Shown here: piece after piece, positions 1 through 64,000 of the stretch | Position numbering within the stretch: the first letter of the stretch is position 1 | How the letters are laid out: each line of letters starts with the position of its first letter | NCBI GenBank assembly: GCA_905182425.1 | Contig: CAJJBP010000008.1 | Span: 1-64,000, forward strand | DNA length: 64,000 nt | Origin: an uncultured Planktomarina sp. | Lineage (GTDB): Bacteria; Pseudomonadota; Alphaproteobacteria; Rhodobacterales; Rhodobacteraceae | Direction: 5' to 3' | Translations under genes and position numbers: made by a program | Notes under the pieces: generated by a model | Seen by the model: only the letters and a program-made list of their open reading frames with translations | Told to the model about the DNA's origin: nothing | The model's database searches: none

Positions 1-306
1 GTCGATTGATATTGACCCACAAAGTTTTTATTGAGGTATTTTCGTATTGCAGGGTTTTACCAAGCCTTAGGGCAAGTCTTTGCTCATTAATATCCGAAAG
101 CCCTCTCGGTGGATCCGGGAGAAGGTATAAATGTACGCCGATCCGATCCCTGAAGCCGAAACGTTAACGTAAATGATAATCACCTAAATTAAAACCTGTG
201 ACGATCCGTATGAGTTATTAGCTATTTGCCAGATTTGCGATCTCTGCAGCTTTTAACAGTTCACAGACCACTCAGAAATGATGTAGTTTTTTAATTATAA
301 GTTATA
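1..306. other. Left-edge stretch, no gene recognised
   Basis: This stretch lies downstream of the reverse-strand ecm gene. The reverse strand is open from 163 to the window edge, and its translation has a protein-like look (it includes HLYLLPDPPRGLSDINEQRL), but no ATG or GTG start is visible. It could be the shifted end of a gene that continues outside the window. A short inverted repeat (TCTCGG and CCGGGA with a five-base loop) lies at about 103-119, but no T-run follows it. I cannot assign a function. Confidence 0.2.
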
Positions 307-2287
307 TTAGGGTGTAGGCCCGCTGCCAGGATCAGCAAGTGTTACGATATCAAACATGATCTGGTTTAGTTCGAAGTCTTTTGGCGTATACACCCTTGAT
401 ATCCCCAATTTTCGGAGCCTATCTGCATCATCATCAGGAATTATACCACCGATAACTACCGGAATATTGCCAAGACCTGCGACCTTCAACTTAAACATTA
501 GTTCTTCCATGAGGGAAATGTGCGATCCTGACAAAATTGACAATCCAATTACGTGCGCTGCGCTTGATTTTGCGGCTTCCACGATTTCATCCGGCGTTAG
601 GCGAATACCCTCGTAAGAGATCTCCATGCCACAATCACGTGCACGGGTGGCAATTTGTTCAGCTCCGTTTGAATGGCCATCAAGGCCAGGTTTCCCCATA
701 AGAAATTTGAGCTTCTTCCCTAATTTGTCGCTAACATTTGTCACGGCAAGACGGATTTCATCCAACCCTTCGGTTTGATTTGAAGGTGACGCGCTTACCC
801 CTGTTGGACCTCTGTATTGACCAAATACTTGTCTCACTACGTCACCCCATTCACCGGTTGTAACGCCTACTTTTGCAGCTGCAATTGACGGAGGCATAAT
901 GTTTGAGCCATCTTTGGCTGCTTGTCTCAGCGCTTCTAATGCGACGTTCACCGCTTTCTGGTCTCTTGCAGCCCGCCAGTTCTCCAGGCGCAATACTTGA
1001 TCAGCCTCCATAGCTGGATCGACCACCATGATAGTGTCGTCTCCGGCTGTCAGTGGGCTAGGCTCTCCATTTTGGTATTTATTTACCCCCACGACGGTCA
1101 TCTCACCCTGTTCAATCTGGCTCATTCGCGCTGCATTTGAGCGTACGAGAGAAGATTTCATGTATTCGATAGCTTCAACAGCCCCGCCCATGCTGTCAAT
1201 CAATGCCAACTCTGCCATTGCGCCGTCTTTGAGCGCTGCAACTTTGCGCTCCACCGGCTGGATTTTCATCAAATAGGTCGTCGTATTCGAAGCAGAGTCT
1301 GTTTCGAATGCCATGATCTGTTGCATGCGCATGGACCATTGTTGATCCCATGGACGGGGCAGGCCAAGGGCTTCATTCCATGCTGGCAATTGAACCGCAC
1401 GGGCACGGGCCTTTTTGGACAGGGTCACTGCCAGCATTTCGATCAAGATTCGGTAAACATTGTTCTCTGGCTGTTGTTCGGTCAGGCCAAGGGAATTCAC
1501 CTGAACGCCGTAACGAAAGCGGCGATATTTGGCGTCTGTTACACCGTACCGCGTCTCACAAATTTCATCCCATAGATCGACGAAAGCGCGCATTTTGCAC
1601 ATCTCTGTCACAAACCGGATGCCTGCGTTCACAAAGAAAGAGATGCGGCCCAACAAGGGCGGGAAAATCGGCGGGATCAACGCGGGGTCGCAACTCATCT
1701 AAAACGGCAGTGGCGGTGGCAAGGGCAAAGGACAGCTCTTGCTCTGGCGTCGCGCCGGCCTCTTGCAAGTGGTACGAACAGACGTTCATCGGGTTCCATT
1801 TGGCAGAACATTCGTGTAGCAATATTCGGCAACATCCGCGATCATCTTCAACGATGGTTTGGGTGGACAAATATAGGTGCCGCGCGACAGGTATTCTTTG
1901 ATCAGATCGTTTTGAACAGTACCTTGCAGCGCCGCAATGTCAGCACCCTGTTCTTCGGCAACAGCGATGTACAGCGACAACAACCAAGGGGCCGTTGCGT
2001 TGATGGTCATCGACGTATTCATTTTTTCTAATAGGGATGTCTTCGAACAAAGTGCACGCATATCCCCGAGGTGGCAAACGGGCACGCCTACCTTGCCTAC
2101 CTCGCCTCGCGCTAAGTTGGTGATCGCTGTCGTAGCCTGTCTGCGTGGGCAGGTCAAAGGCCACGGACAGCCCCGTTTGCCCTTTGGCGAGGTTGGAGCG
2201 GTAGAGCGCATTTGACGCCTTCGGCCGTTGAGTGCCCGGCATATGTTCGAAACATCCAGGGACGATCTTTTTGCTAGCTTGGGTCAT
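307..2287 (-). pseudogene. ecm: Ethylmalonyl-CoA mutase, frame broken many times
   Basis: Ethylmalonyl-CoA mutase converts (2R)-ethylmalonyl-CoA to methylsuccinyl-CoA with adenosylcobalamin in the ethylmalonyl-CoA pathway of acetyl-CoA assimilation. Pieces of the protein appear in order in different reverse frames: the N-terminal KGQTGLSVAFDLPTQTGYDSD (about 2150-2215), GEVGKVGVPVCHLGDMRAL, then NVCSYHLQEAGATPEQEL, and a long C-terminal part with the B12-binding signature GKPGLDGHSNGAEQ near 640-710. I count at least eight single-base shifts between 1250 and 2270, two of them a compensating pair near 1285-1300. Residues stay family-like on both sides of each shift, which argues for sequence error rather than decay. 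The ATG at 2287 fits the family N-terminus. Divergent ccr lies 700 bases upstream. The 1690-2290 part is more GC-rich than its surroundings. Confidence 0.85.
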
Positions 2288-2312
2288 GAGCAGGGCCTCT
2301 TCTATTCGAATC

Positions 2313-2331
2313 CGCGCAATATTATTGCGCG
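2313..2331. promoter_or_regulatory. Perfect inverted repeat upstream of ecm
   Basis: CGCGCAAT-ATT-ATTGCGCG is an 8-base perfect inverted repeat with a 3-base centre, 26 bases before the ecm start codon. The position suits an operator or the base of a short 5' hairpin. The 9-mer ATTATTGCG recurs upstream of ccr, and the arms resemble the inverted repeat before gshB. Regulators of this pathway in Rhodobacter relatives (PccR-type) bind TTGCAAA-like sites, which this is not. Confidence 0.45.
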
Positions 2332-2913
2332 TTCGTACTTAATGGCCGAGCAGTAATCGGACTCTGTCAATTCGATGCAGCGTCGCAATTTCTACATCTG
2401 ACAGTTTTGATAAGTTTAATACAAATTGGTGTAATACTTGCATCTATTGGACGTCCCGTTTCGCCTACCGTAATTTCTGTGATGTTTATGACGCCTTTAA
2501 GTTTGCAGGTGTTTATTTAGAAACTGGGACAGGCTATCGCCAAAAATACTCCAAGTTAATTGATATTGCAAATTGGCAGTGTCGTTCTGGTCCTAACAGC
2601 GTCGATTATTGTAAGCATTTTGGCGACGTACCGACAACTCATCTGCGGACATTATCGAAACGAGATTGCCTCAAATGATCTAGAATTTTTTGATCAGGAT
2701 TATTTGTATGTCTCAGGAACCGATATTACCTATACTCCTGAAATTGTTCTGAAAACCTAACCCACTTAAAATTAATTGTACTAGGCCCTGATAGCCATGC
2801 AATTACTGAAAGGGGTATGGGTACGGCGCAAAACTATGCCGTATTTCTTGAAAATTTGATTTAGTTTGATTCATTACGAACTAAAGTTACAAAATATTTA
2901 CCTATAGGGTTGC

Positions 2914-2922
2914 ATTATTGCG
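2914..2922 (+). promoter_or_regulatory. Half-site ATTATTGCG upstream of ccr
   Basis: The 9-mer at the centre and right arm of the ecm inverted repeat occurs again 68 bases before the reconstructed ccr start, inside TTGCATTATTGCGTAAC. Shared sites before two divergent genes of one pathway would fit one regulator. This rests on sequence similarity alone. Confidence 0.3.
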
Positions 2923-2990
2923 TAACGGATTCTATCCCGGACGCCTGCAGGGTTTACCTGTGTTGATATAAATTACGTAAGGGCCCCCTC

Positions 2991-4279
2991 ATGCCGTTGG
3001 ATGCTAACTCCGCCTTAAACACCCACGATGCTATCAAAAAAGACCTATATGAGATGGGCGAAATGCCACCGTTAGGTCATATCACCTAAACAAATGTATG
3101 CGTGGGCAATCCGCAAAGAGCGCCATGGCGAGCCAAATACAGCCATGTTGCAGGAAATTTTAGATGTCCCAAAACTTCGCAAGTTATGATGTGCTGGTTC
3201 TGGTGATGGCCGCTGGAGTAAATTATAACGGTGTTTGGGCGGCGCTCGGTGCGCCGATCAGTCCTTTTGATGGTCACAAACAACCATACCACATTGCAGG
3301 ATCTGATGCGGCCGGTATAGTTTGGGCTGTTGGGTCAAAAGTAACGCGTTGGAAAGTTGGCGATGAAGTCGTAGTGCATTGCAATCAGGACGATGGCGAT
3401 GACGAAGAATGCAATGGTGGGGATCCAATGTATTCCAAAAGCCAACGCATTTGGGGCTATGAAACGCCCGATGGTTCCTTTAGCCAGTTTACCCGTGTTC
3501 AAAGTCAGCAATTGATGCGGCGCCCAGCACACCTCAGCTGGGAAGAAAGTGCCTGCTATACTCTGACTTTAGCGACGGCCTACCGCATGTTGTTTGGGCA
3601 TGCCCCACACGATCTAAAACCGGGTCAGAATGTTTTGATTTGGGGTGCATCAGGTGGACTGGGATCTTACGCGGTCCAGCTGGCTAGCATTGTTGGCGCA
3701 AATGCAATCGGGGTGATCAGTGACGAAAATAAAAGAGATTTTGTGATGGGCCTGGGCGCTAAAGGCGTGCTTAACCGTCGTGACTTTAATTGCTGGGGAC
3801 AAATGCCGACAGTCAACACGCCGGAATACGTAAATTGGTTCAGAGAAACGCGCAAGTTTGGCGCTGCTATTTGGGAAATTACTGGTAAAGGCAATAATCC
3901 TGACATGGTCTTTGAACATCCGGGCGAAAACACCTTTCCAGTTTCAACATTTGTGTGCAAAAAAGGTGGTATGGTTGTGATTTGCGCCGGCACAACCGGG
4001 TATAACTTGACCTTGGATGTGCGCTATATGTGGATGCACCAGAAGCGGCTTCAAGGCTCCCATTTTGCGAACCTTAAGCAAGCAGCATCTGCCAACCGTT
4101 TGATGTGCGAAGATCGCTTAAACCCTTGTTTGTCTGAAGTTTTTGATTGGAACGATTTGCCAGAGGCTCACATGAAAATGCGCCGCAATGAACATCTTCC
4201 AGGTAATATGGCAGTTCTCGTGCAATCTCCACGCAAAGGTTTACGCTCGATAGATGAGACATTGGCTGCTTCACGTTAG
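2991..4279 (+). CDS. ccr: Crotonyl-CoA carboxylase/reductase (N-terminal part frameshifted)
   Basis: This enzyme reductively carboxylates crotonyl-CoA to ethylmalonyl-CoA with NADPH and is the key step of the ethylmalonyl-CoA pathway. The long open frame begins at 3164, but the family N-terminus is encoded upstream. An ATG at 2991 starts MPLDANSALN and reaches GEMPPLGH. One extra base near 3083-3086 shifts the frame, which continues as PKQMYAWAIRKERHGEP, and a second extra base near 3181 leads into YDVLVLVMAAGVNYNGVWA. With both removed, the length is about 428 residues, normal for the family. The medium-chain dehydrogenase features are clear: the GASGGLGSYAVQLA cofactor loop, GYETPDGSF, and the carboxylation-linked HPGENTFPVSTFV. 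The enzyme feeds Ecm, encoded divergently upstream. Confidence 0.9.
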
Positions 4280-4411
4280 TTAAAGGTCGCAGATCTGCAC
4301 ACATGCGCTGGAAAGCTAATCCAAAGCCTCCCATGAGAGCGGTAATTTTTTTGGTCCACGGTTTGCATGGAATGTGCTGGAACCCAAGGCCTCCTTTGGC
4401 TAGACAGTCTT

Positions 4412-5962
4412 ATGTCCCTAGAACCTGTCAAATATTCAGAAGATCAGGCACAAGCCTTTGATTCCGTCAGTGGAATTTTACGTGCAGCTGGTGTGGATTT
4501 AGAAAATGGCGTGCTGACACCGCTAAGAGCGAATAAAGAGAATATCGCGGCGGTGATTGGCAAAGCAGGATCTGGAAAAACCCTCCTGTTGGCGAACCTC
4601 TATGAGGCCTTGAAAGATGCTGGGGTGAATATCGTGTCAGGAGATTATGAAGGGCGGGCACGTAAGGAAAAGCGAAGTTTGGCGATTCTTGCGCCAACAA
4701 ATAAAGCCGCCAGTGTTTTGCGCAATCGCGGTGTGCCTGCCACGACTATTCACCGAATTTTATATACGCCAATGTATGACCCTGAATATGAAAAAATTGC
4801 AGAATGGTTAAGTGGAGATGGACCTCAACCTGAAATTGAGGGGCTGACGGCGCATGCATTGGATCGTGCGGCAAATTTTTATGCTTCAAACGCGTCAGTC
4901 CCTGGTGCATTGGCCGCTGCTGGGTTACGTGGATCTGATTTCATCATCGGCTGGAAGCGTCGTGAAGATCCGCTTGATATTGGTTTTGTTGATGAAAGTT
5001 CGATGCTGGATGCAAAGCAATTTGAAGATCTCCAAGAAATTTTTCCAACCTTGATCCTTTTTGGGGATCCTGCCCAGCTTCCACCGGTCAACCAATCTGG
5101 TACGATGGTTTTTGACGAGTTCCCCAAAGGCCGTCGTCTACTCCTAAATCGAGTGCACCGACAGAAGAATGACAATCCAATTCTTGATTTGGCTCATGCT
5201 TTAGGAGATCCTGAACTTACATTTCCAGACTTTGAGCGGATGATCGAAGACGCGGCTCAAAAAGATGACCGTGTTGTCATGGGGCAACGGGTCGAGGCCG
5301 ACTTGATGGCACGCTCTCCCGTTTTGGTGTGGCGCAATGTTACGCGCATCAAGTTGATCCATGCTTTCCGTTCGTCATTTGATGCGCCTGCCGAAGAACT
5401 TTTGGTGGGCGAACCTTTGATCTGTGACGGATTAGAATTGCCTTTAAAACATCGTAAGAAAAGACTTGATCTGGAAGCGCGGGGCCTCATCAAGGGGGCT
5501 CAAGTTATTTATATGGGGCCTGGACGCCGACCAGGATTTTCCCGTTTGCACGTTATAGGTGCTGAACACCCACAATTTGGGGCTGCCAGTATTGTTAAGA
5601 TTGAAAAGCCTGATGAGGAAGAACCGTTCATTCCCTTTGCGTCAAAAATGGGAGCTACGTTTTTGCATGGGGCAGCGGTCACCATTCACAAGGCGCAGGG
5701 TTCTCAGTGGGATACGGTCCAGGTTTTTGCACCTGATATTTATATAGCCGCTCGAATGAATCGCATTGAAGCGGGGGTGCAGCTTTGGAAACGTTTGGCA
5801 TACGTCGCTATCACCCGCGCAGAGGACCGGCTGATTTGGGTTGTCCGTAATAGGCTTGCGCGGCCCACTGGGCCTCTGCAAGTAGATGATCTAGACGCTG
5901 CATCAGCGCCATTAAACTTGACGATGGAGCCTAATCAACACAAACAAAACACCACATATTAA
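4412..5962 (+). CDS. RecD-like ATP-dependent DNA helicase
   Basis: This is a superfamily 1 helicase of the AAA_30/UvrD_C_2 type, about 516 residues. Walker A is GKAGSGKT at residues 50-57, followed by LAILAPTNKAASVL, a DE-box (VDESSML), GDPAQLPPV, the HRQ motif, and the C-terminal VTIHKAQGSQW and AYVAITRAEDRL. It resembles the stand-alone alphaproteobacterial RecD-like proteins rather than the RecD subunit of RecBCD, as no recB or recC lies nearby. Its substrate and role (repair or recombination) cannot be read from the sequence. I chose the ATG at 4412 because residues before it are unlike the family. It ends 6 bases before the convergent gshB stop. Confidence 0.85.
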   Translation: MSLEPVKYSEDQAQAFDSVSGILRAAGVDLENGVLTPLRANKENIAAVIGKAGSGKTLLLANLYEALKDAGVNIVSGDYEGRARKEKRSLAILAPTNKAASVLRNRGVPATTIHRILYTPMYDPEYEKIAEWLSGDGPQPEIEGLTAHALDRAANFYASNASVPGALAAAGLRGSDFIIGWKRREDPLDIGFVDESSMLDAKQFEDLQEIFPTLILFGDPAQLPPVNQSGTMVFDEFPKGRRLLLNRVHRQKNDNPILDLAHALGDPELTFPDFERMIEDAAQKDDRVVMGQRVEADLMARSPVLVWRNVTRIKLIHAFRSSFDAPAEELLVGEPLICDGLELPLKHRKKRLDLEARGLIKGAQVIYMGPGRRPGFSRLHVIGAEHPQFGAASIVKIEKPDEEEPFIPFASKMGATFLHGAAVTIHKAQGSQWDTVQVFAPDIYIAARMNRIEAGVQLWKRLAYVAITRAEDRLIWVVRNRLARPTGPLQVDDLDAASAPLNLTMEPNQHKQNTTY

Positions 5963-5968
5963 TTTTAT

Positions 5969-6913
5969 TTAAAATGATAGCTTTGCTTCAATTACGTCCC
6001 AAATTAAAGCGGCTACATCTATACCATCGAAACGCTGCAATTCCTGAAGTCCTGTCGGAGATGTTACATTAATTTCTGTCAAGTAATCCCCAATCACATC
6101 AATCCCGACGAAGACTTGGCCTTTTTCACGCAACGTGGGGCCTATTCTGGCGCAAATTTCTAAATCGCGGGCCGTTAGCCCAACTTTTTCAGGTCTACCC
6201 CCTACGTGCATATTTGAACGGGTCTCACCGGTGGCTGGAACTCGGTTGATCGCACCAACCGCCTCACCATCCACTAAGATAACTCTCTTATCGCCATTGC
6301 TCACGTCTGGCAGGAATTTTTGAATAATCAGTGGCTCGCGGTTAATACCTATGAATAATTCGTGCAAGGATGCGATATTTCGATCTTCAGGGGTCAGGCG
6401 GAAAACGCCAGCGCCTCCATTACCATACAAGGGTTTCACGATCACATCACTGTGAATGGCTTTAAAAACTTTAAGTGTGTCGAGGTCCCGAGCAATCGTA
6501 GTCGGCGGTATTAGGTCTGGAAATTGCAACATTAGCAGTTTCTCAGGAAAATTGCGCACCCAAAACGGATCATTCACCACTAAAGTATGAGGTTTTAAAA
6601 GGTCTAGCAAGTGTGTTGATGTGATATAGCCCATATCAAAAGGTGGGTCTTGCCGTAGCCAAACCACGTCAAATGACTGGAGGTCTAACTCTTCAATCGC
6701 ACCAAGATCAACGTGATTGCCTTGCTCACGGGACAGCTGCATCTTTTGACCTTTGGCGGTAACCTTGCCGTTTTGAAAAGCAAGCATGTCTGGAGTGTGA
6801 TAATAGATGTCGTGCCCCCGGGCTTGCGCCTCAAGTGCCAAATGAAAGGAGCTGTCTCCATTGATGTCGACAGACTCAATTGGGTCCATTTGGAATGCAA
6901 TTTTTTTTGACAT
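5969..6913 (-). CDS. gshB: Glutathione synthase
   Basis: GshB joins gamma-glutamylcysteine and glycine, using ATP, in the last step of glutathione synthesis. The 314-residue product has the family N-terminus (IAFQMDPIESVDINGDSSF), an ATP-grasp region with KPLYGNGGAGVFRL, and a C-terminal EINVTSPTGLQEL that carries the metal-binding Glu and Asn. I chose the ATG at 6913 because the family begins at MSKKIAFQMD; 18 upstream in-frame codons look non-coding. A perfect 7-base inverted repeat lies about 50 bases upstream. In related genomes gshB often follows yraN and rsmI; here rsmI is present upstream but yraN is not visible. Confidence 0.95.
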   Translation of the reverse strand: MSKKIAFQMDPIESVDINGDSSFHLALEAQARGHDIYYHTPDMLAFQNGKVTAKGQKMQLSREQGNHVDLGAIEELDLQSFDVVWLRQDPPFDMGYITSTHLLDLLKPHTLVVNDPFWVRNFPEKLLMLQFPDLIPPTTIARDLDTLKVFKAIHSDVIVKPLYGNGGAGVFRLTPEDRNIASLHELFIGINREPLIIQKFLPDVSNGDKRVILVDGEAVGAINRVPATGETRSNMHVGGRPEKVGLTARDLEICARIGPTLREKGQVFVGIDVIGDYLTEINVTSPTGLQELQRFDGIDVAALIWDVIEAKLSF

Positions 6914-7263
6914 AATATCCACCTGCGCTGTTTTTTTATAAATGGCATTGCGTTCAAGCGGAGGCAATAGGGCTATTGCACCAGAAAAATTTCAATGACT
7001 TTAATTTAGCTATGAACAGATAGTGGGACTAAGCCAAAACGAATTTCCGTGCTTTATGCTCGTTTCTGGTCGAAAACTTTTGTTGGGGTATTGGAATTGG
7101 ACGAATATGATTGGTTTCTCATGAGCAGGAAAAAAGTAAATGGGCTCACCACTGGCGGAAAAATAACTTAGATGCGAAGGACTAGATCCTTGTTGTGACA
7201 AGGTGCTCAGCGGCTATTCCAGAGATTTAATTTGCTTTGCTATTTGGGGTAATGTCAGTGTCA
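6914..7263. other. 350-base gap between rsmI and gshB
   Basis: In Rhodobacterales the small nuclease-fold gene yraN usually sits here between rsmI and gshB. I read the reverse strand in all three frames and found no YraN-like sequence and no frame with a convincing start and family motif. The only clear structure is the inverted repeat at 6964-6979. The space is about the size of a lost yraN. Confidence 0.5.
6964..6979. promoter_or_regulatory. Perfect inverted repeat upstream of gshB
   Basis: GCAATAG-GG-CTATTGC is a 7-base perfect inverted repeat with a 2-base centre, about 50 bases before the gshB start. It lacks a following T-run in either direction, so an operator is more likely than a terminator. 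Its arms (GCAATA and TATTGC) match those inside the ecm upstream palindrome, with different spacing. Confidence 0.35.
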
Positions 7264-8133
7264 TTACGGCGTCAGGCTGTCCTTCTTTATCTGCAACGCC
7301 AACTGATAGATTTCACGCCTTGGCATGCTAAAGGCCCCTGCGACCGCGTCCGCTGCATCTTTAATCCGAAGTGTGTCCATTGCTTCAAGAAGCGCGGCCT
7401 CCAAATCACTTTGGTCGATTTCGGTGGAGCCCCCCGGTTCAATTAAAACAACGATTTCACCTTTAGCAGCCTTCAATTCGAAATGCTCTAATAGTTCAGA
7501 GGGTGTTCCAACCTTTACCTCCTCGAATTTTTTGGTCAATTCTCGACAAACCGCAACTTGCCGATTGTTTTCCACGATTGTTTCGATATCGCTAAGAAGC
7601 GCTTTGAGGCGCTTGGGAGATTCGTAGAGGACCAACGTGGCGTTTAGGGGTAATAGTTCAGCAAGCTTTTTTTGACGTGCCGTTTGCTGGGGCGGTAAAA
7701 AACCTACAAAGTGAAATTGATTTGTGGGAAGTCCTGCAACCGTTAAAGCGGTGATGCAAGCCGATGGACCAGGAGCTGCAAGCACCGTTAGATTGGATTC
7801 GCGGGCATCGCGGACTAACTGGTATCCTGGGTCGGCTATCAAGGGCGTTCCGGCCTCTGAGACATAAGCCACGGAAAGGCCATTATTAATGTGCGCTAAA
7901 AGGCGGCTGCGGTCGCTAGCTTTGCTGTGATCGTGATAAGCAATGATTCGTCTGCCGTTCAGGGGCACACCGTGAATTTCAATTAATTTACGCGCAGTCC
8001 GTGTATCTTCCGCTGCCAAAACGTCTGCAGAGGCCAAAATATCCAAAGCACGAAGGGTAATATCTCGTGCTGAGCCCAAAGGTGTTGCTACAAGGTATAA
8101 CCCTGGATCCAACTTCAGTAATTTATGATTCAC
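7264..8133 (-). CDS. rsmI: 16S rRNA (cytidine(1402)-2'-O)-methyltransferase
   Basis: RsmI transfers a methyl group from S-adenosylmethionine to the ribose of C1402 in 16S rRNA. The 289-residue product shows the tetrapyrrole methylase fold: LYLVATPLGSARDITLRA at the start, EDTRTARKL, the signature VSEAGTPLIADPGYQLV, and APGPSACITAL. The open frame extends far upstream in-frame, but the family begins around NHKLLKLDPG. Of two adjacent GTG codons, the one at 8133 lies 7 bases from a GAGGGG ribosome binding site, so I chose it. It is divergent from the LpoA-like lipoprotein gene, the usual order in this group. Confidence 0.92.
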   Translation of the reverse strand: MNHKLLKLDPGLYLVATPLGSARDITLRALDILASADVLAAEDTRTARKLIEIHGVPLNGRRIIAYHDHSKASDRSRLLAHINNGLSVAYVSEAGTPLIADPGYQLVRDARESNLTVLAAPGPSACITALTVAGLPTNQFHFVGFLPPQQTARQKKLAELLPLNATLVLYESPKRLKALLSDIETIVENNRQVAVCRELTKKFEEVKVGTPSELLEHFELKAAKGEIVVLIEPGGSTEIDQSDLEAALLEAMDTLRIKDAADAVAGAFSMPRREIYQLALQIKKDSLTP

Positions 8134-8209
8134 CACTAGACCCCTCGTTAGATTGCAATAAAATACACAAATCTGAACAACAAGTAACCAATGAAGAGGC
8201 GGTTTCATC

Positions 8210-9397
8210 ATGGATCTTCGAATTTTTTCGTTTGGGCGTGTGCGCTTTGCGCTCTTATCGTTGCTTTGCATGGTTCTCATTTCTGCCTGCTCACCATTAA
8301 ACATGGGACAATTTTCAGGTTCAGGACCACGGCTTGATGGAACAAAACGAGTGCAGGTTGCCATTTTATTGCCGATCTCTGCTGGCGACAAGAGAGTACG
8401 TGATTTAGCTGCTTCGGCTGATAGAGCGGCCCGCATGGCGATGAAGGATTTAGAAAACAGCGTTGAGATGGACTTACGTCTCTACGATACTGCCGGTTTA
8501 GAAACCCAAGCTGCTGAAATGGCGCGCTTGGCAGTGGACGAAGGTGCAAAAGTTATAGTTGGACCCCTTTTTGGCGGGGCTGCAAATGCTGCTGGACTTG
8601 CCATCGCTGGGCGAAACGTAAATATTTTATCATTATCGAACAATACGGATATTGCTGGTGGTAACGTTTACGTGCTTGGCCATACTTTTCAAAATACAGC
8701 AGACCGCTTGGTGTCTTACGCTTTCACTCAGGGTAAAAATCGAGCCTTGGTTGTGCATGCCAATAATTTGCAAGGATTGGCAGGAAGTGCTGCAATTTCC
8801 CAAGCTTTGAATAAAGAGGGCGTGGTGGCTGTGGGTGTGGAGAGTTATGAATTCACACAACAAGATGTTGTTGACGCAATGAGCCAAGTTGCGACCCGAA
8901 ATACTGAAGTTGAAGCTGACATAGTTTTCCTTACTGCCGATTATGATGGCGCGTTGCCGCTCATAGCACAACTGCTCCCGGAGGCGGGTGTTGATCCGCG
9001 CATTGTTAAATATGCTGGCCTGTCTCGTTGGGATGCTTTGCCGTCGGCGTTCAACTTACCAGGCATCCAAGGGGGGTGGTTTGTAATGCCAAGTGCAAAT
9101 CGGATCCGGCTGTTTAAGCAGCGTTATCAAGCTGTCTATGGAAGCGCGCCGCATCCGCTAGCTGCAATCGCATATGACAGTGTAGCTGCAGTTGGTGCGT
9201 CTGTTGCTACTGGTAGCCGTGATGCGCTGAGCGCCAGTGGTCTGACCCGTCAAAATGGGTTTCAAGGTGCTGCAGGCATTTTTCGTTTGAAGGCTGATGG
9301 CACGAATGAGCGTGGGCTTTCAGTCGTAAAAATAGAAGGAAATAAAATTGTTTTGCTTGATCCTGCGCCACATTCATTTGGACAGTTTGGATTTTAA
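8210..9397 (+). CDS. Penicillin-binding protein activator, LpoA-like lipoprotein
   Basis: This 395-residue protein has a lipoprotein signal peptide (hydrophobic stretch followed by LISAC, Cys about residue 25) and then a periplasmic-binding-protein-like fold of the YraM/LpoA type (VAILLPISAGDKRVRDLA, KVIVGPLFGGAANAAG). LpoA in E. coli stimulates the synthase PBP1a from the outer membrane. In alphaproteobacteria the function is inferred from fold and context (divergent from rsmI), and the E. coli N-terminal domain is missing here. The ATG at 8210 follows a GAGG-type binding site. glnD starts two bases after its stop, so the two are probably cotranscribed. Confidence 0.82.
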   Translation: MDLRIFSFGRVRFALLSLLCMVLISACSPLNMGQFSGSGPRLDGTKRVQVAILLPISAGDKRVRDLAASADRAARMAMKDLENSVEMDLRLYDTAGLETQAAEMARLAVDEGAKVIVGPLFGGAANAAGLAIAGRNVNILSLSNNTDIAGGNVYVLGHTFQNTADRLVSYAFTQGKNRALVVHANNLQGLAGSAAISQALNKEGVVAVGVESYEFTQQDVVDAMSQVATRNTEVEADIVFLTADYDGALPLIAQLLPEAGVDPRIVKYAGLSRWDALPSAFNLPGIQGGWFVMPSANRIRLFKQRYQAVYGSAPHPLAAIAYDSVAAVGASVATGSRDALSASGLTRQNGFQGAAGIFRLKADGTNERGLSVVKIEGNKIVLLDPAPHSFGQFGF

Positions 9398-9399
9398 AC

Positions 9400-12168
9400 T
9401 TGCATGAACAAAATCCCTTTCCTCCAGATGCATTAATCTGTTCGGCAGACCTAATTTTCAACAAAACACAGTTCAATAAAAATTTAGACCAAAGTGTCGG
9501 CGTTGTTATAGGTGAGGCTGAGATAAGACTAAAAATTGTCGAAATTTTACAAAAAACGCAGTTGGATGGCAGAGTACAGATTTCATCTTGTTTTGAAAAA
9601 TCTCCGTTTTCGGCTAGGCTGGCAACGACAAGTTATTGTTTTTTAACAGATCAAATTGTAAGGGCCGCATACGAGGCAGTCCTCCAATATTTGCAACCCC
9701 CTGGTGTCGCCACGACTAGTGAGAGGTTGGTTTTGATCGCAGTTGGCGGCTATGGTCGCGGTGAGATGGCACCATATTCTGATGTCGATTTACTATTTGC
9801 TGTTCCCTATAAAATGACTGGCTGGGCTGAAAGTATTATTGAGAGTATTCTTTATATTCTATGGGACTTGAAGCTTAAAGTTGGGCACGCCAGCCGTACT
9901 GTCAAAGATTGTATGCGCCTTGCACGTGAGGACTTTACAATTCGCACCTCTTTGGTTGAGATGCGTTATATTTTGGGGGCTGAAGAAGTTTTTGAAAGCC
10001 TTCGCGATCAATTGCGCGAAAATCTTTTTAAAGATAGCGCCGGTGATTTTACTGAAGCAAAACTAATTGAACGTGCGGACCGCCACCGAAAACAAGGCGG
10101 CCAGCGTTATGTGGTTGAGCCGAATGTGAAAGAGGGAAAGGGCGGGTTGCGAGATCTGCAATCCCTGTTTTGGATTGAGAAATACGTAAATGGTGTATTT
10201 CAAGCTCGCCAATTGGTCGAGGCAGGTGTTTTTACTATAGAAGAATACTCTACATTCCGATCCGCTGAAGATTTTCTCTGGGCGGTTCGCTGCCATCTAC
10301 ATTTGATAACCAAACGTGCGATGGATCAATTGACGTTTGACCTTCAAGTTGAAGTTGCCGATCGCATGGGCTACGAGGATAAGTCTGGTCGAAGAGCGGT
10401 AGAGCATTTTATGCAGGCCTATTTCCGTCACGCCACAAAAGTGGGTGAATTGACCCGTATTTTTTTGACTGCGATGGAGGCGGCACATGTCAAAACAATA
10501 CCGGCTCTGGGAAACTTGTTGAAGCGCAAACCGAAAGTTCGTGCCGGGTACCACATTGTTCAAAATCGATTAGCAATTGCTAATACTGCATTATTTTTAC
10601 AAAATGAACTTAACTTGCTTCGATTGTTTGAAGAAGGTTTGCGCACAAAGCTTTTGATCCACCCAGATGCAATGAGATTGGTAGCTGCAAATTTGCACCG
10701 CATCGATATACGAATGCGTAATTCAGATGAGGCAGTACGCATTTTTTGCGATCTTTTACTAAAGCATGGGAACCCGGAGCGCTCTTTGAGACGTATGAAT
10801 GAACTTGGTGTTTTATCTGCTTTTATTCCCGAATTTGAGCCGATTGTGGCGATGATGCAGTTTAATATGTATCATTCGTACACGGTTGATGAGCATACAA
10901 TTCAAACCATCAGTCACTTAGCTGCGATTGAGCGTCGCGAGCTGGAAGAAGAGTTGCCGGTAGTGAGCGCAATTCTGGAAGGAGGGCTTAATCGTAAAGT
11001 CCTTTATGTAGCTTTACTGTTGCATGATATAGGTAAAGGCCGCTCGGCGGATCATTCAGTTTTGGGAGCAAAAATAGCCCGGGATGTAGCGCCGAGATTA
11101 GGTCTTAAATCTCTTGAGGTTGAAACTGTCGAATGGCTTGTACGGCATCACCTGCTGATGTCTGATATGGCGCAAAAGCGTGATATTGCAGACCCACGCA
11201 CAGTTCGAGATTTTGCGAAAGCGGTACAATCTGTAAAACGTTTGGACCTTTTAACGGTTCTGACAGTATGCGATATTTCAGGGGTTGGCCCTGGCGTTTG
11301 GAACAATTGGAAGGCCGTATTAATTCGTGCCTTGTACCGCCAAACGCGAAAAGCACTTGAAACTGGCTTGGAAGATCTAAATCGAGAGAACCGAGGCACT
11401 GAGGCTAAGAAAAACTTAAGAGCTTCCCTGCCTGAATGGCCCAAAGGGGATGTGCGGCGTGAGACGAACAGGCATTACGCTCCCTATTGGCAAGGCTTGC
11501 ATGTGACTGCTCATGTCATTTTTGCAGACCTACTGCGTGATATTCCTGAGGATTCAATTCGTATGGACCTGCAGCCGGATGAGGACCGTGATGCGACGCG
11601 TATCTGTTTTGCGATGGCCAATCACCCTGGTGCCTTTAGCCGTATCACCGGAGCTTTGGCTTTGAGCCGTGCAAACATAGTCGATGCTCGGACTTTCACA
11701 AGCAAAGATGGGTTTGCAACGGCAGTATTTTGGGTTCAAGATTCGGATGGCCACCCCTACGAAGAGGCTCGACTGGGTCGTTTGCAAAAACTGATTGAAG
11801 AGACTTTGCACGGAAAGGTCGTCGCGCGAGATGAAATTAAATCTCGAGATAAAATTAAAAAGAGGGAGCGTGCTTTTAGGGTCCCTACATCCATAAGTTT
11901 TGACAACCAAGGTTCTGAAATTTATACAATTATTGAAGTTGATACCCGAGATCGACTTGGGCTTTTGTACGATCTCACAAGAACCTTGGCCAATGCAAAT
12001 GTAAATATTTCAAGCGCAGTCATAGCGACCTATGGTGAACAAGTCGTCGATGTATTTTATGTCAAAGACATGTTTGGGTTGAAATATCATTCAAAACCTA
12101 AGTGTGACATACTAGAAGAAAAGTTGAGGGAAGCGATTACGCAGGGCGCTCAACAGGCGTTATCATGA
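9400..12168 (+). CDS. glnD: [Protein-PII] uridylyltransferase/uridylyl-removing enzyme
   Basis: GlnD adds UMP to PII proteins when glutamine is low and removes it when glutamine is high, so it is the primary nitrogen sensor. The 922 residues show the nucleotidyltransferase site GGYGRGEMAPYSDVDLLF (from about residue 116), the HD hydrolase site LLHDIGKG (about 541), and two C-terminal ACT domains (FAMANHPGAFSRITGAL, then IIEVDTRDRLGLLYDLTRTL) that bind glutamine. The start is uncertain: the only upstream in-frame candidate is a TTG at 9400, two bases after the previous stop. The last codons overlap the ATG of murJ by four bases. Confidence 0.93.
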   Translation: MHEQNPFPPDALICSADLIFNKTQFNKNLDQSVGVVIGEAEIRLKIVEILQKTQLDGRVQISSCFEKSPFSARLATTSYCFLTDQIVRAAYEAVLQYLQPPGVATTSERLVLIAVGGYGRGEMAPYSDVDLLFAVPYKMTGWAESIIESILYILWDLKLKVGHASRTVKDCMRLAREDFTIRTSLVEMRYILGAEEVFESLRDQLRENLFKDSAGDFTEAKLIERADRHRKQGGQRYVVEPNVKEGKGGLRDLQSLFWIEKYVNGVFQARQLVEAGVFTIEEYSTFRSAEDFLWAVRCHLHLITKRAMDQLTFDLQVEVADRMGYEDKSGRRAVEHFMQAYFRHATKVGELTRIFLTAMEAAHVKTIPALGNLLKRKPKVRAGYHIVQNRLAIANTALFLQNELNLLRLFEEGLRTKLLIHPDAMRLVAANLHRIDIRMRNSDEAVRIFCDLLLKHGNPERSLRRMNELGVLSAFIPEFEPIVAMMQFNMYHSYTVDEHTIQTISHLAAIERRELEEELPVVSAILEGGLNRKVLYVALLLHDIGKGRSADHSVLGAKIARDVAPRLGLKSLEVETVEWLVRHHLLMSDMAQKRDIADPRTVRDFAKAVQSVKRLDLLTVLTVCDISGVGPGVWNNWKAVLIRALYRQTRKALETGLEDLNRENRGTEAKKNLRASLPEWPKGDVRRETNRHYAPYWQGLHVTAHVIFADLLRDIPEDSIRMDLQPDEDRDATRICFAMANHPGAFSRITGALALSRANIVDARTFTSKDGFATAVFWVQDSDGHPYEEARLGRLQKLIEETLHGKVVARDEIKSRDKIKKRERAFRVPTSISFDNQGSEIYTIIEVDTRDRLGLLYDLTRTLANANVNISSAVIATYGEQVVDVFYVKDMFGLKYHSKPKCDILEEKLREAITQGAQQALS

Positions 12169-13700
12169 ATATGATGAGAGGGTTTTTCACGGTTGGGCTT
12201 TGGACTTTGGTGTCCCGTGTCTTGGGCTTCCTACGCGACGTATTGATTGCGGGCGCCCTCGGTTCAAGCCCTGTTGCGGAAGCCTTTGTGATTGCCTTTT
12301 CAATTCCCAACTTGTTCCGCCGGTTTTTTGCGGAAGGAGCCTTTAACATAGCTTTTGTACCAATTTTTTCTAAAAAACTTGAGGCGAACGACGCTCCCAA
12401 AGATTTCGCACGTGACGCCTTTTCGATGTTAGCAGCCATTCTTATTGTCTTTAGTTTTTGTGCTACCTTTGCAATGCCTGCTTTGGTTTGGATTATGGCC
12501 AGCGGATTTGCCGGTGATGAGCGTTTTGATCTGACTGTTGTTTTTGGCCGGATTGCATTTCCGTACATTTTGTTTATCTCGCTGGCTGCTTTAGCTTCAG
12601 GGGTTTTGAACTCGACTGGGCGTTTTGCGGCGGCGGCGGCGGCGCCCGTTTTGCTTAACCTGGCATTTATTGGTGCGTTGATCCTTTGCCATTGGTTGGA
12701 TTGGAATGTAGGTATGACACTTGCGTGCACGGTTCCAGTTGCAGGCGTTGCGCAGTTAGCTTTTGTTTGGCATGCGGCGCATAAAGCTGGCTTCACATTG
12801 ATCCCAAAAATTCCTCGTATCACTCCCGATTTGAAGCGGCTTGCGATTATTGCGTTGCCGGCGGTATTGGCTGGTGGTGTTGTTCAGATCAATTTGATTG
12901 TCGGCCGTCAGATTGCTAGTGGTTTTGAGGGAGCGAATGCGTGGCTCTATTATGCGGATCGTTTGTATCAGCTTCCACTTGGTATTGTTGGAATTGCCGT
13001 TGGTATTGTTTTGTTGCCTGATCTTTCACGTAGATTGCGATCTGGTGACGCCCAGGGTGGAAAAGACGCCTTCAACCGTGCGGCTGAATTCTCGCTTTTG
13101 CTAACCATTCCCAGTGCTGTTGCATTATTTATCATTCCAGGGGTCTTTGTCTCCGTTCTGTTTGAGCGTGGCGAGTTTCTTGCAAGTGACACGGCATCAA
13201 CGGCGATGGCCACTGCAATTTATGGTCTAGGATTACCGGCGTTTGTTTTGCAAAAGATCTATCAACCAGTATTTTTTGCCCGGGAAGATACAAAATCACC
13301 ATTTTATTTTGCTCTTCTAGCCTTAATTGTAAATGCAACTATTGCGATTGGATTGAGGCCCTATATTGGATTTACAGCTGCGGCTTATGGAGCAACATTT
13401 GCCGGTTGGGCTATGTTGTTTTGTCTGTGGTGGGGCAGCCAAAAATTTGGAGATGCCGCCCAACTTGATGAAAGGCTACGTTTAAAAATAGGGCGTATTG
13501 TAGTGGCTAGCTTAATAATGGGTGTTACAATTTGGGCTGCTGCCGAGGTACTAAAACCCATCTTGGAAATGTCCGGATATAGGGTCCTAGCGCTCTGCGC
13601 CATCTTGTTTTTTGGTTTGGTCAGCTACTGTGTTGCCGGATACATCACTGGTGCATTTACCTTGTGGGAATTACGGCAAATGATGCGCAAAAACCGTTAA
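12165..13700 (+). CDS. murJ: Lipid II flippase MurJ
   Basis: MurJ moves the peptidoglycan precursor lipid II across the inner membrane. The 511-residue product is almost wholly hydrophobic with about 14 membrane segments, and the N-terminal TLVSRVLGFLRDVLIAGALG plus FRRFFAEGAFNIAFVPIFSK are family signatures, including the Arg residues needed for transport in E. coli. It overlaps glnD by ATGA, so it is translationally coupled to it. Its stop overlaps the stop of the convergent rhomboid-like gene within TTAA. Confidence 0.94.
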   Translation: MNMMRGFFTVGLWTLVSRVLGFLRDVLIAGALGSSPVAEAFVIAFSIPNLFRRFFAEGAFNIAFVPIFSKKLEANDAPKDFARDAFSMLAAILIVFSFCATFAMPALVWIMASGFAGDERFDLTVVFGRIAFPYILFISLAALASGVLNSTGRFAAAAAAPVLLNLAFIGALILCHWLDWNVGMTLACTVPVAGVAQLAFVWHAAHKAGFTLIPKIPRITPDLKRLAIIALPAVLAGGVVQINLIVGRQIASGFEGANAWLYYADRLYQLPLGIVGIAVGIVLLPDLSRRLRSGDAQGGKDAFNRAAEFSLLLTIPSAVALFIIPGVFVSVLFERGEFLASDTASTAMATAIYGLGLPAFVLQKIYQPVFFAREDTKSPFYFALLALIVNATIAIGLRPYIGFTAAAYGATFAGWAMLFCLWWGSQKFGDAAQLDERLRLKIGRIVVASLIMGVTIWAAAEVLKPILEMSGYRVLALCAILFFGLVSYCVAGYITGAFTLWELRQMMRKNR

Positions 13701-14371
13701 GTCCTGCGGATTTTATTGATAATGATCTTTACCCCGCCTGGATGTATAATCATTGCGGAAATAAACCCAGAAATTGCCCCAAATAATTCTGCGACCCACA
13801 AAGGTGGTCCACTTTGCATCATTGCAAAAGCTATGTTTATTACCATGAGTATGCCTAATAGTCTGAAAGCCATAAGTTGTTGTGTTAGAATGCCCTGTGC
13901 ACGACTGAATAAAACAAATGTAAAGGCGCCTATCAGTCCGTATGCTGGGGGAAAGCCCCCAAAAAGTGGAAAATTCGAAGAAGTAAAGAAGGCGTAGGCA
14001 AGGGCTGCTGACACTGATGCGATGATGAAGATTGCAAGCACTGCGAACCCCCCTAAAACTTCACCAACGAATTTCCCCAAAGCCAGAAAAAATACACTTG
14101 CGAAAATGCTTTGCATAAAAGATCCATGCACGAATGGATATGTGAGCATTCGCCAGAACAATTCTGGCACCCAAACAGCTGTACTTGAAGAGCTTTGAAA
14201 TTCATTCGGCAGAAACGAAAATTTGCGGATCAACGAAATACGCGCATCAAAACTACCCCATAGGTTGGCTTCTGCACCGGCGATGTAGGCTTCGAGCAGA
14301 ACAATGCCCAGAAAAAGTAAAATGACCATTGGCGGCAAAGGGTTTACGGCTGGTGTGTTGGGTCCTGGCAT
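13697..14371 (-). CDS. Rhomboid-family membrane protein, catalytic Ser apparently missing
   Basis: This is a 224-residue membrane protein with about six hydrophobic segments and a rhomboid-like layout: a WR motif in the first loop ([16 protein letters not shown]), then [11 protein letters not shown] where active rhomboids carry GxSG, and a late His (IHPGG). The Ser nucleophile position appears replaced, so it may be a rhomboid pseudoprotease, which in other lineages bind membrane clients without cutting them. Similar proteins sit between murJ and trpS in Roseobacter genomes. I chose the ATG at 14371 ([14 protein letters not shown]) over upstream in-frame codons that overlap the trpS promoter region. 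It is convergent with murJ. Confidence 0.7.
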
Positions 14372-14444
14372 GGCTTGTTTCCTTGACGGCTTAACGCTTG
14401 CTAAGTATGCGATGTATAGATCTAAATCCAGAGCTGAGGCCATT

Positions 14445-15461
14445 ATGACCCAAACTTTTATTCCACGCGTTTTTTCTGGCATCCAACCGTCTGGCGGATT
14501 GACGCTTGGCAACTACCTTGGCGCTATAAAACGCTTCGTGGATATGCAGGAAAATGGTGGGTTTGAGACTGTTTATTGCATGGTTGATTTGCATGCTATC
14601 ACAGTTTGGCAAAACCCAGAGGATTTACGACGTAACACTCGCGAACTTTGTGCAGGCTTTATTGCCAGTGGTATTGATCCTGAAAAATCAATTCTTTTCA
14701 ACCAAAGCCAGGTGCCAGAGCATGTACAATTGGCGTGGATCTTCAATTGCGTGGCGCGCATGGGATGGATGAAGCGTATGACGCAGTGGAAGGACAAAGC
14801 TGGAAAAAACACTGAAAATGCCTCTTTAGGTCTATTTGGATACCCTGCACTTATGGCGGCGGATATTTTGATCTACCATGCAACCCATGTGCCTGTTGGC
14901 GATGACCAAAAGCAACATCTCGAGCTGACCCGTGATATAGCGGCCAAATTTAACAACGACTTTGATGTTGATTTCTTTCCGATTACTGAGCCGGTCATCG
15001 AAGGAGCTGCTACTCGTGTTATGAGCTTGCGTGATGGGTCTAAAAAGATGTCAAAATCAGATCCTAGCGATTTGAGCCGTCTGAATATGACTGATGATGC
15101 GGATGCACTTGCAAAGAAAATTAGAAAAGCAAAAACTGATGCGGAACCACTTCCAGACTCGATCGAAGGATTGGAGGGCCGTCCAGAAGCGCGCAATTTG
15201 GTTAATATTTATGCTGCTTTAAGCGATTCAAATGCTGAGGCTGTAATTACGGAGTTTAGCGGGCACCAATTTGGCACCTTCAAGCCAAGGCTTGTTGATT
15301 TGGCTATTGAAAAACTGGCTCCAATTTCCAACGAAATGTCACGACTAATGCAAGATACCAGTGAGATTGACAAAATATTGGCGCGTGGCGCAGAGCGTGG
15401 TAGGACTATTGCTGCCCCAATTTTGGCAAAAACATATGATATTGTGGGCATGTTGCGCTAA
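14445..15461 (+). CDS. trpS: Tryptophanyl-tRNA synthetase
   Basis: TrpS charges tRNA-Trp with tryptophan. It is a class I synthetase of 338 residues with the N-terminal [16 protein letters not shown] (the HIGH-equivalent region) and the loop KKMSKSD. The ATG at 14445 starts [17 protein letters not shown], the family N-terminus; the 47 in-frame codons upstream are not family-like and overlap the start of the divergent rhomboid-like gene. Confidence 0.96.
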
Positions 15462-15560
15462 ACAAGCTCAAAACAAATTCTTATCTGCCTTTGAGTGCAA
15501 GTTTGACGTTGCGGGTGTAATAATGGGCGGGCATGGTAGGGTTCAGAATGGAGGATCCTT

Positions 15561-16016
15561 ATGCGAAAATTTATGGTCGTGCTCGATAATTCAACAGAAT
15601 GCTTGAACGCGATGCGTTTCGCTGCAATGAGAGCTGAAAAAACGGGTGCTCGGGTCGAAATTTTGGCTGTTATTCCTCCAGAGGAATTTAACCACTGGAT
15701 TGGTGTTGGGGCCATAATGCGAGAAGAAGCTCGTGATAGGATCAGCGCACATTTTGAAATTTTTGCAAAATGGATGCGCGAGAAACACAACGTTGAACCC
15801 GAATTAGTTATCCGCGAAGGCGAAGTTGTAAATGAAATTTTGGCTCAGATTAATGATGATGCTGAAGTTGATATCTTGGTCTTGGGTGCGGGAACGGACC
15901 GAAAAGGCCCAGGACCGTTAGTATCCCAGCTCTCTAAATCTTCTGGAACTCTCGACGTCCCAATCGTTATAGTCCCGGGCAACCTTAGCAAAGAGCAAAT
16001 TGAAGCTATAGTTTGA
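15561..16016 (+). CDS. Universal stress protein (UspA family)
   Basis: This 151-residue single Usp domain starts KFMVVLDNSTECLNAMRFAA and contains EVDILVLGAG and the C-terminal VPIVIVPGNL. The G-2x-G-9x-G(S/T) ATP-binding signature is only partly kept (GAGTDRKGPGPLVSQL), so nucleotide binding is unclear. A strong GGAGG binding site precedes the ATG. It sits alone between trpS and the NifU-like gene; this neighbour order is common in Rhodobacterales, but the role is unknown. Confidence 0.88.
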   Translation: MRKFMVVLDNSTECLNAMRFAAMRAEKTGARVEILAVIPPEEFNHWIGVGAIMREEARDRISAHFEIFAKWMREKHNVEPELVIREGEVVNEILAQINDDAEVDILVLGAGTDRKGPGPLVSQLSKSSGTLDVPIVIVPGNLSKEQIEAIV

Positions 16017-16040
16017 TCACATTTAGGCGGTTTTTTAAGG

Positions 16041-16055
16041 TTAGAATAGTTCTAA
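16041..16055. promoter_or_regulatory. Candidate Irr box (iron control element)
   Basis: TTAGAA-TAG-TTCTAA is a perfect 6-base inverted repeat with a 3-base centre. It matches the iron-control element described for the alphaproteobacterial regulator Irr (TTTAGAA-N3-TTCTAAA type), except for the outermost T. It lies four bases before a TTGACA hexamer, 62 bases from the start of the NifU-like iron-sulfur scaffold gene, a sensible Irr target. Binding is inferred. Confidence 0.65.
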
Positions 16056-16059
16056 AAAC

Positions 16060-16065
16060 TTGACA
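16060..16065 (+). promoter_or_regulatory. Promoter -35 hexamer TTGACA before the NifU-like gene
   Basis: The perfect TTGACA lies just after the Irr-type box and about 52 bases before the start codon. No good -10 hexamer is visible at 16-18 bases, so the promoter assignment is partial. If used, Irr bound just upstream could affect polymerase directly. Confidence 0.4.
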
Positions 16066-16117
16066 TTCACCCTTTTGCACTCCATCTCTGGACCTGAACA
16101 ACTTTGAGGTCGTAGAC

Positions 16118-16681
16118 ATGTTTATTCAAACTGAAAGCACTCCAAATCCAGCAACATTGAAGTTTTTACCTGGCCAATCGGTAATGGATATGGGCACAGC
16201 AGACTTCCCTTCATCGGAGTCGGCCTCTGCAAGCCCTCTTGCACAGCGCCTTTTTTCTGTTGATGGCACCACAGGAGTTTTTTTTGGAGCTGATTTTGTA
16301 ACAGTTACTAAAGCCGAAGCGATCGAGTGGGACCATATTAAACCAGCACTGCTTGGGGCTATTATGGAACATTTCCAATCTGGTGCGTCGGTATTGTCTG
16401 ATGGGCAAGGCATTCAGCCTGTAAAGGGCGACTATGATGCGGCTGATGAAGGTATCGTGGACCAAATTAAAGAACTTTTAGATACTCGCGTCCGTCCCGC
16501 GGTGGCGCAAGACGGCGGTGATATAACTTTTCACGGCTTTGAACGAGGGATTGTTTATTTGCACATGCAGGGAGCATGTGCGGGCTGCCCCTCTTCAACG
16601 CTCACTCTTAAAATGGGTATAGAAAATTTATTACGCCATTACATTCCAGAGGTTGTAGAAGTTCGTCCCGTAGTCGCATAA
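16118..16681 (+). CDS. NifU/Nfu-type iron-sulfur cluster scaffold protein
   Basis: This protein assembles or carries Fe-S clusters for delivery to target enzymes. The 187 residues comprise an Nfu N-terminal domain (MFIQTESTPNPATLKFLPGQ) and a C-terminal NifU domain (RPAVAQDGGDITFHGF) with the cluster ligands C154 and C157 in GACAGCPSS. The gene lies behind a candidate Irr box, which would tie it to iron supply. The following rimI start overlaps its surroundings closely (8 bases after the stop), so the two are probably cotranscribed. Confidence 0.93.
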   Translation: MFIQTESTPNPATLKFLPGQSVMDMGTADFPSSESASASPLAQRLFSVDGTTGVFFGADFVTVTKAEAIEWDHIKPALLGAIMEHFQSGASVLSDGQGIQPVKGDYDAADEGIVDQIKELLDTRVRPAVAQDGGDITFHGFERGIVYLHMQGACAGCPSSTLTLKMGIENLLRHYIPEVVEVRPVVA

Positions 16682-16688
16682 TGTGGTT

Positions 16689-17127
16689 ATGCCAATTGTT
16701 GCGCGAACCCATTTAGAACTATCAAAAATTCATTCAGCGGCATTCAAGCATGAGCGCTCATGGAGCCAAGTTGAGTTTGAGAACCTTTGTGCGCAGCCAT
16801 CCACTTGCCTAATCTCTGATCCGCATTGCTTCGCTTCTGGGGCGGGTTGTTGACGACGAGCTGGAGGTTCTTAGTGTTGCATGCGCTCCGAGCCATCAAA
16901 GGCAGGGACGTGGCCGAACTATCTTGGAAGCTATGCTTAAAGAGTCCATCGTGCGGGGTGCTAAGTGGGCATTCTTAGAAGTTGCCGCGGACAATATACC
17001 AGCGCTTCAGCTTTATAAGTCTCTTGGATTTGCGAAGGTTGGCCTCCGCAAAAACTATTATACCCGGTCTGGCCTATCAAAATGCGATGCAAATATTTTG
17101 CAAAAATCACTGATTCGGCCAAAATAA
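16689..17127 (+). CDS. GNAT acetyltransferase, RimI-like, single frameshift
   Basis: The gene starts MPIVARTHLELSKIHSAAFK at 16689 and runs into a stop at 16852-16854. Removing one base near 16835 joins it to a frame reading LGRVVDDELEVLSVACAPSH, then the acetyl-CoA loop RQGRGRTILEAML and ALQLYKSLGFAKVG up to 17127. The repaired product is about 145 residues, normal for RimI, which acetylates the N-terminus of ribosomal protein S18. In relatives tsaB often lies between the NifU-like gene and rimI; it is absent here. A single extra base is more likely a sequence error than decay. Confidence 0.75.
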
Positions 17128-17170
17128 AGATAATTTTATTAGGTCAGGTAGTGACTTTATCCTTGTTTCA

Positions 17171-17200
17171 TTGAAAGTTTAATTTTTTTTTTCATACTGT
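17171..17200 (+). promoter_or_regulatory. Possible promoter of the first BMP operon
   Basis: TTGAAA (17171-17176) and TACTGT (17195-17200) are spaced 18 bases across a T-rich stretch. A leader of about 95 bases follows, containing GGG/CCC inverted repeats near 17260. This is the best promoter-like match in the 174 bases before the substrate-binding gene, but it is weak. Confidence 0.25.
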
Positions 17201-17301
17201 GACTTGGCACAGGCGATTATCTTATGCATGATACCATGATCTGCTCGCGAAAGGTTTAGGGATTCTGTCCCATGAGCCCTAGCCACTAATGGGAGACTCC
17301 A

Positions 17302-18285
17302 ATGAGCTTTATGAAATCTATACTAGGCGGTGCCGCTGCTCTTGCGCTTGGCGCTGGTGCTGCACTCGCTGACCCTGCAATTATTTTCGATCTTGGCGGT
17401 AAATTCGACAAATCGTTCAACGAAGCTGCTTTCACCGGCGCTCAGCGTTGGGCCGATGAAACAGGCGGCTCTTTTCGAGAAATTGAATTGCAAAACGAAG
17501 CGCAGCGAGAGCAGGCTTTGCGCCGCTTTGCTGAAGCCGGTTCAAATCCAATAGTAATGGCTGGTTTTGCCTTCGCTGACGCACTTGGTAAAGTAGCGCC
17601 AGACTACCCGGATACAAAGTTTGCTGTCATCGATGTAAACTGGTTAAGCATGCCAAACGTGCGTGGCATTGGCTTTAATGAGCATGAAGGTTCTTACCTT
17701 GTGGGCATGATGGCTGCTCAAGCTTCCGAAAGTGGCGTTGTTGGCTTTGTTGGCGGAATGGACATTCCTTTGATACGTCGCTTCGGCTGTGGTTATGCGC
17801 AAGGTGTTAAAGCGGTCAATCCAAATGCGACAGTAATAGCTAACATGACAGGAACAACACCTGCAGCTTGGAATGACCCAGTGAAGGGCTCTGAGCTTAC
17901 AAAAGCGCAAATCAGTCAAGGCGCTGATGTTGTTTTTGCAGCAGCCGGTGGAACAGGCGTAGGTGTACTGCAGACTGCAGCAGACGAAGGTATTTTATCC
18001 ATCGGTGTTGATAGCAATCAAAACTACCTACACTCTGGCAAAGTTCTAACATCGATGTTGAAGCGTGTTGATATCGCTGTCTATGAAGCTTTTACAGCAG
18101 GTAATAACCTCGAAACTGGCAACTTTATGGGTGCTGTGGGCTTTGCAATGGATGAGCACAATGCATCTTTAGTAACTGCCGATATGCAGGCTAAAGTTGA
18201 GGCGGCTGAGGCTGCAATCGCAGGAGGTTCGCTATCAGTTCACAATTACACGGACGATGAGACCTGCCCGGCGGTGTCTTTCTAG
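17302..18285 (+). CDS. BMP-family ABC transporter substrate-binding protein (purine/nucleoside type)
   Basis: This periplasmic binding protein of the basic membrane protein (BMP/PnrA) family typically binds purine nucleosides. It has 327 residues with a signal peptide (SILGGAAALALGAGAALA, cleavage about residue 23), then IIFDLGGKFDKSFNEAAFTG, and GIGVDSNQNY-like ligand-loop sequence (SIGVDSNQNYLHSG). It heads a four-gene import operon: binding protein, double ATPase, two permeases. A terminator-like hairpin separates it from the ATPase gene, which would allow more binding protein than membrane parts. A strong GGGAGA site precedes the ATG. The exact substrate is inferred from the family. Confidence 0.9.
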   Translation: MSFMKSILGGAAALALGAGAALADPAIIFDLGGKFDKSFNEAAFTGAQRWADETGGSFREIELQNEAQREQALRRFAEAGSNPIVMAGFAFADALGKVAPDYPDTKFAVIDVNWLSMPNVRGIGFNEHEGSYLVGMMAAQASESGVVGFVGGMDIPLIRRFGCGYAQGVKAVNPNATVIANMTGTTPAAWNDPVKGSELTKAQISQGADVVFAAAGGTGVGVLQTAADEGILSIGVDSNQNYLHSGKVLTSMLKRVDIAVYEAFTAGNNLETGNFMGAVGFAMDEHNASLVTADMQAKVEAAEAAIAGGSLSVHNYTDDETCPAVSF

Positions 18286-18308
18286 GCAATTCTACAGACT
18301 TAAATTAC

Positions 18309-18343
18309 GGGGCCGTGCCAACGTCTTGGGGCGGCCCTTTTTA
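18309..18343 (+). terminator. Intra-operon hairpin with T-run
   Basis: GGGCCG and CGGCCC form a 6-base stem with a loop of about 16 bases, followed directly by TTTTT. It lies between the binding-protein gene and the ATPase gene of the same operon, where partial termination would give an excess of binding protein. The ATPase start is 16 bases further on. Confidence 0.6.
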
Positions 18344-18358
18344 TTTATAGGGATTTTG

Positions 18359-19897
18359 ATGACCAATAATCCAGCCATTGAATTAAAAGGCATTTCTAAA
18401 GCGTTTGGGCCGGTGCAGGCTAATAGGGATATTTCTATTAGCGTAATGCCAGGAACTATTCATGGTATCATTGGAGAAAATGGTGCGGGAAAATCCACCT
18501 TGATGTCGATCCTGTATGGCTTTTACAAAGCCGACGCTGGCGAGATTTTTACTGATGGTCAAAAAATACTTATCCCCGATAGCCAGGCTGCAATATCTGC
18601 TGGTATTGGGATGGTTTTCCAGCACTTTAAATTGGTTGAAAACTTTACAGTTCTTGAAAATATTGTGCTGGGTGCGGAGAGTGGCGAATTTTTAGCCCCA
18701 TCGTTGCGTAAGGCAAGGGCTGAACTTGCAGAATTGGCTGCAGAGTATGAATTAAACGTTGATCCCGATGCTGTAATTGAGGAAATTGGTGTTGGCATGC
18801 AGCAACGTGTCGAAATTCTCAAGGCGCTTTATCGCAAGGCCAATATCTTGATATTGGATGAGCCCACTGGTGTTCTTACACCGGCGGAGGCTGGGCAGCT
18901 GTTCCGAATTCTTGGTAGACTTCGTAAAGAAGGTAAGACCATTATTCTTATCACGCATAAATTACGTGAAATTATGGATATTACAGACACGGTAAGCGTA
19001 ATGCGGCGCGGTGAGATGACAGCAACTGTAAAAACTAGTGAAACAAGCCCTGAGAATTTAGCTGAACTAATGGTTGGCCGGAAAGTTTTACTGAGCGTAG
19101 ACAAAACACCGGCTCAGCCCAAGCATCAGGTTTTGGAAGTATCCAAATTAACCGTAGTTGATGAGGCCGGGGTGCGAAGGTTGAAAGAGGTAAGCCTTAA
19201 TGTGCGCGCTGGCGAAATTTTGGGGATTGCTGGCGTTGCTGGAAACGGCCAATCTGAGCTCCTGGAGGTTTTGGGCGGGTACCGATCTGCCACTGGGTCC
19301 ATCCGTGTTAACGGGTCCGAGATCGATTTGACGGGCTCCTCTAGTGATGGCCAATCGCGCCGTGCGAGGGGGATTGCCCACGTCCCAGAGGATCGCCAGC
19401 GTGAGGGTCTGATTATGGATTTCACGGCCTGGGAAAATGCAATTTTTGGCTATCATCGGGACCCCAATCACCAATTAAATCGCTTTTTGATGAATAACGC
19501 TGCGATTCGTGAGGAAACTGCCGCCAAAATGGCTCGCTTCGACGTAAGGCCACCAAATCCAAACTTGACAGCTAAGAACTTTTCAGGCGGCAATCAGCAA
19601 AAAATTGTCTTGGCACGGGAGATAGAACGTAATCCTGATTTGCTTTTAGTGGGCCAGCCTACTCGTGGCGTTGATATTGGTGCGATTGAATTCATTCATA
19701 AACAAATTGTAGCGTTGCGTGATCAGGGCAAAGCAATCTTACTTATTTCAGTTGAATTAGATGAGATTTTATCATTATCGGACAGGGTTGCAGTAATGTT
19801 TGATGGTCAAATTATGGGTGAACGAGACCCCTTAAAAACGAATGAAAAAGAGCTGGGCCTGTTAATGGCAGGTATCATCAGTGAGGCAAAAGAATGA
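18359..19897 (+). CDS. Nucleoside/sugar-type ABC importer ATPase (double domain)
   Basis: This 512-residue protein has two ABC ATPase domains, like RbsA/NupA. The first has GENGAGKSTLMSILYG (Walker A) and the switch region PTGVLTP; the second has GVAGNGQSELLEVLGG, a degenerate Walker A typical of these importers, and signature FSGGNQQK. It powers import by the two downstream permeases. I chose the ATG at 18359 with an AGGGA site; the upstream open frame overlaps the binding-protein gene and the hairpin. It is a paralogue of the ATPase at 38677-40182. Confidence 0.92.
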   Translation: MTNNPAIELKGISKAFGPVQANRDISISVMPGTIHGIIGENGAGKSTLMSILYGFYKADAGEIFTDGQKILIPDSQAAISAGIGMVFQHFKLVENFTVLENIVLGAESGEFLAPSLRKARAELAELAAEYELNVDPDAVIEEIGVGMQQRVEILKALYRKANILILDEPTGVLTPAEAGQLFRILGRLRKEGKTIILITHKLREIMDITDTVSVMRRGEMTATVKTSETSPENLAELMVGRKVLLSVDKTPAQPKHQVLEVSKLTVVDEAGVRRLKEVSLNVRAGEILGIAGVAGNGQSELLEVLGGYRSATGSIRVNGSEIDLTGSSSDGQSRRARGIAHVPEDRQREGLIMDFTAWENAIFGYHRDPNHQLNRFLMNNAAIREETAAKMARFDVRPPNPNLTAKNFSGGNQQKIVLAREIERNPDLLLVGQPTRGVDIGAIEFIHKQIVALRDQGKAILLISVELDEILSLSDRVAVMFDGQIMGERDPLKTNEKELGLLMAGIISEAKE

Positions 19898-19937
19898 ATC
19901 TAAATCATTTTTTGAGTACAATGTTTGGAGCGCTCTA

Positions 19938-21029
19938 ATGGATGTAATGCCAAAATGGGCTGATGTGGTCCTCGTTCCCCTCTTTTCTCTTGTATTAGCA
20001 GCGTTTTTATCAGCCCTTCTGATATTAGCGATTGGGGAAAGTCCCGGTGAAGCACTTAAGCTTATGGTTGAAGGTACTTTGTTACGCTCAGCGGGCTGGG
20101 GTTATATGCTTTACTATACTACAAATTTTATTTTTACTGGGCTCGCTGTTTCAATCGCTTTTCATGCCTCACTATTTAATATTGGGGGTGAGGGCCAAGC
20201 AATGATGGGTGGCTTGGGAGTGTCCCTCGTTTGCCTGTTCATCCCGTGGCCACATTGGAGCCTCGCCATTGTTGGAGCATCGGTGGGTGCAGCTGTGTTT
20301 GGAATGATTTGGGCTGGTTTACCTGCATATCTGCAAGCCAAGAGGGGTAGCCACATTGTAATTACCACCATCATGTTTAATTTTATTGCGGCTGGTATTT
20401 TGAACTTTTTCCTTGTTGGCGCCCTCAAGCCAAAAGGAAGTATGGATCCCGCAACAGCAAACTTCCCCGCCAGTACGCATTTGCCGACATTTGAAGATAT
20501 GGCTCAGCTCTTAGGTTTCGAAAAAATGTTTCGGTCGGCGCCGGCAAATGTTAGTTTTTTTATTGCCCTGTTGGCCTGTGTAGTAGTTTGGTACTTAATC
20601 TGGCGGTCCCCATTAGGTTACGAGATCCGTGCTTTGGGTAAGTCTGGGCCAGCTGCACGCTACGCCGGTGTGGGCTCAGTCAAGATTATTATGATTACAA
20701 TGATGATTTCTGGTGCGCTTTGCGGATTAATGGCAGTAAATACCACGCAGGGAGAGAGTGAACGCCTTATTTTAAACTTTACCGAAGGTGCGGGGTTTAT
20801 AGGGATAGCCGTTGCTCTTATGGGACGCAGTCATCCTGTCGGTGTGTTTTTAGCGGCGCTTTTGTTTGGGTTTTTGTATCAAGGTGGCGCTGAACTTGCT
20901 CTATGGACGAAAATTCCACGCGAAATGATCATAGTGATACAGGCCTTGGTTATTTTGTTCACTGGAGCGTTAACCTTGATGGTAAGAGCTCCGCTTGAGC
21001 AACTATTTTTTGCGATACGGCGGGGATAA
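19938..21029 (+). CDS. ABC importer permease 1 (nucleoside type)
   Basis: This 363-residue integral membrane protein of the branched-chain/ribose-type permease family (BPD_transp_2) has about eight to ten hydrophobic segments. Family marks are FHASLFNIGGEGQAMMGGLG and the transport loop SPLGYEIRALGKSGPAARYAG. I chose the ATG at 19938 (MDVMPKWADVV), preceded by GGAG; an in-frame GTG at 19881 overlapping the ATPase gene is the alternative. It pairs with the next permease to form the channel. Confidence 0.9.
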   Translation: MDVMPKWADVVLVPLFSLVLAAFLSALLILAIGESPGEALKLMVEGTLLRSAGWGYMLYYTTNFIFTGLAVSIAFHASLFNIGGEGQAMMGGLGVSLVCLFIPWPHWSLAIVGASVGAAVFGMIWAGLPAYLQAKRGSHIVITTIMFNFIAAGILNFFLVGALKPKGSMDPATANFPASTHLPTFEDMAQLLGFEKMFRSAPANVSFFIALLACVVVWYLIWRSPLGYEIRALGKSGPAARYAGVGSVKIIMITMMISGALCGLMAVNTTQGESERLILNFTEGAGFIGIAVALMGRSHPVGVFLAALLFGFLYQGGAELALWTKIPREMIIVIQALVILFTGALTLMVRAPLEQLFFAIRRG

Positions 21030-21034
21030 CAGAA

Positions 21035-22174
21035 ATGGACTTTCTTATACTGATTCAAGTCCTTGACAGCACTCTTCGATTGGCAACACCTCTACTACTC
21101 GTCTGTCTGGCTGGGCTATTTTCTGAACGCGCTGGAATTTTTGATATTGGTCTCGAGGGCAAAATACTGGCTGCTGCTTTTGTGTCGGCTGCAGTTGCCT
21201 ATACTACTGGATCAGTTTGGGTGGGACTATTGGCGGGAATTGGGGCCTCGGTTATGTTATCCGCAATTCACGGATTGGCTTCCATTACCTTAAAAGGGGA
21301 CCAAATTATTTCTGGTGTGGCTATAAACTTTTTAGCTGCTGGCCTCACTGTGGTAGTAGCGCAGGCTTGGTTTGGTCAAGGTGGAAGAACACCGCCCTTA
21401 CAATCTGGTGGACGATTTGAGCCAATAAATTTTCCTGGTGCTATTCCATCCAAGGAGATGGCTGATGTTGGGCCGGTCATGCAGTTATACTCTGAGCTGT
21501 TATCTGGCCATTCTCTTTTAGTTTATGTGGCTCTGCTCACAGTTCCGCTGTCATGGTTTGTGCTCTATCAAACGCGGTTTGGTCTGCGGTTGCGCGCAGT
21601 GGGTGAAAACCCAGCAGCGGTTGATACAGCTGGTATATCTGTTGTTGGGATGCGCTATGCGGCAGTTATTATCTGTGGGGTGTTATGCGGTATTGCAGGA
21701 GCGTATATCGCTACTGCTTTACAGGCCAGTTTCACGAAAGATATGTCAGCAGGACGAGGGTTTATTGCTTTGGCAGCGCTAATCTTTGCAAAGTGGCGCC
21801 CTTGGTATGCACTAGGAGCGTGTCTGTTGTTTGGATTTTTCTTTGCGATTGATAATCGGTTCCAAAATATTTTATTACCTGCCTGGTCCTTGAGTGGGGT
21901 TCTCCTACTTACCGCATTTGGCCTAGCCGGATATGTTTGGCGTAAAGATCTTCTTGATAAAATTGTACTTGGTGGGCTCGGTTTGGGAGTTGCATTTGTA
22001 TCTGTTTTGATCGTCGCTAGCGCTTGGAGTGCGGGTCTCAGTACACAAATTAAGATTCCAGTCGTATTTATCCAATCGCTCCCCTACATCCTCACAGTCG
22101 TTGTTTTGGCGGGCTTCGTTGGGAAAGCGATTCCACCGCGGTCGGGTGGAGTTCCCTACGTCAAGGAAAAATAA
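21035..22174 (+). CDS. ABC importer permease 2 (nucleoside type)
   Basis: This is the second permease of the BMP operon, 379 residues, starting 5 bases after the first with a GGGGA site. Family marks are FSERAGIFDIGLEGKILAAA and the loop FGLRLRAVGENPAAVDTAG. It has an extra C-terminal hydrophobic pair compared with the short versions, around residues 310-370. It forms the transmembrane channel with permease 1. Confidence 0.9.
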   Translation: MDFLILIQVLDSTLRLATPLLLVCLAGLFSERAGIFDIGLEGKILAAAFVSAAVAYTTGSVWVGLLAGIGASVMLSAIHGLASITLKGDQIISGVAINFLAAGLTVVVAQAWFGQGGRTPPLQSGGRFEPINFPGAIPSKEMADVGPVMQLYSELLSGHSLLVYVALLTVPLSWFVLYQTRFGLRLRAVGENPAAVDTAGISVVGMRYAAVIICGVLCGIAGAYIATALQASFTKDMSAGRGFIALAALIFAKWRPWYALGACLLFGFFFAIDNRFQNILLPAWSLSGVLLLTAFGLAGYVWRKDLLDKIVLGGLGLGVAFVSVLIVASAWSAGLSTQIKIPVVFIQSLPYILTVVVLAGFVGKAIPPRSGGVPYVKEK

Positions 22175-22281
22175 GTCCAGAAAAAACCATTTGTTAAGTC
22201 CAGACCGCTGAACCCTGTAATAATATGAATGTATTCTGATCAACCCCTTGCCGCACTGCTGCGATGGGTCTAAGCGGCGTC

Positions 22282-23202
22282 ATGTATATCTACCTGCCCA
22301 TTGCTGAAGTTTCTGTTAACGCCTTTATCCTTCTTGGATTAGGTGGCCTGGTTGGCGTACTGTCTGGCATGTTTGGAGTTGGTGGTGGTTTCCTTATGAC
22401 ACCGCTTTTGTTCTTCATCGGTATTCCTCCAGCTGTTGCAGTGGCGACTGAGGCAAACCAAATTGTAGCCTCATCTTTCTCAGGTGTTCTGGCACATTTG
22501 AAGCGCAAAAATGTTGATTTCAAAATGGGTGGAGTCTTACTTATTGGTGGCCTTATAGGTGCCGGTTTAGGCGTTTTCATTTTCAACTATCTCAAAAGTA
22601 TGGGGCAGGTGGATCTGCTTGTGAAGCTCTGTTATGTTGTTTTTTTGGGCATAGTTGGTGGCTTAATGTTCATTGAGAGCCTTGGGGCGTTGCGAAATGC
22701 TAATAAGTCAAACGTCCTTATAAAAAAGCGTCCCAAGCGCACTTGGATACATGTTCTACCCTTTAAGATTCGGTTTCGAGTTTCAGGCCTTTATATATCT
22801 GCAATTCCACCGGTATTAGTGGGAATATTGGTTGGTATCTTGGCGGCTATAATGGGCGTCGGTGGTGGATTTATTATGGTGCCAGCAATGATCTATCTGC
22901 TAGGGATGCCAACGCGCGTAGTAGTTGGTACGTCTCTTTTTCAAATTATTTTTGTAACGGCATTCACGACGATGCTTCACGCAACAACCAACTTTACTGT
23001 CGACATTGTTTTGGCGGTATTGTTGCTGGTCGGCGGGGTCATTGGGGCGCAATTTGGCACCATGATTGGCTCGAAGCTTAAAGCTGAGCAACTTAGAATT
23101 TTATTGGCGGCGATGGTACTTCTCGTTTGTGGAAAACTAGCGTTCGACCTCGTTATACAACCGAGTGAGCTATTTAGCCTTGGTAAAGTTAGTGGTCACT
23201 GA
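22282..23202 (+). CDS. TauE/SafE-like sulfite exporter (TSUP family)
   Basis: This is a membrane protein of about 306 residues with two repeated TSUP halves, each carrying a glycine-rich motif: GMFGVGGGFLMTPLLFF near the N-terminus and AAIMGVGGGFIMVPAMIYL in the second half. The family exports small sulfur or carbon anions such as sulfite, sulfoacetate or 2-oxo acids; the substrate is unknown. I chose the ATG at 22282 (MYIYLPIAEVSVNAFI) as the family N-terminus; an ATG six codons earlier is possible. Its stop overlaps the start of the TIGR02186 gene, a pair conserved in Rhodobacterales. Confidence 0.85.
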   Translation: MYIYLPIAEVSVNAFILLGLGGLVGVLSGMFGVGGGFLMTPLLFFIGIPPAVAVATEANQIVASSFSGVLAHLKRKNVDFKMGGVLLIGGLIGAGLGVFIFNYLKSMGQVDLLVKLCYVVFLGIVGGLMFIESLGALRNANKSNVLIKKRPKRTWIHVLPFKIRFRVSGLYISAIPPVLVGILVGILAAIMGVGGGFIMVPAMIYLLGMPTRVVVGTSLFQIIFVTAFTTMLHATTNFTVDIVLAVLLLVGGVIGAQFGTMIGSKLKAEQLRILLAAMVLLVCGKLAFDLVIQPSELFSLGKVSGH

Positions 23203-23973
23203 TGCGTAGCTTTTTTGGATATCTCTCTCTGGCCCTTCTTACCTTGGTGAGCCCTGTTTTGAGCCAAGAAATTGTTCTTGGTTTATCTAAGGATAAAATT
23301 GGGATTACTGCTTTATTTGATGGTTCAGATATTTTGATTTTTGGTGCTGTAAAACATGGTGAAACTTTAGGTGATGACTCCTCCTCTAGAAGTTGCTATC
23401 ACTGTCGCGAGCCCGCTGGCCCCGGTAACAGTGCGACGCAAAGAAAAGCGCCTGGGTATTTGGGTTAATGTAGATTCAGTTACGGTGGATCTTGCTCCAA
23501 ACTTTTATGCTGTTGCAACCACAGGACCGTTCTCTGACGTTGTTAGCAAAGTTGAAGACTTACGCTATAAGATTTCCGTTCCACAGATGATCCGTTTAGT
23601 TAGTGCGCCAGTGGATGTCGATGATCCTACCGTATTTGCAGAGGCTGTGTCACGTATTCGTGAAAACCTAGGTCTTTACCAAACATTACCTAATGCGGTG
23701 GTGCTCCAAGACGATACTTTGTTTTCGTCATCCGTTCGCCTACCTGCGAATTTGGTTGAAGGGGAATACACGGCGCGCATTTTTTTGACGCGTAGTGGCA
23801 AAGTCGTAGCAACCCACCAAACTAGTATCGATGTGCGTAAAGTTGGAATTGAACGTTGGCTTTATAATCTTGCACATGAGCATCCAGTTTATTATGGACT
23901 AATGTCACTAGCGATTGCGATTTTTGCCGGATGGGCCGCAGCAGCAGTTTTTCGTCTTGTACGAGGCGCATAA
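23202..23973 (+). CDS. TIGR02186-type membrane-anchored periplasmic protein, single frameshift
   Basis: The first frame gives a signal peptide (LSLALLTLVSPVLSQ) and GITALFDGSDILIFGAVKHG. One extra G near 23376 shifts into PPLEVAITVASPLAPVTVRR, which continues to a C-terminal membrane anchor (YYGLMSLAIAIFAGWAAAAV) at 23973. The repaired protein is about 256 residues: a secreted domain tethered at its C-terminus. Its function is unknown; it is translationally coupled to the TauE-like exporter and probably works with it. Confidence 0.75.
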
Positions 23974-24100
23974 CACTTTGAGCTTGTGTGCATGCGAAAG
24001 CTATTTGCCACCATGCTAAATGCTTTTTTAGTTTCAGCCTAACCTGCTGACGAAAGTTTTCGGACTTTTTCTTTTTCCAGATTATCCGGTGCCCTGCATA

Positions 24101-24673
24101 TTACGGCAGGTAATTGATGCATTCGACAGTCCATCTGCCATTATTTTCTTTTAAATGCGTGACGCTAAAATTATCAATTTTATGCGCAAGACAATCATAG
24201 GGTAGGGCACTCGAGGCTCTTTGAACTTGTGTGAGAATAATTCCAAAATGGGCAACGGCAATAATACTTGGATGAGATCTTGTCAGGCGGTCAACTGCGG
24301 GGCGTGCCCTAGCAGCTGCCATGTTCCAGCTCTCACCATTAGGTGCCACGACATCACCGGGCTGTTCCCAGTACTGACGGCTCAGTTGCGGGTGTGTCTT
24401 GGCTACGTCACTGAAGTGCCGCCCGTCCCAATCACCAAAATTGAATTCTCTAAAATTAGGCTCATGAGGTAACTGTTTGCGGCTTTTTCTCAATGCGCCG
24501 GCTGTCGAAATAGCGCGGTTCAGGTCGGAGGATACCACCACAGCGTCGTCTGGCAAGTAGGCTGCAACCCGATTGATTAGCGCCTGGTCTGAGAGATCTG
24601 CAGGTACATCGCGCCAGCCGACGAACGTTTTTTCATGTGTTGGTCCATGCCTGACCCAAAACCAATCAGTCAT
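24101..24673 (-). CDS. Histidine phosphatase family protein (CobC-like)
   Basis: This 190-residue phosphoglycerate-mutase-fold phosphatase has the catalytic RHG motif at residues 8-10 (FWVRHGPTHEK), the second Arg region (SSDLNRAISTAGAL), a Glu (FREFNFGDWDGRHF), and the second His in VAHFGIIL. It follows cobU with a one-base overlap (TAATG), so it may be the alpha-ribazole-phosphate phosphatase of cobalamin assembly; the sequence alone would also allow another small phosphomonoesterase. The context supports the cobalamin role. Confidence 0.78.
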   Translation of the reverse strand: MTDWFWVRHGPTHEKTFVGWRDVPADLSDQALINRVAAYLPDDAVVVSSDLNRAISTAGALRKSRKQLPHEPNFREFNFGDWDGRHFSDVAKTHPQLSRQYWEQPGDVVAPNGESWNMAAARARPAVDRLTRSHPSIIAVAHFGIILTQVQRASSALPYDCLAHKIDNFSVTHLKENNGRWTVECINYLP

Positions 24674-25203
24674 TATGCACCTTTCAGCTTTTGAGGTAGA
24701 CCGGCGGTAACAAAATAAACTTCTTCGGCATGTAAGGCCAAGAGTTGATTAAGATGCCCTTGATGTTTCATAAATGTGCGTGCCATGGCATTGTCTGGTG
24801 TTATTCCTTGCCCCACCTCATTACTGACAATTATCACTGGGCAGGGTGCCCGCTGCAGCGTTGCGCTCAGCGAGCTGCATGATTTTTTTATATCTCGATC
24901 ATCCATCATAAGGTTACTCAACCAAAGCGTAACGCAGTCGAGCAGTATAATCTCGCCAGGCTGCGCTTCCAAGAGAGCGGCTTCAACCTCTAAAGGTACC
25001 TCAACAGTTTTCCATTCTGGTCCACGCTGAACCTGATGTGATTTAATTTTTGCGCGCATTTCAGCATCCCAGGCTTGGGCTGTTGCGATGTACCGACGGG
25101 GTCTGCCAGATTGAACGATCAAGTCTTCAGCAAACTGAGATTTCCCAGAGTTAGTCCCTCCTAAAACCAATGTTACAGCTGATATATAATTTTCTGTTTT
25201 CAT
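24673..25203 (-). CDS. cobU: Adenosylcobinamide kinase / adenosylcobinamide-phosphate guanylyltransferase
   Basis: CobU phosphorylates adenosylcobinamide and then attaches GMP, in the nucleotide-loop assembly of cobalamin. The 176-residue product has the P-loop GGTNSGKS at 15-22, RRYIATAQAWDAEM, the guanylylated His at about 56 (IKSHQVQRGPEW), and LLDCVTLWLSN. Cobalamin matters to this organism, since Ecm and NrdJ in the same window need it. It is divergent from rpoH2, with 86 bases between. No cobalamin riboswitch is visible before it. Confidence 0.94.
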   Translation of the reverse strand: MKTENYISAVTLVLGGTNSGKSQFAEDLIVQSGRPRRYIATAQAWDAEMRAKIKSHQVQRGPEWKTVEVPLEVEAALLEAQPGEIILLDCVTLWLSNLMMDDRDIKKSCSSLSATLQRAPCPVIIVSNEVGQGITPDNAMARTFMKHQGHLNQLLALHAEEVYFVTAGLPQKLKGA

Positions 25204-25289
25204 TTTCCACCTAAGTGATCTGAATTTGACTGGTCCACGTAATATTAATTATAACAAGTTTTTTTTAAACGTGACTCGGAGAAATCGCC

Positions 25290-26168
25290 ATGCCTTTGGA
25301 TGTACAAAGTGAAAATTTCTTACCCCGAACAGCAATGAAGGCGGAAATGCTGGATGCAGAAACGGAATTAAAACTCGCATATGCTTGGCGGGATGAACGC
25401 TGCGAAAAAAGTCTTCACCGATTAATTAATGCTTATATGAGGTTAGCAATTTCTCAGGCAGCTAAATTTAAAAGGTATGGTGCTCCAATGGGGGATCTAA
25501 TTCAAGAAGCTGGATTAGGCCTAATGAAAGCTGCAGACAAATTTGACCCAGATCGCGGTGTTCGGTTTTCTACCTACGCAGTTTGGTGGATCAAAGCTTC
25601 AGTTCAAGAGTATGTAATGCGGAATTGGTCAATGGTACGGACTGGCTCGACCAGCCCTCAAAAGTCTTTATTTTTTAATATGCGAAGAGTGCAGGCGAGA
25701 CTAGAACGAGATGCCAGTAATGATGGGGAAGCACTCGATCGTCATCAAATACAACAGTTAATAGCCCAAGATTTGGGTGTCCCGTTGCATGATGTTGTAA
25801 TGATGGATGGACGTCTATCAGGTTCAGATTTTTCTTTGAACGCGACTCAGTCGAGTGAAGATGAAGGTCGTGAATGGATTGATACTCTGGAGGATGAAAA
25901 TGCTCAGGGTGCTACTTGTGTTGAGGTAGATCATGATCAAGCTGCATTGCGCGATTGGTTGCTTCAGGCGATGGCATGTTTGAGTGATCGCGAGCAGTAC
26001 ATCATCCGGGAGAGAAAGTTGATCGAAGCGCCTCGGACGTTGGAAAGCCTTGGAACGGAGATGGGGCTGTCTAAAGAAAGAATCCGTCAGGTAGAGGCTG
26101 CGGCGTTTCGCAAAATGCGGGCGACTCTGGATGAGGAAATGCCAGAAGCCGGTGCATTTTTCCATTAA
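25290..26168 (+). CDS. rpoH2: RNA polymerase heat-shock-type sigma factor RpoH2
   Basis: This sigma-32 family factor has 292 residues. Region 2 is clear (LIQEAGLGLMKAADKFDPDRG and RFSTYAVWWIKASVQEYVMR), followed by the RpoH box region (SPQKSLFFNMRRVQARL) and region 4 with the helix-turn-helix (LGTEMGLSKERIRQVEAAAF). Rhodobacter relatives have two RpoH proteins; the sequence resembles the RpoH2 type, used in singlet-oxygen and general stress responses, but without alignment the subtype is an inference. A GGAGA site precedes the ATG. Confidence 0.88.
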   Translation: MPLDVQSENFLPRTAMKAEMLDAETELKLAYAWRDERCEKSLHRLINAYMRLAISQAAKFKRYGAPMGDLIQEAGLGLMKAADKFDPDRGVRFSTYAVWWIKASVQEYVMRNWSMVRTGSTSPQKSLFFNMRRVQARLERDASNDGEALDRHQIQQLIAQDLGVPLHDVVMMDGRLSGSDFSLNATQSSEDEGREWIDTLEDENAQGATCVEVDHDQAALRDWLLQAMACLSDREQYIIRERKLIEAPRTLESLGTEMGLSKERIRQVEAAAFRKMRATLDEEMPEAGAFFH

Positions 26169-26223
26169 GTAGCATCACGTGCTGGGTCTTGCAGAGCAGG
26201 GCTTGGCTGCGTAACTATTGTTT

Positions 26224-27414
26224 ATGGATGCGAAAACAATCATTTTGATTATTTCTGGTGGTATAGCCGCTGTGAAAATTCCTGAATTGATACGCCGATT
26301 GCGTGATCAGGGTCGAAGTGTAATCCCAGTGATGACTAAGGCCGCTCACGAATTTGTTACACCCTTGTCAGTTTCGGCTCTCGCCGAGCATAGAGTGTAC
26401 ACAGATCTTTTTGATCTGACAGATGAGGCTGAGATGGGACATATTGAGTTGTCACGCTCTGCCGATATTGTCCTTGTCGCGCCAGGTACCGCAAATTTGG
26501 TAGCGAAGATGGCACACGGTTTTGCTGATGATTTGGCGTCAACTCTTTTGTTGGCCACTGACACTCCTGTGATAATTGCGCCATCAATGAACGTCCGTAT
26601 GTGGGAACATCCGACAACATGCCGCAATCTCGCACAGTTGCGTGCGGATGGCGTGCGTGTGATTGGCCCAAACAAGGGCGTGATGGCGTGTGGTGAGTTT
26701 GGTTATGGCCGGATGGCTGAAGTAACTGAAATATTGGGCGCAGTTGATGGGTTTTTTAAAGTGGGTCCACTTCAAGGCAAACATGCCCTTGTGACATCGG
26801 GTCCAACCCATGAGCCTATAGACCCTGTGCGCTACATCGCTAATAGGTCGTCTGGTGCGCAGGGGACTGCAATCGCCGCGGCTCTGCGCGATTTGGGTGC
26901 GCGTGTAAGTTTTGTGACCGGCCCTGCAGATGTGGCTTCGCCTTCGGGGGTTGAGATTCATCGGGTCCAGACGGCTGTAGAAATGTTGCAAGCTGTGCGA
27001 TCTATTTTACCTGTAGATGTCGCTGTCTGTGCGGCTGCAGTTGCAGATTGGCGTATGGCTAGTGCTCATGATCAGAAAATGAAAAAAACGACGTCGGGAC
27101 CTTTGCCTAATCTAGAGTTCGCTGAGAACCCAGATATTCTAGCTGACCTTTCAAAGGGAGTGCATAGACCTCGGTTGGTAGTGGGCTTTGCTGCGGAAAC
27201 AGAATACGTTATAAAGAATGCGACCGCGAAGCGATTGCGGAAGGGCTGCGATTGGATTGTGGCAAATGATGTATCTTCTGACACTGGTGTAATGGGTGGA
27301 CAGAAAAATACTGTGACTTTGATTGACGATAACGGTGCTGAGGCTTGGGATGAGATGCCCAAGGAGGGCGTGGCAAAAAGGCTTGCGTTGCGCATCGCAC
27401 AGGACTTGAAATGA
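26224..27414 (+). CDS. coaBC: Bifunctional phosphopantothenoylcysteine decarboxylase / phosphopantothenate-cysteine ligase
   Basis: CoaBC makes phosphopantothenoylcysteine and decarboxylates it to phosphopantetheine on the way to coenzyme A. The 396-residue fusion has the CoaC flavin half (IIISGGIAA-type start, active His region near VTPLSVSALA, APSMNVRMWEHP, and the active Cys in GVMACGEFGYGRMAE) and the CoaB half (TSGPTHEPIDPVRYIANRSS, AAVADWR, and KKTTSGPLPNLEFAENPDIL). I chose the ATG at 26224; an in-frame TTG two codons earlier is possible. It overlaps dut by ATGA. Confidence 0.95.
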   Translation: MDAKTIILIISGGIAAVKIPELIRRLRDQGRSVIPVMTKAAHEFVTPLSVSALAEHRVYTDLFDLTDEAEMGHIELSRSADIVLVAPGTANLVAKMAHGFADDLASTLLLATDTPVIIAPSMNVRMWEHPTTCRNLAQLRADGVRVIGPNKGVMACGEFGYGRMAEVTEILGAVDGFFKVGPLQGKHALVTSGPTHEPIDPVRYIANRSSGAQGTAIAAALRDLGARVSFVTGPADVASPSGVEIHRVQTAVEMLQAVRSILPVDVAVCAAAVADWRMASAHDQKMKKTTSGPLPNLEFAENPDILADLSKGVHRPRLVVGFAAETEYVIKNATAKRLRKGCDWIVANDVSSDTGVMGGQKNTVTLIDDNGAEAWDEMPKEGVAKRLALRIAQDLK

Positions 27415-27869
27415 GACCTCAAATAACATTTTCTTGGGACGATGGCGCTGACCAGACCTTAGGATTGCCTCGTTATGAAACAGCAGGCGCAGTCGGCGCG
27501 GACCTGAAAGCAAACTTAGTTAATAGTGGGTCAGTTAAAATAAACCCAGGTGCGCGGGCATTGATCTCCACTGGTTTGCGATTGGCAATTCCAATAGGTT
27601 TCGAAGTGCAGATTAGGCCTCGGTCGGGACTTTGTTTAAAATATGGCATCACAGTTGCGAATACGCCTGGTACGATCGACAGTGATTACCGTGGACCCTT
27701 GGGAATAATCTTGTTGAATGTAGGCCAAGATTCTTTCGTGGTGATGCATGGTGATCGCATTGCCCAAATGGTTGTGGCGCCAGCCGTCCAAGCTGACTTT
27801 TCAGAGGTCGAAATTCTGAATGGAACTGTTCGTGGTCAAGGTGGGTTCGGCTCGACTGGTATAAATTAA
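27411..27869 (+). CDS. dut: dUTP diphosphatase
   Basis: Dut hydrolyses dUTP to dUMP, which keeps uracil out of DNA and supplies thymidylate synthesis. The 152-residue trimeric-type enzyme has all five motifs: AGAVGADLKA, RPRSGLCLKYG, NTPGTIDSDYRGPLGIIL, HGDRIAQMVVAP, and the C-terminal RGQGGFGSTG. It is coupled to coaBC by a four-base overlap, a common pairing in proteobacteria. Confidence 0.96.
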   Translation: MRPQITFSWDDGADQTLGLPRYETAGAVGADLKANLVNSGSVKINPGARALISTGLRLAIPIGFEVQIRPRSGLCLKYGITVANTPGTIDSDYRGPLGIILLNVGQDSFVVMHGDRIAQMVVAPAVQADFSEVEILNGTVRGQGGFGSTGIN

Positions 27870-28912
27870 TGATATTTGTTGGTACAATCTGTCTGGTCAT
27901 CTGGTGCATCGGTATCTTTATGAAGACCCCAAGCCGTCAGAGGTGGGTGATGATCGGTGGGGTTCTTACTTTGGTGATGGTTGGTCATCTTATTTTGCCT
28001 GAAAATCATTCAGTGCGTTTGAATACTGGAGGTTCATGGCAGCTATGGGCTTTGCTCGCCGCTATAACTTTGATTGTCCGGATATATGGCCAAGGCCTGC
28101 AACGATTGCGTCAAGCTGTTAAGCGGGAGCCTGAGGTAACCAGCGATCAAATGTCCGAAACTGAACTAGAACGATACGCACGGCATATAGTCATGCCTGA
28201 AATTGGTGGCGTAGGTCAGATGCGTTTGCGCCGGGCTCGGGTGCTGGTGATCGGCGCTGGTGGCCTCGGATCACCAGCCTTGCAGTATCTGGCAGCGGCG
28301 GGCGTTGGTATTATTGGAATTATTGACGACGACGTTGTCGATGCGTCGAATTTACAGCGGCAAGTGATCCACCGCGACGCGGACATAGGCCTAGCAAAGG
28401 TAACATCTGCAGCCCAAACTTTGCGTGATATTAATCCCTATGTTGCTGTTAATACGTATCAGCAACGTTTGACGGATGAAATAGCCACTGAATTAGTCTC
28501 GCAATATGATATTGTGCTAGATGGCACTGATAATTTTGAGACGAGATATTTGGTGAATAAGACCTGCGTCGCTCAATCTATCCCGCTGGTTAGCGGTGCA
28601 TTGAGCCAGTGGGAAGGGCAGGTCGCCCTATTTGATCCGGCCCAGGGTGGCCCTTGTTACCAGTGTATTTTTCCCAGTGCGCCTACTCCAGAACTGGCTC
28701 CAAGCTGTGCGCAGGCCGGTGTCTTTGCAGCATTGCCAGGTGTGATTGGCAGCCTAATGGCGACGGAGGCGCTCAAGTATATTCTAGGTGCTGGTACAAC
28801 TATGCGTGGTAAACTGGCAATTTTTAATCTACTTGACGTACATACCCGCATTTTGTCGACAAGCCAGCATGCTGATTGTCCAATTTGTTACCCCTCAAAT
28901 AATTCTTTCTGA
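27869..28912 (+). CDS. Membrane-anchored MoeB/ThiF-family adenylyltransferase
   Basis: This E1-like enzyme adenylates the C-terminus of a sulfur-carrier protein such as MoaD or ThiS. The 347-residue product is unusual in having two or three N-terminal membrane segments (about residues 2-18, 27-43 and 57-74) before the catalytic domain. That domain has LERYARHIVMPEIGGVGQ, the nucleotide loop GAGGLGS at 129-135, the DGTDNFETR motif, and zinc-binding CYQC and CPIC pairs. There is no C-terminal rhodanese domain. It overlaps dut by one base. Whether it serves molybdopterin (useful for xdh in this window) or thiamine cannot be told. Confidence 0.85.
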   Translation: MIFVGTICLVIWCIGIFMKTPSRQRWVMIGGVLTLVMVGHLILPENHSVRLNTGGSWQLWALLAAITLIVRIYGQGLQRLRQAVKREPEVTSDQMSETELERYARHIVMPEIGGVGQMRLRRARVLVIGAGGLGSPALQYLAAAGVGIIGIIDDDVVDASNLQRQVIHRDADIGLAKVTSAAQTLRDINPYVAVNTYQQRLTDEIATELVSQYDIVLDGTDNFETRYLVNKTCVAQSIPLVSGALSQWEGQVALFDPAQGGPCYQCIFPSAPTPELAPSCAQAGVFAALPGVIGSLMATEALKYILGAGTTMRGKLAIFNLLDVHTRILSTSQHADCPICYPSNNSF

Positions 28913-28922
28913 AAGCCATACT

Positions 28923-30932
28923 ATGATTTTGCTTGAAACTTGGACCACCCCTTTTGGCCTTGTGCCGTTCGATCAAATTGAAGATGCTGATTTTGCTCCT
29001 GCAATGGATATGGCACTAGATATCGCCTTGGGTGGAATTGCAAAAATTGCAGACGACCCGCAAGCACCAACTTTTGAGAATACAATCGATGCACAAGAAG
29101 AAGCGGAAGCGTTGCTTGAGCAAGTGGCTTCAGTTTTTTACACCTTAGCTGGCTCTGACAGCACGCCTGTGCGAGAAAAATTACAACGAGAGTTTGCCCC
29201 TAAGCTTTCTGCATACGCCTCTGCAGTTGCTTCGAACGCAAAACTCTTTGCGCGTATTGAAGCACTTTGGAATAGTCGGAAAGCGCTAAAGTTGACTAAA
29301 GAGCAAGAGCGCGTCCTAATGTTGACCCGCCGTAGTTTTGTTCGCGCTGGGGCGTTGCTCGTGGGTGTGCAAGCATCGCGGATGGCTGATATTAAGTCAC
29401 AATTGGCAAGCTTGGGTACAAATTTTACACAAAACTTACTTGCTGATGAACGAACTTGGTTCATGGCCTTGGGACCTGATGATCTCGTAGGGCTGCCTGA
29501 TTTTGTGCTGCAAGTGGCGCAAGCAGCGGGTCTTGAAAAAGGTGCAAAAGGGCCGGTGGTGACACTTTCACGCTCCCTTATTGTACCGTTTCTCGAGTTC
29601 TCTGACCGTCGTGACCTTCGTGAAGTTGCCTATAAAGCCTGGGCAGCTCGCGGTGCAAATAATGGTGAAACCGATAACCGTGCTATTGCTAGCGAAACAT
29701 TAGCCCTGCGCCATGAACGTGCATCATTATTGGGTTTTGCTAGTTTTGCTGATTTTAAACTTGATACTGAGATGGCCAAAACGCCCAAACGTGTGCGTGA
29801 TCTGCTAATGCAGGTGTGGATTCCAGCGAAGGCGCGAGCGGATGCCGACGCGGAAGTTTTGAATGAAATAATGTTAAATGAGGGTGGAATTGGTCCACTT
29901 CAGCCTTGGGATTGGCGCTACTACGCCCAAAAGCGTCGCCAATCGGAACATGACTTGGATGAAGCTGAGCTGAAGCCTTATTTACAGCTAGATCAGATCA
30001 TAGCTGCTTCGTTTGACTGTGCAAATCGGTTATTTGGACTGGAGTTCAAACAGGTAGACGTACCACTCTACCACAGTGATGCACGCGCTTGGGAAGTCAC
30101 GCGCAATGGTAAGCATTTGGCTCTATTTATTGGTGATTATTTTGCTAGGAGTTCAAAGCGTTCTGGGGCATGGTGTTCCGCACTTCAAAGTCAGCGCAAA
30201 AAACCAACTCAGCGGTTTCCAATTGTGATAAACGTTTGTAACTTTGCGAAACCTTCAGGTGCTGCGCCAGCTTTGTTATCGTTTGATGACGCGCACACCC
30301 TGTTCCATGAATTTGGCCATGCTTTGCATCAGATTTTGAGTGATGTTGATTATTCGGCAGTGTCTGGGACATCAGTTGCGCGTGATTTTGTGGAATTGCC
30401 AAGCCAGCTTTATGAGCACTGGCTCGAAGTACCAGAAGTTTTGCAGAAATTTGCAACGCATGCGAAAACAGGCACAGTGATTCCACCGAAGCTGCTTAAG
30501 CGTATGTTGGAAGCATCCACTTTTGATATGGGATTTAAAACTGTTGAATATGTGGCGTCTGCTTTGGTCGACTTGGACTTCCATGAGGGAGAGGCTCCAG
30601 TTGATCCGATGAAGCGTCAAGCGGAGGTGTTGTCCAAGATTGGAATGCCGCCAGCCATTGGAATGCGCCATGCGACACCGCACTTTGCCCATGTTTTTGC
30701 TGGGGATGGTTATTCAAGTGCCTACTATAGCTATATGTGGTCAGAGGTTATGGACGCTGACGCATTCGCGGCTTTTGAGGAAGCTGGAGACGCCTTCGAT
30801 CCGGAACGCGCAGAGGCATTATATGAGCATATTTTGTCAAAAGGTGGCAGTGAGGATGCAGAGCTATTGTATTTAAGGTTTAGGGGGCGCATGCCCGATG
30901 CCAAGGCTTTGCTGAAAAATCGAAGTTTATAA
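28923..30932 (+). CDS. M3-family metallopeptidase (oligopeptidase A/Dcp type)
   Basis: This cytoplasmic zinc peptidase degrades short peptides. The 669-residue product has the M3 zinc site HEFGH at about residues 462-466 (DDAHTLFHEFGHALHQ), with the third ligand Glu downstream (VELPSQLYEHW region). Length and motif order fit oligopeptidase A or dipeptidyl carboxypeptidase; I cannot separate them. I chose the ATG at 28923 (MILLETWTTPFG), 10 bases after the MoeB-like stop; the longer frame runs through that gene's end. Confidence 0.9.
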   Translation: MILLETWTTPFGLVPFDQIEDADFAPAMDMALDIALGGIAKIADDPQAPTFENTIDAQEEAEALLEQVASVFYTLAGSDSTPVREKLQREFAPKLSAYASAVASNAKLFARIEALWNSRKALKLTKEQERVLMLTRRSFVRAGALLVGVQASRMADIKSQLASLGTNFTQNLLADERTWFMALGPDDLVGLPDFVLQVAQAAGLEKGAKGPVVTLSRSLIVPFLEFSDRRDLREVAYKAWAARGANNGETDNRAIASETLALRHERASLLGFASFADFKLDTEMAKTPKRVRDLLMQVWIPAKARADADAEVLNEIMLNEGGIGPLQPWDWRYYAQKRRQSEHDLDEAELKPYLQLDQIIAASFDCANRLFGLEFKQVDVPLYHSDARAWEVTRNGKHLALFIGDYFARSSKRSGAWCSALQSQRKKPTQRFPIVINVCNFAKPSGAAPALLSFDDAHTLFHEFGHALHQILSDVDYSAVSGTSVARDFVELPSQLYEHWLEVPEVLQKFATHAKTGTVIPPKLLKRMLEASTFDMGFKTVEYVASALVDLDFHEGEAPVDPMKRQAEVLSKIGMPPAIGMRHATPHFAHVFAGDGYSSAYYSYMWSEVMDADAFAAFEEAGDAFDPERAEALYEHILSKGGSEDAELLYLRFRGRMPDAKALLKNRSL

Positions 30933-30937
30933 AATTT

Positions 30938-31471
30938 TTATTCAAATTTTTCTTCTAAGGTTACACCCCAAAGAAGCTTTCTATTAACCCATCCTTTATG
31001 CCCATCAGCCGTAATTTCGCACCATTCTTTTGTGCAAGTGTTAAGCCGGGCTACGACATTTCGCTCAAGACGTGCTTGAATTTGCGCGTTGGGTTTAGGC
31101 CTATTTAGGACATCGAGCATATCTACTTGGACCAAAATGCTGCGTGTTCCAGACAGTAAAGAGTAGTGTATCCATCCACCAGCTCCCTCAAAATCTTGGA
31201 CTTTGCGCCAGTGACCATACTCTGCGATCACTTGTAGGGGCATGTTGCGGTGCTTTAAAACCCAATCGATACGGTGGCTTAGTGAAGGCCCTCGGCGTAT
31301 ATTACCTTCACTGGCTTTTAGCGAAACGAAGCGTGGTATTGGTAAGTTTGTCACAGGCCCGCGGGTATAATTTTGTGCAAGCGCTAAGCTGGTGCAGAGC
31401 ATCAGCGATAGGGTTAAAATGGCCCTAATGTAGGCTGTATTTAAGATAACTATGCCCACCCCAAAAAACAC
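30938..31471 (-). CDS. Secreted bacterial SH3-domain protein
   Basis: This is a protein of up to 177 residues with a hydrophobic N-terminal signal (AILTLSLMLCTSLALA) and two SH3-like repeats: SLKASEGNIRRGPSLSHRID with a Trp-rich GHWRKVQDFEGAGGWIHYSL, then LERNVVARLNTCTKEWCEIT with GHKGWVNRKLLWG. Such domains often bind cell-wall peptides, so a periplasmic role is likely, but no substrate is known. The start is uncertain: a GTG at 31471 or a later codon would still leave the signal peptide. It is convergent with the M3 peptidase gene, 5 bases apart. Confidence 0.78.
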   Translation of the reverse strand: MFFGVGIVILNTAYIRAILTLSLMLCTSLALAQNYTRGPVTNLPIPRFVSLKASEGNIRRGPSLSHRIDWVLKHRNMPLQVIAEYGHWRKVQDFEGAGGWIHYSLLSGTRSILVQVDMLDVLNRPKPNAQIQARLERNVVARLNTCTKEWCEITADGHKGWVNRKLLWGVTLEEKFE

Positions 31472-31568
31472 CGCTCTATAAGACGCGACCCTATCGATCT
31501 CTTTTTACACAGATATAAAGCCTTGAGAAGAGATTAATGCAAAGTCTTATTGGCAAGGAGCATTGTAT

Positions 31569-31662
31569 TTGCAACGTTTCAATTTTTTTAAAACTAAATG
31601 AATTATCCAGGTTGCATATCTATACGCAAATAGGTGCTTCAATTGGGTAAAAAATGTTGCAA
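31569..31662. promoter_or_regulatory. Cluster of TTGC/GCAA half-sites before the GcvT-type oxidase
   Basis: In the 283 bases before the start there are TTGCAA at 31569-31574, TTGC at 31612 facing GCAA at 31626, and TTGCAA at 31657-31662. Spacing is roughly 45 bases between the three. Repeated dyads before a catabolic gene suggest operator sites, but no known regulator is assigned. Confidence 0.25.
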
Positions 31663-31754
31663 GGTCGGTTTTTGTAAATGGTAGGTCGGCGGGACTTTGA
31701 ATAGCGTTGCGAAACCAGTCTAACAAGAAGCATCGTTCAAAGGAGCCGTTTAAT

Positions 31755-34253
31755 ATGAAAATGCATGTAAAAGCTTTGGTTATTGGTGGTGGTGCTGTTG
31801 GTACTTCTGTTGCTTATCATTTGGGTAAGCGCGGATGGGATACAATGTTGATCGAGCGTGATGAATTGACATCAGGTTCAACTTGGCATGCCGCTGGCCT
31901 TCTTCCACTCTTCAACATGTCTTATGCTACAACGCATATTCATAAATATTCAGTAGACTTTTATAAAAGCTTGGAGGCTGAAACGGGGTTAAACGCCGGA
32001 TTTGCGGTTGTTGGTAATCTACGAATGGCGCAAACTGAAGAGCGAATGGATGAATATCGGCTCTATGCGTCGACGGCAGAAACTTGCGGTGTTCCTTACC
32101 AATTTATGACGCCTGAGGAAATCAAAGTTAAATGGCCGTTGATCCGGACAGATGATCTCAAAGGTGCAATCTATCATGAAACGGACGGTTATATTAATCC
32201 CGCTGATGTGACTATGGCGATGGCTAAAGGTGCACGGCAGCATGGTGTAACAATTGAGCGAAAATGGCAGGCGGACGCATTCCATTGGACTGGCACGCAT
32301 TGGGAAGTCACCTGCACCAAGATGGTGGAAAAGGGTGGTAATTTAATACCCTCTGAAGAGCAAGCTGTTATCACGGCTGAACATGTTGTTACTGCTTCCG
32401 GGAATCACGCTCAACGCACAGCAAAAATGCTGGGGATCAAAATGCCAGCTATCCCGGTTGAGCATACATTTATTGTAATGGAGCAGGATCCGTCTTTGGT
32501 TGAATGGCGTGCCGCGGGTAATCCGGAGCATCCAGTTATTAGGGATGCTGATGCACAAAGCTATGTGCGAGAGGAACGTGGAGGCTGGATTTTGGGCGTT
32601 TATGAGAAAAATGCGCCTGCACGTTTTGAACATGGTGTGCCAGATAGTTTCCGAGCTGATTTATTTCCCTTGGTGCTTGACCGGATTGAAGAGCAATACA
32701 TGGCGATGATACACCGTATGCCATCATGCGAAGAAAGTGGATTAAAAGACGATTTTAACGGTCCAATTTGCTATACACCTGACGGAAACCCTTTGGTTGG
32801 TCCTGCGCCCGGTTTGCGCAATATGTGGCTGGCAGAAGGCTTTAGCTTTGGCATTACAGCGGCTGGTGGGACTGGCTACTACATGGCGCAAATGATGGTG
32901 GACGGTGAGGCTGAAATCGATATGGCAAGCCTAGATCCAAAACGGTATGGCGATTGGATGACTACAGAATTTGCCGCACGCAAAAACGAAGAATGCTACG
33001 ATCACGTTTATGTTGTGCATCACCCCGACGAAGAGCGTCCGGCTGCTCGCCCGCTTCGCACGGCTCCGGCCTATGACCGTCAAAAAATGCGTGGCGCACA
33101 ATTTGGTTGGGTAAATGGTTGGGAACGTCCTAACTACTATGGCCCAATAAATGCTCCTGAAAACTTTGATGAAACCGCTCGTAGTTTCCGCAGGGGTGCC
33201 TGGTGGAAGCATGCTGTTGAAGAGGCCAAATCTATCCGCGAAGGTGTGGGTTTGATCGATGCAACAGCGTTTACAAAACACATCGTTAAAGGACCGGGTG
33301 CGACAGAATTTTTAGATTGGTTCACCTGTAATAAATTACCCCGTATTGGTCGGATTAATCTGACTTATGCGCTGACCTCGCACGGGACGACACGGACGGA
33401 ATACACAATTGTAAGACTATCTGAGCAGGAATATTATCTTGTTTCTGCTGGAGCTTGGACGGCCTATGATAGGGATTATCTTAAAAAGGCTATTGAAGAT
33501 AAAGAAGCTGAATTCGGCCGTATAGAGATGCAAGACGTTACGACCCAGTGGGGTGTTTTTGCAATCGCAGGCCCAAAGTCACGCGATGTTTTGACTGAGA
33601 TAATCAGTGACGCGGATCCAAAAACTGCCTTGTCGAATAAGCGGTTCCCGTGGCTTTCTGCTAAACAGATCGAATTGGGCATGTGTCCGGTGAATGCAAT
33701 CCGTGTCGCCTACACTGGTGAATTAGGATGGGAATTGCATCACCCAATGGAGATGCAAAATTACCTCTTTGATTTACTCGAAGAATCCGGTTCAAAACAT
33801 GGTATGAAGTTGGTTGGCGCACGGGCTCAAAATTGGTTGCGGCAAGAGAAATCATACCGCGCATTCGGTAATGAATTAGGCCGTGATGCGACACCATTGG
33901 AGGCAGACTTACCGCGTTTTGTGGACCTCTCTAAAGAGTTTCATGGTAAAGATCAGATGGAAGCTACAGGCATTCGTGTGAAATGTTGTACGCTTTTGAT
34001 TGATGGACCTGAAGACGCTGATCCTTGGGGCCGCGAAGTTCTGTATAACGGCAATACACGCGTTGGACGTCTTACATCGGGTGGGTACTCAGTTCACTAT
34101 GAGAAATCTATAGGGATGGGCTATGTGACCCCCGAGTTGGCTATTCCTGGTACTAAATTGCAGGTAAAAATCATGGATAAGCTGTGGGATTGTGAAGTGG
34201 TTGTGGACAGCCCGTATGACCCAAAAAATGCTACCATTCGTGTTGATGGCTAA
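31755..34253 (+). CDS. FAD/GcvT-type oxidoreductase (dimethylglycine or sarcosine dehydrogenase-like)
   Basis: This 832-residue two-part enzyme has an N-terminal DAO-type FAD domain (GGGAVG at residues 11-16, and TSGSTWHAAGLL with His 45 at the position of covalent flavin attachment in dimethylglycine dehydrogenases) and a C-terminal GcvT-like folate-binding domain (YTGELGWELHHPMEMQNYLF and a GCV_T_C end). Such enzymes demethylate N-methylated glycines and pass the one-carbon unit to tetrahydrofolate. Marine Roseobacters carry many copies for glycine betaine and related osmolytes; the substrate is inferred only. AAGGAG precedes the ATG at 31755; the frame upstream looks non-coding. Confidence 0.85.
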   Translation: MKMHVKALVIGGGAVGTSVAYHLGKRGWDTMLIERDELTSGSTWHAAGLLPLFNMSYATTHIHKYSVDFYKSLEAETGLNAGFAVVGNLRMAQTEERMDEYRLYASTAETCGVPYQFMTPEEIKVKWPLIRTDDLKGAIYHETDGYINPADVTMAMAKGARQHGVTIERKWQADAFHWTGTHWEVTCTKMVEKGGNLIPSEEQAVITAEHVVTASGNHAQRTAKMLGIKMPAIPVEHTFIVMEQDPSLVEWRAAGNPEHPVIRDADAQSYVREERGGWILGVYEKNAPARFEHGVPDSFRADLFPLVLDRIEEQYMAMIHRMPSCEESGLKDDFNGPICYTPDGNPLVGPAPGLRNMWLAEGFSFGITAAGGTGYYMAQMMVDGEAEIDMASLDPKRYGDWMTTEFAARKNEECYDHVYVVHHPDEERPAARPLRTAPAYDRQKMRGAQFGWVNGWERPNYYGPINAPENFDETARSFRRGAWWKHAVEEAKSIREGVGLIDATAFTKHIVKGPGATEFLDWFTCNKLPRIGRINLTYALTSHGTTRTEYTIVRLSEQEYYLVSAGAWTAYDRDYLKKAIEDKEAEFGRIEMQDVTTQWGVFAIAGPKSRDVLTEIISDADPKTALSNKRFPWLSAKQIELGMCPVNAIRVAYTGELGWELHHPMEMQNYLFDLLEESGSKHGMKLVGARAQNWLRQEKSYRAFGNELGRDATPLEADLPRFVDLSKEFHGKDQMEATGIRVKCCTLLIDGPEDADPWGREVLYNGNTRVGRLTSGGYSVHYEKSIGMGYVTPELAIPGTKLQVKIMDKLWDCEVVVDSPYDPKNATIRVDG

Positions 34254-34315
34254 GTATTTTTAAGCGTAAATGATTAACTGGCTTCAATACCCAAGTTTCA
34301 TCAAAACGCAGTGTG

Positions 34316-35395
34316 CTAGCTTTTAAAGCGATCTGGGCTTAGTTCTGCAATCACTTCGGTAGGATATTCGGGGGTGTTACCAATTACCAAGTCTGCAACG
34401 AAACGTGAGGCAGCGGGAGCTGTGAAAAAACCGTAACCACCCTGTCCAACGCACCATATAAAACTGTTATCTTGCGGGGCCGGGCCCAGTACCAAGTTTC
34501 TGTCTGGAGAAAATGTGCGAAGTCCTGCCCAAGAGGACACAGGGCGGGTTACTTCCTCTGTCACGTAATCTTGGTATCGAGCCAATGCTTCTGCTAAATC
34601 TATGTCATGTGGCCACGCGTCCATAGGCGGGCTTGGTGTCTCTTCAGCTAGAGAGACAATAAGGCCACCTGCATCGGGTTTTGCATACCAGCGTTCTCCC
34701 GGGCCAAATAACACTGGCCAGTTTTTCACGTCGTGCCCGCCGGGTGCGTTTAGTCTCGCAACGCTGCGACGAAACGGTGTTAAGCCAATCTTTGGAATAC
34801 CTGCCATTTCGGCAATTTCATCGCCCCAAGCTCCAGCGGCATTTACCAGCTGGCGTGTTTCAAAGGTGCCTGTTTTAACGTGAACACGCCAGCCGTGTTT
34901 TGTTTTTTCAATAGCAGTTACCTTTTGGTTAGTCTTAATTGTTCCGCCATTTTTGCTAAGCTGCTTTGCAAATATTTGTAACATCATATCGGTATCAATA
35001 TCATGTGCCGTGCTACTACTTGCCGTCCGCACCACTTCTGTAGCGTTGAGGATAGGGACTAATGAAACCGCCTCCATGAGTGGTATTTCTGTCAGGTGCA
35101 TATGTTTGACATCGTAATCGAACTGGTTTTCCTCACCCTTCAAGCACAGCAGTAAAAAGCCTCGTGGGCTTAAAACGTCTGAGAGCGTCTTATCAAAGTC
35201 TGAGCGGCCTGCTTTTGCCAAAGCAATGGTTGAAGGACTTCCATAGTTTGTTTCATAAAGAGCTGCAGATCTTCCGGACGTATGGTAGGCTAAGTGTTCC
35301 TCTGCCTCTAAAACCAAAGTTACGCCATGGGTGGACAAGCGCGCTGCCGCTGAAACACCGGCGATACCGCCGCCTATGATCAAAAAATCTAACAT
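34316..35395 (-). CDS. FAD-dependent amino acid oxidoreductase (DadA/DauA-like)
   Basis: This 359-residue DAO-family flavoprotein has the N-terminal dinucleotide loop LDFLIIGGGIAGVSAAA and HTSGRSAALYETNYG, close to D-arginine dehydrogenase types. The C-terminal FIWCVGQGGYGFFTAPAAS is the second FAD contact. It oxidises an amino acid or amine; the substrate is unknown. I chose the ATG at 35395 because the family starts here; the upstream frame crosses a terminator. It is convergent with the GcvT-type oxidase gene and follows the second BMP operon on the same strand beyond that terminator. Confidence 0.85.
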   Translation of the reverse strand: MLDFLIIGGGIAGVSAAARLSTHGVTLVLEAEEHLAYHTSGRSAALYETNYGSPSTIALAKAGRSDFDKTLSDVLSPRGFLLLCLKGEENQFDYDVKHMHLTEIPLMEAVSLVPILNATEVVRTASSSTAHDIDTDMMLQIFAKQLSKNGGTIKTNQKVTAIEKTKHGWRVHVKTGTFETRQLVNAAGAWGDEIAEMAGIPKIGLTPFRRSVARLNAPGGHDVKNWPVLFGPGERWYAKPDAGGLIVSLAEETPSPPMDAWPHDIDLAEALARYQDYVTEEVTRPVSSWAGLRTFSPDRNLVLGPAPQDNSFIWCVGQGGYGFFTAPAASRFVADLVIGNTPEYPTEVIAELSPDRFKS

Positions 35396-35431
35396 TATTA
35401 AACCATGTATTAATTGAGGAATTGTGAAAGA

Positions 35432-35458
35432 AAAAAGGGAACTAAAAGCTCCCTTTTT
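35432..35458 (-). terminator. Terminator after the second BMP operon
   Basis: AAAAAGGGA and TCCCTTTTT form a 9-base stem with a loop of about nine bases. Because the stem ends are A and T runs, it can act in both directions. It lies 20 bases past the stop of the BMP-family gene on the reverse strand and before the DadA-like gene. Confidence 0.75.
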
Positions 35459-35477
35459 CATCATTATTTTAGATTGC

Positions 35478-36558
35478 TTAGTTAGGAAGTTCGCTGTCGA
35501 TACCTTCGACATAAAAATTCAATCCAGCCAAACCGTCGTCACCGTAATCGGAAGCTGTTTGACCAGCGTTCAACCAAACAGAACCGTCTTGCTTATTTAT
35601 TGGACCAGTGAAGGTGTGGTAAGAACCGTCTGCTAAGCTGGCAAGAAGAGCTTCTGCAGATGCTTTTACGCCAGCTGGAACAGCAGATGTAATTTCGCCA
35701 ATACCAACCATGCCAGCGCCAATTCCGTCCCATGTGCTTGTTGATGCCCATGTACCATCCATCACTGCTTGGGTACGTGCCACATAGTATGGTCCCCAGT
35801 TATCGATGATGGATGATACACGTGGCATTGGGCCATATTCGCTCATGTCAGAGGCTTGACCAAATGTAATCACGTTGCCAGCTGCTTGTGCGGCGGCTTG
35901 TGGTGCAGTTGAGTCGGTGTGCTGCAAAACAACATCTGCGCCTTGTTCGATCAGAACTTTAGCTGCATCAGCTTCTTTAGTTGGATCAAACCAAGTGTAG
36001 GCCCAGATGATTTTGAACTCTACATCAGGATTAACTTCTTTGGCGTGGATGTACGCAGCGTTGATGCCACGCATAACTTCTGGAATCGGGAATGACCGAT
36101 ATAACCAACGATGTTTGATTTGGTCATTTGACCAGCGATGTGACCTTGTACTGCGCGGCCTTCATAGAATCGGGCGAGTATACGCGACACGTTGTCAGCT
36201 TGTTTGTAGCCTGTTGCATGCTCGAATTTTACATTAGGGAACTTAGCTGCGACGTTAATAGTCGGATCCATGTAACCAAATGAGGTTGTGAAAATAAGGT
36301 CTGCACCATTCAACGCCATCTGTGTCATCACCCGCTCAGAGTCTGGGCCTTCGGGAACGTTTTCAACGAATACAGTGTTCGACTGCGTCGCCAAATGCCG
36401 CTCTCAACAGCCATACGGCCTTGATCATGCTCATAAGTCCAGCCGCCATCACCCACTGGGCCAACATAGACAAAGCCTACTTTAGTTGTGTCAGCAAGCG
36501 AGCCAGAAGCTGCTGTCAAAGCCAGCGCAGCGCCAGCCAGTATGTATTTCAAATTCAT
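35478..36558 (-). pseudogene. Second BMP-family ABC substrate-binding protein, two frameshifts
   Basis: The N-terminus from the ATG at 36558 has a signal peptide (LAGAALALTAASGSLA) and VGFVYVGPVGDGGWTYEHDQ. A shift near 36390 leads to NTVFVENVPEGPDSERVMTQ, and a second near 36080 leads to GINAAYIHAKEVNPDVEFKI, which runs to the stop at 35478. Joined, the protein is about 358 residues, full length for a BMP/PnrA-type nucleoside-binding protein. It is the last gene of the xdh-ABC operon. Only two shifts in a well-conserved frame suggest sequence error; its base composition is near the window average. Confidence 0.85.
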
Positions 36559-36586
36559 CAGGTTTCCCCCAGTTAAAGATGAGCCT

Positions 36587-37563
36587 CTATCGCGAGGCAT
36601 GGAACACACGACCAAGTGGCCGCAGGTGCATTGCGTGCTGATTTCGAGCGATTAGCAGACATCGCCACCAGCACAACGATAGTGTATAAGATATGGCGAC
36701 ATAGACAAATACTCAACAGGAATTGATACGCCTGCAGCTTGAAGATTCAGCTGAAGCACAGCTACCGCCCCCAAAAAGGTAGGCCCCCAGCAGGACGCGC
36801 GCATGGTTTCCAGCCTGCAAAGACCACGATCGCTAAGTGCGATCCAGCCGGATCGCCGGCCGTCATGCCTTCGGTCCACTGTGGCACGCGAACGAGCGAC
36901 AGTGCATGCCCCCCCAAGCCCTGCGCAGGCGCCTCCGAACATGATCGCCAGTATCCGTATGCCCGTACGACTTTGTACCCCAACGCGTGGGCTGCATCGT
37001 GGCTTTCGCCGACCGCCCGCAGGATCGAGCCCGCCGCGGGTGTATTGTGCAAGAACCACCATGTCGCCCGCCACCAAGGCAATCAGCTGCGTCCACAGTA
37101 GACCATCGGATCATGTCGGAACTACGATCGGGCCCATGATCAGGTATGTCCCCCATCAACGGGTATGTGCCAATCGGGGACAGACGCTGGCGGTTTGATC
37201 CCGATGTACCCTTGTCCCATACATGCGCGGACAGGCCAAGCCCGAACAGCGTCAGCGCGAGCCCTGTCGCCACTTGGTTTGATAACAGATACTGCGTCAG
37301 CACTGCCGAACAGCAGCGCATAGGAGCTGCGCCTCCCAACGGCGGCCCCGATAGAACTCCGAGCCATTGGTGACCCTGTGACCGACCGCCGCTGACGAAC
37401 CCACAGACGGCCCCCGTGATCATCATGCCCTCCACCCCGAGGTTCAGGACGCCTGCGCGTTCTCTGCAACCAGCTCGCCGATTGCGGCCAGCAGGATCGG
37501 CGTTGCAGGCGACCATCAAGCGAGGCCAGCAGCAGGGTCTGGCTAATTGCTTGAATGATCCAT
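36587..37563 (-). pseudogene. Second BMP-system ABC permease 2, heavily frameshifted
   Basis: Permease fragments appear in changing reverse frames: QAISQTLLLAS near the start, RAGVLNLGVEGMMITGAVCG (about 37390-37460), NQVATGLALTLFGLGLSA, and AVLQLNLQAAGVSIPVEYLS near 36700. The end reads LGRVFHASR to a stop at 36587 once one base is removed. The ATG at 37563 overlaps the reconstructed stop of permease 1. The repaired length is about 325 residues, normal for this family. The stretch is far more GC-rich than its surroundings (41 of the 60 bases from 36841 are G or C by my count) and has a shift roughly every 30-80 bases. It may be foreign, chimeric or unpolished sequence. Confidence 0.75.
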
Positions 37564-38690
37564 TACTCGCGATCTCCAATTTTCTGGGTGCGTATGCTGG
37601 TCTTCATGTCCGTCCCCCTGTTGAGGCCCAATTTGATCTCGATAGTTGGTCAGCATGTCCACTGCGAGCAGGAAGAACAAAAGCATACCTTGGAAGGCTT
37701 GAATGGCTGCGGACGGGAGGCCCAGGCTGGATTGCGCTATCTCGCCACCAATGTAGGTCAGGGCCATCAACAGCCCCGCCAGCATAATTCCAAACGGGTT
37801 GAGCCGCCCTAAAAAGGCGACGATGATCGCGGTGAACCCATAGCCCACGTTAAAATCAATACTGACCTGACCACTGGGACCTGCCACTTCGAACAGCCCT
37901 GCAAGCCCAGCCAAGGCGCCACTAAAGCCGAGGCAAAAGATCACAAGTCGTTGGGATTAACCCCAGCAAACCGCGCAGCCTTTGGGCTTTCGCCTGTTAG
38001 TCGAATATTAAAGCCCAATTGATGACGTGCCAGCAAAATATATGCAAATATTACAGAAATCAGGGCAAAAACGACACCCATGTGAACGCCGGAACCTGCT
38101 ATAATTTCGACATTATGAGCACTTGGATATTGTTGTAAATTACGTGAGCCAGGAAATCCAAACCCGTCCGGGTTTTTCATCAAGCCTAGCGACATTGATG
38201 CTAATAACTGCTCGGCTACATAGACCAACATGAGGCTAACTAGAATTTCATTTGTGCCAAATCTTGTTTTCAAAAGGGCTGGGATCATCGCCCAAGCAAA
38301 GCCACCTAATGCGCCGAAAAAGACCATTGCTGGAAAGATAAATATGCTTTCGGCAGGATAAAGCGCCAGCGCAATGCCTGCGCCACAAATAGCACCAATA
38401 ATATATTGCCCTTCCGCACCGATATTCCAAATGCCAGCGCGAAACCCCATGGATAAACCAATTGCGATCAGCACCAATGGCGCTCCTTTGACCAAAAGCT
38501 GAGGCCGATAATACCATGAAAACTCGGAGAAAAGGGGATCATAAAAAATAGTTCGGATAGCTTCAAATGGATCTTTGCCCAATAACGCAAACATAAAGCC
38601 GCCCCCAACCATCGTTGCTATAACAGCCAGAACGGGTGCAAGATATTCCCACAATTGTGAGGGATTAGGGCGTTTTTCAAGCCGCAGCAT
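37563..38690 (-). CDS. Second BMP-system ABC permease 1, frameshifted at the end
   Basis: The reading frame starts at the ATG at 38690 (MLRLEKRPNPSQLWEYLAP), overlapping the ATPase gene by 14 bases, and is intact to about 37945 with GFRAGIWNIGAEGQYIIGAI and RLTGESPKAARFAGVNP. A shift near 37942 leads to GFSGALAGLAGLFEVAGPSG and on toward LTNYR. A further shift gives an end overlapping the ATG of permease 2 at 37563. The repaired protein is about 375 residues with eight to ten membrane segments. The GC-rich patch begins inside this gene near 37950. Confidence 0.8.
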
Positions 38691-40182
38691 CGGCACCTCC
38701 CAAAAGCAACCCAATTTCATCGAGACTAAGATCTGCCATTGGCTGCGCCTCTGAGAGCTTGCCATTATTTAGGACGGCGAACCGTGTTGAAATTTCCATT
38801 AATTCATCCAAATCTTGGCTAATTACTACTACGGCGGCACCCTTGGCTGTGAGATCTAACAAGGCTTGGCGAATCGAGGCGGCGGCGGCGGCATCTACAC
38901 CCCAAGTTGGTTGATTTACGATGAAGACATCTGGATCTTGCAGAACTTCACGGCCAATTACAAATTTTTGAAGGTTTCCACCTGAAAGAGAGCGTGCTGC
39001 TGACTGTGTGCTAGGCGTCCGCACATCAAACTTGGTAATAATTTGTTGCGCAAAAGCCTTTGCCTTAGCCCAATTTAAAAACCCATTTTTCGACAGGTTT
39101 TGTCGTACCATCGCTGTCAGCATTGTATTTTGAATTAGGTTCATATCAGGTGCTGCGGCATGGCCAAGACGCTCTTCAGGGGCCGCAAGTAACCCCAAAG
39201 CACGCCGGGCATTGGGGTTTAGATGCCCAATACCAATGCCGTTAAAAAGAATCGTATAGTGCACACTTAAGACCTCACCGGACAGACAGGCTAAAAGCTC
39301 ATCTTGACCATTGCCCGCAACGCCACCAATACCCAAAACTTCGCCTTTATGAAGATTGAGAGATATGCTTTTCAGGCTTGTTCCAAAAGCGGATTGTGGT
39401 GGCAGAGATAATTCAGAAACCTTAAGAATAGTCTCACCAATCTCTGTGGAACTGGCTTTGGCTGAATTAATAGTTCCACCCACCATCATCTCAGCCAACT
39501 CACGCGCTGATTTCTCACGGGGGTCGCATGTCGCAACCTTTTTACCACCACGTAAAATAGAAGCCGTTTCGCACAGTTCTCTAATTTCCTCAAGTTTGTG
39601 TGATATATAAAGAATAGATGTGCCCTCAGACTTAAGCTTTCGAAGTGTTGTAAACAATGTGAACACCTCTTGGGGGGTCAACACACTGGTGGGCTCATCC
39701 ATAATAAGCAATTTGGGGTCTTGTAATAGGCAGCGAATGATTTCGACGCGCTGACGTTCGCCTGCTGAGAGATCACCAACCAATCTTTGAGGGTCTAGAG
39801 GAAGTCCATAAGCATTTGAAACCGTCGTGATTTTCTGGGACAGTGCACCTGATTTTGGAGGGTTCTCCATGCCCAAAGCTATATTCTCTCCAACACTTAA
39901 AGCCTCAAAAAGGCTAAAGTGTTGGAAAACCATGGCTACACCAGAGGCCCGCGCGGAACGTGGCTCAGAAGGCGAAAAAATCTCACCTTTTAAAGCCATT
40001 TTCCCGTGGTCAGGGTGCACAAGGCCATAAATTATTTTGACCAGAGTTGACTTGCCTGCGCCATTCTCGCCCAGCAGTGCATGGATTTCACCAGTACCAA
40101 TTTCCAAGCTTATGTCATCATTGGCGATAACGCCGGGATATGCTTTAGTAAGGCCTTGCAGCTTGAGAAGTGGGTGGTTCAC
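38677..40182 (-). CDS. Second nucleoside-type ABC importer ATPase (double domain)
   Basis: This 501-residue double ATPase has a first-domain Walker A GENGAGKSTLVKIIYG and signature LSAGERQR, and a second domain with GVAGNGQDELLACLSG and LSGGNLQKFVIGREVL. It is a paralogue of the ATPase at 18359-19897. It overlaps xdhC by four bases upstream and permease 1 downstream, so it is cotranscribed with the xanthine dehydrogenase genes. The import of purine bases or nucleosides for xanthine oxidation is the natural reading. Confidence 0.92.
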   Translation of the reverse strand: MNHPLLKLQGLTKAYPGVIANDDISLEIGTGEIHALLGENGAGKSTLVKIIYGLVHPDHGKMALKGEIFSPSEPRSARASGVAMVFQHFSLFEALSVGENIALGMENPPKSGALSQKITTVSNAYGLPLDPQRLVGDLSAGERQRVEIIRCLLQDPKLLIMDEPTSVLTPQEVFTLFTTLRKLKSEGTSILYISHKLEEIRELCETASILRGGKKVATCDPREKSARELAEMMVGGTINSAKASSTEIGETILKVSELSLPPQSAFGTSLKSISLNLHKGEVLGIGGVAGNGQDELLACLSGEVLSVHYTILFNGIGIGHLNPNARRALGLLAAPEERLGHAAAPDMNLIQNTMLTAMVRQNLSKNGFLNWAKAKAFAQQIITKFDVRTPSTQSAARSLSGGNLQKFVIGREVLQDPDVFIVNQPTWGVDAAAAASIRQALLDLTAKGAAVVVISQDLDELMEISTRFAVLNNGKLSEAQPMADLSLDEIGLLLGGADAAA

Positions 40183-41093
40183 GATTGAACGCTCCTTTTG
40201 GCAGAGGCGATACTATGGCGTGTTAATAGAGCTTGTGTGACACCAACCGCAATCGAAATTGGTTGTTTTCCTAAGCTTGGATCACCAATGGGGCAGGTAA
40301 TTTCACCTATTTTGCTTGGAGTATGTCCCAAAGCACTTAATCGAGCTCGAAATCGCGCCCATTTACTGGCTGACCCAATGAGCCCGCAATACTCAAAACC
40401 GCGCGAAAGAGCGGCATTGCAAAGAGCTAAGTCCATGGCGTGGGAATAGGTGAAGATCAAATGTAGTGCATGCGTTGGGGCGTGAGCCATTAGTAAAGCA
40501 GGCTCTGCCGTTGGAACGGCTGTAACACCTTCTGGTATTTCATTTGGATACCTCTCCTTGGAAGTATCGACCCATGTTATTTCAAAATCTGGCAGATGTT
40601 TGGCAATTTCTACTACGGAGCGGCCCACATGCCCCGCGCCCCAAATCCATAAGGGCTGTGCTGGCAGATTGATAGGTTCTGCCAGCCAGCCATCTCCATG
40701 CATCAGCACGGGTTGTACAGATCCGTTGCGAATAGATTTTTGCATCCTTGCCATCTTGAATGGCTGACCAGATGTACCGCTGAATTGGCGCACAAAATAC
40801 GAGCTGCTTGTAACTTGTTTATCAAAACGTTCGGTAACCAATGTAACATGCCCGCCACAGCACTGGCCCAGTTCTGGTCCCAAAGGGTATTTGCGAAGTC
40901 CAATCTCTAAGGCTTGTGTGGCTTGGAATTCGAGTGCACCGCCGCCGATGCTGCCACTTTGTCCACCGGGCCAAAGCAACATGGAGGCGCCGACTTCCCT
41001 TGGGGATGAGCCTCGTATGGCGACGATGACCACACGGTAAACTGTGCCATGTTGAGCAATTGCTAAATTTATCTCGTGTGTATTAAAGCTCAT
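40179..41093 (-). CDS. xdhC: Xanthine dehydrogenase accessory protein XdhC
   Basis: XdhC binds molybdenum cofactor, helps sulfurate it and inserts it into xanthine dehydrogenase. The 304-residue product has the N-terminal REVGASMLLWPGGQSGSIGG and a C-terminal Rossmann-like part (LWIWGAGHVGRSVVEIAKHL, FTYSHAMDLALCNAAL, CGLIGSASKWARF). It overlaps xdhB and the ABC ATPase gene by four bases each, giving strong translational coupling. Confidence 0.94.
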   Translation of the reverse strand: MSFNTHEINLAIAQHGTVYRVVIVAIRGSSPREVGASMLLWPGGQSGSIGGGALEFQATQALEIGLRKYPLGPELGQCCGGHVTLVTERFDKQVTSSSYFVRQFSGTSGQPFKMARMQKSIRNGSVQPVLMHGDGWLAEPINLPAQPLWIWGAGHVGRSVVEIAKHLPDFEITWVDTSKERYPNEIPEGVTAVPTAEPALLMAHAPTHALHLIFTYSHAMDLALCNAALSRGFEYCGLIGSASKWARFRARLSALGHTPSKIGEITCPIGDPSLGKQPISIAVGVTQALLTRHSIASAKRSVQS

Positions 41094-43384
41094 GCCGTGG
41101 ACCTTTTCGAACGCGCAATTGCGTTGAATATCTCTTCAGATGTGGCTGGAGCCTGTAAGTCAGGATAGGCATCTCCACAAGCAGAGACAGCATTCGATAG
41201 TGCTAAATAGGCTGATATCCCATGCATAAAGGGAGGCTCTCCAACCGCTTTTGAACGATAAACAGTGGCTTCTGGGTTTTTAGCGTCCCAAAGTGATATG
41301 TTGAAAATATCTGGTCGGTCTGAGCAGGCTGGGATTTTGTAGGTTGAGGGTGCATGTGTTTTCAGAATGCCCTGATTATCCCAAACTAATTCTTCAGTTG
41401 TCAGCCAACCTGCGCCCTGCACAAACGCGCCTTCAATTTGACCAATATCGAGATCTGGGTTTAAAGATGCCCCACAATCGTGCAAAATATCACAGCGCAA
41501 GATACGGTTTTCCCCCGTTAAGACATCGACTACGACTTCAGTTATTGCTGCGCCATATGAAAAGTAAAGAAAGGGTCTCCCTTGGCCTTTGATCCGGTCC
41601 CATTCAATATCAGGGGTTTTATAAAATCCAGTAGATGAGAGTGAAATTCGGTTTTCATATGTTGATTTAGTGGCTTCTGCCCAGTCAACCTTAAACCCTG
41701 GCCCCGTAATTTTTCCATCGACAAAGGTCACCTCTGTTGGAGAGCAATCATAGCTTTGAGCTAAATGCTTCGCAATCCGGTCACGCAGCGTTTTGCAGGC
41801 GGCAAATACGGCCATGCCATTGAGATCTGCCCCAGAACTTGCGGCTGTGGCAGATGTATTGGGAACCTTGCTTGTATCTGTCGCACTAGCACGAATGAAG
41901 TTCTGTGGTACGCCCAATGCCCGTGCTGCAACTTGCGAAACCTTTTGAAACAAGCCTTGGCCCATTTCGGTTCCACCGTGATTGACCAAGACCGAACCAT
42001 CTGCATAAATTTGCACCAAAGCCCCGGCCTGATTGAGGTGTGTCAGGGTGAAGGAAATTCCAAATTTAACTGGACTAAAGGCGATACCGCGTTTGAGATG
42101 GGGATTTGAACTGTTCCACTGCGCTATAGATGAACGGCGAGCATTATAGCAGCTGCTCTCCAGCAGATTTTTTGTCATATCGCCAAGGATGAAATCCGTT
42201 ACATCCATACCATAGGGTGTTTTAGCGGATTTATTGGATCCCATTTCTGGATAAAAATTAGCCTTGCGCACTTGAACCGGATCTAGGCCCAGTTTGTGGG
42301 AGATGTGATCGATTACCCTTTCAATTCCCAAGATACCCTGAGGGCCTCCAAAGCCACGAAAGGCTGTGGCGCTTTGAGTATTGGTTTTCAAGCGATGAGA
42401 CGTGATACGAACATTCGGAAGATTATAGGCATTGTCTGCATGCAGCATGGCGCGGTCTGCGACCGGGAGTGATAGGTCTTGTGCCCAACCACATCTGAAA
42501 TAATGCGTGAAATCGATTGCCTCGATGCGACCGGTCGCATCGAACCCTACCTTATAGGCAATTCTGCAATCATGGCGTTTACCTGTAATGATGAAATCAT
42601 CATCCCGGTCGTAACGCATTTTGCAGGGTCTTCGAGTTTTAAGCGCTGCGATGGCACACGCGACAGCCAAGGCGTTGCCTTGGCTTTCTTTGCCACCAAA
42701 TGCGCCACCCATACGTCGAACTTCGACGCGAACTGCGTGCTGTGGGATGTTCAAAGCTTCAGCCACCTTGTGCTGAATTTCTGTTGGATGCTGGCTTGAA
42801 GCATGAATGACCATGTCATTTTGGTCGCCAGGGAGGGCGAGGGCGGCTTGGCCCTCCAAATAAAAATGCTCTTGGCCTCCGATGTCGAATTGCCCACTAA
42901 GATGCTTTTCTGCCTTTGACATAGCACTGGCTAGAGCGCCTTTTTTATAAATTCTTGGTCCATCCTCAAACCGGCTGTTGGCTTCCATCGCTTGATCTAT
43001 CGTCAATATTGCAGCGTGGCGTGCAATTTCAATTTTTGCCAATTGAGCAGCCTTACGCGCTTCAAGATGACTGTCTGCAACAACTATAAAAATGGGTTGT
43101 CCAGCGTAGTGAACATGACCCTCTGCTAACAAAGGTTCATCGTGGGCGGATGGCGAGACATCATTTAGGTAGGGAAGATCCGAGGCTTGCAAAACCATGC
43201 GAACACCAGATGCTGAATGTACTGGTTCTAGGTCAACTGAAAGTATCTCGCCAGCCGCACAATGCGAGAGGCCGAACGCCAAATGAAGTGCATCCTTTGG
43301 TGTTGGAATGTCATCAATATAACGCGCTTCGCCAGTGACATGCTGGTGAGCTGCATCATGCTTTGGATGTTTCGCAGGTGTCAT
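41090..43384 (-). CDS. xdhB: Xanthine dehydrogenase molybdopterin-binding subunit
   Basis: XdhB is the large subunit that binds the molybdenum cofactor and oxidises hypoxanthine and xanthine to urate. The 764 residues include RRMGGAFGGKESQGNALAVA, TAFRGFGGPQGILGIERVID (active-site Arg region), GGTEMGQGLFQKVSQVAA, and the C-terminal SKAVGEPPFMHGISAYLAL with the catalytic Glu. It works with XdhA (FeS/FAD), encoded just upstream with a four-base overlap. Confidence 0.96.
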   Translation of the reverse strand: MTPAKHPKHDAAHQHVTGEARYIDDIPTPKDALHLAFGLSHCAAGEILSVDLEPVHSASGVRMVLQASDLPYLNDVSPSAHDEPLLAEGHVHYAGQPIFIVVADSHLEARKAAQLAKIEIARHAAILTIDQAMEANSRFEDGPRIYKKGALASAMSKAEKHLSGQFDIGGQEHFYLEGQAALALPGDQNDMVIHASSQHPTEIQHKVAEALNIPQHAVRVEVRRMGGAFGGKESQGNALAVACAIAALKTRRPCKMRYDRDDDFIITGKRHDCRIAYKVGFDATGRIEAIDFTHYFRCGWAQDLSLPVADRAMLHADNAYNLPNVRITSHRLKTNTQSATAFRGFGGPQGILGIERVIDHISHKLGLDPVQVRKANFYPEMGSNKSAKTPYGMDVTDFILGDMTKNLLESSCYNARRSSIAQWNSSNPHLKRGIAFSPVKFGISFTLTHLNQAGALVQIYADGSVLVNHGGTEMGQGLFQKVSQVAARALGVPQNFIRASATDTSKVPNTSATAASSGADLNGMAVFAACKTLRDRIAKHLAQSYDCSPTEVTFVDGKITGPGFKVDWAEATKSTYENRISLSSTGFYKTPDIEWDRIKGQGRPFLYFSYGAAITEVVVDVLTGENRILRCDILHDCGASLNPDLDIGQIEGAFVQGAGWLTTEELVWDNQGILKTHAPSTYKIPACSDRPDIFNISLWDAKNPEATVYRSKAVGEPPFMHGISAYLALSNAVSACGDAYPDLQAPATSEEIFNAIARSKRSTA

Positions 43385-44754
43385 ACTAACACCTCACGGA
43401 CATTGACGTTTATGCCTTCGAGGTCATAAAAATAACGTTCTAGCATGTTTTGAGCTACAGCCGCTCTATATTCAGCACTTGCACGCATATCAGACAACGG
43501 GTTGAAATCATCGGCCATGGCAGCCTTGGCCGCATGAATAGCGCTTAGCGACCATTTCTGCCCAATCAAAGCTGCTTCTGCCTTTTTAGCACGTGCCGGA
43601 ATACCTGCCATTCCGCCAAAAGTTAAGCGTGCCTGTGTCACTAAGCCTTCTTCGATCAAAACATTTAGACACCCACAAACTGCCGAAATATCTTGATCAA
43701 ACCGTTTCGATAATTTGTAGCAACGCAGGGCGGACTGCCCTTTTGGAACCTCAATGGCCTCAACAAATTCGCCAACAAGACGATCCTGCTTGCCATACGC
43801 AATGAAAAAATCTTCAAGGGGTATGACCCGACGATCATTACCTCTTCGCAAAACCAGCTTTGCTCCCAGAGAAATCAAAGCTGGGGGGGCGTCTCCAATA
43901 GGGGATCCGTTGGCCACATTCCCGCCCAACGTTGCGGCATTGCGTACTTGAGGACTACCATAGCGGGTAAGCATTTCGTGAAATGACGGATATTCGCTTT
44001 TTATTGTATCCATGAAGTCGGTGATGGTCGCCGCCGCGCCAACGCGCCAAAACTGGCAGTTCTCTGAAATCTTAGAAAGATCGGCAACATGTCCCAAAAA
44101 CGCTATTTTAGAAAGTTTTGCGTAATGTTTAGTAACCCAAAGCCCAACGTCAGTTCCTCCTGAGACAAGTGTGGCCTCTGGGTTTGTCATGAACCAGTCT
44201 GCCAGCTGATCCGTGTTTGTGGGACAAAAAACGGTATCGTTACTTGCGATTGCGCTGGGAGGCGTATTATCGTGCATCCAAACTGGGATTGGTGCATCTT
44301 CTACCGCTGTTGCAGCGCGTATGATGGGTGCGTAACCTGTGCAGCGACATAAGTTGCCGGCCAGTGCTGTATCGTGATCTCGGATGCCGTTTGTATGCGC
44401 CGCGGCCATAGACGTTATGAAACCTGGTGTGCAAAATCCGCATTGTGCTCCGTGGTGTTCTATCATTGCTGATTGAACTGGGTGCAAATCGCCAGCCGGC
44501 CCGGAAATGCCTTCAACGGTTCGAACCGCCCGGCCCTGTAGCTGTGGCAAAAACATAATACATGAATTCATCGCCTGCGCACGGCCTTCTCCATCAGTAA
44601 CTATGACAGAGCAAGCACCGCAATCGCCTTCATTGCAGCCTTCTTTGGTGCCACAAAGCGCCTGATTTTCACGCAAGAAATCCAGCAGAGTCTCAGTACC
44701 TGTTTTGACAGCGGCACAAACAGGTTCTCCGTTTAGAAGAAACGTAATATTCAT
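43381..44754 (-). CDS. xdhA: Xanthine dehydrogenase FeS/FAD subunit
   Basis: XdhA carries electrons from the molybdenum site through two 2Fe-2S clusters to FAD and NAD. Of 457 residues, the plant-ferredoxin cluster ligands are C40, C45 and C48 (KEGCNEGDCGACSVI); the second cluster uses CGFCTPGF and NLCRCTGY. The FAD domain shows LVSGGTDVGLWVTKHY and NAATLGGNVANGSPIGDAPP. I chose the ATG at 44754 because the family begins at MNITFLLNG. It heads a likely seven-gene operon (xdhABC, ATPase, two permeases, BMP). A 215-base region separates it from divergent dnaE. Confidence 0.95.
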   Translation of the reverse strand: MNITFLLNGEPVCAAVKTGTETLLDFLRENQALCGTKEGCNEGDCGACSVIVTDGEGRAQAMNSCIMFLPQLQGRAVRTVEGISGPAGDLHPVQSAMIEHHGAQCGFCTPGFITSMAAAHTNGIRDHDTALAGNLCRCTGYAPIIRAATAVEDAPIPVWMHDNTPPSAIASNDTVFCPTNTDQLADWFMTNPEATLVSGGTDVGLWVTKHYAKLSKIAFLGHVADLSKISENCQFWRVGAAATITDFMDTIKSEYPSFHEMLTRYGSPQVRNAATLGGNVANGSPIGDAPPALISLGAKLVLRRGNDRRVIPLEDFFIAYGKQDRLVGEFVEAIEVPKGQSALRCYKLSKRFDQDISAVCGCLNVLIEEGLVTQARLTFGGMAGIPARAKKAEAALIGQKWSLSAIHAAKAAMADDFNPLSDMRASAEYRAAVAQNMLERYFYDLEGINVNVREVLV

Positions 44755-44969
44755 AATAGGAATCGCGCCACTGTCTGTTGCGTTCCCCACGCCTTGGCCC
44801 GATGCGGCGTAAAGCAAAGGCGGGAACGGTTTCATTTAGACCTATCTTAAACGCCTCTGGCAAGAAAAAAATGGTTTCGACCAGCGTTTTGTAGCTTATT
44901 GTGGTATGTAGCTTGAAATTTATGTAGATTCAGCTGGCTGCTCCTGGGTAGGCAGTTTACTCCTTAATT

Positions 44970-47900
44970 ATGACTAGTGATCCAAAATTCATCCATTTAC
45001 GCCTCCACACTGAATATTCCCTTCTTGAGGGAGCCATCCGGCTCAAAAAACTTCCGGATATGGCTACAGCCATGGGCATGCCCGCGATTGCTGTCACAGA
45101 TACAAATAATATGTTTTGCGCTTTAGAATTCTCGGAGGGCGCTGCTAAGGCCAGGTGTTCAGCCCATAATTGGCTGCCAAGTTGATGTAGCATTTGAAGC
45201 CAGTGCTCCGGGTGAAAAAGCCAAAATGCCGGCACCGGTTGTACTGTTAGCGCAAAATGAAAGTGGTTATGGAAATCTAATGGCGCTTAACTCTTGTCTT
45301 TATTTGGATTCTGATGGGCAGCTTCCGCAGGTCCAGATTGCTCAGCTAGCTAAAAATTCTAGTGGATTGATTTGCCTTACTGGGGGGCCGTCGGGCCCAA
45401 TCGGGTTGCTGCTTCAAAATGGACAAGCGACCAAAGCCCAAGTGTTAATGACCCGTTTGGCTGAGATTTTTGAGGATCGATTGTATGTAGAGTTGCAGCG
45501 GCACCCGCGCGCAGATGGTAGCGCGTCGGATGCGGAGCGCCTTACTGAGCGAGGCTCCATCGCGATGGCTTATAAAATGGATTTGCCTCTGGTTGCCACC
45601 AATGATGTATTTTTTCCAAAAGAGAAAATGTACGAAGCGCATGACGCTTTGATCTGTATCGCGGGCGGGGCTTATGTGGACCAACAAGAACCGCGCCGAC
45701 GGCTGAGCCCGCAGAATTATTTAAAGACACCGGCTGAAATGGCGGTTTTATTTGCGGACCTCCCTGAGGCGATAGAAAATACCGTTGAAATTGCTCGGCG
45801 GTGTGCTTTCAAAGCCTATAAGCGTGACCCAATTTTACCTAAATTTGCTGATGATGAAATTGAAGAATTATGTAGGCAAGCCAATGAAGGTTTGCAACGG
45901 CGACTACTAGTTATCCCTCATGCTGGCTCGGTCGATGAATACCAAAATCGTCTCAATTTTGAGTTAAAAATAATTGAAGATATGGGTTTTCCAGGCTATT
46001 TTTTAATTGTTGCTGACTTCGTTGCGTGGACCAAAAAGCAAAAAATTCCAGTAGGGCCAGGGCGTGGGTCTGGTGCGGGTTCTCTGGTAGCCTACGCGCT
46101 CACAATTACCGACCTTGATCCGCTGCGTTATGGCCTCTTGTTTGAGCGGTTTTTGAACCCAGAGCGTGTCTCTATACCTGACTTTGATATCGATTTCTGT
46201 ATGGATCGACGTGAAGAAGTTATTCGCTATGTGCAGCAGAAGTATGGTCGTGAACGGGTAGGACAAATTATTACATTTGGTGCGTTGCTGTCTAAGGCAG
46301 CAGTGCGCGATATTGGTAGGGTACTTCAAATGCCCTATGGGCAAGTGGACCGCATCTCTAAAATGATTCCGGTTGAGGGGGTCAAGCCAGTTAGTATCGA
46401 AAAAGCATTGGCAGACGAGCCTCGCTTACGCGAGCAGGCCAAAGCTGAAGAAGTTGTTAAACGCTTGTTGAACTATGGCCAGCAAGTCGAGGGACTTTTG
46501 CGTAACGCGTCCACCCACGCAGCAGGCGTAGTGATCGCTGATCGCCCTTTGGATCAGCTGGTTCCTTTGTATCAAGATCCCCGTTCAGAGATGCCGGCCA
46601 CTCAATTCAATATGAAATGGGTTGAACAAGCCGGTTTAGTCAAATTTGACTTCTTGGGTCTGAAAACACTAACGGTAATTCAAAACGCAGTTAATCTTAT
46701 CGAGCGAACACGCAGTTTACAATTCAGCGCAGATGGGCATGAGCTTTATACTCCGGCTATTGGTACTGAAGGCGATATTAATGCAATTCCTTTGGATGAT
46801 CTGAATTCCTACAAACTTTATTCTTCTGCTAAGACAATTGCTGTTTTCCAGGTGGAATCTAGCGGTATGATGGACGCTTTGAAGCGAATGAAACCAAACT
46901 GTATCGAAGATATTGTGGCACTTGTGGCTTTATACCGGCCCGGTCCGATGGAAAATATTCCAAAATATTGCGAAGTTAAAAATGGCCTAAGTGAACGTGA
47001 GCTTTTGCACCCTTCCGTTGATCACATTCTCGATGAAACACAAGGAATTATTGTTTATCAAGAGCAGGTGATGGAAATTGCCCGTCAAATGGCTGGGTAT
47101 TCATTGGGTGGTGCTGACCTTTTGCGCCGTGCGATGGGTAAGAAAATTCAAGAAGCAATGGATGCTGAGAAACCAAAATTCTTATTGGGTTCGATTGAAA
47201 ACGGTGTGGACGAGAAAACAGCCAACGCCACTTGGGATCTGCTTGATAAATTTGCTAACTACGGATTCAACAAATCTCACGCAGCAGCCTATGCTGTTGT
47301 GAGCTATCAAACAGCTTGGCTCAAAGCGAACCATCCGGTTGAGTTTATGGCAGGCGTAATGAATTGCGATTTGCATCTCACAGATAAGCTAGCGATATAT
47401 TTCAATGAGGTACGAAAAGGTCTCAAACTTCCATATATTCCGCCATGTGTAAACCGTTCTCAAGCCCGGTTTGATGTCGCTAATGGGGCTTTGGTCTATG
47501 GATTAGGAGCGTTAAAAAATGTGGGTGTAGAGGCTATGCGCTTGGTGACCGATGGTCGGGGTGATAAACCTTTTGTGACTCTTTTTGATTTTGCTCGCCG
47601 AGTTGATGTGAAACGTGTTGGCAAGAGACCTCTTGAAATGCTGGCGCGGGCTGGGGCCTTTGATGAGCTCGATCGGAACCGTCACCGTGTTTTTGATAGT
47701 CTAGACTCTTTGGTTAGCTATTCCTCGGCTGTGCATGAACAGCGCGGCTCCAATCAGGTAAGCCTTTTTGGAGAGGCCGGTGATGATCTGCCGGAACCAC
47801 GCCTATCTCCTGTTGCTCCTTGGTTGCCGGCGGAGCAACTGGGAGAAGAATTTAAGGCTATTGGATTTTATTTGTCGGGCCATCCGTTGGACGATTATAT

Positions 47901-48471
47901 GGTAGCCTTAAAGCGTTCGGGCGTAATAACCTTGGACGAATTGATAGAGAGAGCTAAAGGCGGCCCACTGGTGGCAAAACTCGCAGGGATTGTTGCCGGT
48001 CGGCAAGAGCGCAAATCTGCGCGTGGCAATCGTTTTGCATTTGTACAGCTGAGTGACACAACTGGTAATTATGAAGCTACAATGTTCAGTGACGCACTGG
48101 AAGCCGCGCGAGATCACCTTGAGACTGGGTCTAAGGTAATTATTGGGGTTGAAGCCACCATGGAGTCAGAACAGCTCAAGCTGTTGGGGAGGTCCGTACA
48201 GCCTATTGATGGTGCAATTATAAAAACTGGTACGTCTGGCTTGCGGGTCTATGTTGACGATGTTTCTGCAATCTCTTCGGTTGCGACTGTACTAAAAGAA
48301 GCCACGCGGGCCACGAAGAATAGCGCTAAGGGCCCAATCTCATTTTGCTTACTTGATGAAAGCTTGCCGGGAGAGGTGGACATGGAGCTAGGGAGCAGCT
48401 TTCCAGTCACGCCACAAATAAAAGGCGCTCTTAAAAGCCTTGCAGGGGTATTAATGCTGGAAGAGTTTTGA
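44970..48471 (+). CDS. dnaE: DNA polymerase III alpha subunit, single frameshift near the N-terminus
   Basis: DnaE is the replicative polymerase. The start MTSDPKFIHLRLHTEYSLLE contains the PHP-domain opening, and the frame breaks after FSEGAAKA. Removing one C at 45151-45152 restores GVQPIIGCQVDVAFEASAPG and joins the long frame to 48471. The repaired protein is about 1166 residues, normal for the family, with the catalytic region VGPGRGSGAGSLVAY and PDFDIDFCMDRREEVI and a C-terminal OB fold. An essential gene with one extra base is best explained by a sequence error. Its stop is four bases from the convergent slyX stop. Confidence 0.93.
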
Positions 48472-48475
48472 CGGC

Positions 48476-48673
48476 TTAGTAATGTGGTGGGCGTTCGTCG
48501 CCCAAAACTATACCGCCGCCGCCGTCTGCTTCACGAGTGCGAGTGCGCTGTGCCAAAGCCTCAACTATTTCTGAAATTGCGCGTAACTCATTGTCCTGCT
48601 TTGCAACTACGTCTGAAAGCTCTTCAACAGTGCGGGTTAAATGCGCGATTTGTTCTTCTAAAGCTTGTGTCAT
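48476..48673 (-). CDS. slyX: SlyX-family protein
   Basis: This is a small 65-residue coiled-coil protein, MTQALEEQIAHLTRTVEELS onward, with a C-terminal DERPPHY ending that is the SlyX signature. Its function is unknown. I chose the ATG at 48673 from family length; the in-frame upstream extension runs into the region before hisS. It is convergent with dnaE and divergent from hisS. Confidence 0.88.
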   Translation of the reverse strand: MTQALEEQIAHLTRTVEELSDVVAKQDNELRAISEIVEALAQRTRTREADGGGGIVLGDERPPHY

Positions 48674-48851
48674 TACCGGTGTTTGCGCCTGTTTCTCTGC
48701 TAGCGCAAGCTGCAAAACTGCTTGGTTAGTTGTGTGAAATCTGCTGTTTTTGGCCTTAACATAAAAACCTCTTTTGAATTTCTCCACGTGGGAACGGTTG
48801 CCCCTTTGGTTTTGCGCGGGTAAATGCAAGGCAACAGATAAGGAACGCATC

Positions 48852-50351
48852 ATGGCCAAACAAAAAAAAGCTCCGCGGCCCAGGGCTGTCCCACCAAGAG
48901 GCTTTCGCGATTATTTTGGCACTGATGTTTCAGAGCGGTCTAAAATGTTGCGTGAAATTGCCGATGTTTACCAATTGTATGGCTTTGAGCAGCTCGAAAG
49001 TAGCGCTATTGAAACTGTTGAGGCATTGGGAAAGTTTCTCCCTGATGTGGACCGTCCAAATGAGGGAGTTTTTGCTTGGCTGGAAGAGGAGGATTGGCTT
49101 GCTCTACGCTATGACCTGACTGCACCTTTAGCGCGCGTTTATGCGCAACACCGCAACGAGCTCCCAAATCCTTATCGGCGTTTTGCCATGGGGCCGGTCT
49201 GGCGCAATGAGAAGCCGGGCCCGGGACGCTTCAGGCAGTTCTATCAATGTGACGCGGATACTGTTGGCTCTGCTAGCATGGCCGCTGACGCAGAGATTTG
49301 CGCCATGTTATCTGATACACTCGAGCGGGTAGGTATTTCACGAGGAGATTATATCATCAGAGTGAACAATCGCAAAGTACTCAACGGCGTGATGGAAGTC
49401 GCTGGCGTGCTTGACCCGTTGGATCCTGACAGATTTACAAATGAACGCGGTATTGTTTTACGCGCAATTGATAAATTGGACCGCTTGGGGCTTGAAGGCG
49501 TACGGCAACTTTTGGGCGAAGGCCGCAAAGATGACAGCGGTGATTTCACAAAAGGCGCCGGGCTCGGGGCGGGGCAGGCTGAAATTGTGATGGGTTTCAT
49601 GCAAGCGCTGGGTGACACGACCGTGCGGACCTTGGATAATCTCCAGGCCTTGGTCGCGGGTTCCGGAGTGGGTGAAACTGGTGTTGATGAGCTAAGGCAA
49701 ATCTCTGATCTTGTGGTAGCGCAAGGCTATGAAACTGACCGTATTATGCTTGATCCATCCGTGGTGCGAGGTTTGGGTTATTACACTGGGCCCGTCTACG
49801 AAGCAGAGTTAACATTTAAAATTAAAGATGAAAAAGGTAGACTTCGGCAATTTGGTTCTGTCGCAGGTGGTGGGCGCTATGATGATTTGGTTAAACGCTT
49901 CACTGGTCAAGAAGTTCCGGCCACTGGTATTTCGATCGGGGTCGATCGCTTGCTTGCAGCACTACGGATGAAGGGCAGGGTTGGACAAACTGCCCCTGGC
50001 CCTGTCGTGATTACAGTTATGGATCGAGATAGAATGAGCGATTACCAATCTATGGCTGCTGAACTACGTGCTGCTGGCATCAGGGCAGAAGTGTATCTGG
50101 GTAATCCAAAAAACTTTGGTAACCAATTAAAGTACGCTGATAAACGTAAAAGCCCTATTGCAATTATTGAGGGGGATGTCGAAAAAGCGGCTGGTATAGT
50201 ACAAATTAAAGACCTTATTTTGGGTGCTGAATTAGCAAAAAAAGCAAGCTTGGAAGAGTGGAAAGCCCGACCAAGTCAGATTGAATCCCCACGGGCTGAG
50301 TTAATAGAGCAAGTGCGCAAAATGTTATTGGCCCAGGCTCTTTCTGAATGA
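48852..50351 (+). CDS. hisS: Histidyl-tRNA synthetase
   Basis: HisS charges tRNA-His. It is a class II synthetase of 499 residues, the long alphaproteobacterial form. Visible marks are [10 protein letters not shown], the motif 2 region [20 protein letters not shown], the histidine loops [15 protein letters not shown] and [12 protein letters not shown], motif 3 [15 protein letters not shown], and a C-terminal anticodon-binding domain. AAGGA precedes the ATG at 48852. It overlaps hisZ by four bases (ATGA). Confidence 0.96.
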
Positions 50352-51397
50352 CCTTGCTCCGCATTGAAACCGAACGTCTTTTAAAGTTTTTTCAAGCGGC
50401 TGGTGCTGTGCGCGTGGAAACTAACATTTTACAACAAGCAGATGTTTTGTTGGATCTATACGGTGAAGATATTCGTGGGAGAGCTTTTGTCACTTCTGAT
50501 CCACTGCATGGCGAGCAAATGTTGCGTCCTGACTTTACTGTTCCTATAGTTCAACGCCATATGGCTGAAAGCGCAGAGCCCGCACGCTATACTTACGCAG
50601 GCAAAGTTTTTAGGCGCCAAGAGACTGACACAGACCGCTCAAGTGAAATTGATCAAGTTGGTTATGAAGTATTTGACCGTGGCCCTGCTGAAAAGATCGA
50701 AGCTGAAGTTTTTGATATATTCTACAGAGTTTTAGCCCCGTTTGGGCTCACGGCTTCAACAGGTGACGTTGGTCTACTTTTGGCCGCTATTGAGGGACTT
50801 ACGACTTCGCAAGCCCGTAAAGAAGCCTTACGCCGTCACATCTGGCGGCCGCGTAGGTTTGGTGCATTGATCGAGCGGTTTTCGAATATTGTTGGAGTAA
50901 AGGATCTAGGACTAGGAGGTCAGCAGATTGGCCTGCGCTGCGCTGGCGATATTAAGAGCAGACTTGCTCAATTAGCACAAGAAGCAGAGGCTCCACCAAT
51001 TCCCAGGTCCGAAGTTAATGCGATCAAAGATTTGCTCGCCGTAAAGAATACTTTTCCAAATGCGTTGGAAGATCTTGAAAATTTAGCGCCAAGATTGCCG
51101 TCAATAGAATCTGCTATTGTGAATATGCGTAAACGTGCTTCTGCACTTAGGTATGCGGGTATTGATATTTCTAAAATCGGTTTTGAAGCTGCTTATGGTC
51201 TCACTGCGATGGAATATTACGATGGTTTTGTCTTTGGTTTTTATTCTCCTGACCAATTCGATTGGCCGGCGGTAGCTTCAGGAGGTCGCTATGATGCTTT
51301 GACTCGAGTTTTAGGGCAAGGACGCTCAGTTCCAGCGGTGGGGGGTATTGTTCGACCGCATTATACGCAGGGACTGTCGCAAGGAGCTTTAGAATGA
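50348..51397 (+). CDS. hisZ: ATP phosphoribosyltransferase regulatory subunit
   Basis: HisZ is a HisRS paralogue without charging activity that activates the short HisG in histidine synthesis. It has 349 residues with [16 protein letters not shown], the motif 2-like [20 protein letters not shown], and [15 protein letters not shown]. Coupling by four-base overlaps to hisS and hisG is the standard alphaproteobacterial order. Confidence 0.94.
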
Positions 51398-52074
51398 TCA
51401 AGTTAGGTGTGCCGGCTAAGGGCCGGCTAATGCAAAATACATTTGATTGGTTCGCAAATCGCAATGTCTTGTTGTCCAAATCTGGGTCTGACCGAGAATA
51501 TATCGGTAAAGTTTCTGGAGTTACGGGAGTTGAGCTAATCCTTCTTTCTGCTGGCGAGATCCCTGGGGAGCTGGCGGCTGGGCGTATTGATCTTGGTGTA
51601 ACGGGTACGGACTTAGTTCATGAAAAATTGGCTAATTGGTCAAAAAAAATCACCCCTGTTATCGAAATGGGGTTTGGCTTTGCTAATTTGATGATTGCAG
51701 TACCGGCTTGTTGGCGTGATGTTACGTGCCTCCATGATTTGGATGCAGTTGCTGCACGCTTTCGGGCCCAGCAAGGCTTTCGCTTGAGAGTAGCGACTAA
51801 GTACCATCGATTGGTTCGCCAGTTCATGACTGAACATGGGGTCGCTGATTATCAATTGGTGGACAGTCAGGGTGCGACAGAGGGAGCAGTCAAGAACGAA
51901 ACTGCAGAAGCAATAGCAGATATTACCAGCTCAGGTGCCACTATAGAAGCCAACCATCTACGAATTTTGGAAGATGGTCTTGTGCTAAAATCGCAAGCAA
52001 CATTATGGCAGTCTCGATCAGCACAAGGCAATTGCTCTGAGTTGATCAAGAAAATAATAACTACACAAATTTAA
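51394..52074 (+). CDS. hisG: ATP phosphoribosyltransferase, short form
   Basis: HisG joins ATP and PRPP, the first and feedback-controlled step of histidine synthesis. The 226-residue short form lacks the C-terminal regulatory domain and so needs HisZ, encoded just upstream. Marks are KLGVPAKGRLMQNTFDWF, the RIDLGVTGTDLVHE region and GATEGAVKNETAEAIADITS. Its stop overlaps the stop of the convergent trans-sulfuration gene. Confidence 0.95.
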   Translation: MIKLGVPAKGRLMQNTFDWFANRNVLLSKSGSDREYIGKVSGVTGVELILLSAGEIPGELAAGRIDLGVTGTDLVHEKLANWSKKITPVIEMGFGFANLMIAVPACWRDVTCLHDLDAVAARFRAQQGFRLRVATKYHRLVRQFMTEHGVADYQLVDSQGATEGAVKNETAEAIADITSSGATIEANHLRILEDGLVLKSQATLWQSRSAQGNCSELIKKIITTQI

Positions 52075-53282
52075 GCTAATGCTACCGCCAAATCGCGAAT
52101 TAAATCTGTTGGTTCTTCTAATCCAACTGACATGCGAAAAACTCCGTCTCCTGCGAACGACCGATAGCTTTTGAGTTGTGTGCCGCTGAGCCTGAAAGAC
52201 GTTTCCATGAGACTCTCGGTTTCCATCCAGAAAATTAAACTACGATGGTGGCCGAGTGAAACCGCATAGTGAATGATGTCCATCCGATCGATCATTTGCT
52301 GTGCAATTTTTCGCCCAGTTTTAGCATCACCAACTTGGAAGCTAATCATTCCAGACATATTTAGCATTTGCTTTTTGGCCAATTCATATTGTGGGTGACT
52401 TGGTAGGCCTGGGTAAATTACTTTAGTCACCTGTGGCTGAACTTGGAGCCATTCAGCCACTGCTTGTGCTCCAGATTGGTGCGCTTGCATCCGCAGCGGA
52501 AGCAGTGACAAGCCGCGTGCGACCAACCACGCGTTGAAGGGAGACATCACGCCACCGTGGTGAATTGCGCTTTCGCCACGAATTTTAGAAATCAAAAGTT
52601 TTGAGCCAGCGACTGCGCCTCCTACTGCATCGCCATGACCCCCCACATATTTTGTCACTGAGTGCATAATTAAATCTACGCCCAATAACGCAGAATTTTG
52701 GCCCATCGGTGATGCGAAAGTTGCGTCGCAACTAACTAAGGCGCTGGCGGTATGTGCCATCTTGCAGACCTGCGCAAGATCAGTCAGGCGGCCAATTGGA
52801 TTGACGGGGCTTTCTGTATGGACCAATTTTGTGTTCGGGCGGAACGCTGCTTGGAGAGTTCCTAAATCAGACATATCCACTAGTGTCACATCAATGCCGA
52901 AGCGGGGGAGGGTGTCTCGTGCCAGTTCCGCGACACCCGCATAGCTAACGTCCGATACGATGACGTGATCGCCAGCTGACAAAAAAGTTAGAAAGATAGC
53001 AGTTGTAGCCGCCATGCCTGATGCAAGGCAAATACAATCCTCAACTCCTTCGAGTTTAGCAAGCTTTTGCTCAAGCATATTCACCGTTGGATTGCCCCAG
53101 CGGGCGTAAAGATACTTTCCGTCATCTTGTAAGTCGTGGGCGGAAAACCCTGCAACTTGATCTGTCACAAATGTTGACGACATGTGCAATGCTGGGGCAG
53201 ACGCACCTGTAGTTGGATCTGGGACTTCACCTGAGTGAATTGCGGTGGTCATTAAGCCATATTTAGAGTTTGTGCGGTTCAT
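52071..53282 (-). CDS. PLP-dependent trans-sulfuration enzyme (cystathionine synthase/lyase family)
   Basis: This 403-residue Cys/Met metabolism PLP enzyme has RWGNPTVNMLEQKLAKLEG, CLASGMAATTAIFLTFLSAG, and the PLP lysine in HSVTKYVGGHGDAVGGAV. The family includes cystathionine gamma-synthase, O-succinyl- or O-acetylhomoserine sulfhydrylase and methionine gamma-lyase; which one cannot be told from sequence alone. A perfect pseudoknot (53298-53348) ends just before its AAGGAA binding site, so translation is probably ligand-controlled, as for methionine genes under S-adenosylmethionine. The stop overlaps that of hisG. Confidence 0.88.
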   Translation of the reverse strand: MNRTNSKYGLMTTAIHSGEVPDPTTGASAPALHMSSTFVTDQVAGFSAHDLQDDGKYLYARWGNPTVNMLEQKLAKLEGVEDCICLASGMAATTAIFLTFLSAGDHVIVSDVSYAGVAELARDTLPRFGIDVTLVDMSDLGTLQAAFRPNTKLVHTESPVNPIGRLTDLAQVCKMAHTASALVSCDATFASPMGQNSALLGVDLIMHSVTKYVGGHGDAVGGAVAGSKLLISKIRGESAIHHGGVMSPFNAWLVARGLSLLPLRMQAHQSGAQAVAEWLQVQPQVTKVIYPGLPSHPQYELAKKQMLNMSGMISFQVGDAKTGRKIAQQMIDRMDIIHYAVSLGHHRSLIFWMETESLMETSFRLSGTQLKSYRSFAGDGVFRMSVGLEEPTDLIRDLAVALA

Positions 53283-53297
53283 GCTTGCGTTCCTTGT

Positions 53298-53348
53298 GCT
53301 GTTGCATTTTTTTGAGACCGCAGCGCTGCAACAGCCTATATGGTCTCA
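53298..53348 (-). ncRNA. H-type pseudoknot leader, candidate riboswitch
   Basis: Read on the reverse strand 5' to 3': TGAGACC (helix 1), ATATAG, GCTGTTGCA (helix 2), GCGCTGC, GGTCTCA (helix 1), AAAAAA, TGCAACAGC (helix 2), then ACAAGGAACGCAAGC and the ATG. Helix 1 is 7 perfect base pairs (53342-53348 with 53313-53319) and helix 2 is 9 perfect base pairs (53327-53335 with 53298-53306). They interleave, which makes a true pseudoknot of 51 bases. The third loop is six A, as in compact pseudoknot riboswitches. The last helix strand ends three bases before the Shine-Dalgarno sequence, so folding should block the ribosome. It precedes a sulfur amino acid gene, so S-adenosylmethionine is a natural ligand guess, but the sequence does not show the conserved bases of SAM-II or SAM/SAH RNAs as I know them. 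Confidence 0.75.
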
Positions 53349-53354
53349 GGCCGA

Positions 53355-53383
53355 ACGTCTCAGAAAACTGGGAAAGCTGTCAA
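53355..53383 (-). promoter_or_regulatory. Promoter before the pseudoknot
   Basis: TTGACA reads on the reverse strand at 53378-53383, just past the end of the DUF1489 gene. At 17 bases spacing, the -10 position reads AGACGT, a poor match. If the promoter is used, transcription would start right at the first base of the pseudoknot, which fits a leader of about 65 bases. Confidence 0.4.
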
Positions 53384-53387
53384 GCGC

Positions 53388-53819
53388 TTATAGGATGCCA
53401 ATATCGGCTAATGCAATTTGCAAAGCATGAGGTAAAATTTCCTCGTGTTGTCTGGTTTCACCCAAATCTGGTGGAGCGGCTGCGGGTTCGAGATAACGCC
53501 AGCCTTGAAAGGCACGCCTAGGCGTGGCGGCAACGCGGATTAATTTGGGATCTGATACGATTGCACAACGGCGAATACCATCTGGCCCGATAACTTCGTC
53601 AAGACGCAAAACGGTCTGGCGGCAAAGAAGGGTGCCTTTGATAATCCAATAGATTGAACCTCCATTAGTCAGCTCCGCTTCGCGCTTTGGCCACATACGA
53701 GTTATGTGACGCGGAAAGCCGTCGGGTGTTTGAGCCATTGGGGATGCTTGCCATTCGGTGAGACCTTCAACAGATTTGGTACCAACGCTCAATTTTACTA
53801 GATTTATGGTATGTGGCAA
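53388..53819 (-). CDS. DUF1489 family protein
   Basis: This 143-residue conserved alphaproteobacterial protein of unknown function is recognised by NLVKLSVGTKSVEGLTEWQ, HITRMWPKREAEL, GGSIYWIIKGTLLCRQ and RRAFQGWRYLEPAAAPPD. It has no signal peptide or membrane segment, so it is cytoplasmic. It lies upstream of the trans-sulfuration gene on the same strand, but a promoter and leader come between, so cotranscription is not required. Confidence 0.88.
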   Translation of the reverse strand: MPHTINLVKLSVGTKSVEGLTEWQASPMAQTPDGFPRHITRMWPKREAELTNGGSIYWIIKGTLLCRQTVLRLDEVIGPDGIRRCAIVSDPKLIRVAATPRRAFQGWRYLEPAAAPPDLGETRQHEEILPHALQIALADIGIL

Positions 53820-53880
53820 TTGGAACCCCTAAATGTTGTGCTTTCCCCTTAAGAGAGCAGATTTTGAGTGTGGATACAAG

Positions 53881-53909
53881 TTGACCTTATGACGGCTAAA
53901 GCGTAACTT
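53881..53909 (+). promoter_or_regulatory. Sigma-70-type promoter of nrdJ
   Basis: TTGACC (53881-53886) and TAACTT (53904-53909) with a 17-base spacer form a fair housekeeping promoter, 37 bases before the nrdJ ATG. No NrdR box pair or cobalamin riboswitch is visible in this region. Confidence 0.45.
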
Positions 53910-53945
53910 GAAGGCCTATAAAACCTTTTAGTTTTGGATTTCTAC

Positions 53946-56207
53946 ATGACTGTCTTTGCCGCTCCTATCGCCGAACAAATCTGGGATATGAAATACCGTT
54001 TTAAACAAGCGGATGGGACGCCAATTGATGAAACGGTTAGACACAGTTGGCATCGAATAGCGGATGCTTTGGCTGCGGTTGAGACGTGCCCATCCGATTG
54101 GGCGCCGAAATTTTACAATGCGCTTTCAGACTTTAAATTTCTTCCTGCCGGACGCATTACAGCCGGTGCTGGCACAGAACGAAGCGTAACTTTGTTTAAT
54201 TGCTTCGTCATGGGCACAATTCCAGACAGTATGGGCGGTATCTTTGATATGCTTAAAGAAGCTGCTCTTACAATGCAGCAGGGCGGTGGGATTGGTTATG
54301 ATTTCACGACTATTCGTCCGAAGGGAGCCAAGGTCAAAGGAGTGGCTGCTGATGCATCTGGTCCACTATCATTCATGGATGTTTGGGACGCGATGTGTCG
54401 CACTATTATGTCTGCTGGCAGCCGACGCGGTGCAATGATGGCTACAATGCGCTGTGATCATCCCGACATAGAAGATTTCATAACGGCTAAGAAAGATCCT
54501 GCACGTCTAAGAATGTTTAACGTATCGGTATTGGTGACTGATGATTTTATGGATGCCGTGAAAAAAAATAGATCTTGGGAATTGAAGTTTGAAGGAAAAG
54601 TTTTCAGAACGGTAAAAGCAGCTGAGTTGTGGGATCAGATCATGGCCTCGACCTTTGAATTTGCTGAGCCTGGAGTGATATTCATTGATCGTATCAATAA
54701 AGCTAACAACCTTAACTATTGTGAGACGATAGCGGCTACAAATCCTTGTGGAGAGCAGCCGTTGCCACCTTATGGTGCTTGTCTTTTAGGATCTATAAAT
54801 ATGGCGCGTCTTGTGTCCCACCCGTTTGAAGAAAATGCTAAGCTGGATGAAACACTGATGTCTGATTTGGTCGCAACTGCGGTACGAATGATGGATAACG
54901 TTGTTGACGCGAGCCGATTTCCCCTTGAAGCGCAAGCGCGAGAAGCTGTCGCAAAACGCCGCATTGGTTTGGGTGTTACCGGTCTTGCAGATGCGCTTTT
55001 AATGGTGGGTCAGCGCTATGGTTCGGAAGAAGCGGCAGTGCAAACTGGTGTATGGCTGAAGCAGATAGCGCGTGCCGCATATTTGGCCTCGGTTGATTTA
55101 GCCAAAGAAAAAGGGGCCTTCCCACTATTTGATGCGGAGGGTTATTTGGCTAGCGGTGCCATGCAGGCAATGGACGATGATGTGCGCACAGCTATTGGCA
55201 AGCACGGCATTCGTAACGCTCTACTGACCAGCATTGCTCCAACTGGTACCATTAGCCTTTATGCGGGTAATGTGTCCTCAGGTATCGAGCCAGTGTTTGC
55301 ATATGCGTACACCCGAAAGGTGCTGCAAAAAGACGGATCACGCACCGAGGAAGAGGTCGTTGATTACGCTGTCCAAATGTGGCGTGATAAAATGGGCGAT
55401 GCTGCATTACCTGATTACTTTGTTAACGCGCAGACACTTGCACCACTTGATCATGTTAGGATGCAGGCGGCTGCTCAAAAATGGGTCGATAGTTCAATTT
55501 CCAAAACTATTAACTGTCCCGAAGATATTAGCTTTGAAGCATTCAAGGATGTTTACATGGCGGCTTGGGATCAGGGATGTAAAGGCTGTACAACCTACCG
55601 TCCAAATGCTGTCACAGGGTCTGTTTTGAGCGTTTCAGATGAAAGTGAAAAGGCACTTGAGGTTGATAACGGCGCTGAAGTTGTCTACATAAGCGAACCA
55701 TTGTCGCGCCCCGAGGCATTAGAAGGTCAAACTTATAAGGTAAAATGGCCTGACAGCGAGCATGCGATCTATATTACTTTGAATGATCTGGTTTTGAACG
55801 GACATCGTCGTCCATTTGAGGTATTCATCAACTCCAAAAATATGGAGCATTTTGCTTGGACCGTTGCTCTTACTCGTATGATCTCCGCAGTATTTAGGCG
55901 TGGAGGTGACGTAAGCTTTGTTGTTGAAGAGCTTAAAGCGGTGTTTGACCCGCGTGGGGGAGCTTGGGTGGAAGGTAAATACATTCCGTCAATTCTTGCG
56001 GCTATTGGCAGCGTTATCGAGCAACATATGATTAATACGGGCTTTATTTCTGGAGAAGGTATGGGGTTGAAAACTGACCCGCAAGCAGAGGTTGTGAGCC
56101 TTACGCAATCACGCGCTGTGCCTTGTTCAAGCTGTGGTCAATTTGATTTGCGTATGCTTGAAGGCTGTATGACCTGTGGTAGTTGTGGCTATTCAAAGTG
56201 CGGTTAA
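53946..56207 (+). CDS. nrdJ: Adenosylcobalamin-dependent (class II) ribonucleotide reductase
   Basis: NrdJ reduces ribonucleotides to deoxyribonucleotides using adenosylcobalamin and does not need oxygen. Of 753 residues, visible marks are LPAGRITAGAGTERSVTLFN, MQQGGGIGYDFTTIRPKGA, ATNPCGEQPLPPYGACLLGS (the active Cys with the radical-site loop), TSIAPTGTISLYAGNVSSG, and a C-terminal Cys-rich tail (CSSCGQFDLRMLEGCMTCGS) that re-reduces the active site. I chose the ATG at 53946; a TTG four codons earlier is in frame. It adds to this organism's B12 demand with Ecm. Confidence 0.94.
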   Translation: MTVFAAPIAEQIWDMKYRFKQADGTPIDETVRHSWHRIADALAAVETCPSDWAPKFYNALSDFKFLPAGRITAGAGTERSVTLFNCFVMGTIPDSMGGIFDMLKEAALTMQQGGGIGYDFTTIRPKGAKVKGVAADASGPLSFMDVWDAMCRTIMSAGSRRGAMMATMRCDHPDIEDFITAKKDPARLRMFNVSVLVTDDFMDAVKKNRSWELKFEGKVFRTVKAAELWDQIMASTFEFAEPGVIFIDRINKANNLNYCETIAATNPCGEQPLPPYGACLLGSINMARLVSHPFEENAKLDETLMSDLVATAVRMMDNVVDASRFPLEAQAREAVAKRRIGLGVTGLADALLMVGQRYGSEEAAVQTGVWLKQIARAAYLASVDLAKEKGAFPLFDAEGYLASGAMQAMDDDVRTAIGKHGIRNALLTSIAPTGTISLYAGNVSSGIEPVFAYAYTRKVLQKDGSRTEEEVVDYAVQMWRDKMGDAALPDYFVNAQTLAPLDHVRMQAAAQKWVDSSISKTINCPEDISFEAFKDVYMAAWDQGCKGCTTYRPNAVTGSVLSVSDESEKALEVDNGAEVVYISEPLSRPEALEGQTYKVKWPDSEHAIYITLNDLVLNGHRRPFEVFINSKNMEHFAWTVALTRMISAVFRRGGDVSFVVEELKAVFDPRGGAWVEGKYIPSILAAIGSVIEQHMINTGFISGEGMGLKTDPQAEVVSLTQSRAVPCSSCGQFDLRMLEGCMTCGSCGYSKCG

Positions 56208-56310
56208 ATAAATAGGAGCGGCTTCGTCGCCTCTATACATTCTAACTTTTACCGCGTACCGCCGACGTATTAAACCTCTTTGCTGAGGCAATTTAGGGGT
56301 TTGTTGGTCC

Positions 56311-58333
56311 ATGGGGGGCTACTGCACCCTTTGGACATGGAAAGATACTCATTTGAAACAAGCCCTCGCTGACGCGCTTGAAAAGCGCGGCTATAAAAAT
56401 CTAACACCTGTACAAACCTCTGTAACAGACTCTGATTTAGCAAATGCAGACCTTTTGGTCTCGGCACAAACTGGTTCCGGCAAAACTGTAGGATTCGGCT
56501 TGGCGATTGGTGACAGCCTTTTGGGTGAAAATGAAGTGTTTGAACGTCCGTCCAAGCCGTTGGCATTGGTGATTGCACCAACTCGTGAGTTGGCTTTACA
56601 AGTAAAGCGGGAATTGCAATGGCTTTATGGCGAAGCTAAAGCAACGCTTGCCTCATGCGTGGGCGGTATGGACATGCGCGATGAACGTCGTTCGCTTGAG
56701 CGTGGTGCACATATAGTTGTAGCGACCCCGGGTCGTTTACGCGATCATATCAGCCGTGGATCTATCGATCTGTCTGAGTGCCGGGCTGTTGTATTGGACG
56801 AAGCAGACGAGATGTTGGACCTTGGGTTCCGCGAGGACCTTGAGTTTATCCTGGGCCATGCGCCCGAAACACGCCGCACATTAATGTTTTCAGCTACAGT
56901 ACCAAAATCAATTGCGACACTAGCTAAGTCCTATCAAAAAAATGCAGTCCGTGTTTCCACTGTTGCTGAAAAATCTCAGCATTCGGATATTGAATATCGT
57001 GCATTGGGCGTCGCTGCGCGTGACGTAGAAAATGCCATAATCAATGTTCTCCGGTTTTACGAATCTCCAAATGTTTTGGTGTTTGCAAACACGAGGATCA
57101 TGGTAAGCCGTTTGACTACGCGCTTATCAAACCGCGGTTTTTCAGTTGTCAGCCTATCGGGTGAGTTGAGCCAAGCTGAGCGGACACATGCGCTTCAAGC
57201 AATGCGCGATGGCCGCGCCCGTATATGTGTTGCAACTGATGTTGCAGCCCGTGGGATTGATCTTCCGAAGTTGGATTTGGTCGTGCATGCAGAATTACCA
57301 ACAAATCATGAAACTTTACTTCATAGGTCGGGACGTACTGGGCGAGCTGGTCGCAAGGGAATTTCAGCCCTGATTGTGCCGCCTTCCGCACGCCGCAAAG
57401 CTGAGCGAATTTTACAAGGGGCAAAAGTCACAGCAAATTGGGGAGTGCCACCCTCAGCGGATGACGTTAAAGCTAAAGACCGGGAACGTATGTTAGCAGA
57501 TCCTTCCTGGAATGAGTCGATTAGTGAAAAAGAACAAGCTGGCGTTGATGAGCTGCTCTCACATTTTAAACCTAATCAATTGGCTGTGGCTTACTTGCGA
57601 CTGTATTCTGCTAAGCAGTCTGCTCCTGAAGAGCTGGTTGCGGTAGATACTAAAGACACAAAACCGCGACGAGCTGCGGACTTTGGCCCGACTGTGTGGT
57701 TCTCGATTCCGGGTGGCCGTGCCTCGGGTACTCTTCCTGGCCGTTTGCTGCCCATGATTTGTAATTCTGGAAACATTACAAAACATGATATTGGAGCAAT
57801 TAAAATTCATCCAGCTGAGTCATTTTTTGAGATTAAGAAGTCTAGTGTTGATGGTTTTAAAGCGGCTCTTGGTCCCAAAATGGTTGCTGAAGATGAAGTT
57901 GTTGTTACAGAATTAAAGGGTCCTCCGGCTGATATTTCCAATGAACGCTCAAAACCAGCTAAAAAGTGGGATGACAGAAAGCCCGGTCATCATCAAAAAG
58001 AAAATGTGCCAGTTGATTGGAATGACGACGCCAAACCAAAACCACGTAAGCCGAAGCCAGGCCAAGGCGGTAATAAGCCTAAATCTAAAGTCTAAGTCTA
58101 AGTCTAAGTCAGAAAGTAAACCTCGTCCGGAAGGTGTTGTTGAAAGTTTTAAGAAAAAAACTGGTAAGTCTGGTGGCTTTGGCAAACCTACCACGGGCAA
58201 TAAGCCTGGTGGATTTGGTAAACCTAAATCTGGCAAGCCAACTTTGAAGTCCACTGGTGCGCCGGTAAGCAAAGCGAGTAAGCCTAAATTGAGAAGTGGA
58301 AAGGCCGCATTTAAGGGTGGTAAGTCTAACTAG
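56311..58333 (+). CDS. DEAD-box RNA helicase with DbpA-like RNA-binding domain, frameshift in the basic tail
   Basis: This ATP-dependent RNA helicase has LTPVQTSV (Q motif), SAQTGSGKT at about 51-59, PTRELALQVK, VVLDEADEMLD, FSATVPKS, and HRSGRTGRAGRKG, followed by a DbpA/CsdA-type RNA-binding domain (FGPTVWFSIPGGRASGTLPG). The frame ends at 58095, but removing one A near 58087-58089 continues through a Lys/Ser/Gly-rich tail (SKSKSKSES, then GGFGKP repeats) to 58333, about 673 residues in all, as in related DeaD proteins. The shift lies in a run of TCTAAG repeats. The start is uncertain; the family-like part begins about residue 10, and no better ATG is in frame. It likely acts in ribosome assembly or RNA decay. 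Confidence 0.85.
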
Positions 58334-58384
58334 ATACGTTAATTTGGCTATTTTTGGATTATATTAAAAATAAGTTGAGTTTGC

Positions 58385-58530
58385 TTGACATCAGCACTCA
58401 TGGCTGGCATGGCCATTCAATTGGTGTTGGTGGCCCTCGCAAGAGGATGCCTGTCAGGGTTAACCCAAAGGACAACGCCCTTCATAGTGGCCCTTGAAGG
58501 CCTCGATATAAAACTGAAGGAGACCAGCGT
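58385..58530 (+). promoter_or_regulatory. Structured leader before rpsD, candidate S4 autoregulatory RNA
   Basis: A TTGACA hexamer at 58385-58390 is followed by about 140 bases rich in inverted repeats: GGCCA/TGGCC (58411 with 58431), CCTC-GCAA-GAGG with a GNRA tetraloop (58435-58446), the palindrome GGGTTAACCC (58457-58466), and CCTTCA/TGAAGG (58479 with 58495), ending at the GAAGGAG binding site. Ribosomal protein S4 controls its own message in other bacteria through such leaders. The rpsD of alphaproteobacteria stands alone, so a leader of its own would make sense. Function is inferred. Confidence 0.4.
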
Positions 58531-59151
58531 ATGACTAAACGTACAGCTGCCAAACACAAAATTGACCGTCGGATGGGCGAAAACATCTGGGGTCGTCCAA
58601 AATCACCAGTAAATCGTCGTGAATATGGCCCAGGCCAGCATGGTCAACGTCGTAAAGGTAAACTGTCGGATTTCGGTATTCAGCTGCGCGCTAAGCAAAA
58701 GCTGAAAGGTTACTATGGTGATCTGACCGAGAAACAATTCCGTCGCATCTACGCGGAAGCCGAACGCGTTAAGGGCGATACTGGCGAAAACTTGGTTGGT
58801 TTGCTCGAGCGTCGGTTGGATGCTGTCGTGTACCGGGCTAAATTTGTAGCAACAATTTTTGCAGCACGTCAGTTTGTTAATCATGGGCACGTCAAAGTTA
58901 ACGGTAAGAAAGTTAATATTGCCTCGTACCTTGTTTCTGAGGGCGACGTGATCGAAGTACGTGATCGGTCCAAACAAATGGCTGTTTTACTCGAAGCCAC
59001 ACAATTAGCCGAGCGTGACGTTCCTGATTACATGGACGCTGATCATTCAAAAATGATTGCAACATTTGTTCGGACTCCTAGTTTGGGGGACGTACCTTAT
59101 CCGGTAATCATGGAACCGAACCTCGTGGTTGAATTCTACGCGAAGAACTAA
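58531..59151 (+). CDS. rpsD: 30S ribosomal protein S4
   Basis: S4 binds 16S rRNA early in small-subunit assembly. The 206-residue product has [20 protein letters not shown], the S4 RNA-binding domain [20 protein letters not shown] followed by [19 protein letters not shown], and the usual C-terminus. A GGAGA site precedes the ATG. It is followed by a strong terminator, so it is transcribed alone. Confidence 0.97.
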
Positions 59152-59173
59152 TCCTCGCAAATTAAATTCCTAG

Positions 59174-59206
59174 GCCGCGACGGGTAACCGACGCGGCTTT
59201 TTTTTT
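59174..59206 (+). terminator. Rho-independent terminator of rpsD
   Basis: GCCGCG and CGCGGC form a perfect 6-base stem with a 12-base loop, followed by nine T. It lies 22 bases past the rpsD stop and before the aminotransferase gene. Confidence 0.9.
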
Positions 59207-59245
59207 GTTGTTTTCCTGTTAGAATAAATTGTGAAGGGATCTTTT

Positions 59246-60331
59246 ATGATACAACCTAAACCTCAACAAGGAATTTTGGAAATTGAGCTTTACGTGGGTG
59301 GTATATCGTCGGTGGACGGTGTGCAAAATGTCCTTAAGTTGTCTTCGAATGAAAACCCAAATGGCCCACCACTAGCAGCACAAAAGGCGGTGGCTCGATC
59401 GGCAGCAACCCTGCACAGGTATCCTGACTCAGATCATATTGGTCTACGCAACGCCCTTGCAGACTTGCATGGACTAAAAGTGTCACAGCTTATTTGTGGT
59501 TGTGGTTCGGATGAGCTGATAAGTTTTTTGTGCCAATCCTTTAGTGGTCCTGGGATTGAAGTTATTCATACATCCCATGGTTTTTTAATGTACAAGATTT
59601 ACGCAATGGCCGCTGGTGCAACAATTGTTGAGGTTCCTGAACGGAACAGATACGTCGATGTAGATGAAATCCTTGCCGGCATAACCCCACGTACTGGTAT
59701 TATTTTTGTTGCTAACCCTGGTAACCCAACGGGGACGTTGATCCCTGATGAGGATGTAGCCAGATTGATCGCGGGCACTCCAAAAGATGTCCTGGTCGTT
59801 TTGGACGGAGCATATGCGGATTACATCGAAGGATGGGATGGTGGTGCTAGTTTTGTATCCCAGCATGAGAATGTTGTGATGTTGAGAACTTTGTCAAAGA
59901 TGTATGGCCTTGGAGGCCTGCGCGTGGGTTGGGGCTACGGACCACAGCATGTCATTGATGTTTTGAACCGTGTTAGAGGTCCTTTTAATTTATCAACTAC
60001 TGCACTTGCGGCAGGTGAAGCGGCGGTGGGAGATCATGCTTTTGTTTGCGCGCATCGTATAGAAAACCAGACCTGTAGGAATTGGTTGCGGGAGGCACTT
60101 GCTGATATTGGAGTGCATTCCGATCCATCAGGTGCAAATTTCATTTTGGCTCGATTTATGGATCGATTGCAGGCTGAAAACTGTGATATCTATCTTCAAA
60201 CGCAAGGTGTGTTGGTCCGTCGAGTTGGGAGTTATGGCCTGCCAAATGCTCTACGTATCACCGTGCCGGATATGAAGGGTTGTGTTAGAGTGGTTTCAGG
60301 TATTCGTGAATTTTTGGAGTATAGCACATGA
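59246..60331 (+). CDS. Histidinol-phosphate/aromatic aminotransferase (HisC-like)
   Basis: This 361-residue class I/II PLP aminotransferase has LSSNENPNGPP, the PLP-pocket region ICGCGSDELISFLCQ, NPGNPTGT, and the PLP lysine in LRTLSKMYGLGGLRVGW. It overlaps tyrC by four bases. In this pairing the enzyme often transaminates prephenate or 4-hydroxyphenylpyruvate for tyrosine and phenylalanine synthesis, and may also serve histidine synthesis as HisC. I chose the ATG at 59246; a GTG five codons earlier is in frame. Confidence 0.88.
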   Translation: MIQPKPQQGILEIELYVGGISSVDGVQNVLKLSSNENPNGPPLAAQKAVARSAATLHRYPDSDHIGLRNALADLHGLKVSQLICGCGSDELISFLCQSFSGPGIEVIHTSHGFLMYKIYAMAAGATIVEVPERNRYVDVDEILAGITPRTGIIFVANPGNPTGTLIPDEDVARLIAGTPKDVLVVLDGAYADYIEGWDGGASFVSQHENVVMLRTLSKMYGLGGLRVGWGYGPQHVIDVLNRVRGPFNLSTTALAAGEAAVGDHAFVCAHRIENQTCRNWLREALADIGVHSDPSGANFILARFMDRLQAENCDIYLQTQGVLVRRVGSYGLPNALRITVPDMKGCVRVVSGIREFLEYST

Positions 60332-61236
60332 GCTATAACCGTATTGCCCTTATTGGTTTAGGATTAATTGCATCCTCTATGTCTTTGGCTATAAAGCGCT
60401 CGGGTTCATCTGCGCATGTGACAGGTTATGCGCGTTCGAGTGAAACGCGTGATACAGCACGAAGAATTGGTCTGTGTGATACAATTTATGATGATTTTGC
60501 GCCAACTGTTCACAATGCTGACCTTGTTGTTTTATGTGTCCCGGTGGGCGTCATGGGGCAGGTTATGGAAGATATCGCACCCCATTTGAAATCTGGCTGT
60601 ACGATAAGTGATGTGGGCTCAGTCAAAAGATCTGTAATTGATCTTGTGCAACCGCATGTACCTGAGGGTATTCATTTTGTACCTGCTCACCCCCTTGCTG
60701 GAACGGAACATTCCGGCCCAAAGTCAGGTTTTGCTGAACTTTTCGATAGTAGATGGTGCCTTTTAACTCCCAACGGAGCCAATAGTATAGCGATACAAAA
60801 CTTGGCGAATTTTTGGAAGTCTTTAGGAGCTAAAGTTGAGGAAATGGACCCTGATCACCACGATTTGGTTCTGGCGGTTACCAGTCATGCGCCACATTTG
60901 ATCGCTTATACGATGGTTGGCGTCGCCGATGATTTGAAACGAGTAACGAACTCGGAGGTTATTAACTTTTCGGCCACAGGTTTCAGAGATTTTACCCGTA
61001 TCGCGGCTAGTGATCCTACGATGTGGCGCGATGTCTTTTTGTCCAACAGAGATGCTACACTTGAAATATTGGGCCGTTTTACTGAAGAGCTATTCGCCTT
61101 GCAGCGTGCAATTAGGACTGGAGACGGCGACTTACTTCATGATTATTTTTCTCGTACTCGAAGTATTCGACGTGGCATCATTGAGGCTGGACAAGATACT
61201 GACGCTCCCGATTTTGGACGAATAAAAAATAAATAA
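60328..61236 (+). CDS. tyrC: Prephenate/arogenate dehydrogenase
   Basis: TyrC oxidatively decarboxylates prephenate or arogenate toward tyrosine. The 302-residue product has an N-terminal NAD(P) loop (IALIGLGLIASSMSLAI), SDVGSVKRSVIDLV, the active-site region FVPAHPLAGTEHSGP, and SHAPHLIAYTMVG with the catalytic His region. Coupling to the upstream aminotransferase by a four-base overlap supports aromatic amino acid synthesis. The preferred substrate cannot be told. Confidence 0.9.
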   Translation: MSYNRIALIGLGLIASSMSLAIKRSGSSAHVTGYARSSETRDTARRIGLCDTIYDDFAPTVHNADLVVLCVPVGVMGQVMEDIAPHLKSGCTISDVGSVKRSVIDLVQPHVPEGIHFVPAHPLAGTEHSGPKSGFAELFDSRWCLLTPNGANSIAIQNLANFWKSLGAKVEEMDPDHHDLVLAVTSHAPHLIAYTMVGVADDLKRVTNSEVINFSATGFRDFTRIAASDPTMWRDVFLSNRDATLEILGRFTEELFALQRAIRTGDGDLLHDYFSRTRSIRRGIIEAGQDTDAPDFGRIKNK

Positions 61237-61366
61237 TTTATATGCTTGTAGTTTGTTGTTGTTGATACGGGGATCGTCAACGTACATATTCATGCCTTTC
61301 TTGTTTGGACGCTCTGAAAAAAACTTACAGTTTGAGTGGCAGTTTTTAAAAAATTAGGAAATAAAA

Positions 61367-61897
61367 ATGTGGGTGTTTGGATACGGTTCGTTGCTTTGGA
61401 ATCCTGAATTTAATCCTGTTGAGAGTGTTCGAGCAGATCTCCCTGGCTATACCCGCAGTTTTTGTATGTTATCCATTCATCATAGAGGGACTGAGAAAAA
61501 GCCAGGCCTTGTGCTCGCATTGGACGAGTCGGCAGTTGATAACCATTGCATGGGTATGGGACTTCGGGTGGCTGATAACGAAGCAGAGAAAGTTTTGACT
61601 GAGCTGCGCAAACGTGAGTTGGTATCCTCTGCGTATCTTGAAAAATGGATCGACCTAAAACTATCTGATGGGCGTCTAGTACCAGCTGTAACGTATGTTG
61701 TGGACCGCAATCATCCTCAATACTGTCAGCTTGAATTAACCCATCAAGCTGAGATCATCGCTCAGGCGGCTGGTGGACGAGGTGCAAACTGGGAATATCT
61801 AATTAATACTGCTGATTTTCTTCAATCGCTTGGCATTGGGGACCCTGAATTGGATTGGTTAGTAAAAGAAGTAACAAAATTGGGCTATGGAACATAA
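61367..61897 (+). CDS. Gamma-glutamylcyclotransferase (ChaC-like)
   Basis: This 176-residue ChaC/GGCT-fold protein has the substrate loop WVFGYGSLLWNPEF at its start, FCMLSIHHRGTEKKPGLVLA, and the C-terminal GRGANWEYLINTADFLQSLG. ChaC enzymes cleave glutathione to 5-oxoproline and Cys-Gly. Together with gshB in this window it would give glutathione turnover. A GGAAATAAAA leader precedes the ATG; no partner is encoded on either side. Confidence 0.88.
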   Translation: MWVFGYGSLLWNPEFNPVESVRADLPGYTRSFCMLSIHHRGTEKKPGLVLALDESAVDNHCMGMGLRVADNEAEKVLTELRKRELVSSAYLEKWIDLKLSDGRLVPAVTYVVDRNHPQYCQLELTHQAEIIAQAAGGRGANWEYLINTADFLQSLGIGDPELDWLVKEVTKLGYGT

Positions 61898-61964
61898 CAC
61901 CTTGGCTTGGAAACTATTTCACTTTAACGTTTCATCGTAGATTATTGTAGGCAAGGCCACACTC

Positions 61965-63134
61965 ATGAATCAATTTAGCCGAGACCAGAACCCTCAGTTC
62001 TCGCAGCCTTTTAGCCAAGTTATCACGATGTTGATTATTGTGACGAGCGTTGGGGTGATCAGCTATCTCGCTTTTCCTAGCATTGGGCCAACATTCCTGG
62101 CGAACCCCTACCTGAATGGTTTTATCTTGATGGTGTTCTTTATCGGGGTTGGGACCTGCTTCAATCAAGCCTTATCTTTGATTTATTCGGTACAATGGAT
62201 TGAAGGCTTTACTACCCAACGTGAGGGGCATGAGAATTCAAAACCACCACAGCTTTTGGCTCCATTAGCTGGTCTATTGAGGGGGCGTGGTGCGCGTACA
62301 CAATTGGGATCCGCTGCTTCTCGTTCCATTCTTGATAGCATATCCATGCGCATCGACGAACAACGCGAATTAACACGCTACATTACCAATATGCTCATTT
62401 TCTTGGGTCTGCTGGGAACATTCTATGGGCTGGCAACTACGGTTCCAGCTTTAGTGAAAACAATCCAATCACTAAGCCCAGCTGAAGGTGAAAGTGTTGT
62501 CGACACATTTTCGCGACTGCAAAAAGGTCTTGAAGGGCAGCTAAACGGTATGGGCATTGCCTTTGCATCATCTCTGTTGGGATTGGCTGGGTCGCTCCTA
62601 GTCGGTCTGCTTGAGGTGTTCTCTAGCCGGGGTCAAAATAGGTTTTATGGTGAATTAGAAGACTGGCTTTCGTCAATCACACGTGTTGGGTTTGCAGGTG
62701 GCGAGGGTGAAGGTACAGGTGAACAGTCTATGCTAGGCGCTATGATGGACCAAATGTCTGAGCAAATGGACGGTATGGCAAGGATGTATTCACAAACAAG
62801 CCAAGGCCAAGCTGATGTTGAAACTCATCTAATTAAGCTTACCTCTACAATCGAAAAGTTGACCCATAAACTGGACCAAGGCCAAACGGAGGCGCTGGAA
62901 CGTGTTGCAGCAAGCCAAGAAAAAATGTTGGCCCGCATGGGACAAGGCGGTGGGGAAGGGTTAGATGCCGAAAGTCGAAGTCGTTTGCGTTCTATAGATG
63001 TACAAATGCTCAGGATTTTGGAAGAAGTTTCATCGGGTCGCCAAGAAAGTATAGGCGAGATCCGCAGTGATTTGAATAACTTATCAAAAGCAATCAGCAG
63101 CATGGCACGTAGCGCCACAATTGGTCAGAAGTAG
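61965..63134 (+). CDS. MotA/TolQ/ExbB-like membrane protein with long cytoplasmic tail
   Basis: This 389-residue protein has hydrophobic segments at about 18-37, 48-68, 143-165 and 199-225. The second pair carries the MotA/ExbB-type core (LIFLGLLGTFYGLATTVPAL and GMGIAFASSLLGLAGSLLVG). The last 160 residues are hydrophilic and coiled-coil-like. Nine bases after it begins a MotB-like gene, so the two probably form an ion-driven stator complex in the inner membrane. The pair is widespread in Rhodobacterales with unknown role. It also resembles ZorA of Zorya defence systems in layout, but no other Zorya gene is visible. Confidence 0.8.
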   Translation: MNQFSRDQNPQFSQPFSQVITMLIIVTSVGVISYLAFPSIGPTFLANPYLNGFILMVFFIGVGTCFNQALSLIYSVQWIEGFTTQREGHENSKPPQLLAPLAGLLRGRGARTQLGSAASRSILDSISMRIDEQRELTRYITNMLIFLGLLGTFYGLATTVPALVKTIQSLSPAEGESVVDTFSRLQKGLEGQLNGMGIAFASSLLGLAGSLLVGLLEVFSSRGQNRFYGELEDWLSSITRVGFAGGEGEGTGEQSMLGAMMDQMSEQMDGMARMYSQTSQGQADVETHLIKLTSTIEKLTHKLDQGQTEALERVAASQEKMLARMGQGGGEGLDAESRSRLRSIDVQMLRILEEVSSGRQESIGEIRSDLNNLSKAISSMARSATIGQK

Positions 63135-63143
63135 GCGGGCAGC

Positions 63144-64000
63144 ATGGCTCTTTCTCGCCGCACTGGTGTTAGGTTCCAAGCCTCAATTTGGCCCGGTTTT
63201 GTAGATGCAATGACGGGCCTTCTCTTGGTTCTTATGTTTGTGCTTACAATCTTTATGGTTATTCAATTTGTGTTACAGGAAACCATCAAAGGTCAAGGCT
63301 CTGAGCTTGATGTGCTCAGCTCGAGTATTCAACAGAAAGATCTGGAATTATTGAACCTTTCAGATCAGATTTCAACGCTTGGTGTGGCATTAGGCATGGA
63401 GCGAGAGTTGGCTATTCGTTTACGCGATGAGGTGGCAAATCTTGATGCTTCTCTTTCAAATGCGCAGGCTGATGGACGTACACAATTAGCTCAAATCAAG
63501 GCATTGAAGTCAGAGCGGGATGCAAGTGCTGCCAAGCTAGAAAATGCTAACACTATTATTACAGACTTTGAGCTTCAAGTCGCCGGGCTGCTAGTTTCCC
63601 AGCAACAGAAGCAAAATGAAATTAATGACTTCTCCGCTCAGATCTTCCAACTTCAAACGATTCAAGGTCAAGCAAATACTGAAATTTTGGAATTTGAAAC
63701 TCAGGTCAGTTTGCTATTGTCTGAAAAAACTCAGTATAAAAATGAGATTTTGAATTTTGAAACTCAGATCCAGAAATTAATAGATACACAAATTCAAGAC
63801 CGCCAAAATATTGAAACAATTGAGGGTGAGCGTGCAAGTCTTCAGCAAACACTTTTAGCCGCTCAAGCCACGATTCAAGAGAAAATTGCGGCTGCCGCAT
63901 TAGCAAACTCCAAACAGAAATTTATGGATAAGATGATTGCGGACCTAAGTCGCTCTCTTGATCGTAACGAGATCGAATTGAACCGTTTGAGGGGGAGCCT
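63144..64000 (+). CDS. MotB-like stator partner with long coiled coil (cut by window end)
   Basis: The open frame starts at the ATG at 63144 (MALSRRTGVRF) and runs off the window, giving at least 285 residues. A single membrane segment at about 24-44 is preceded by D21 in FVDAMTGLLLVLMFV, matching the Asp-x-Met-Thr of MotB, where the Asp carries the driving ion. After it comes an unbroken coiled coil rich in Gln and Glu, with a doubled EIL-x-FETQ segment near 63680-63770. A C-terminal peptidoglycan-binding (OmpA) domain would be expected beyond the edge. It forms a pair with the upstream ExbB-like protein. Confidence 0.82.
   Translation, partial: MALSRRTGVRFQASIWPGFVDAMTGLLLVLMFVLTIFMVIQFVLQETIKGQGSELDVLSSSIQQKDLELLNLSDQISTLGVALGMERELAIRLRDEVANLDASLSNAQADGRTQLAQIKALKSERDASAAKLENANTIITDFELQVAGLLVSQQQKQNEINDFSAQIFQLQTIQGQANTEILEFETQVSLLLSEKTQYKNEILNFETQIQKLIDTQIQDRQNIETIEGERASLQQTLLAAQATIQEKIAAAALANSKQKFMDKMIADLSRSLDRNEIELNRLRGS

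Follow-up and report, generated by a model that had tools for sequence, protein, structure and literature searches.

We propose, tentatively and with a probability of about 0.45, that the gene for a Cys/Met metabolism PLP enzyme (PF01053) in Planktomarina-like roseobacters is preceded by a genus-restricted 5' leader that would regulate its translation through a hairpin that is conserved and a pseudoknot that is labile. The leader lies in the window, by which we mean the whole 64,000-nt stretch of uncultured Planktomarina DNA that was analysed, and was compared within a data set of seven distinct leaders (that of the window and L002 to L007) on which two collections agree. These seven form four clades, namely window/L002, L003/L004, L005/L007 and L006.

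On the minus strand of the window, from 53348 to 53298, four strands are perfectly complementary and interleave as a pseudoknot of 7 + 9 bp (Table 1). A sequence-only reading that preceded this analysis had described both helices as free of mismatches, with loops of 6, 7 and 6 bases of which the last is all A; exact complementarity and the loop positions bear this out. It had also placed the end of the knot three bases before AAGGAA, which is off by one, the gap being of two bases (53297-53296). Two interleaved complementary strand pairs with loops of 6, 7 and 6 define the window sequence as an H-type arrangement, and we take these loop lengths to be sterically possible for such a pseudoknot. 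Across the relatives, the distance from the P1 3' strand to the Shine-Dalgarno (SD) sequence ranges from 15 to 19 nt. The ATG of the gene is at 53282.

Table 1. Leader elements and neighbouring genes in the window, in the order of transcription
Feature	Coordinates	Strand	Remarks
DUF1489 gene (PF07370)	53388..53819	-	upstream; stop codon 3 nt before CTTGACA box
-35-like box CTTGACA	53378..53384	-	30 nt 5' of first G of P1; identical in 7/7 leaders
S1 (P1) 5' strand TGAGACC	53342..53348	-	GAGGTC in L005, L006 and L007, with compensating partner strand
Loop 1, ATATAG, 6 nt	53336..53341	-	read from sequence
S2 (P2) 5' strand GCTGTTGCA	53327..53335	-	same loop part joins SD region in best loop-tail duplex of L005-L007
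Loop 2, GCGCTGC, 7 nt	53320..53326	-	22 nt in total between P1 strands in 7/7
S1 (P1) 3' strand GGTCTCA	53313..53319	-	pairs with TGAGACC
Loop 3, AAAAAA, 6 nt	53307..53312	-	length differs among relatives
S2 (P2) 3' strand TGCAACAGC	53298..53306	-	identical in L002; other five relatives differ at 1-4 of 9 positions, L003 gap uncounted
Shine-Dalgarno AAGGAA	53290..53295	-	same in L002; AAGGAG in L003, L005, L006, L007; AGGGAG in L004
Cys/Met metabolism PLP enzyme gene (PF01053), 403 aa	52071..53282	-	family match

The family match of the downstream gene agrees with its earlier placement in methionine/cysteine metabolism. The best models for the enzyme are methionine gamma-lyase and O-succinylhomoserine sulfhydrylase; because it scores below the cut-off of all 25 NCBIfam families shown of the 64 matched, its reaction is not settled. 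Its nearest named relative, with 97% protein identity, belongs to a Planktomarina MAG. The DUF1489 gene ends 105 nt before the PF01053 start codon, on the same strand; beyond the 3' end of the PF01053 gene, on the opposite strand, genes resembling hisG, hisZ and hisS were recognised by eye (window 48774-53819).

Close relatives of the gene (E up to 1e-150) occur in only 7 of the 20 genus genomes, counting that of the window, so that gene and leader look gained or lost as a unit. A covariance model (R1) containing P1 only was built from the seven leaders. R1 finds all seven among the 20 genus genomes (E 2.5e-13 or better), matches which arise by construction because the model was built from them, and the informative part lies in the negatives. 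The next match (E 0.039) is in G015, which has its PF01053 gene elsewhere, and the best match in the 13 genus genomes without the gene (E 0.146) is at chance level. Among 394 genomes of the family, representing 393 genera and searched with stricter filters under which weak matches are lost, R1 finds the window's own genome only, plus a partial match at E 0.095. A homologue search returned 160 stretches, 141 of them encoding relatives of the enzyme, and 80 of these were kept. Six of the 80 bear the leader (L002-L007); the other 74 gave no convincing R1 match (32 of them, plus L089 and L090, with a best E of 1.9, and 42 with a best E of 1.4). Viral contigs provided no further homologues. The covariance search, a check proposed by the sequence-only reading, located the element at a single gene of a single genus.

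Conservation was expressed as identity averaged over the 18 non-sister leader pairs. It is 0.69 in the knot segment, 0.41 in the 29-nt spacer next to it and 0.83 in the SD stretch, and the CTTGACA box shows no difference in any pair. Within the knot segment, values are 0.71 for the loops, 0.70 for the S2 strands and 0.64 for the S1 strands, and both the 30-nt distance from box to P1 and the 22-nt P1 loop are invariant in the seven leaders. Over the same 18 pairs, the fourfold sites of the PF01053 gene are near saturation (0.28-0.50 identical). This contrast was considered as strong evidence for selection on the leader and dropped, since a control on other genes showed ordinary upstream conservation. 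The 60 nt before the start codon are 0.72 identical to each of G017 and G007 in free-gap alignment, an ordinary value among 60-nt upstream stretches of other genes, being exceeded by 6 of 17 (G017) and 5 of 17 (G007). For each relative, the control took the 17 stretches whose coding overlap did not exceed 0.25, this gene excluded, out of 46 and 53 shared starts listed; the limit was set because the list includes spurious open frames and mostly coding stretches. Free-gap alignment inflates identity for all of them, and one G007 row at 0.10 is an evident misalignment. The coding flag (0.8) of the PF01053 gene in the comparison with G017 is wrong, the open frame running upstream of the true start. 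Because 6/17 and 5/17 stretches exceed this leader, conserved upstream stretches are common here, and we therefore rely on the contrast between the knot segment and the leader's own spacer. Rate variation among leader columns is absent (gamma shape 31.5), and column rates this flat are unlike those expected for a fixed ligand pocket.

The knot had been called very unlikely by chance. This stands for its place before a start codon and falls for the window as a whole, because 60 replicates of order-1 random sequence, with loops 1 and 2 jointly up to 24 nt and loop 3 up to 14 nt, put the expectation for a perfect 7+9 bp knot at 0.15 per strand per 64 kb, or about 0.3 for the two strands of the window. 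The window contains one such knot on the minus strand and none on the plus strand. When knots were scored by stacking energies over 80-base stretches, G-U pairs being allowed, the window leader reached -32.8, equalled by 1 of 3985 random stretches of the window. L002 ranks at 0.4%, L006 at 1.1% with a different knot, L007 at 3.7% and L005 at 6.9%; L003 and L004 have no knot scoring above random stretches.

Pseudoknot-free folding of the 61-nt window leader gives -18.3 kcal/mol with P1 included (z -1.87); a 92-nt version, again including P1, equals its shuffles in stability (z -0.10). In the window, L002 and L005 leaders, the minimum-energy fold contains P1; in L006 only the centroid does, and in L007 neither. 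L005, L006 and L007 do not fold more stably than shuffled sequence (z +0.23, -0.36 and +0.06), and L003 and L004 fold less stably than their own shuffles (z +1.4 and +1.5). RNAalifold, the scope of which is limited to pseudoknot-free structures, chose P1 together with a 3-bp inner hairpin (GCU/AGC).

The aligned leaders lend the P1 hairpin modest support from covariation, in five of the seven species. Two adjacent pairs are double-changed between window/L002 and L005-L007, one from A-U to G-C and the other from C-G to U-A, the latter being present also in L003 and L004. As they are adjacent and fit one branch, the two compensatory pairs may represent a single episode. Cells of P1 are paired in 96.7% of cases in the five P1-bearing leaders and in 83.3% over all seven; L007 retains 5 of 6 pairs, L003 and L004 3 of 6 each. 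In a structure-free simulation (the leader's own tree, HKY, 200,000 runs starting from the window sequence), the P1 pairing of the five leaders, which were selected post hoc after the data had been seen, has P = 0.02, or 0.001 jointly with the two double changes; over all seven leaders, P = 0.12. Out of 500 shuffles of the 3' letters, 43 reach the observed pairing percentage, 144 the number of double-changed pairs and 11 the number of double-changed cells, so that the structure does not stand out strongly against them. L003 (2933-2992) and L004 (2932-2992) keep the box spacing and the loop length and have lost P1.

Pairs of P2 are kept at 9/9 in the window, 8/9 in L002, 7/9 in L005, 6/9 in L006, 7/9 in L007, 6/8 in L003 and 7/9 in L004, with a single compensatory change, from U-A to C-G in L006. 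Such conservation is no more than the neutral simulation yields: P is 0.13 for seven taxa when the gapped L003 cell is left out, 0.16 when it counts against the helix, and 0.31 for five taxa. The sequence-only reading had proposed a search for compensating changes in both helices, and named a lack of covariation or conservation of either as refuting it. On that rule P1, with two double-changed pairs and retention in 5/7 leaders, is supported, and P2, with conservation at the neutral level, is not.

The best duplex between loop and tail was also chosen for each leader separately, without reference to the window register. With both segments shuffled, it reaches -15.9 kcal/mol in the window (P 0.013) and -15.9 kcal/mol in L007 (P 0.008); P is 0.025 for L002 (0.13 when the tail alone is shuffled), 0.081 for L006, 0.17 for L005, 0.62 for L003 and 0.90 for L004. 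The optima of L005, L006 and L007 extend into the SD region. The best uninterrupted knot combines P1 with GCTTTTTT/AAAGGAGC in L007, with a partner helix other than the window's in L006, and with TTGCA/TGCAG in L005; this last helix speaks for P2 because it is the window register in short form. A six-pair helix between loop and SD is complete in L005 and L007, has 5/6 pairs in L006, L003 and L004 and 4/6 in the window and L002, these being raw counts of possible pairs. Pairing between loop and tail near the SD thus recurs in five leaders in a register that is not conserved, and the perfect pseudoknot as first described is private to the window's branch.

Such a distribution could also be produced by an ordinary leader with one conserved hairpin, in which the perfect pseudoknot arose by accident in the lineage of the window and its sister and has no regulatory role. 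We consider this rather unlikely. The neutral behaviour of P2, the lack of a register common to all relatives, the loss of P1 in 2/7 leaders, the ordinary upstream conservation among genes and the roughly 0.3 perfect knots expected per window all speak for it, but it leaves unexplained that the knot lies directly before the SD, that its score is in the top 1 of 3985 and that the knot segment contrasts with the spacer (0.69 vs 0.41).

The spacing of the leader raises another alternative at the DNA level. A consensus promoter scan recognised no promoter and no -10 box near CTTGACA, where we nevertheless infer a promoter. The box is perfect in the seven leaders and the next 29 nt are poorly kept (0.41), as may befit an activator-dependent or unusual promoter. 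The P1 strands could then be inverted-repeat half-sites at a fixed promoter phase, bound by a repressor or activator, with RNA structure irrelevant. The fixed 30-nt and 22-nt spacings (7/7), the joint change of the arms (GAGACC to GAGGTC) and a perfect -35-like box without a recognised -10, as in activator-dependent promoters, would suit such an operator, as would the proximity of an AsnC/Lrp-like gene, seen by eye from its translation, to a Halomonas relative of the gene (L047). We nonetheless hold it to be unlikely: half-sites that differ in sequence yet remain complementary to each other are more typical of RNA, conservation is no lower in the loops than in the arms (0.71 vs 0.64), and L003 and L004 have a disrupted dyad at the same spacing.

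Comparison with known RNA families was made at two levels. Over the whole window, none of the 4227 Rfam families reached its gathering score. With E allowed up to 10, the matches of the seven leaders stayed at chance level, with no SAM family and neither RF01727 nor RF00521 among them, in agreement with the sequence-only reading, which saw none of the conserved bases of SAM-II, SAM-V or SAM/SAH RNAs. That reading had made novelty depend on the absence of a clear match to a known family, and nothing beyond chance level was found. The matches set aside were two miRNA families for the window leader, MAT2A_D and a flavivirus element for L007, both on the opposite strand, and three snoRNA families and the glutamine riboswitch for L002, these four with E values of 4.8 to 9.6 as chance gives; L003, L004, L005 and L006 had no match. 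The glutamine riboswitch match (RF01739, L002:2923-2999) is full-length and weak, with 11.5 bits for a gathering score of 35 and E 4.8, and is probably due to chance.

Both SAM-II and SAM/SAH riboswitches are present in the genus at other loci, SAM-II in 14 of the 20 genomes and SAM/SAH in 18 (17 over the cut-off); the window's own genome, at 84% completeness, yielded neither. By their coordinates, all 14 SAM-II matches directly precede a weaker PF01053 paralogue on the same strand, the match to the paralogue being partial in G013 and G018. In the genus leaders inspected, SAM/SAH precedes a gene which we take, by eye, to have a metK-like start. SAM-II (RF00521) resembles the present leader in being a pseudoknot upstream of a PF01053-type gene in the same genus, but it precedes the paralogue and not this gene, its model does not match the leader, and the loop GATTTGTTACCGG of its inspected genus members is absent here.

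SAM/SAH (RF01727) is likewise found in the same genus and also has a P1 hairpin the loop of which is able to pair with the SD strand. The leader differs from it in lacking both a model match and the conserved binding-site sequence, in its 22-nt P1 loop (14 nt by eye in the SAM/SAH leaders of the genus), and in its paired strand, which takes in the SD in SAM/SAH whereas that of the window lies before the SD. By eye, the sequence between the P1 strands matches the SAM/SAH binding site at 9/14 positions in L007 and 7/14 in L005; CCUGGC is absent from all seven leaders and the AACGGCUU run is retained in L007 only. In L007 (2459-2564), the loop AACGGCUUUUUUAGC shares 9 of 14 positions by eye with AACGGCUUCCUGGC of the genus SAM/SAH, and GCUUUUUU can pair with the SD. 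This likeness to the SAM/SAH core may be fortuitous or reflect shared ancestry. That the leader is a SAM/SAH or SAM-II riboswitch in strongly diverged form is very unlikely: the shared topology with a P1 loop able to pair with the SD, the 9/14 resemblance of L007 and its GCUUUUUU, and the Cys/Met enzyme family of the gene are set against the lack of any RF01727 or RF00521 match at E up to 10 in seven leaders and against a SAM/SAH binding region that PMC7367207 gives as more than 97% conserved, of which L007 alone has AACGGCUU and none has CCUGGC. The same source presents SAM/SAH as a translational H-type pseudoknot in which a loop pairs with the SD.

Two further classes share features with the leader. 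According to PMC6061858, SAM-V occurs in marine alphaproteobacteria and acts on translation as a compact H-type pseudoknot, in which an A-rich strand makes A-minor contacts and a short helix extends into the SD. The compact H-type topology is similar, but no SAM-family match was obtained in the seven leaders at E up to 10. The preQ1 riboswitches have a compact form with an A-rich tail. They are folded RNA pseudoknots controlling access to the ribosome binding site, according to PMC11625349 and PMC10622847. Both they and the leader are pseudoknots near the ribosome binding site; the leader differs in its gene context and has no Rfam match. No publication concerning this leader was found among the open-licence papers searched, as judged by titles and the openings of abstracts.

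Returning to the preferred reading of a translational regulatory leader, transcription would probably start at about the first base of P1, given the invariant 30-nt distance to the -35-like box. The transcript would fold as the P1 hairpin with its 22-nt loop, part of which would pair with the tail beside the SD in the window, in L002 and partly in L005, or with the SD itself in L007 and, more weakly, in L005 and L006. Either pairing would create an H-type pseudoknot that hinders ribosome loading, and the leader would therefore act as a translational damper. In the L003/L004 clade, the structure has been lost. What tips the balance could be a ligand, a protein, or only temperature or RNA decay. 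Riboswitch function is possible. We find it quite improbable that the leader represents a new, very small and lineage-restricted class of translational riboswitch, possibly sensing a methionine-cycle metabolite, in which the knot helix slid between species from the SD to just upstream of it.

Should the leader prove regulatory, this marine genus would have a third pseudoknot leader in its sulfur amino acid metabolism, and also a case of a translational knot that switches register while its supporting hairpin is kept. If not, a perfect-looking pseudoknot would come down to one conserved hairpin and a lineage accident. The enzyme may degrade or make methionine, which bears on the marine sulfur cycle.
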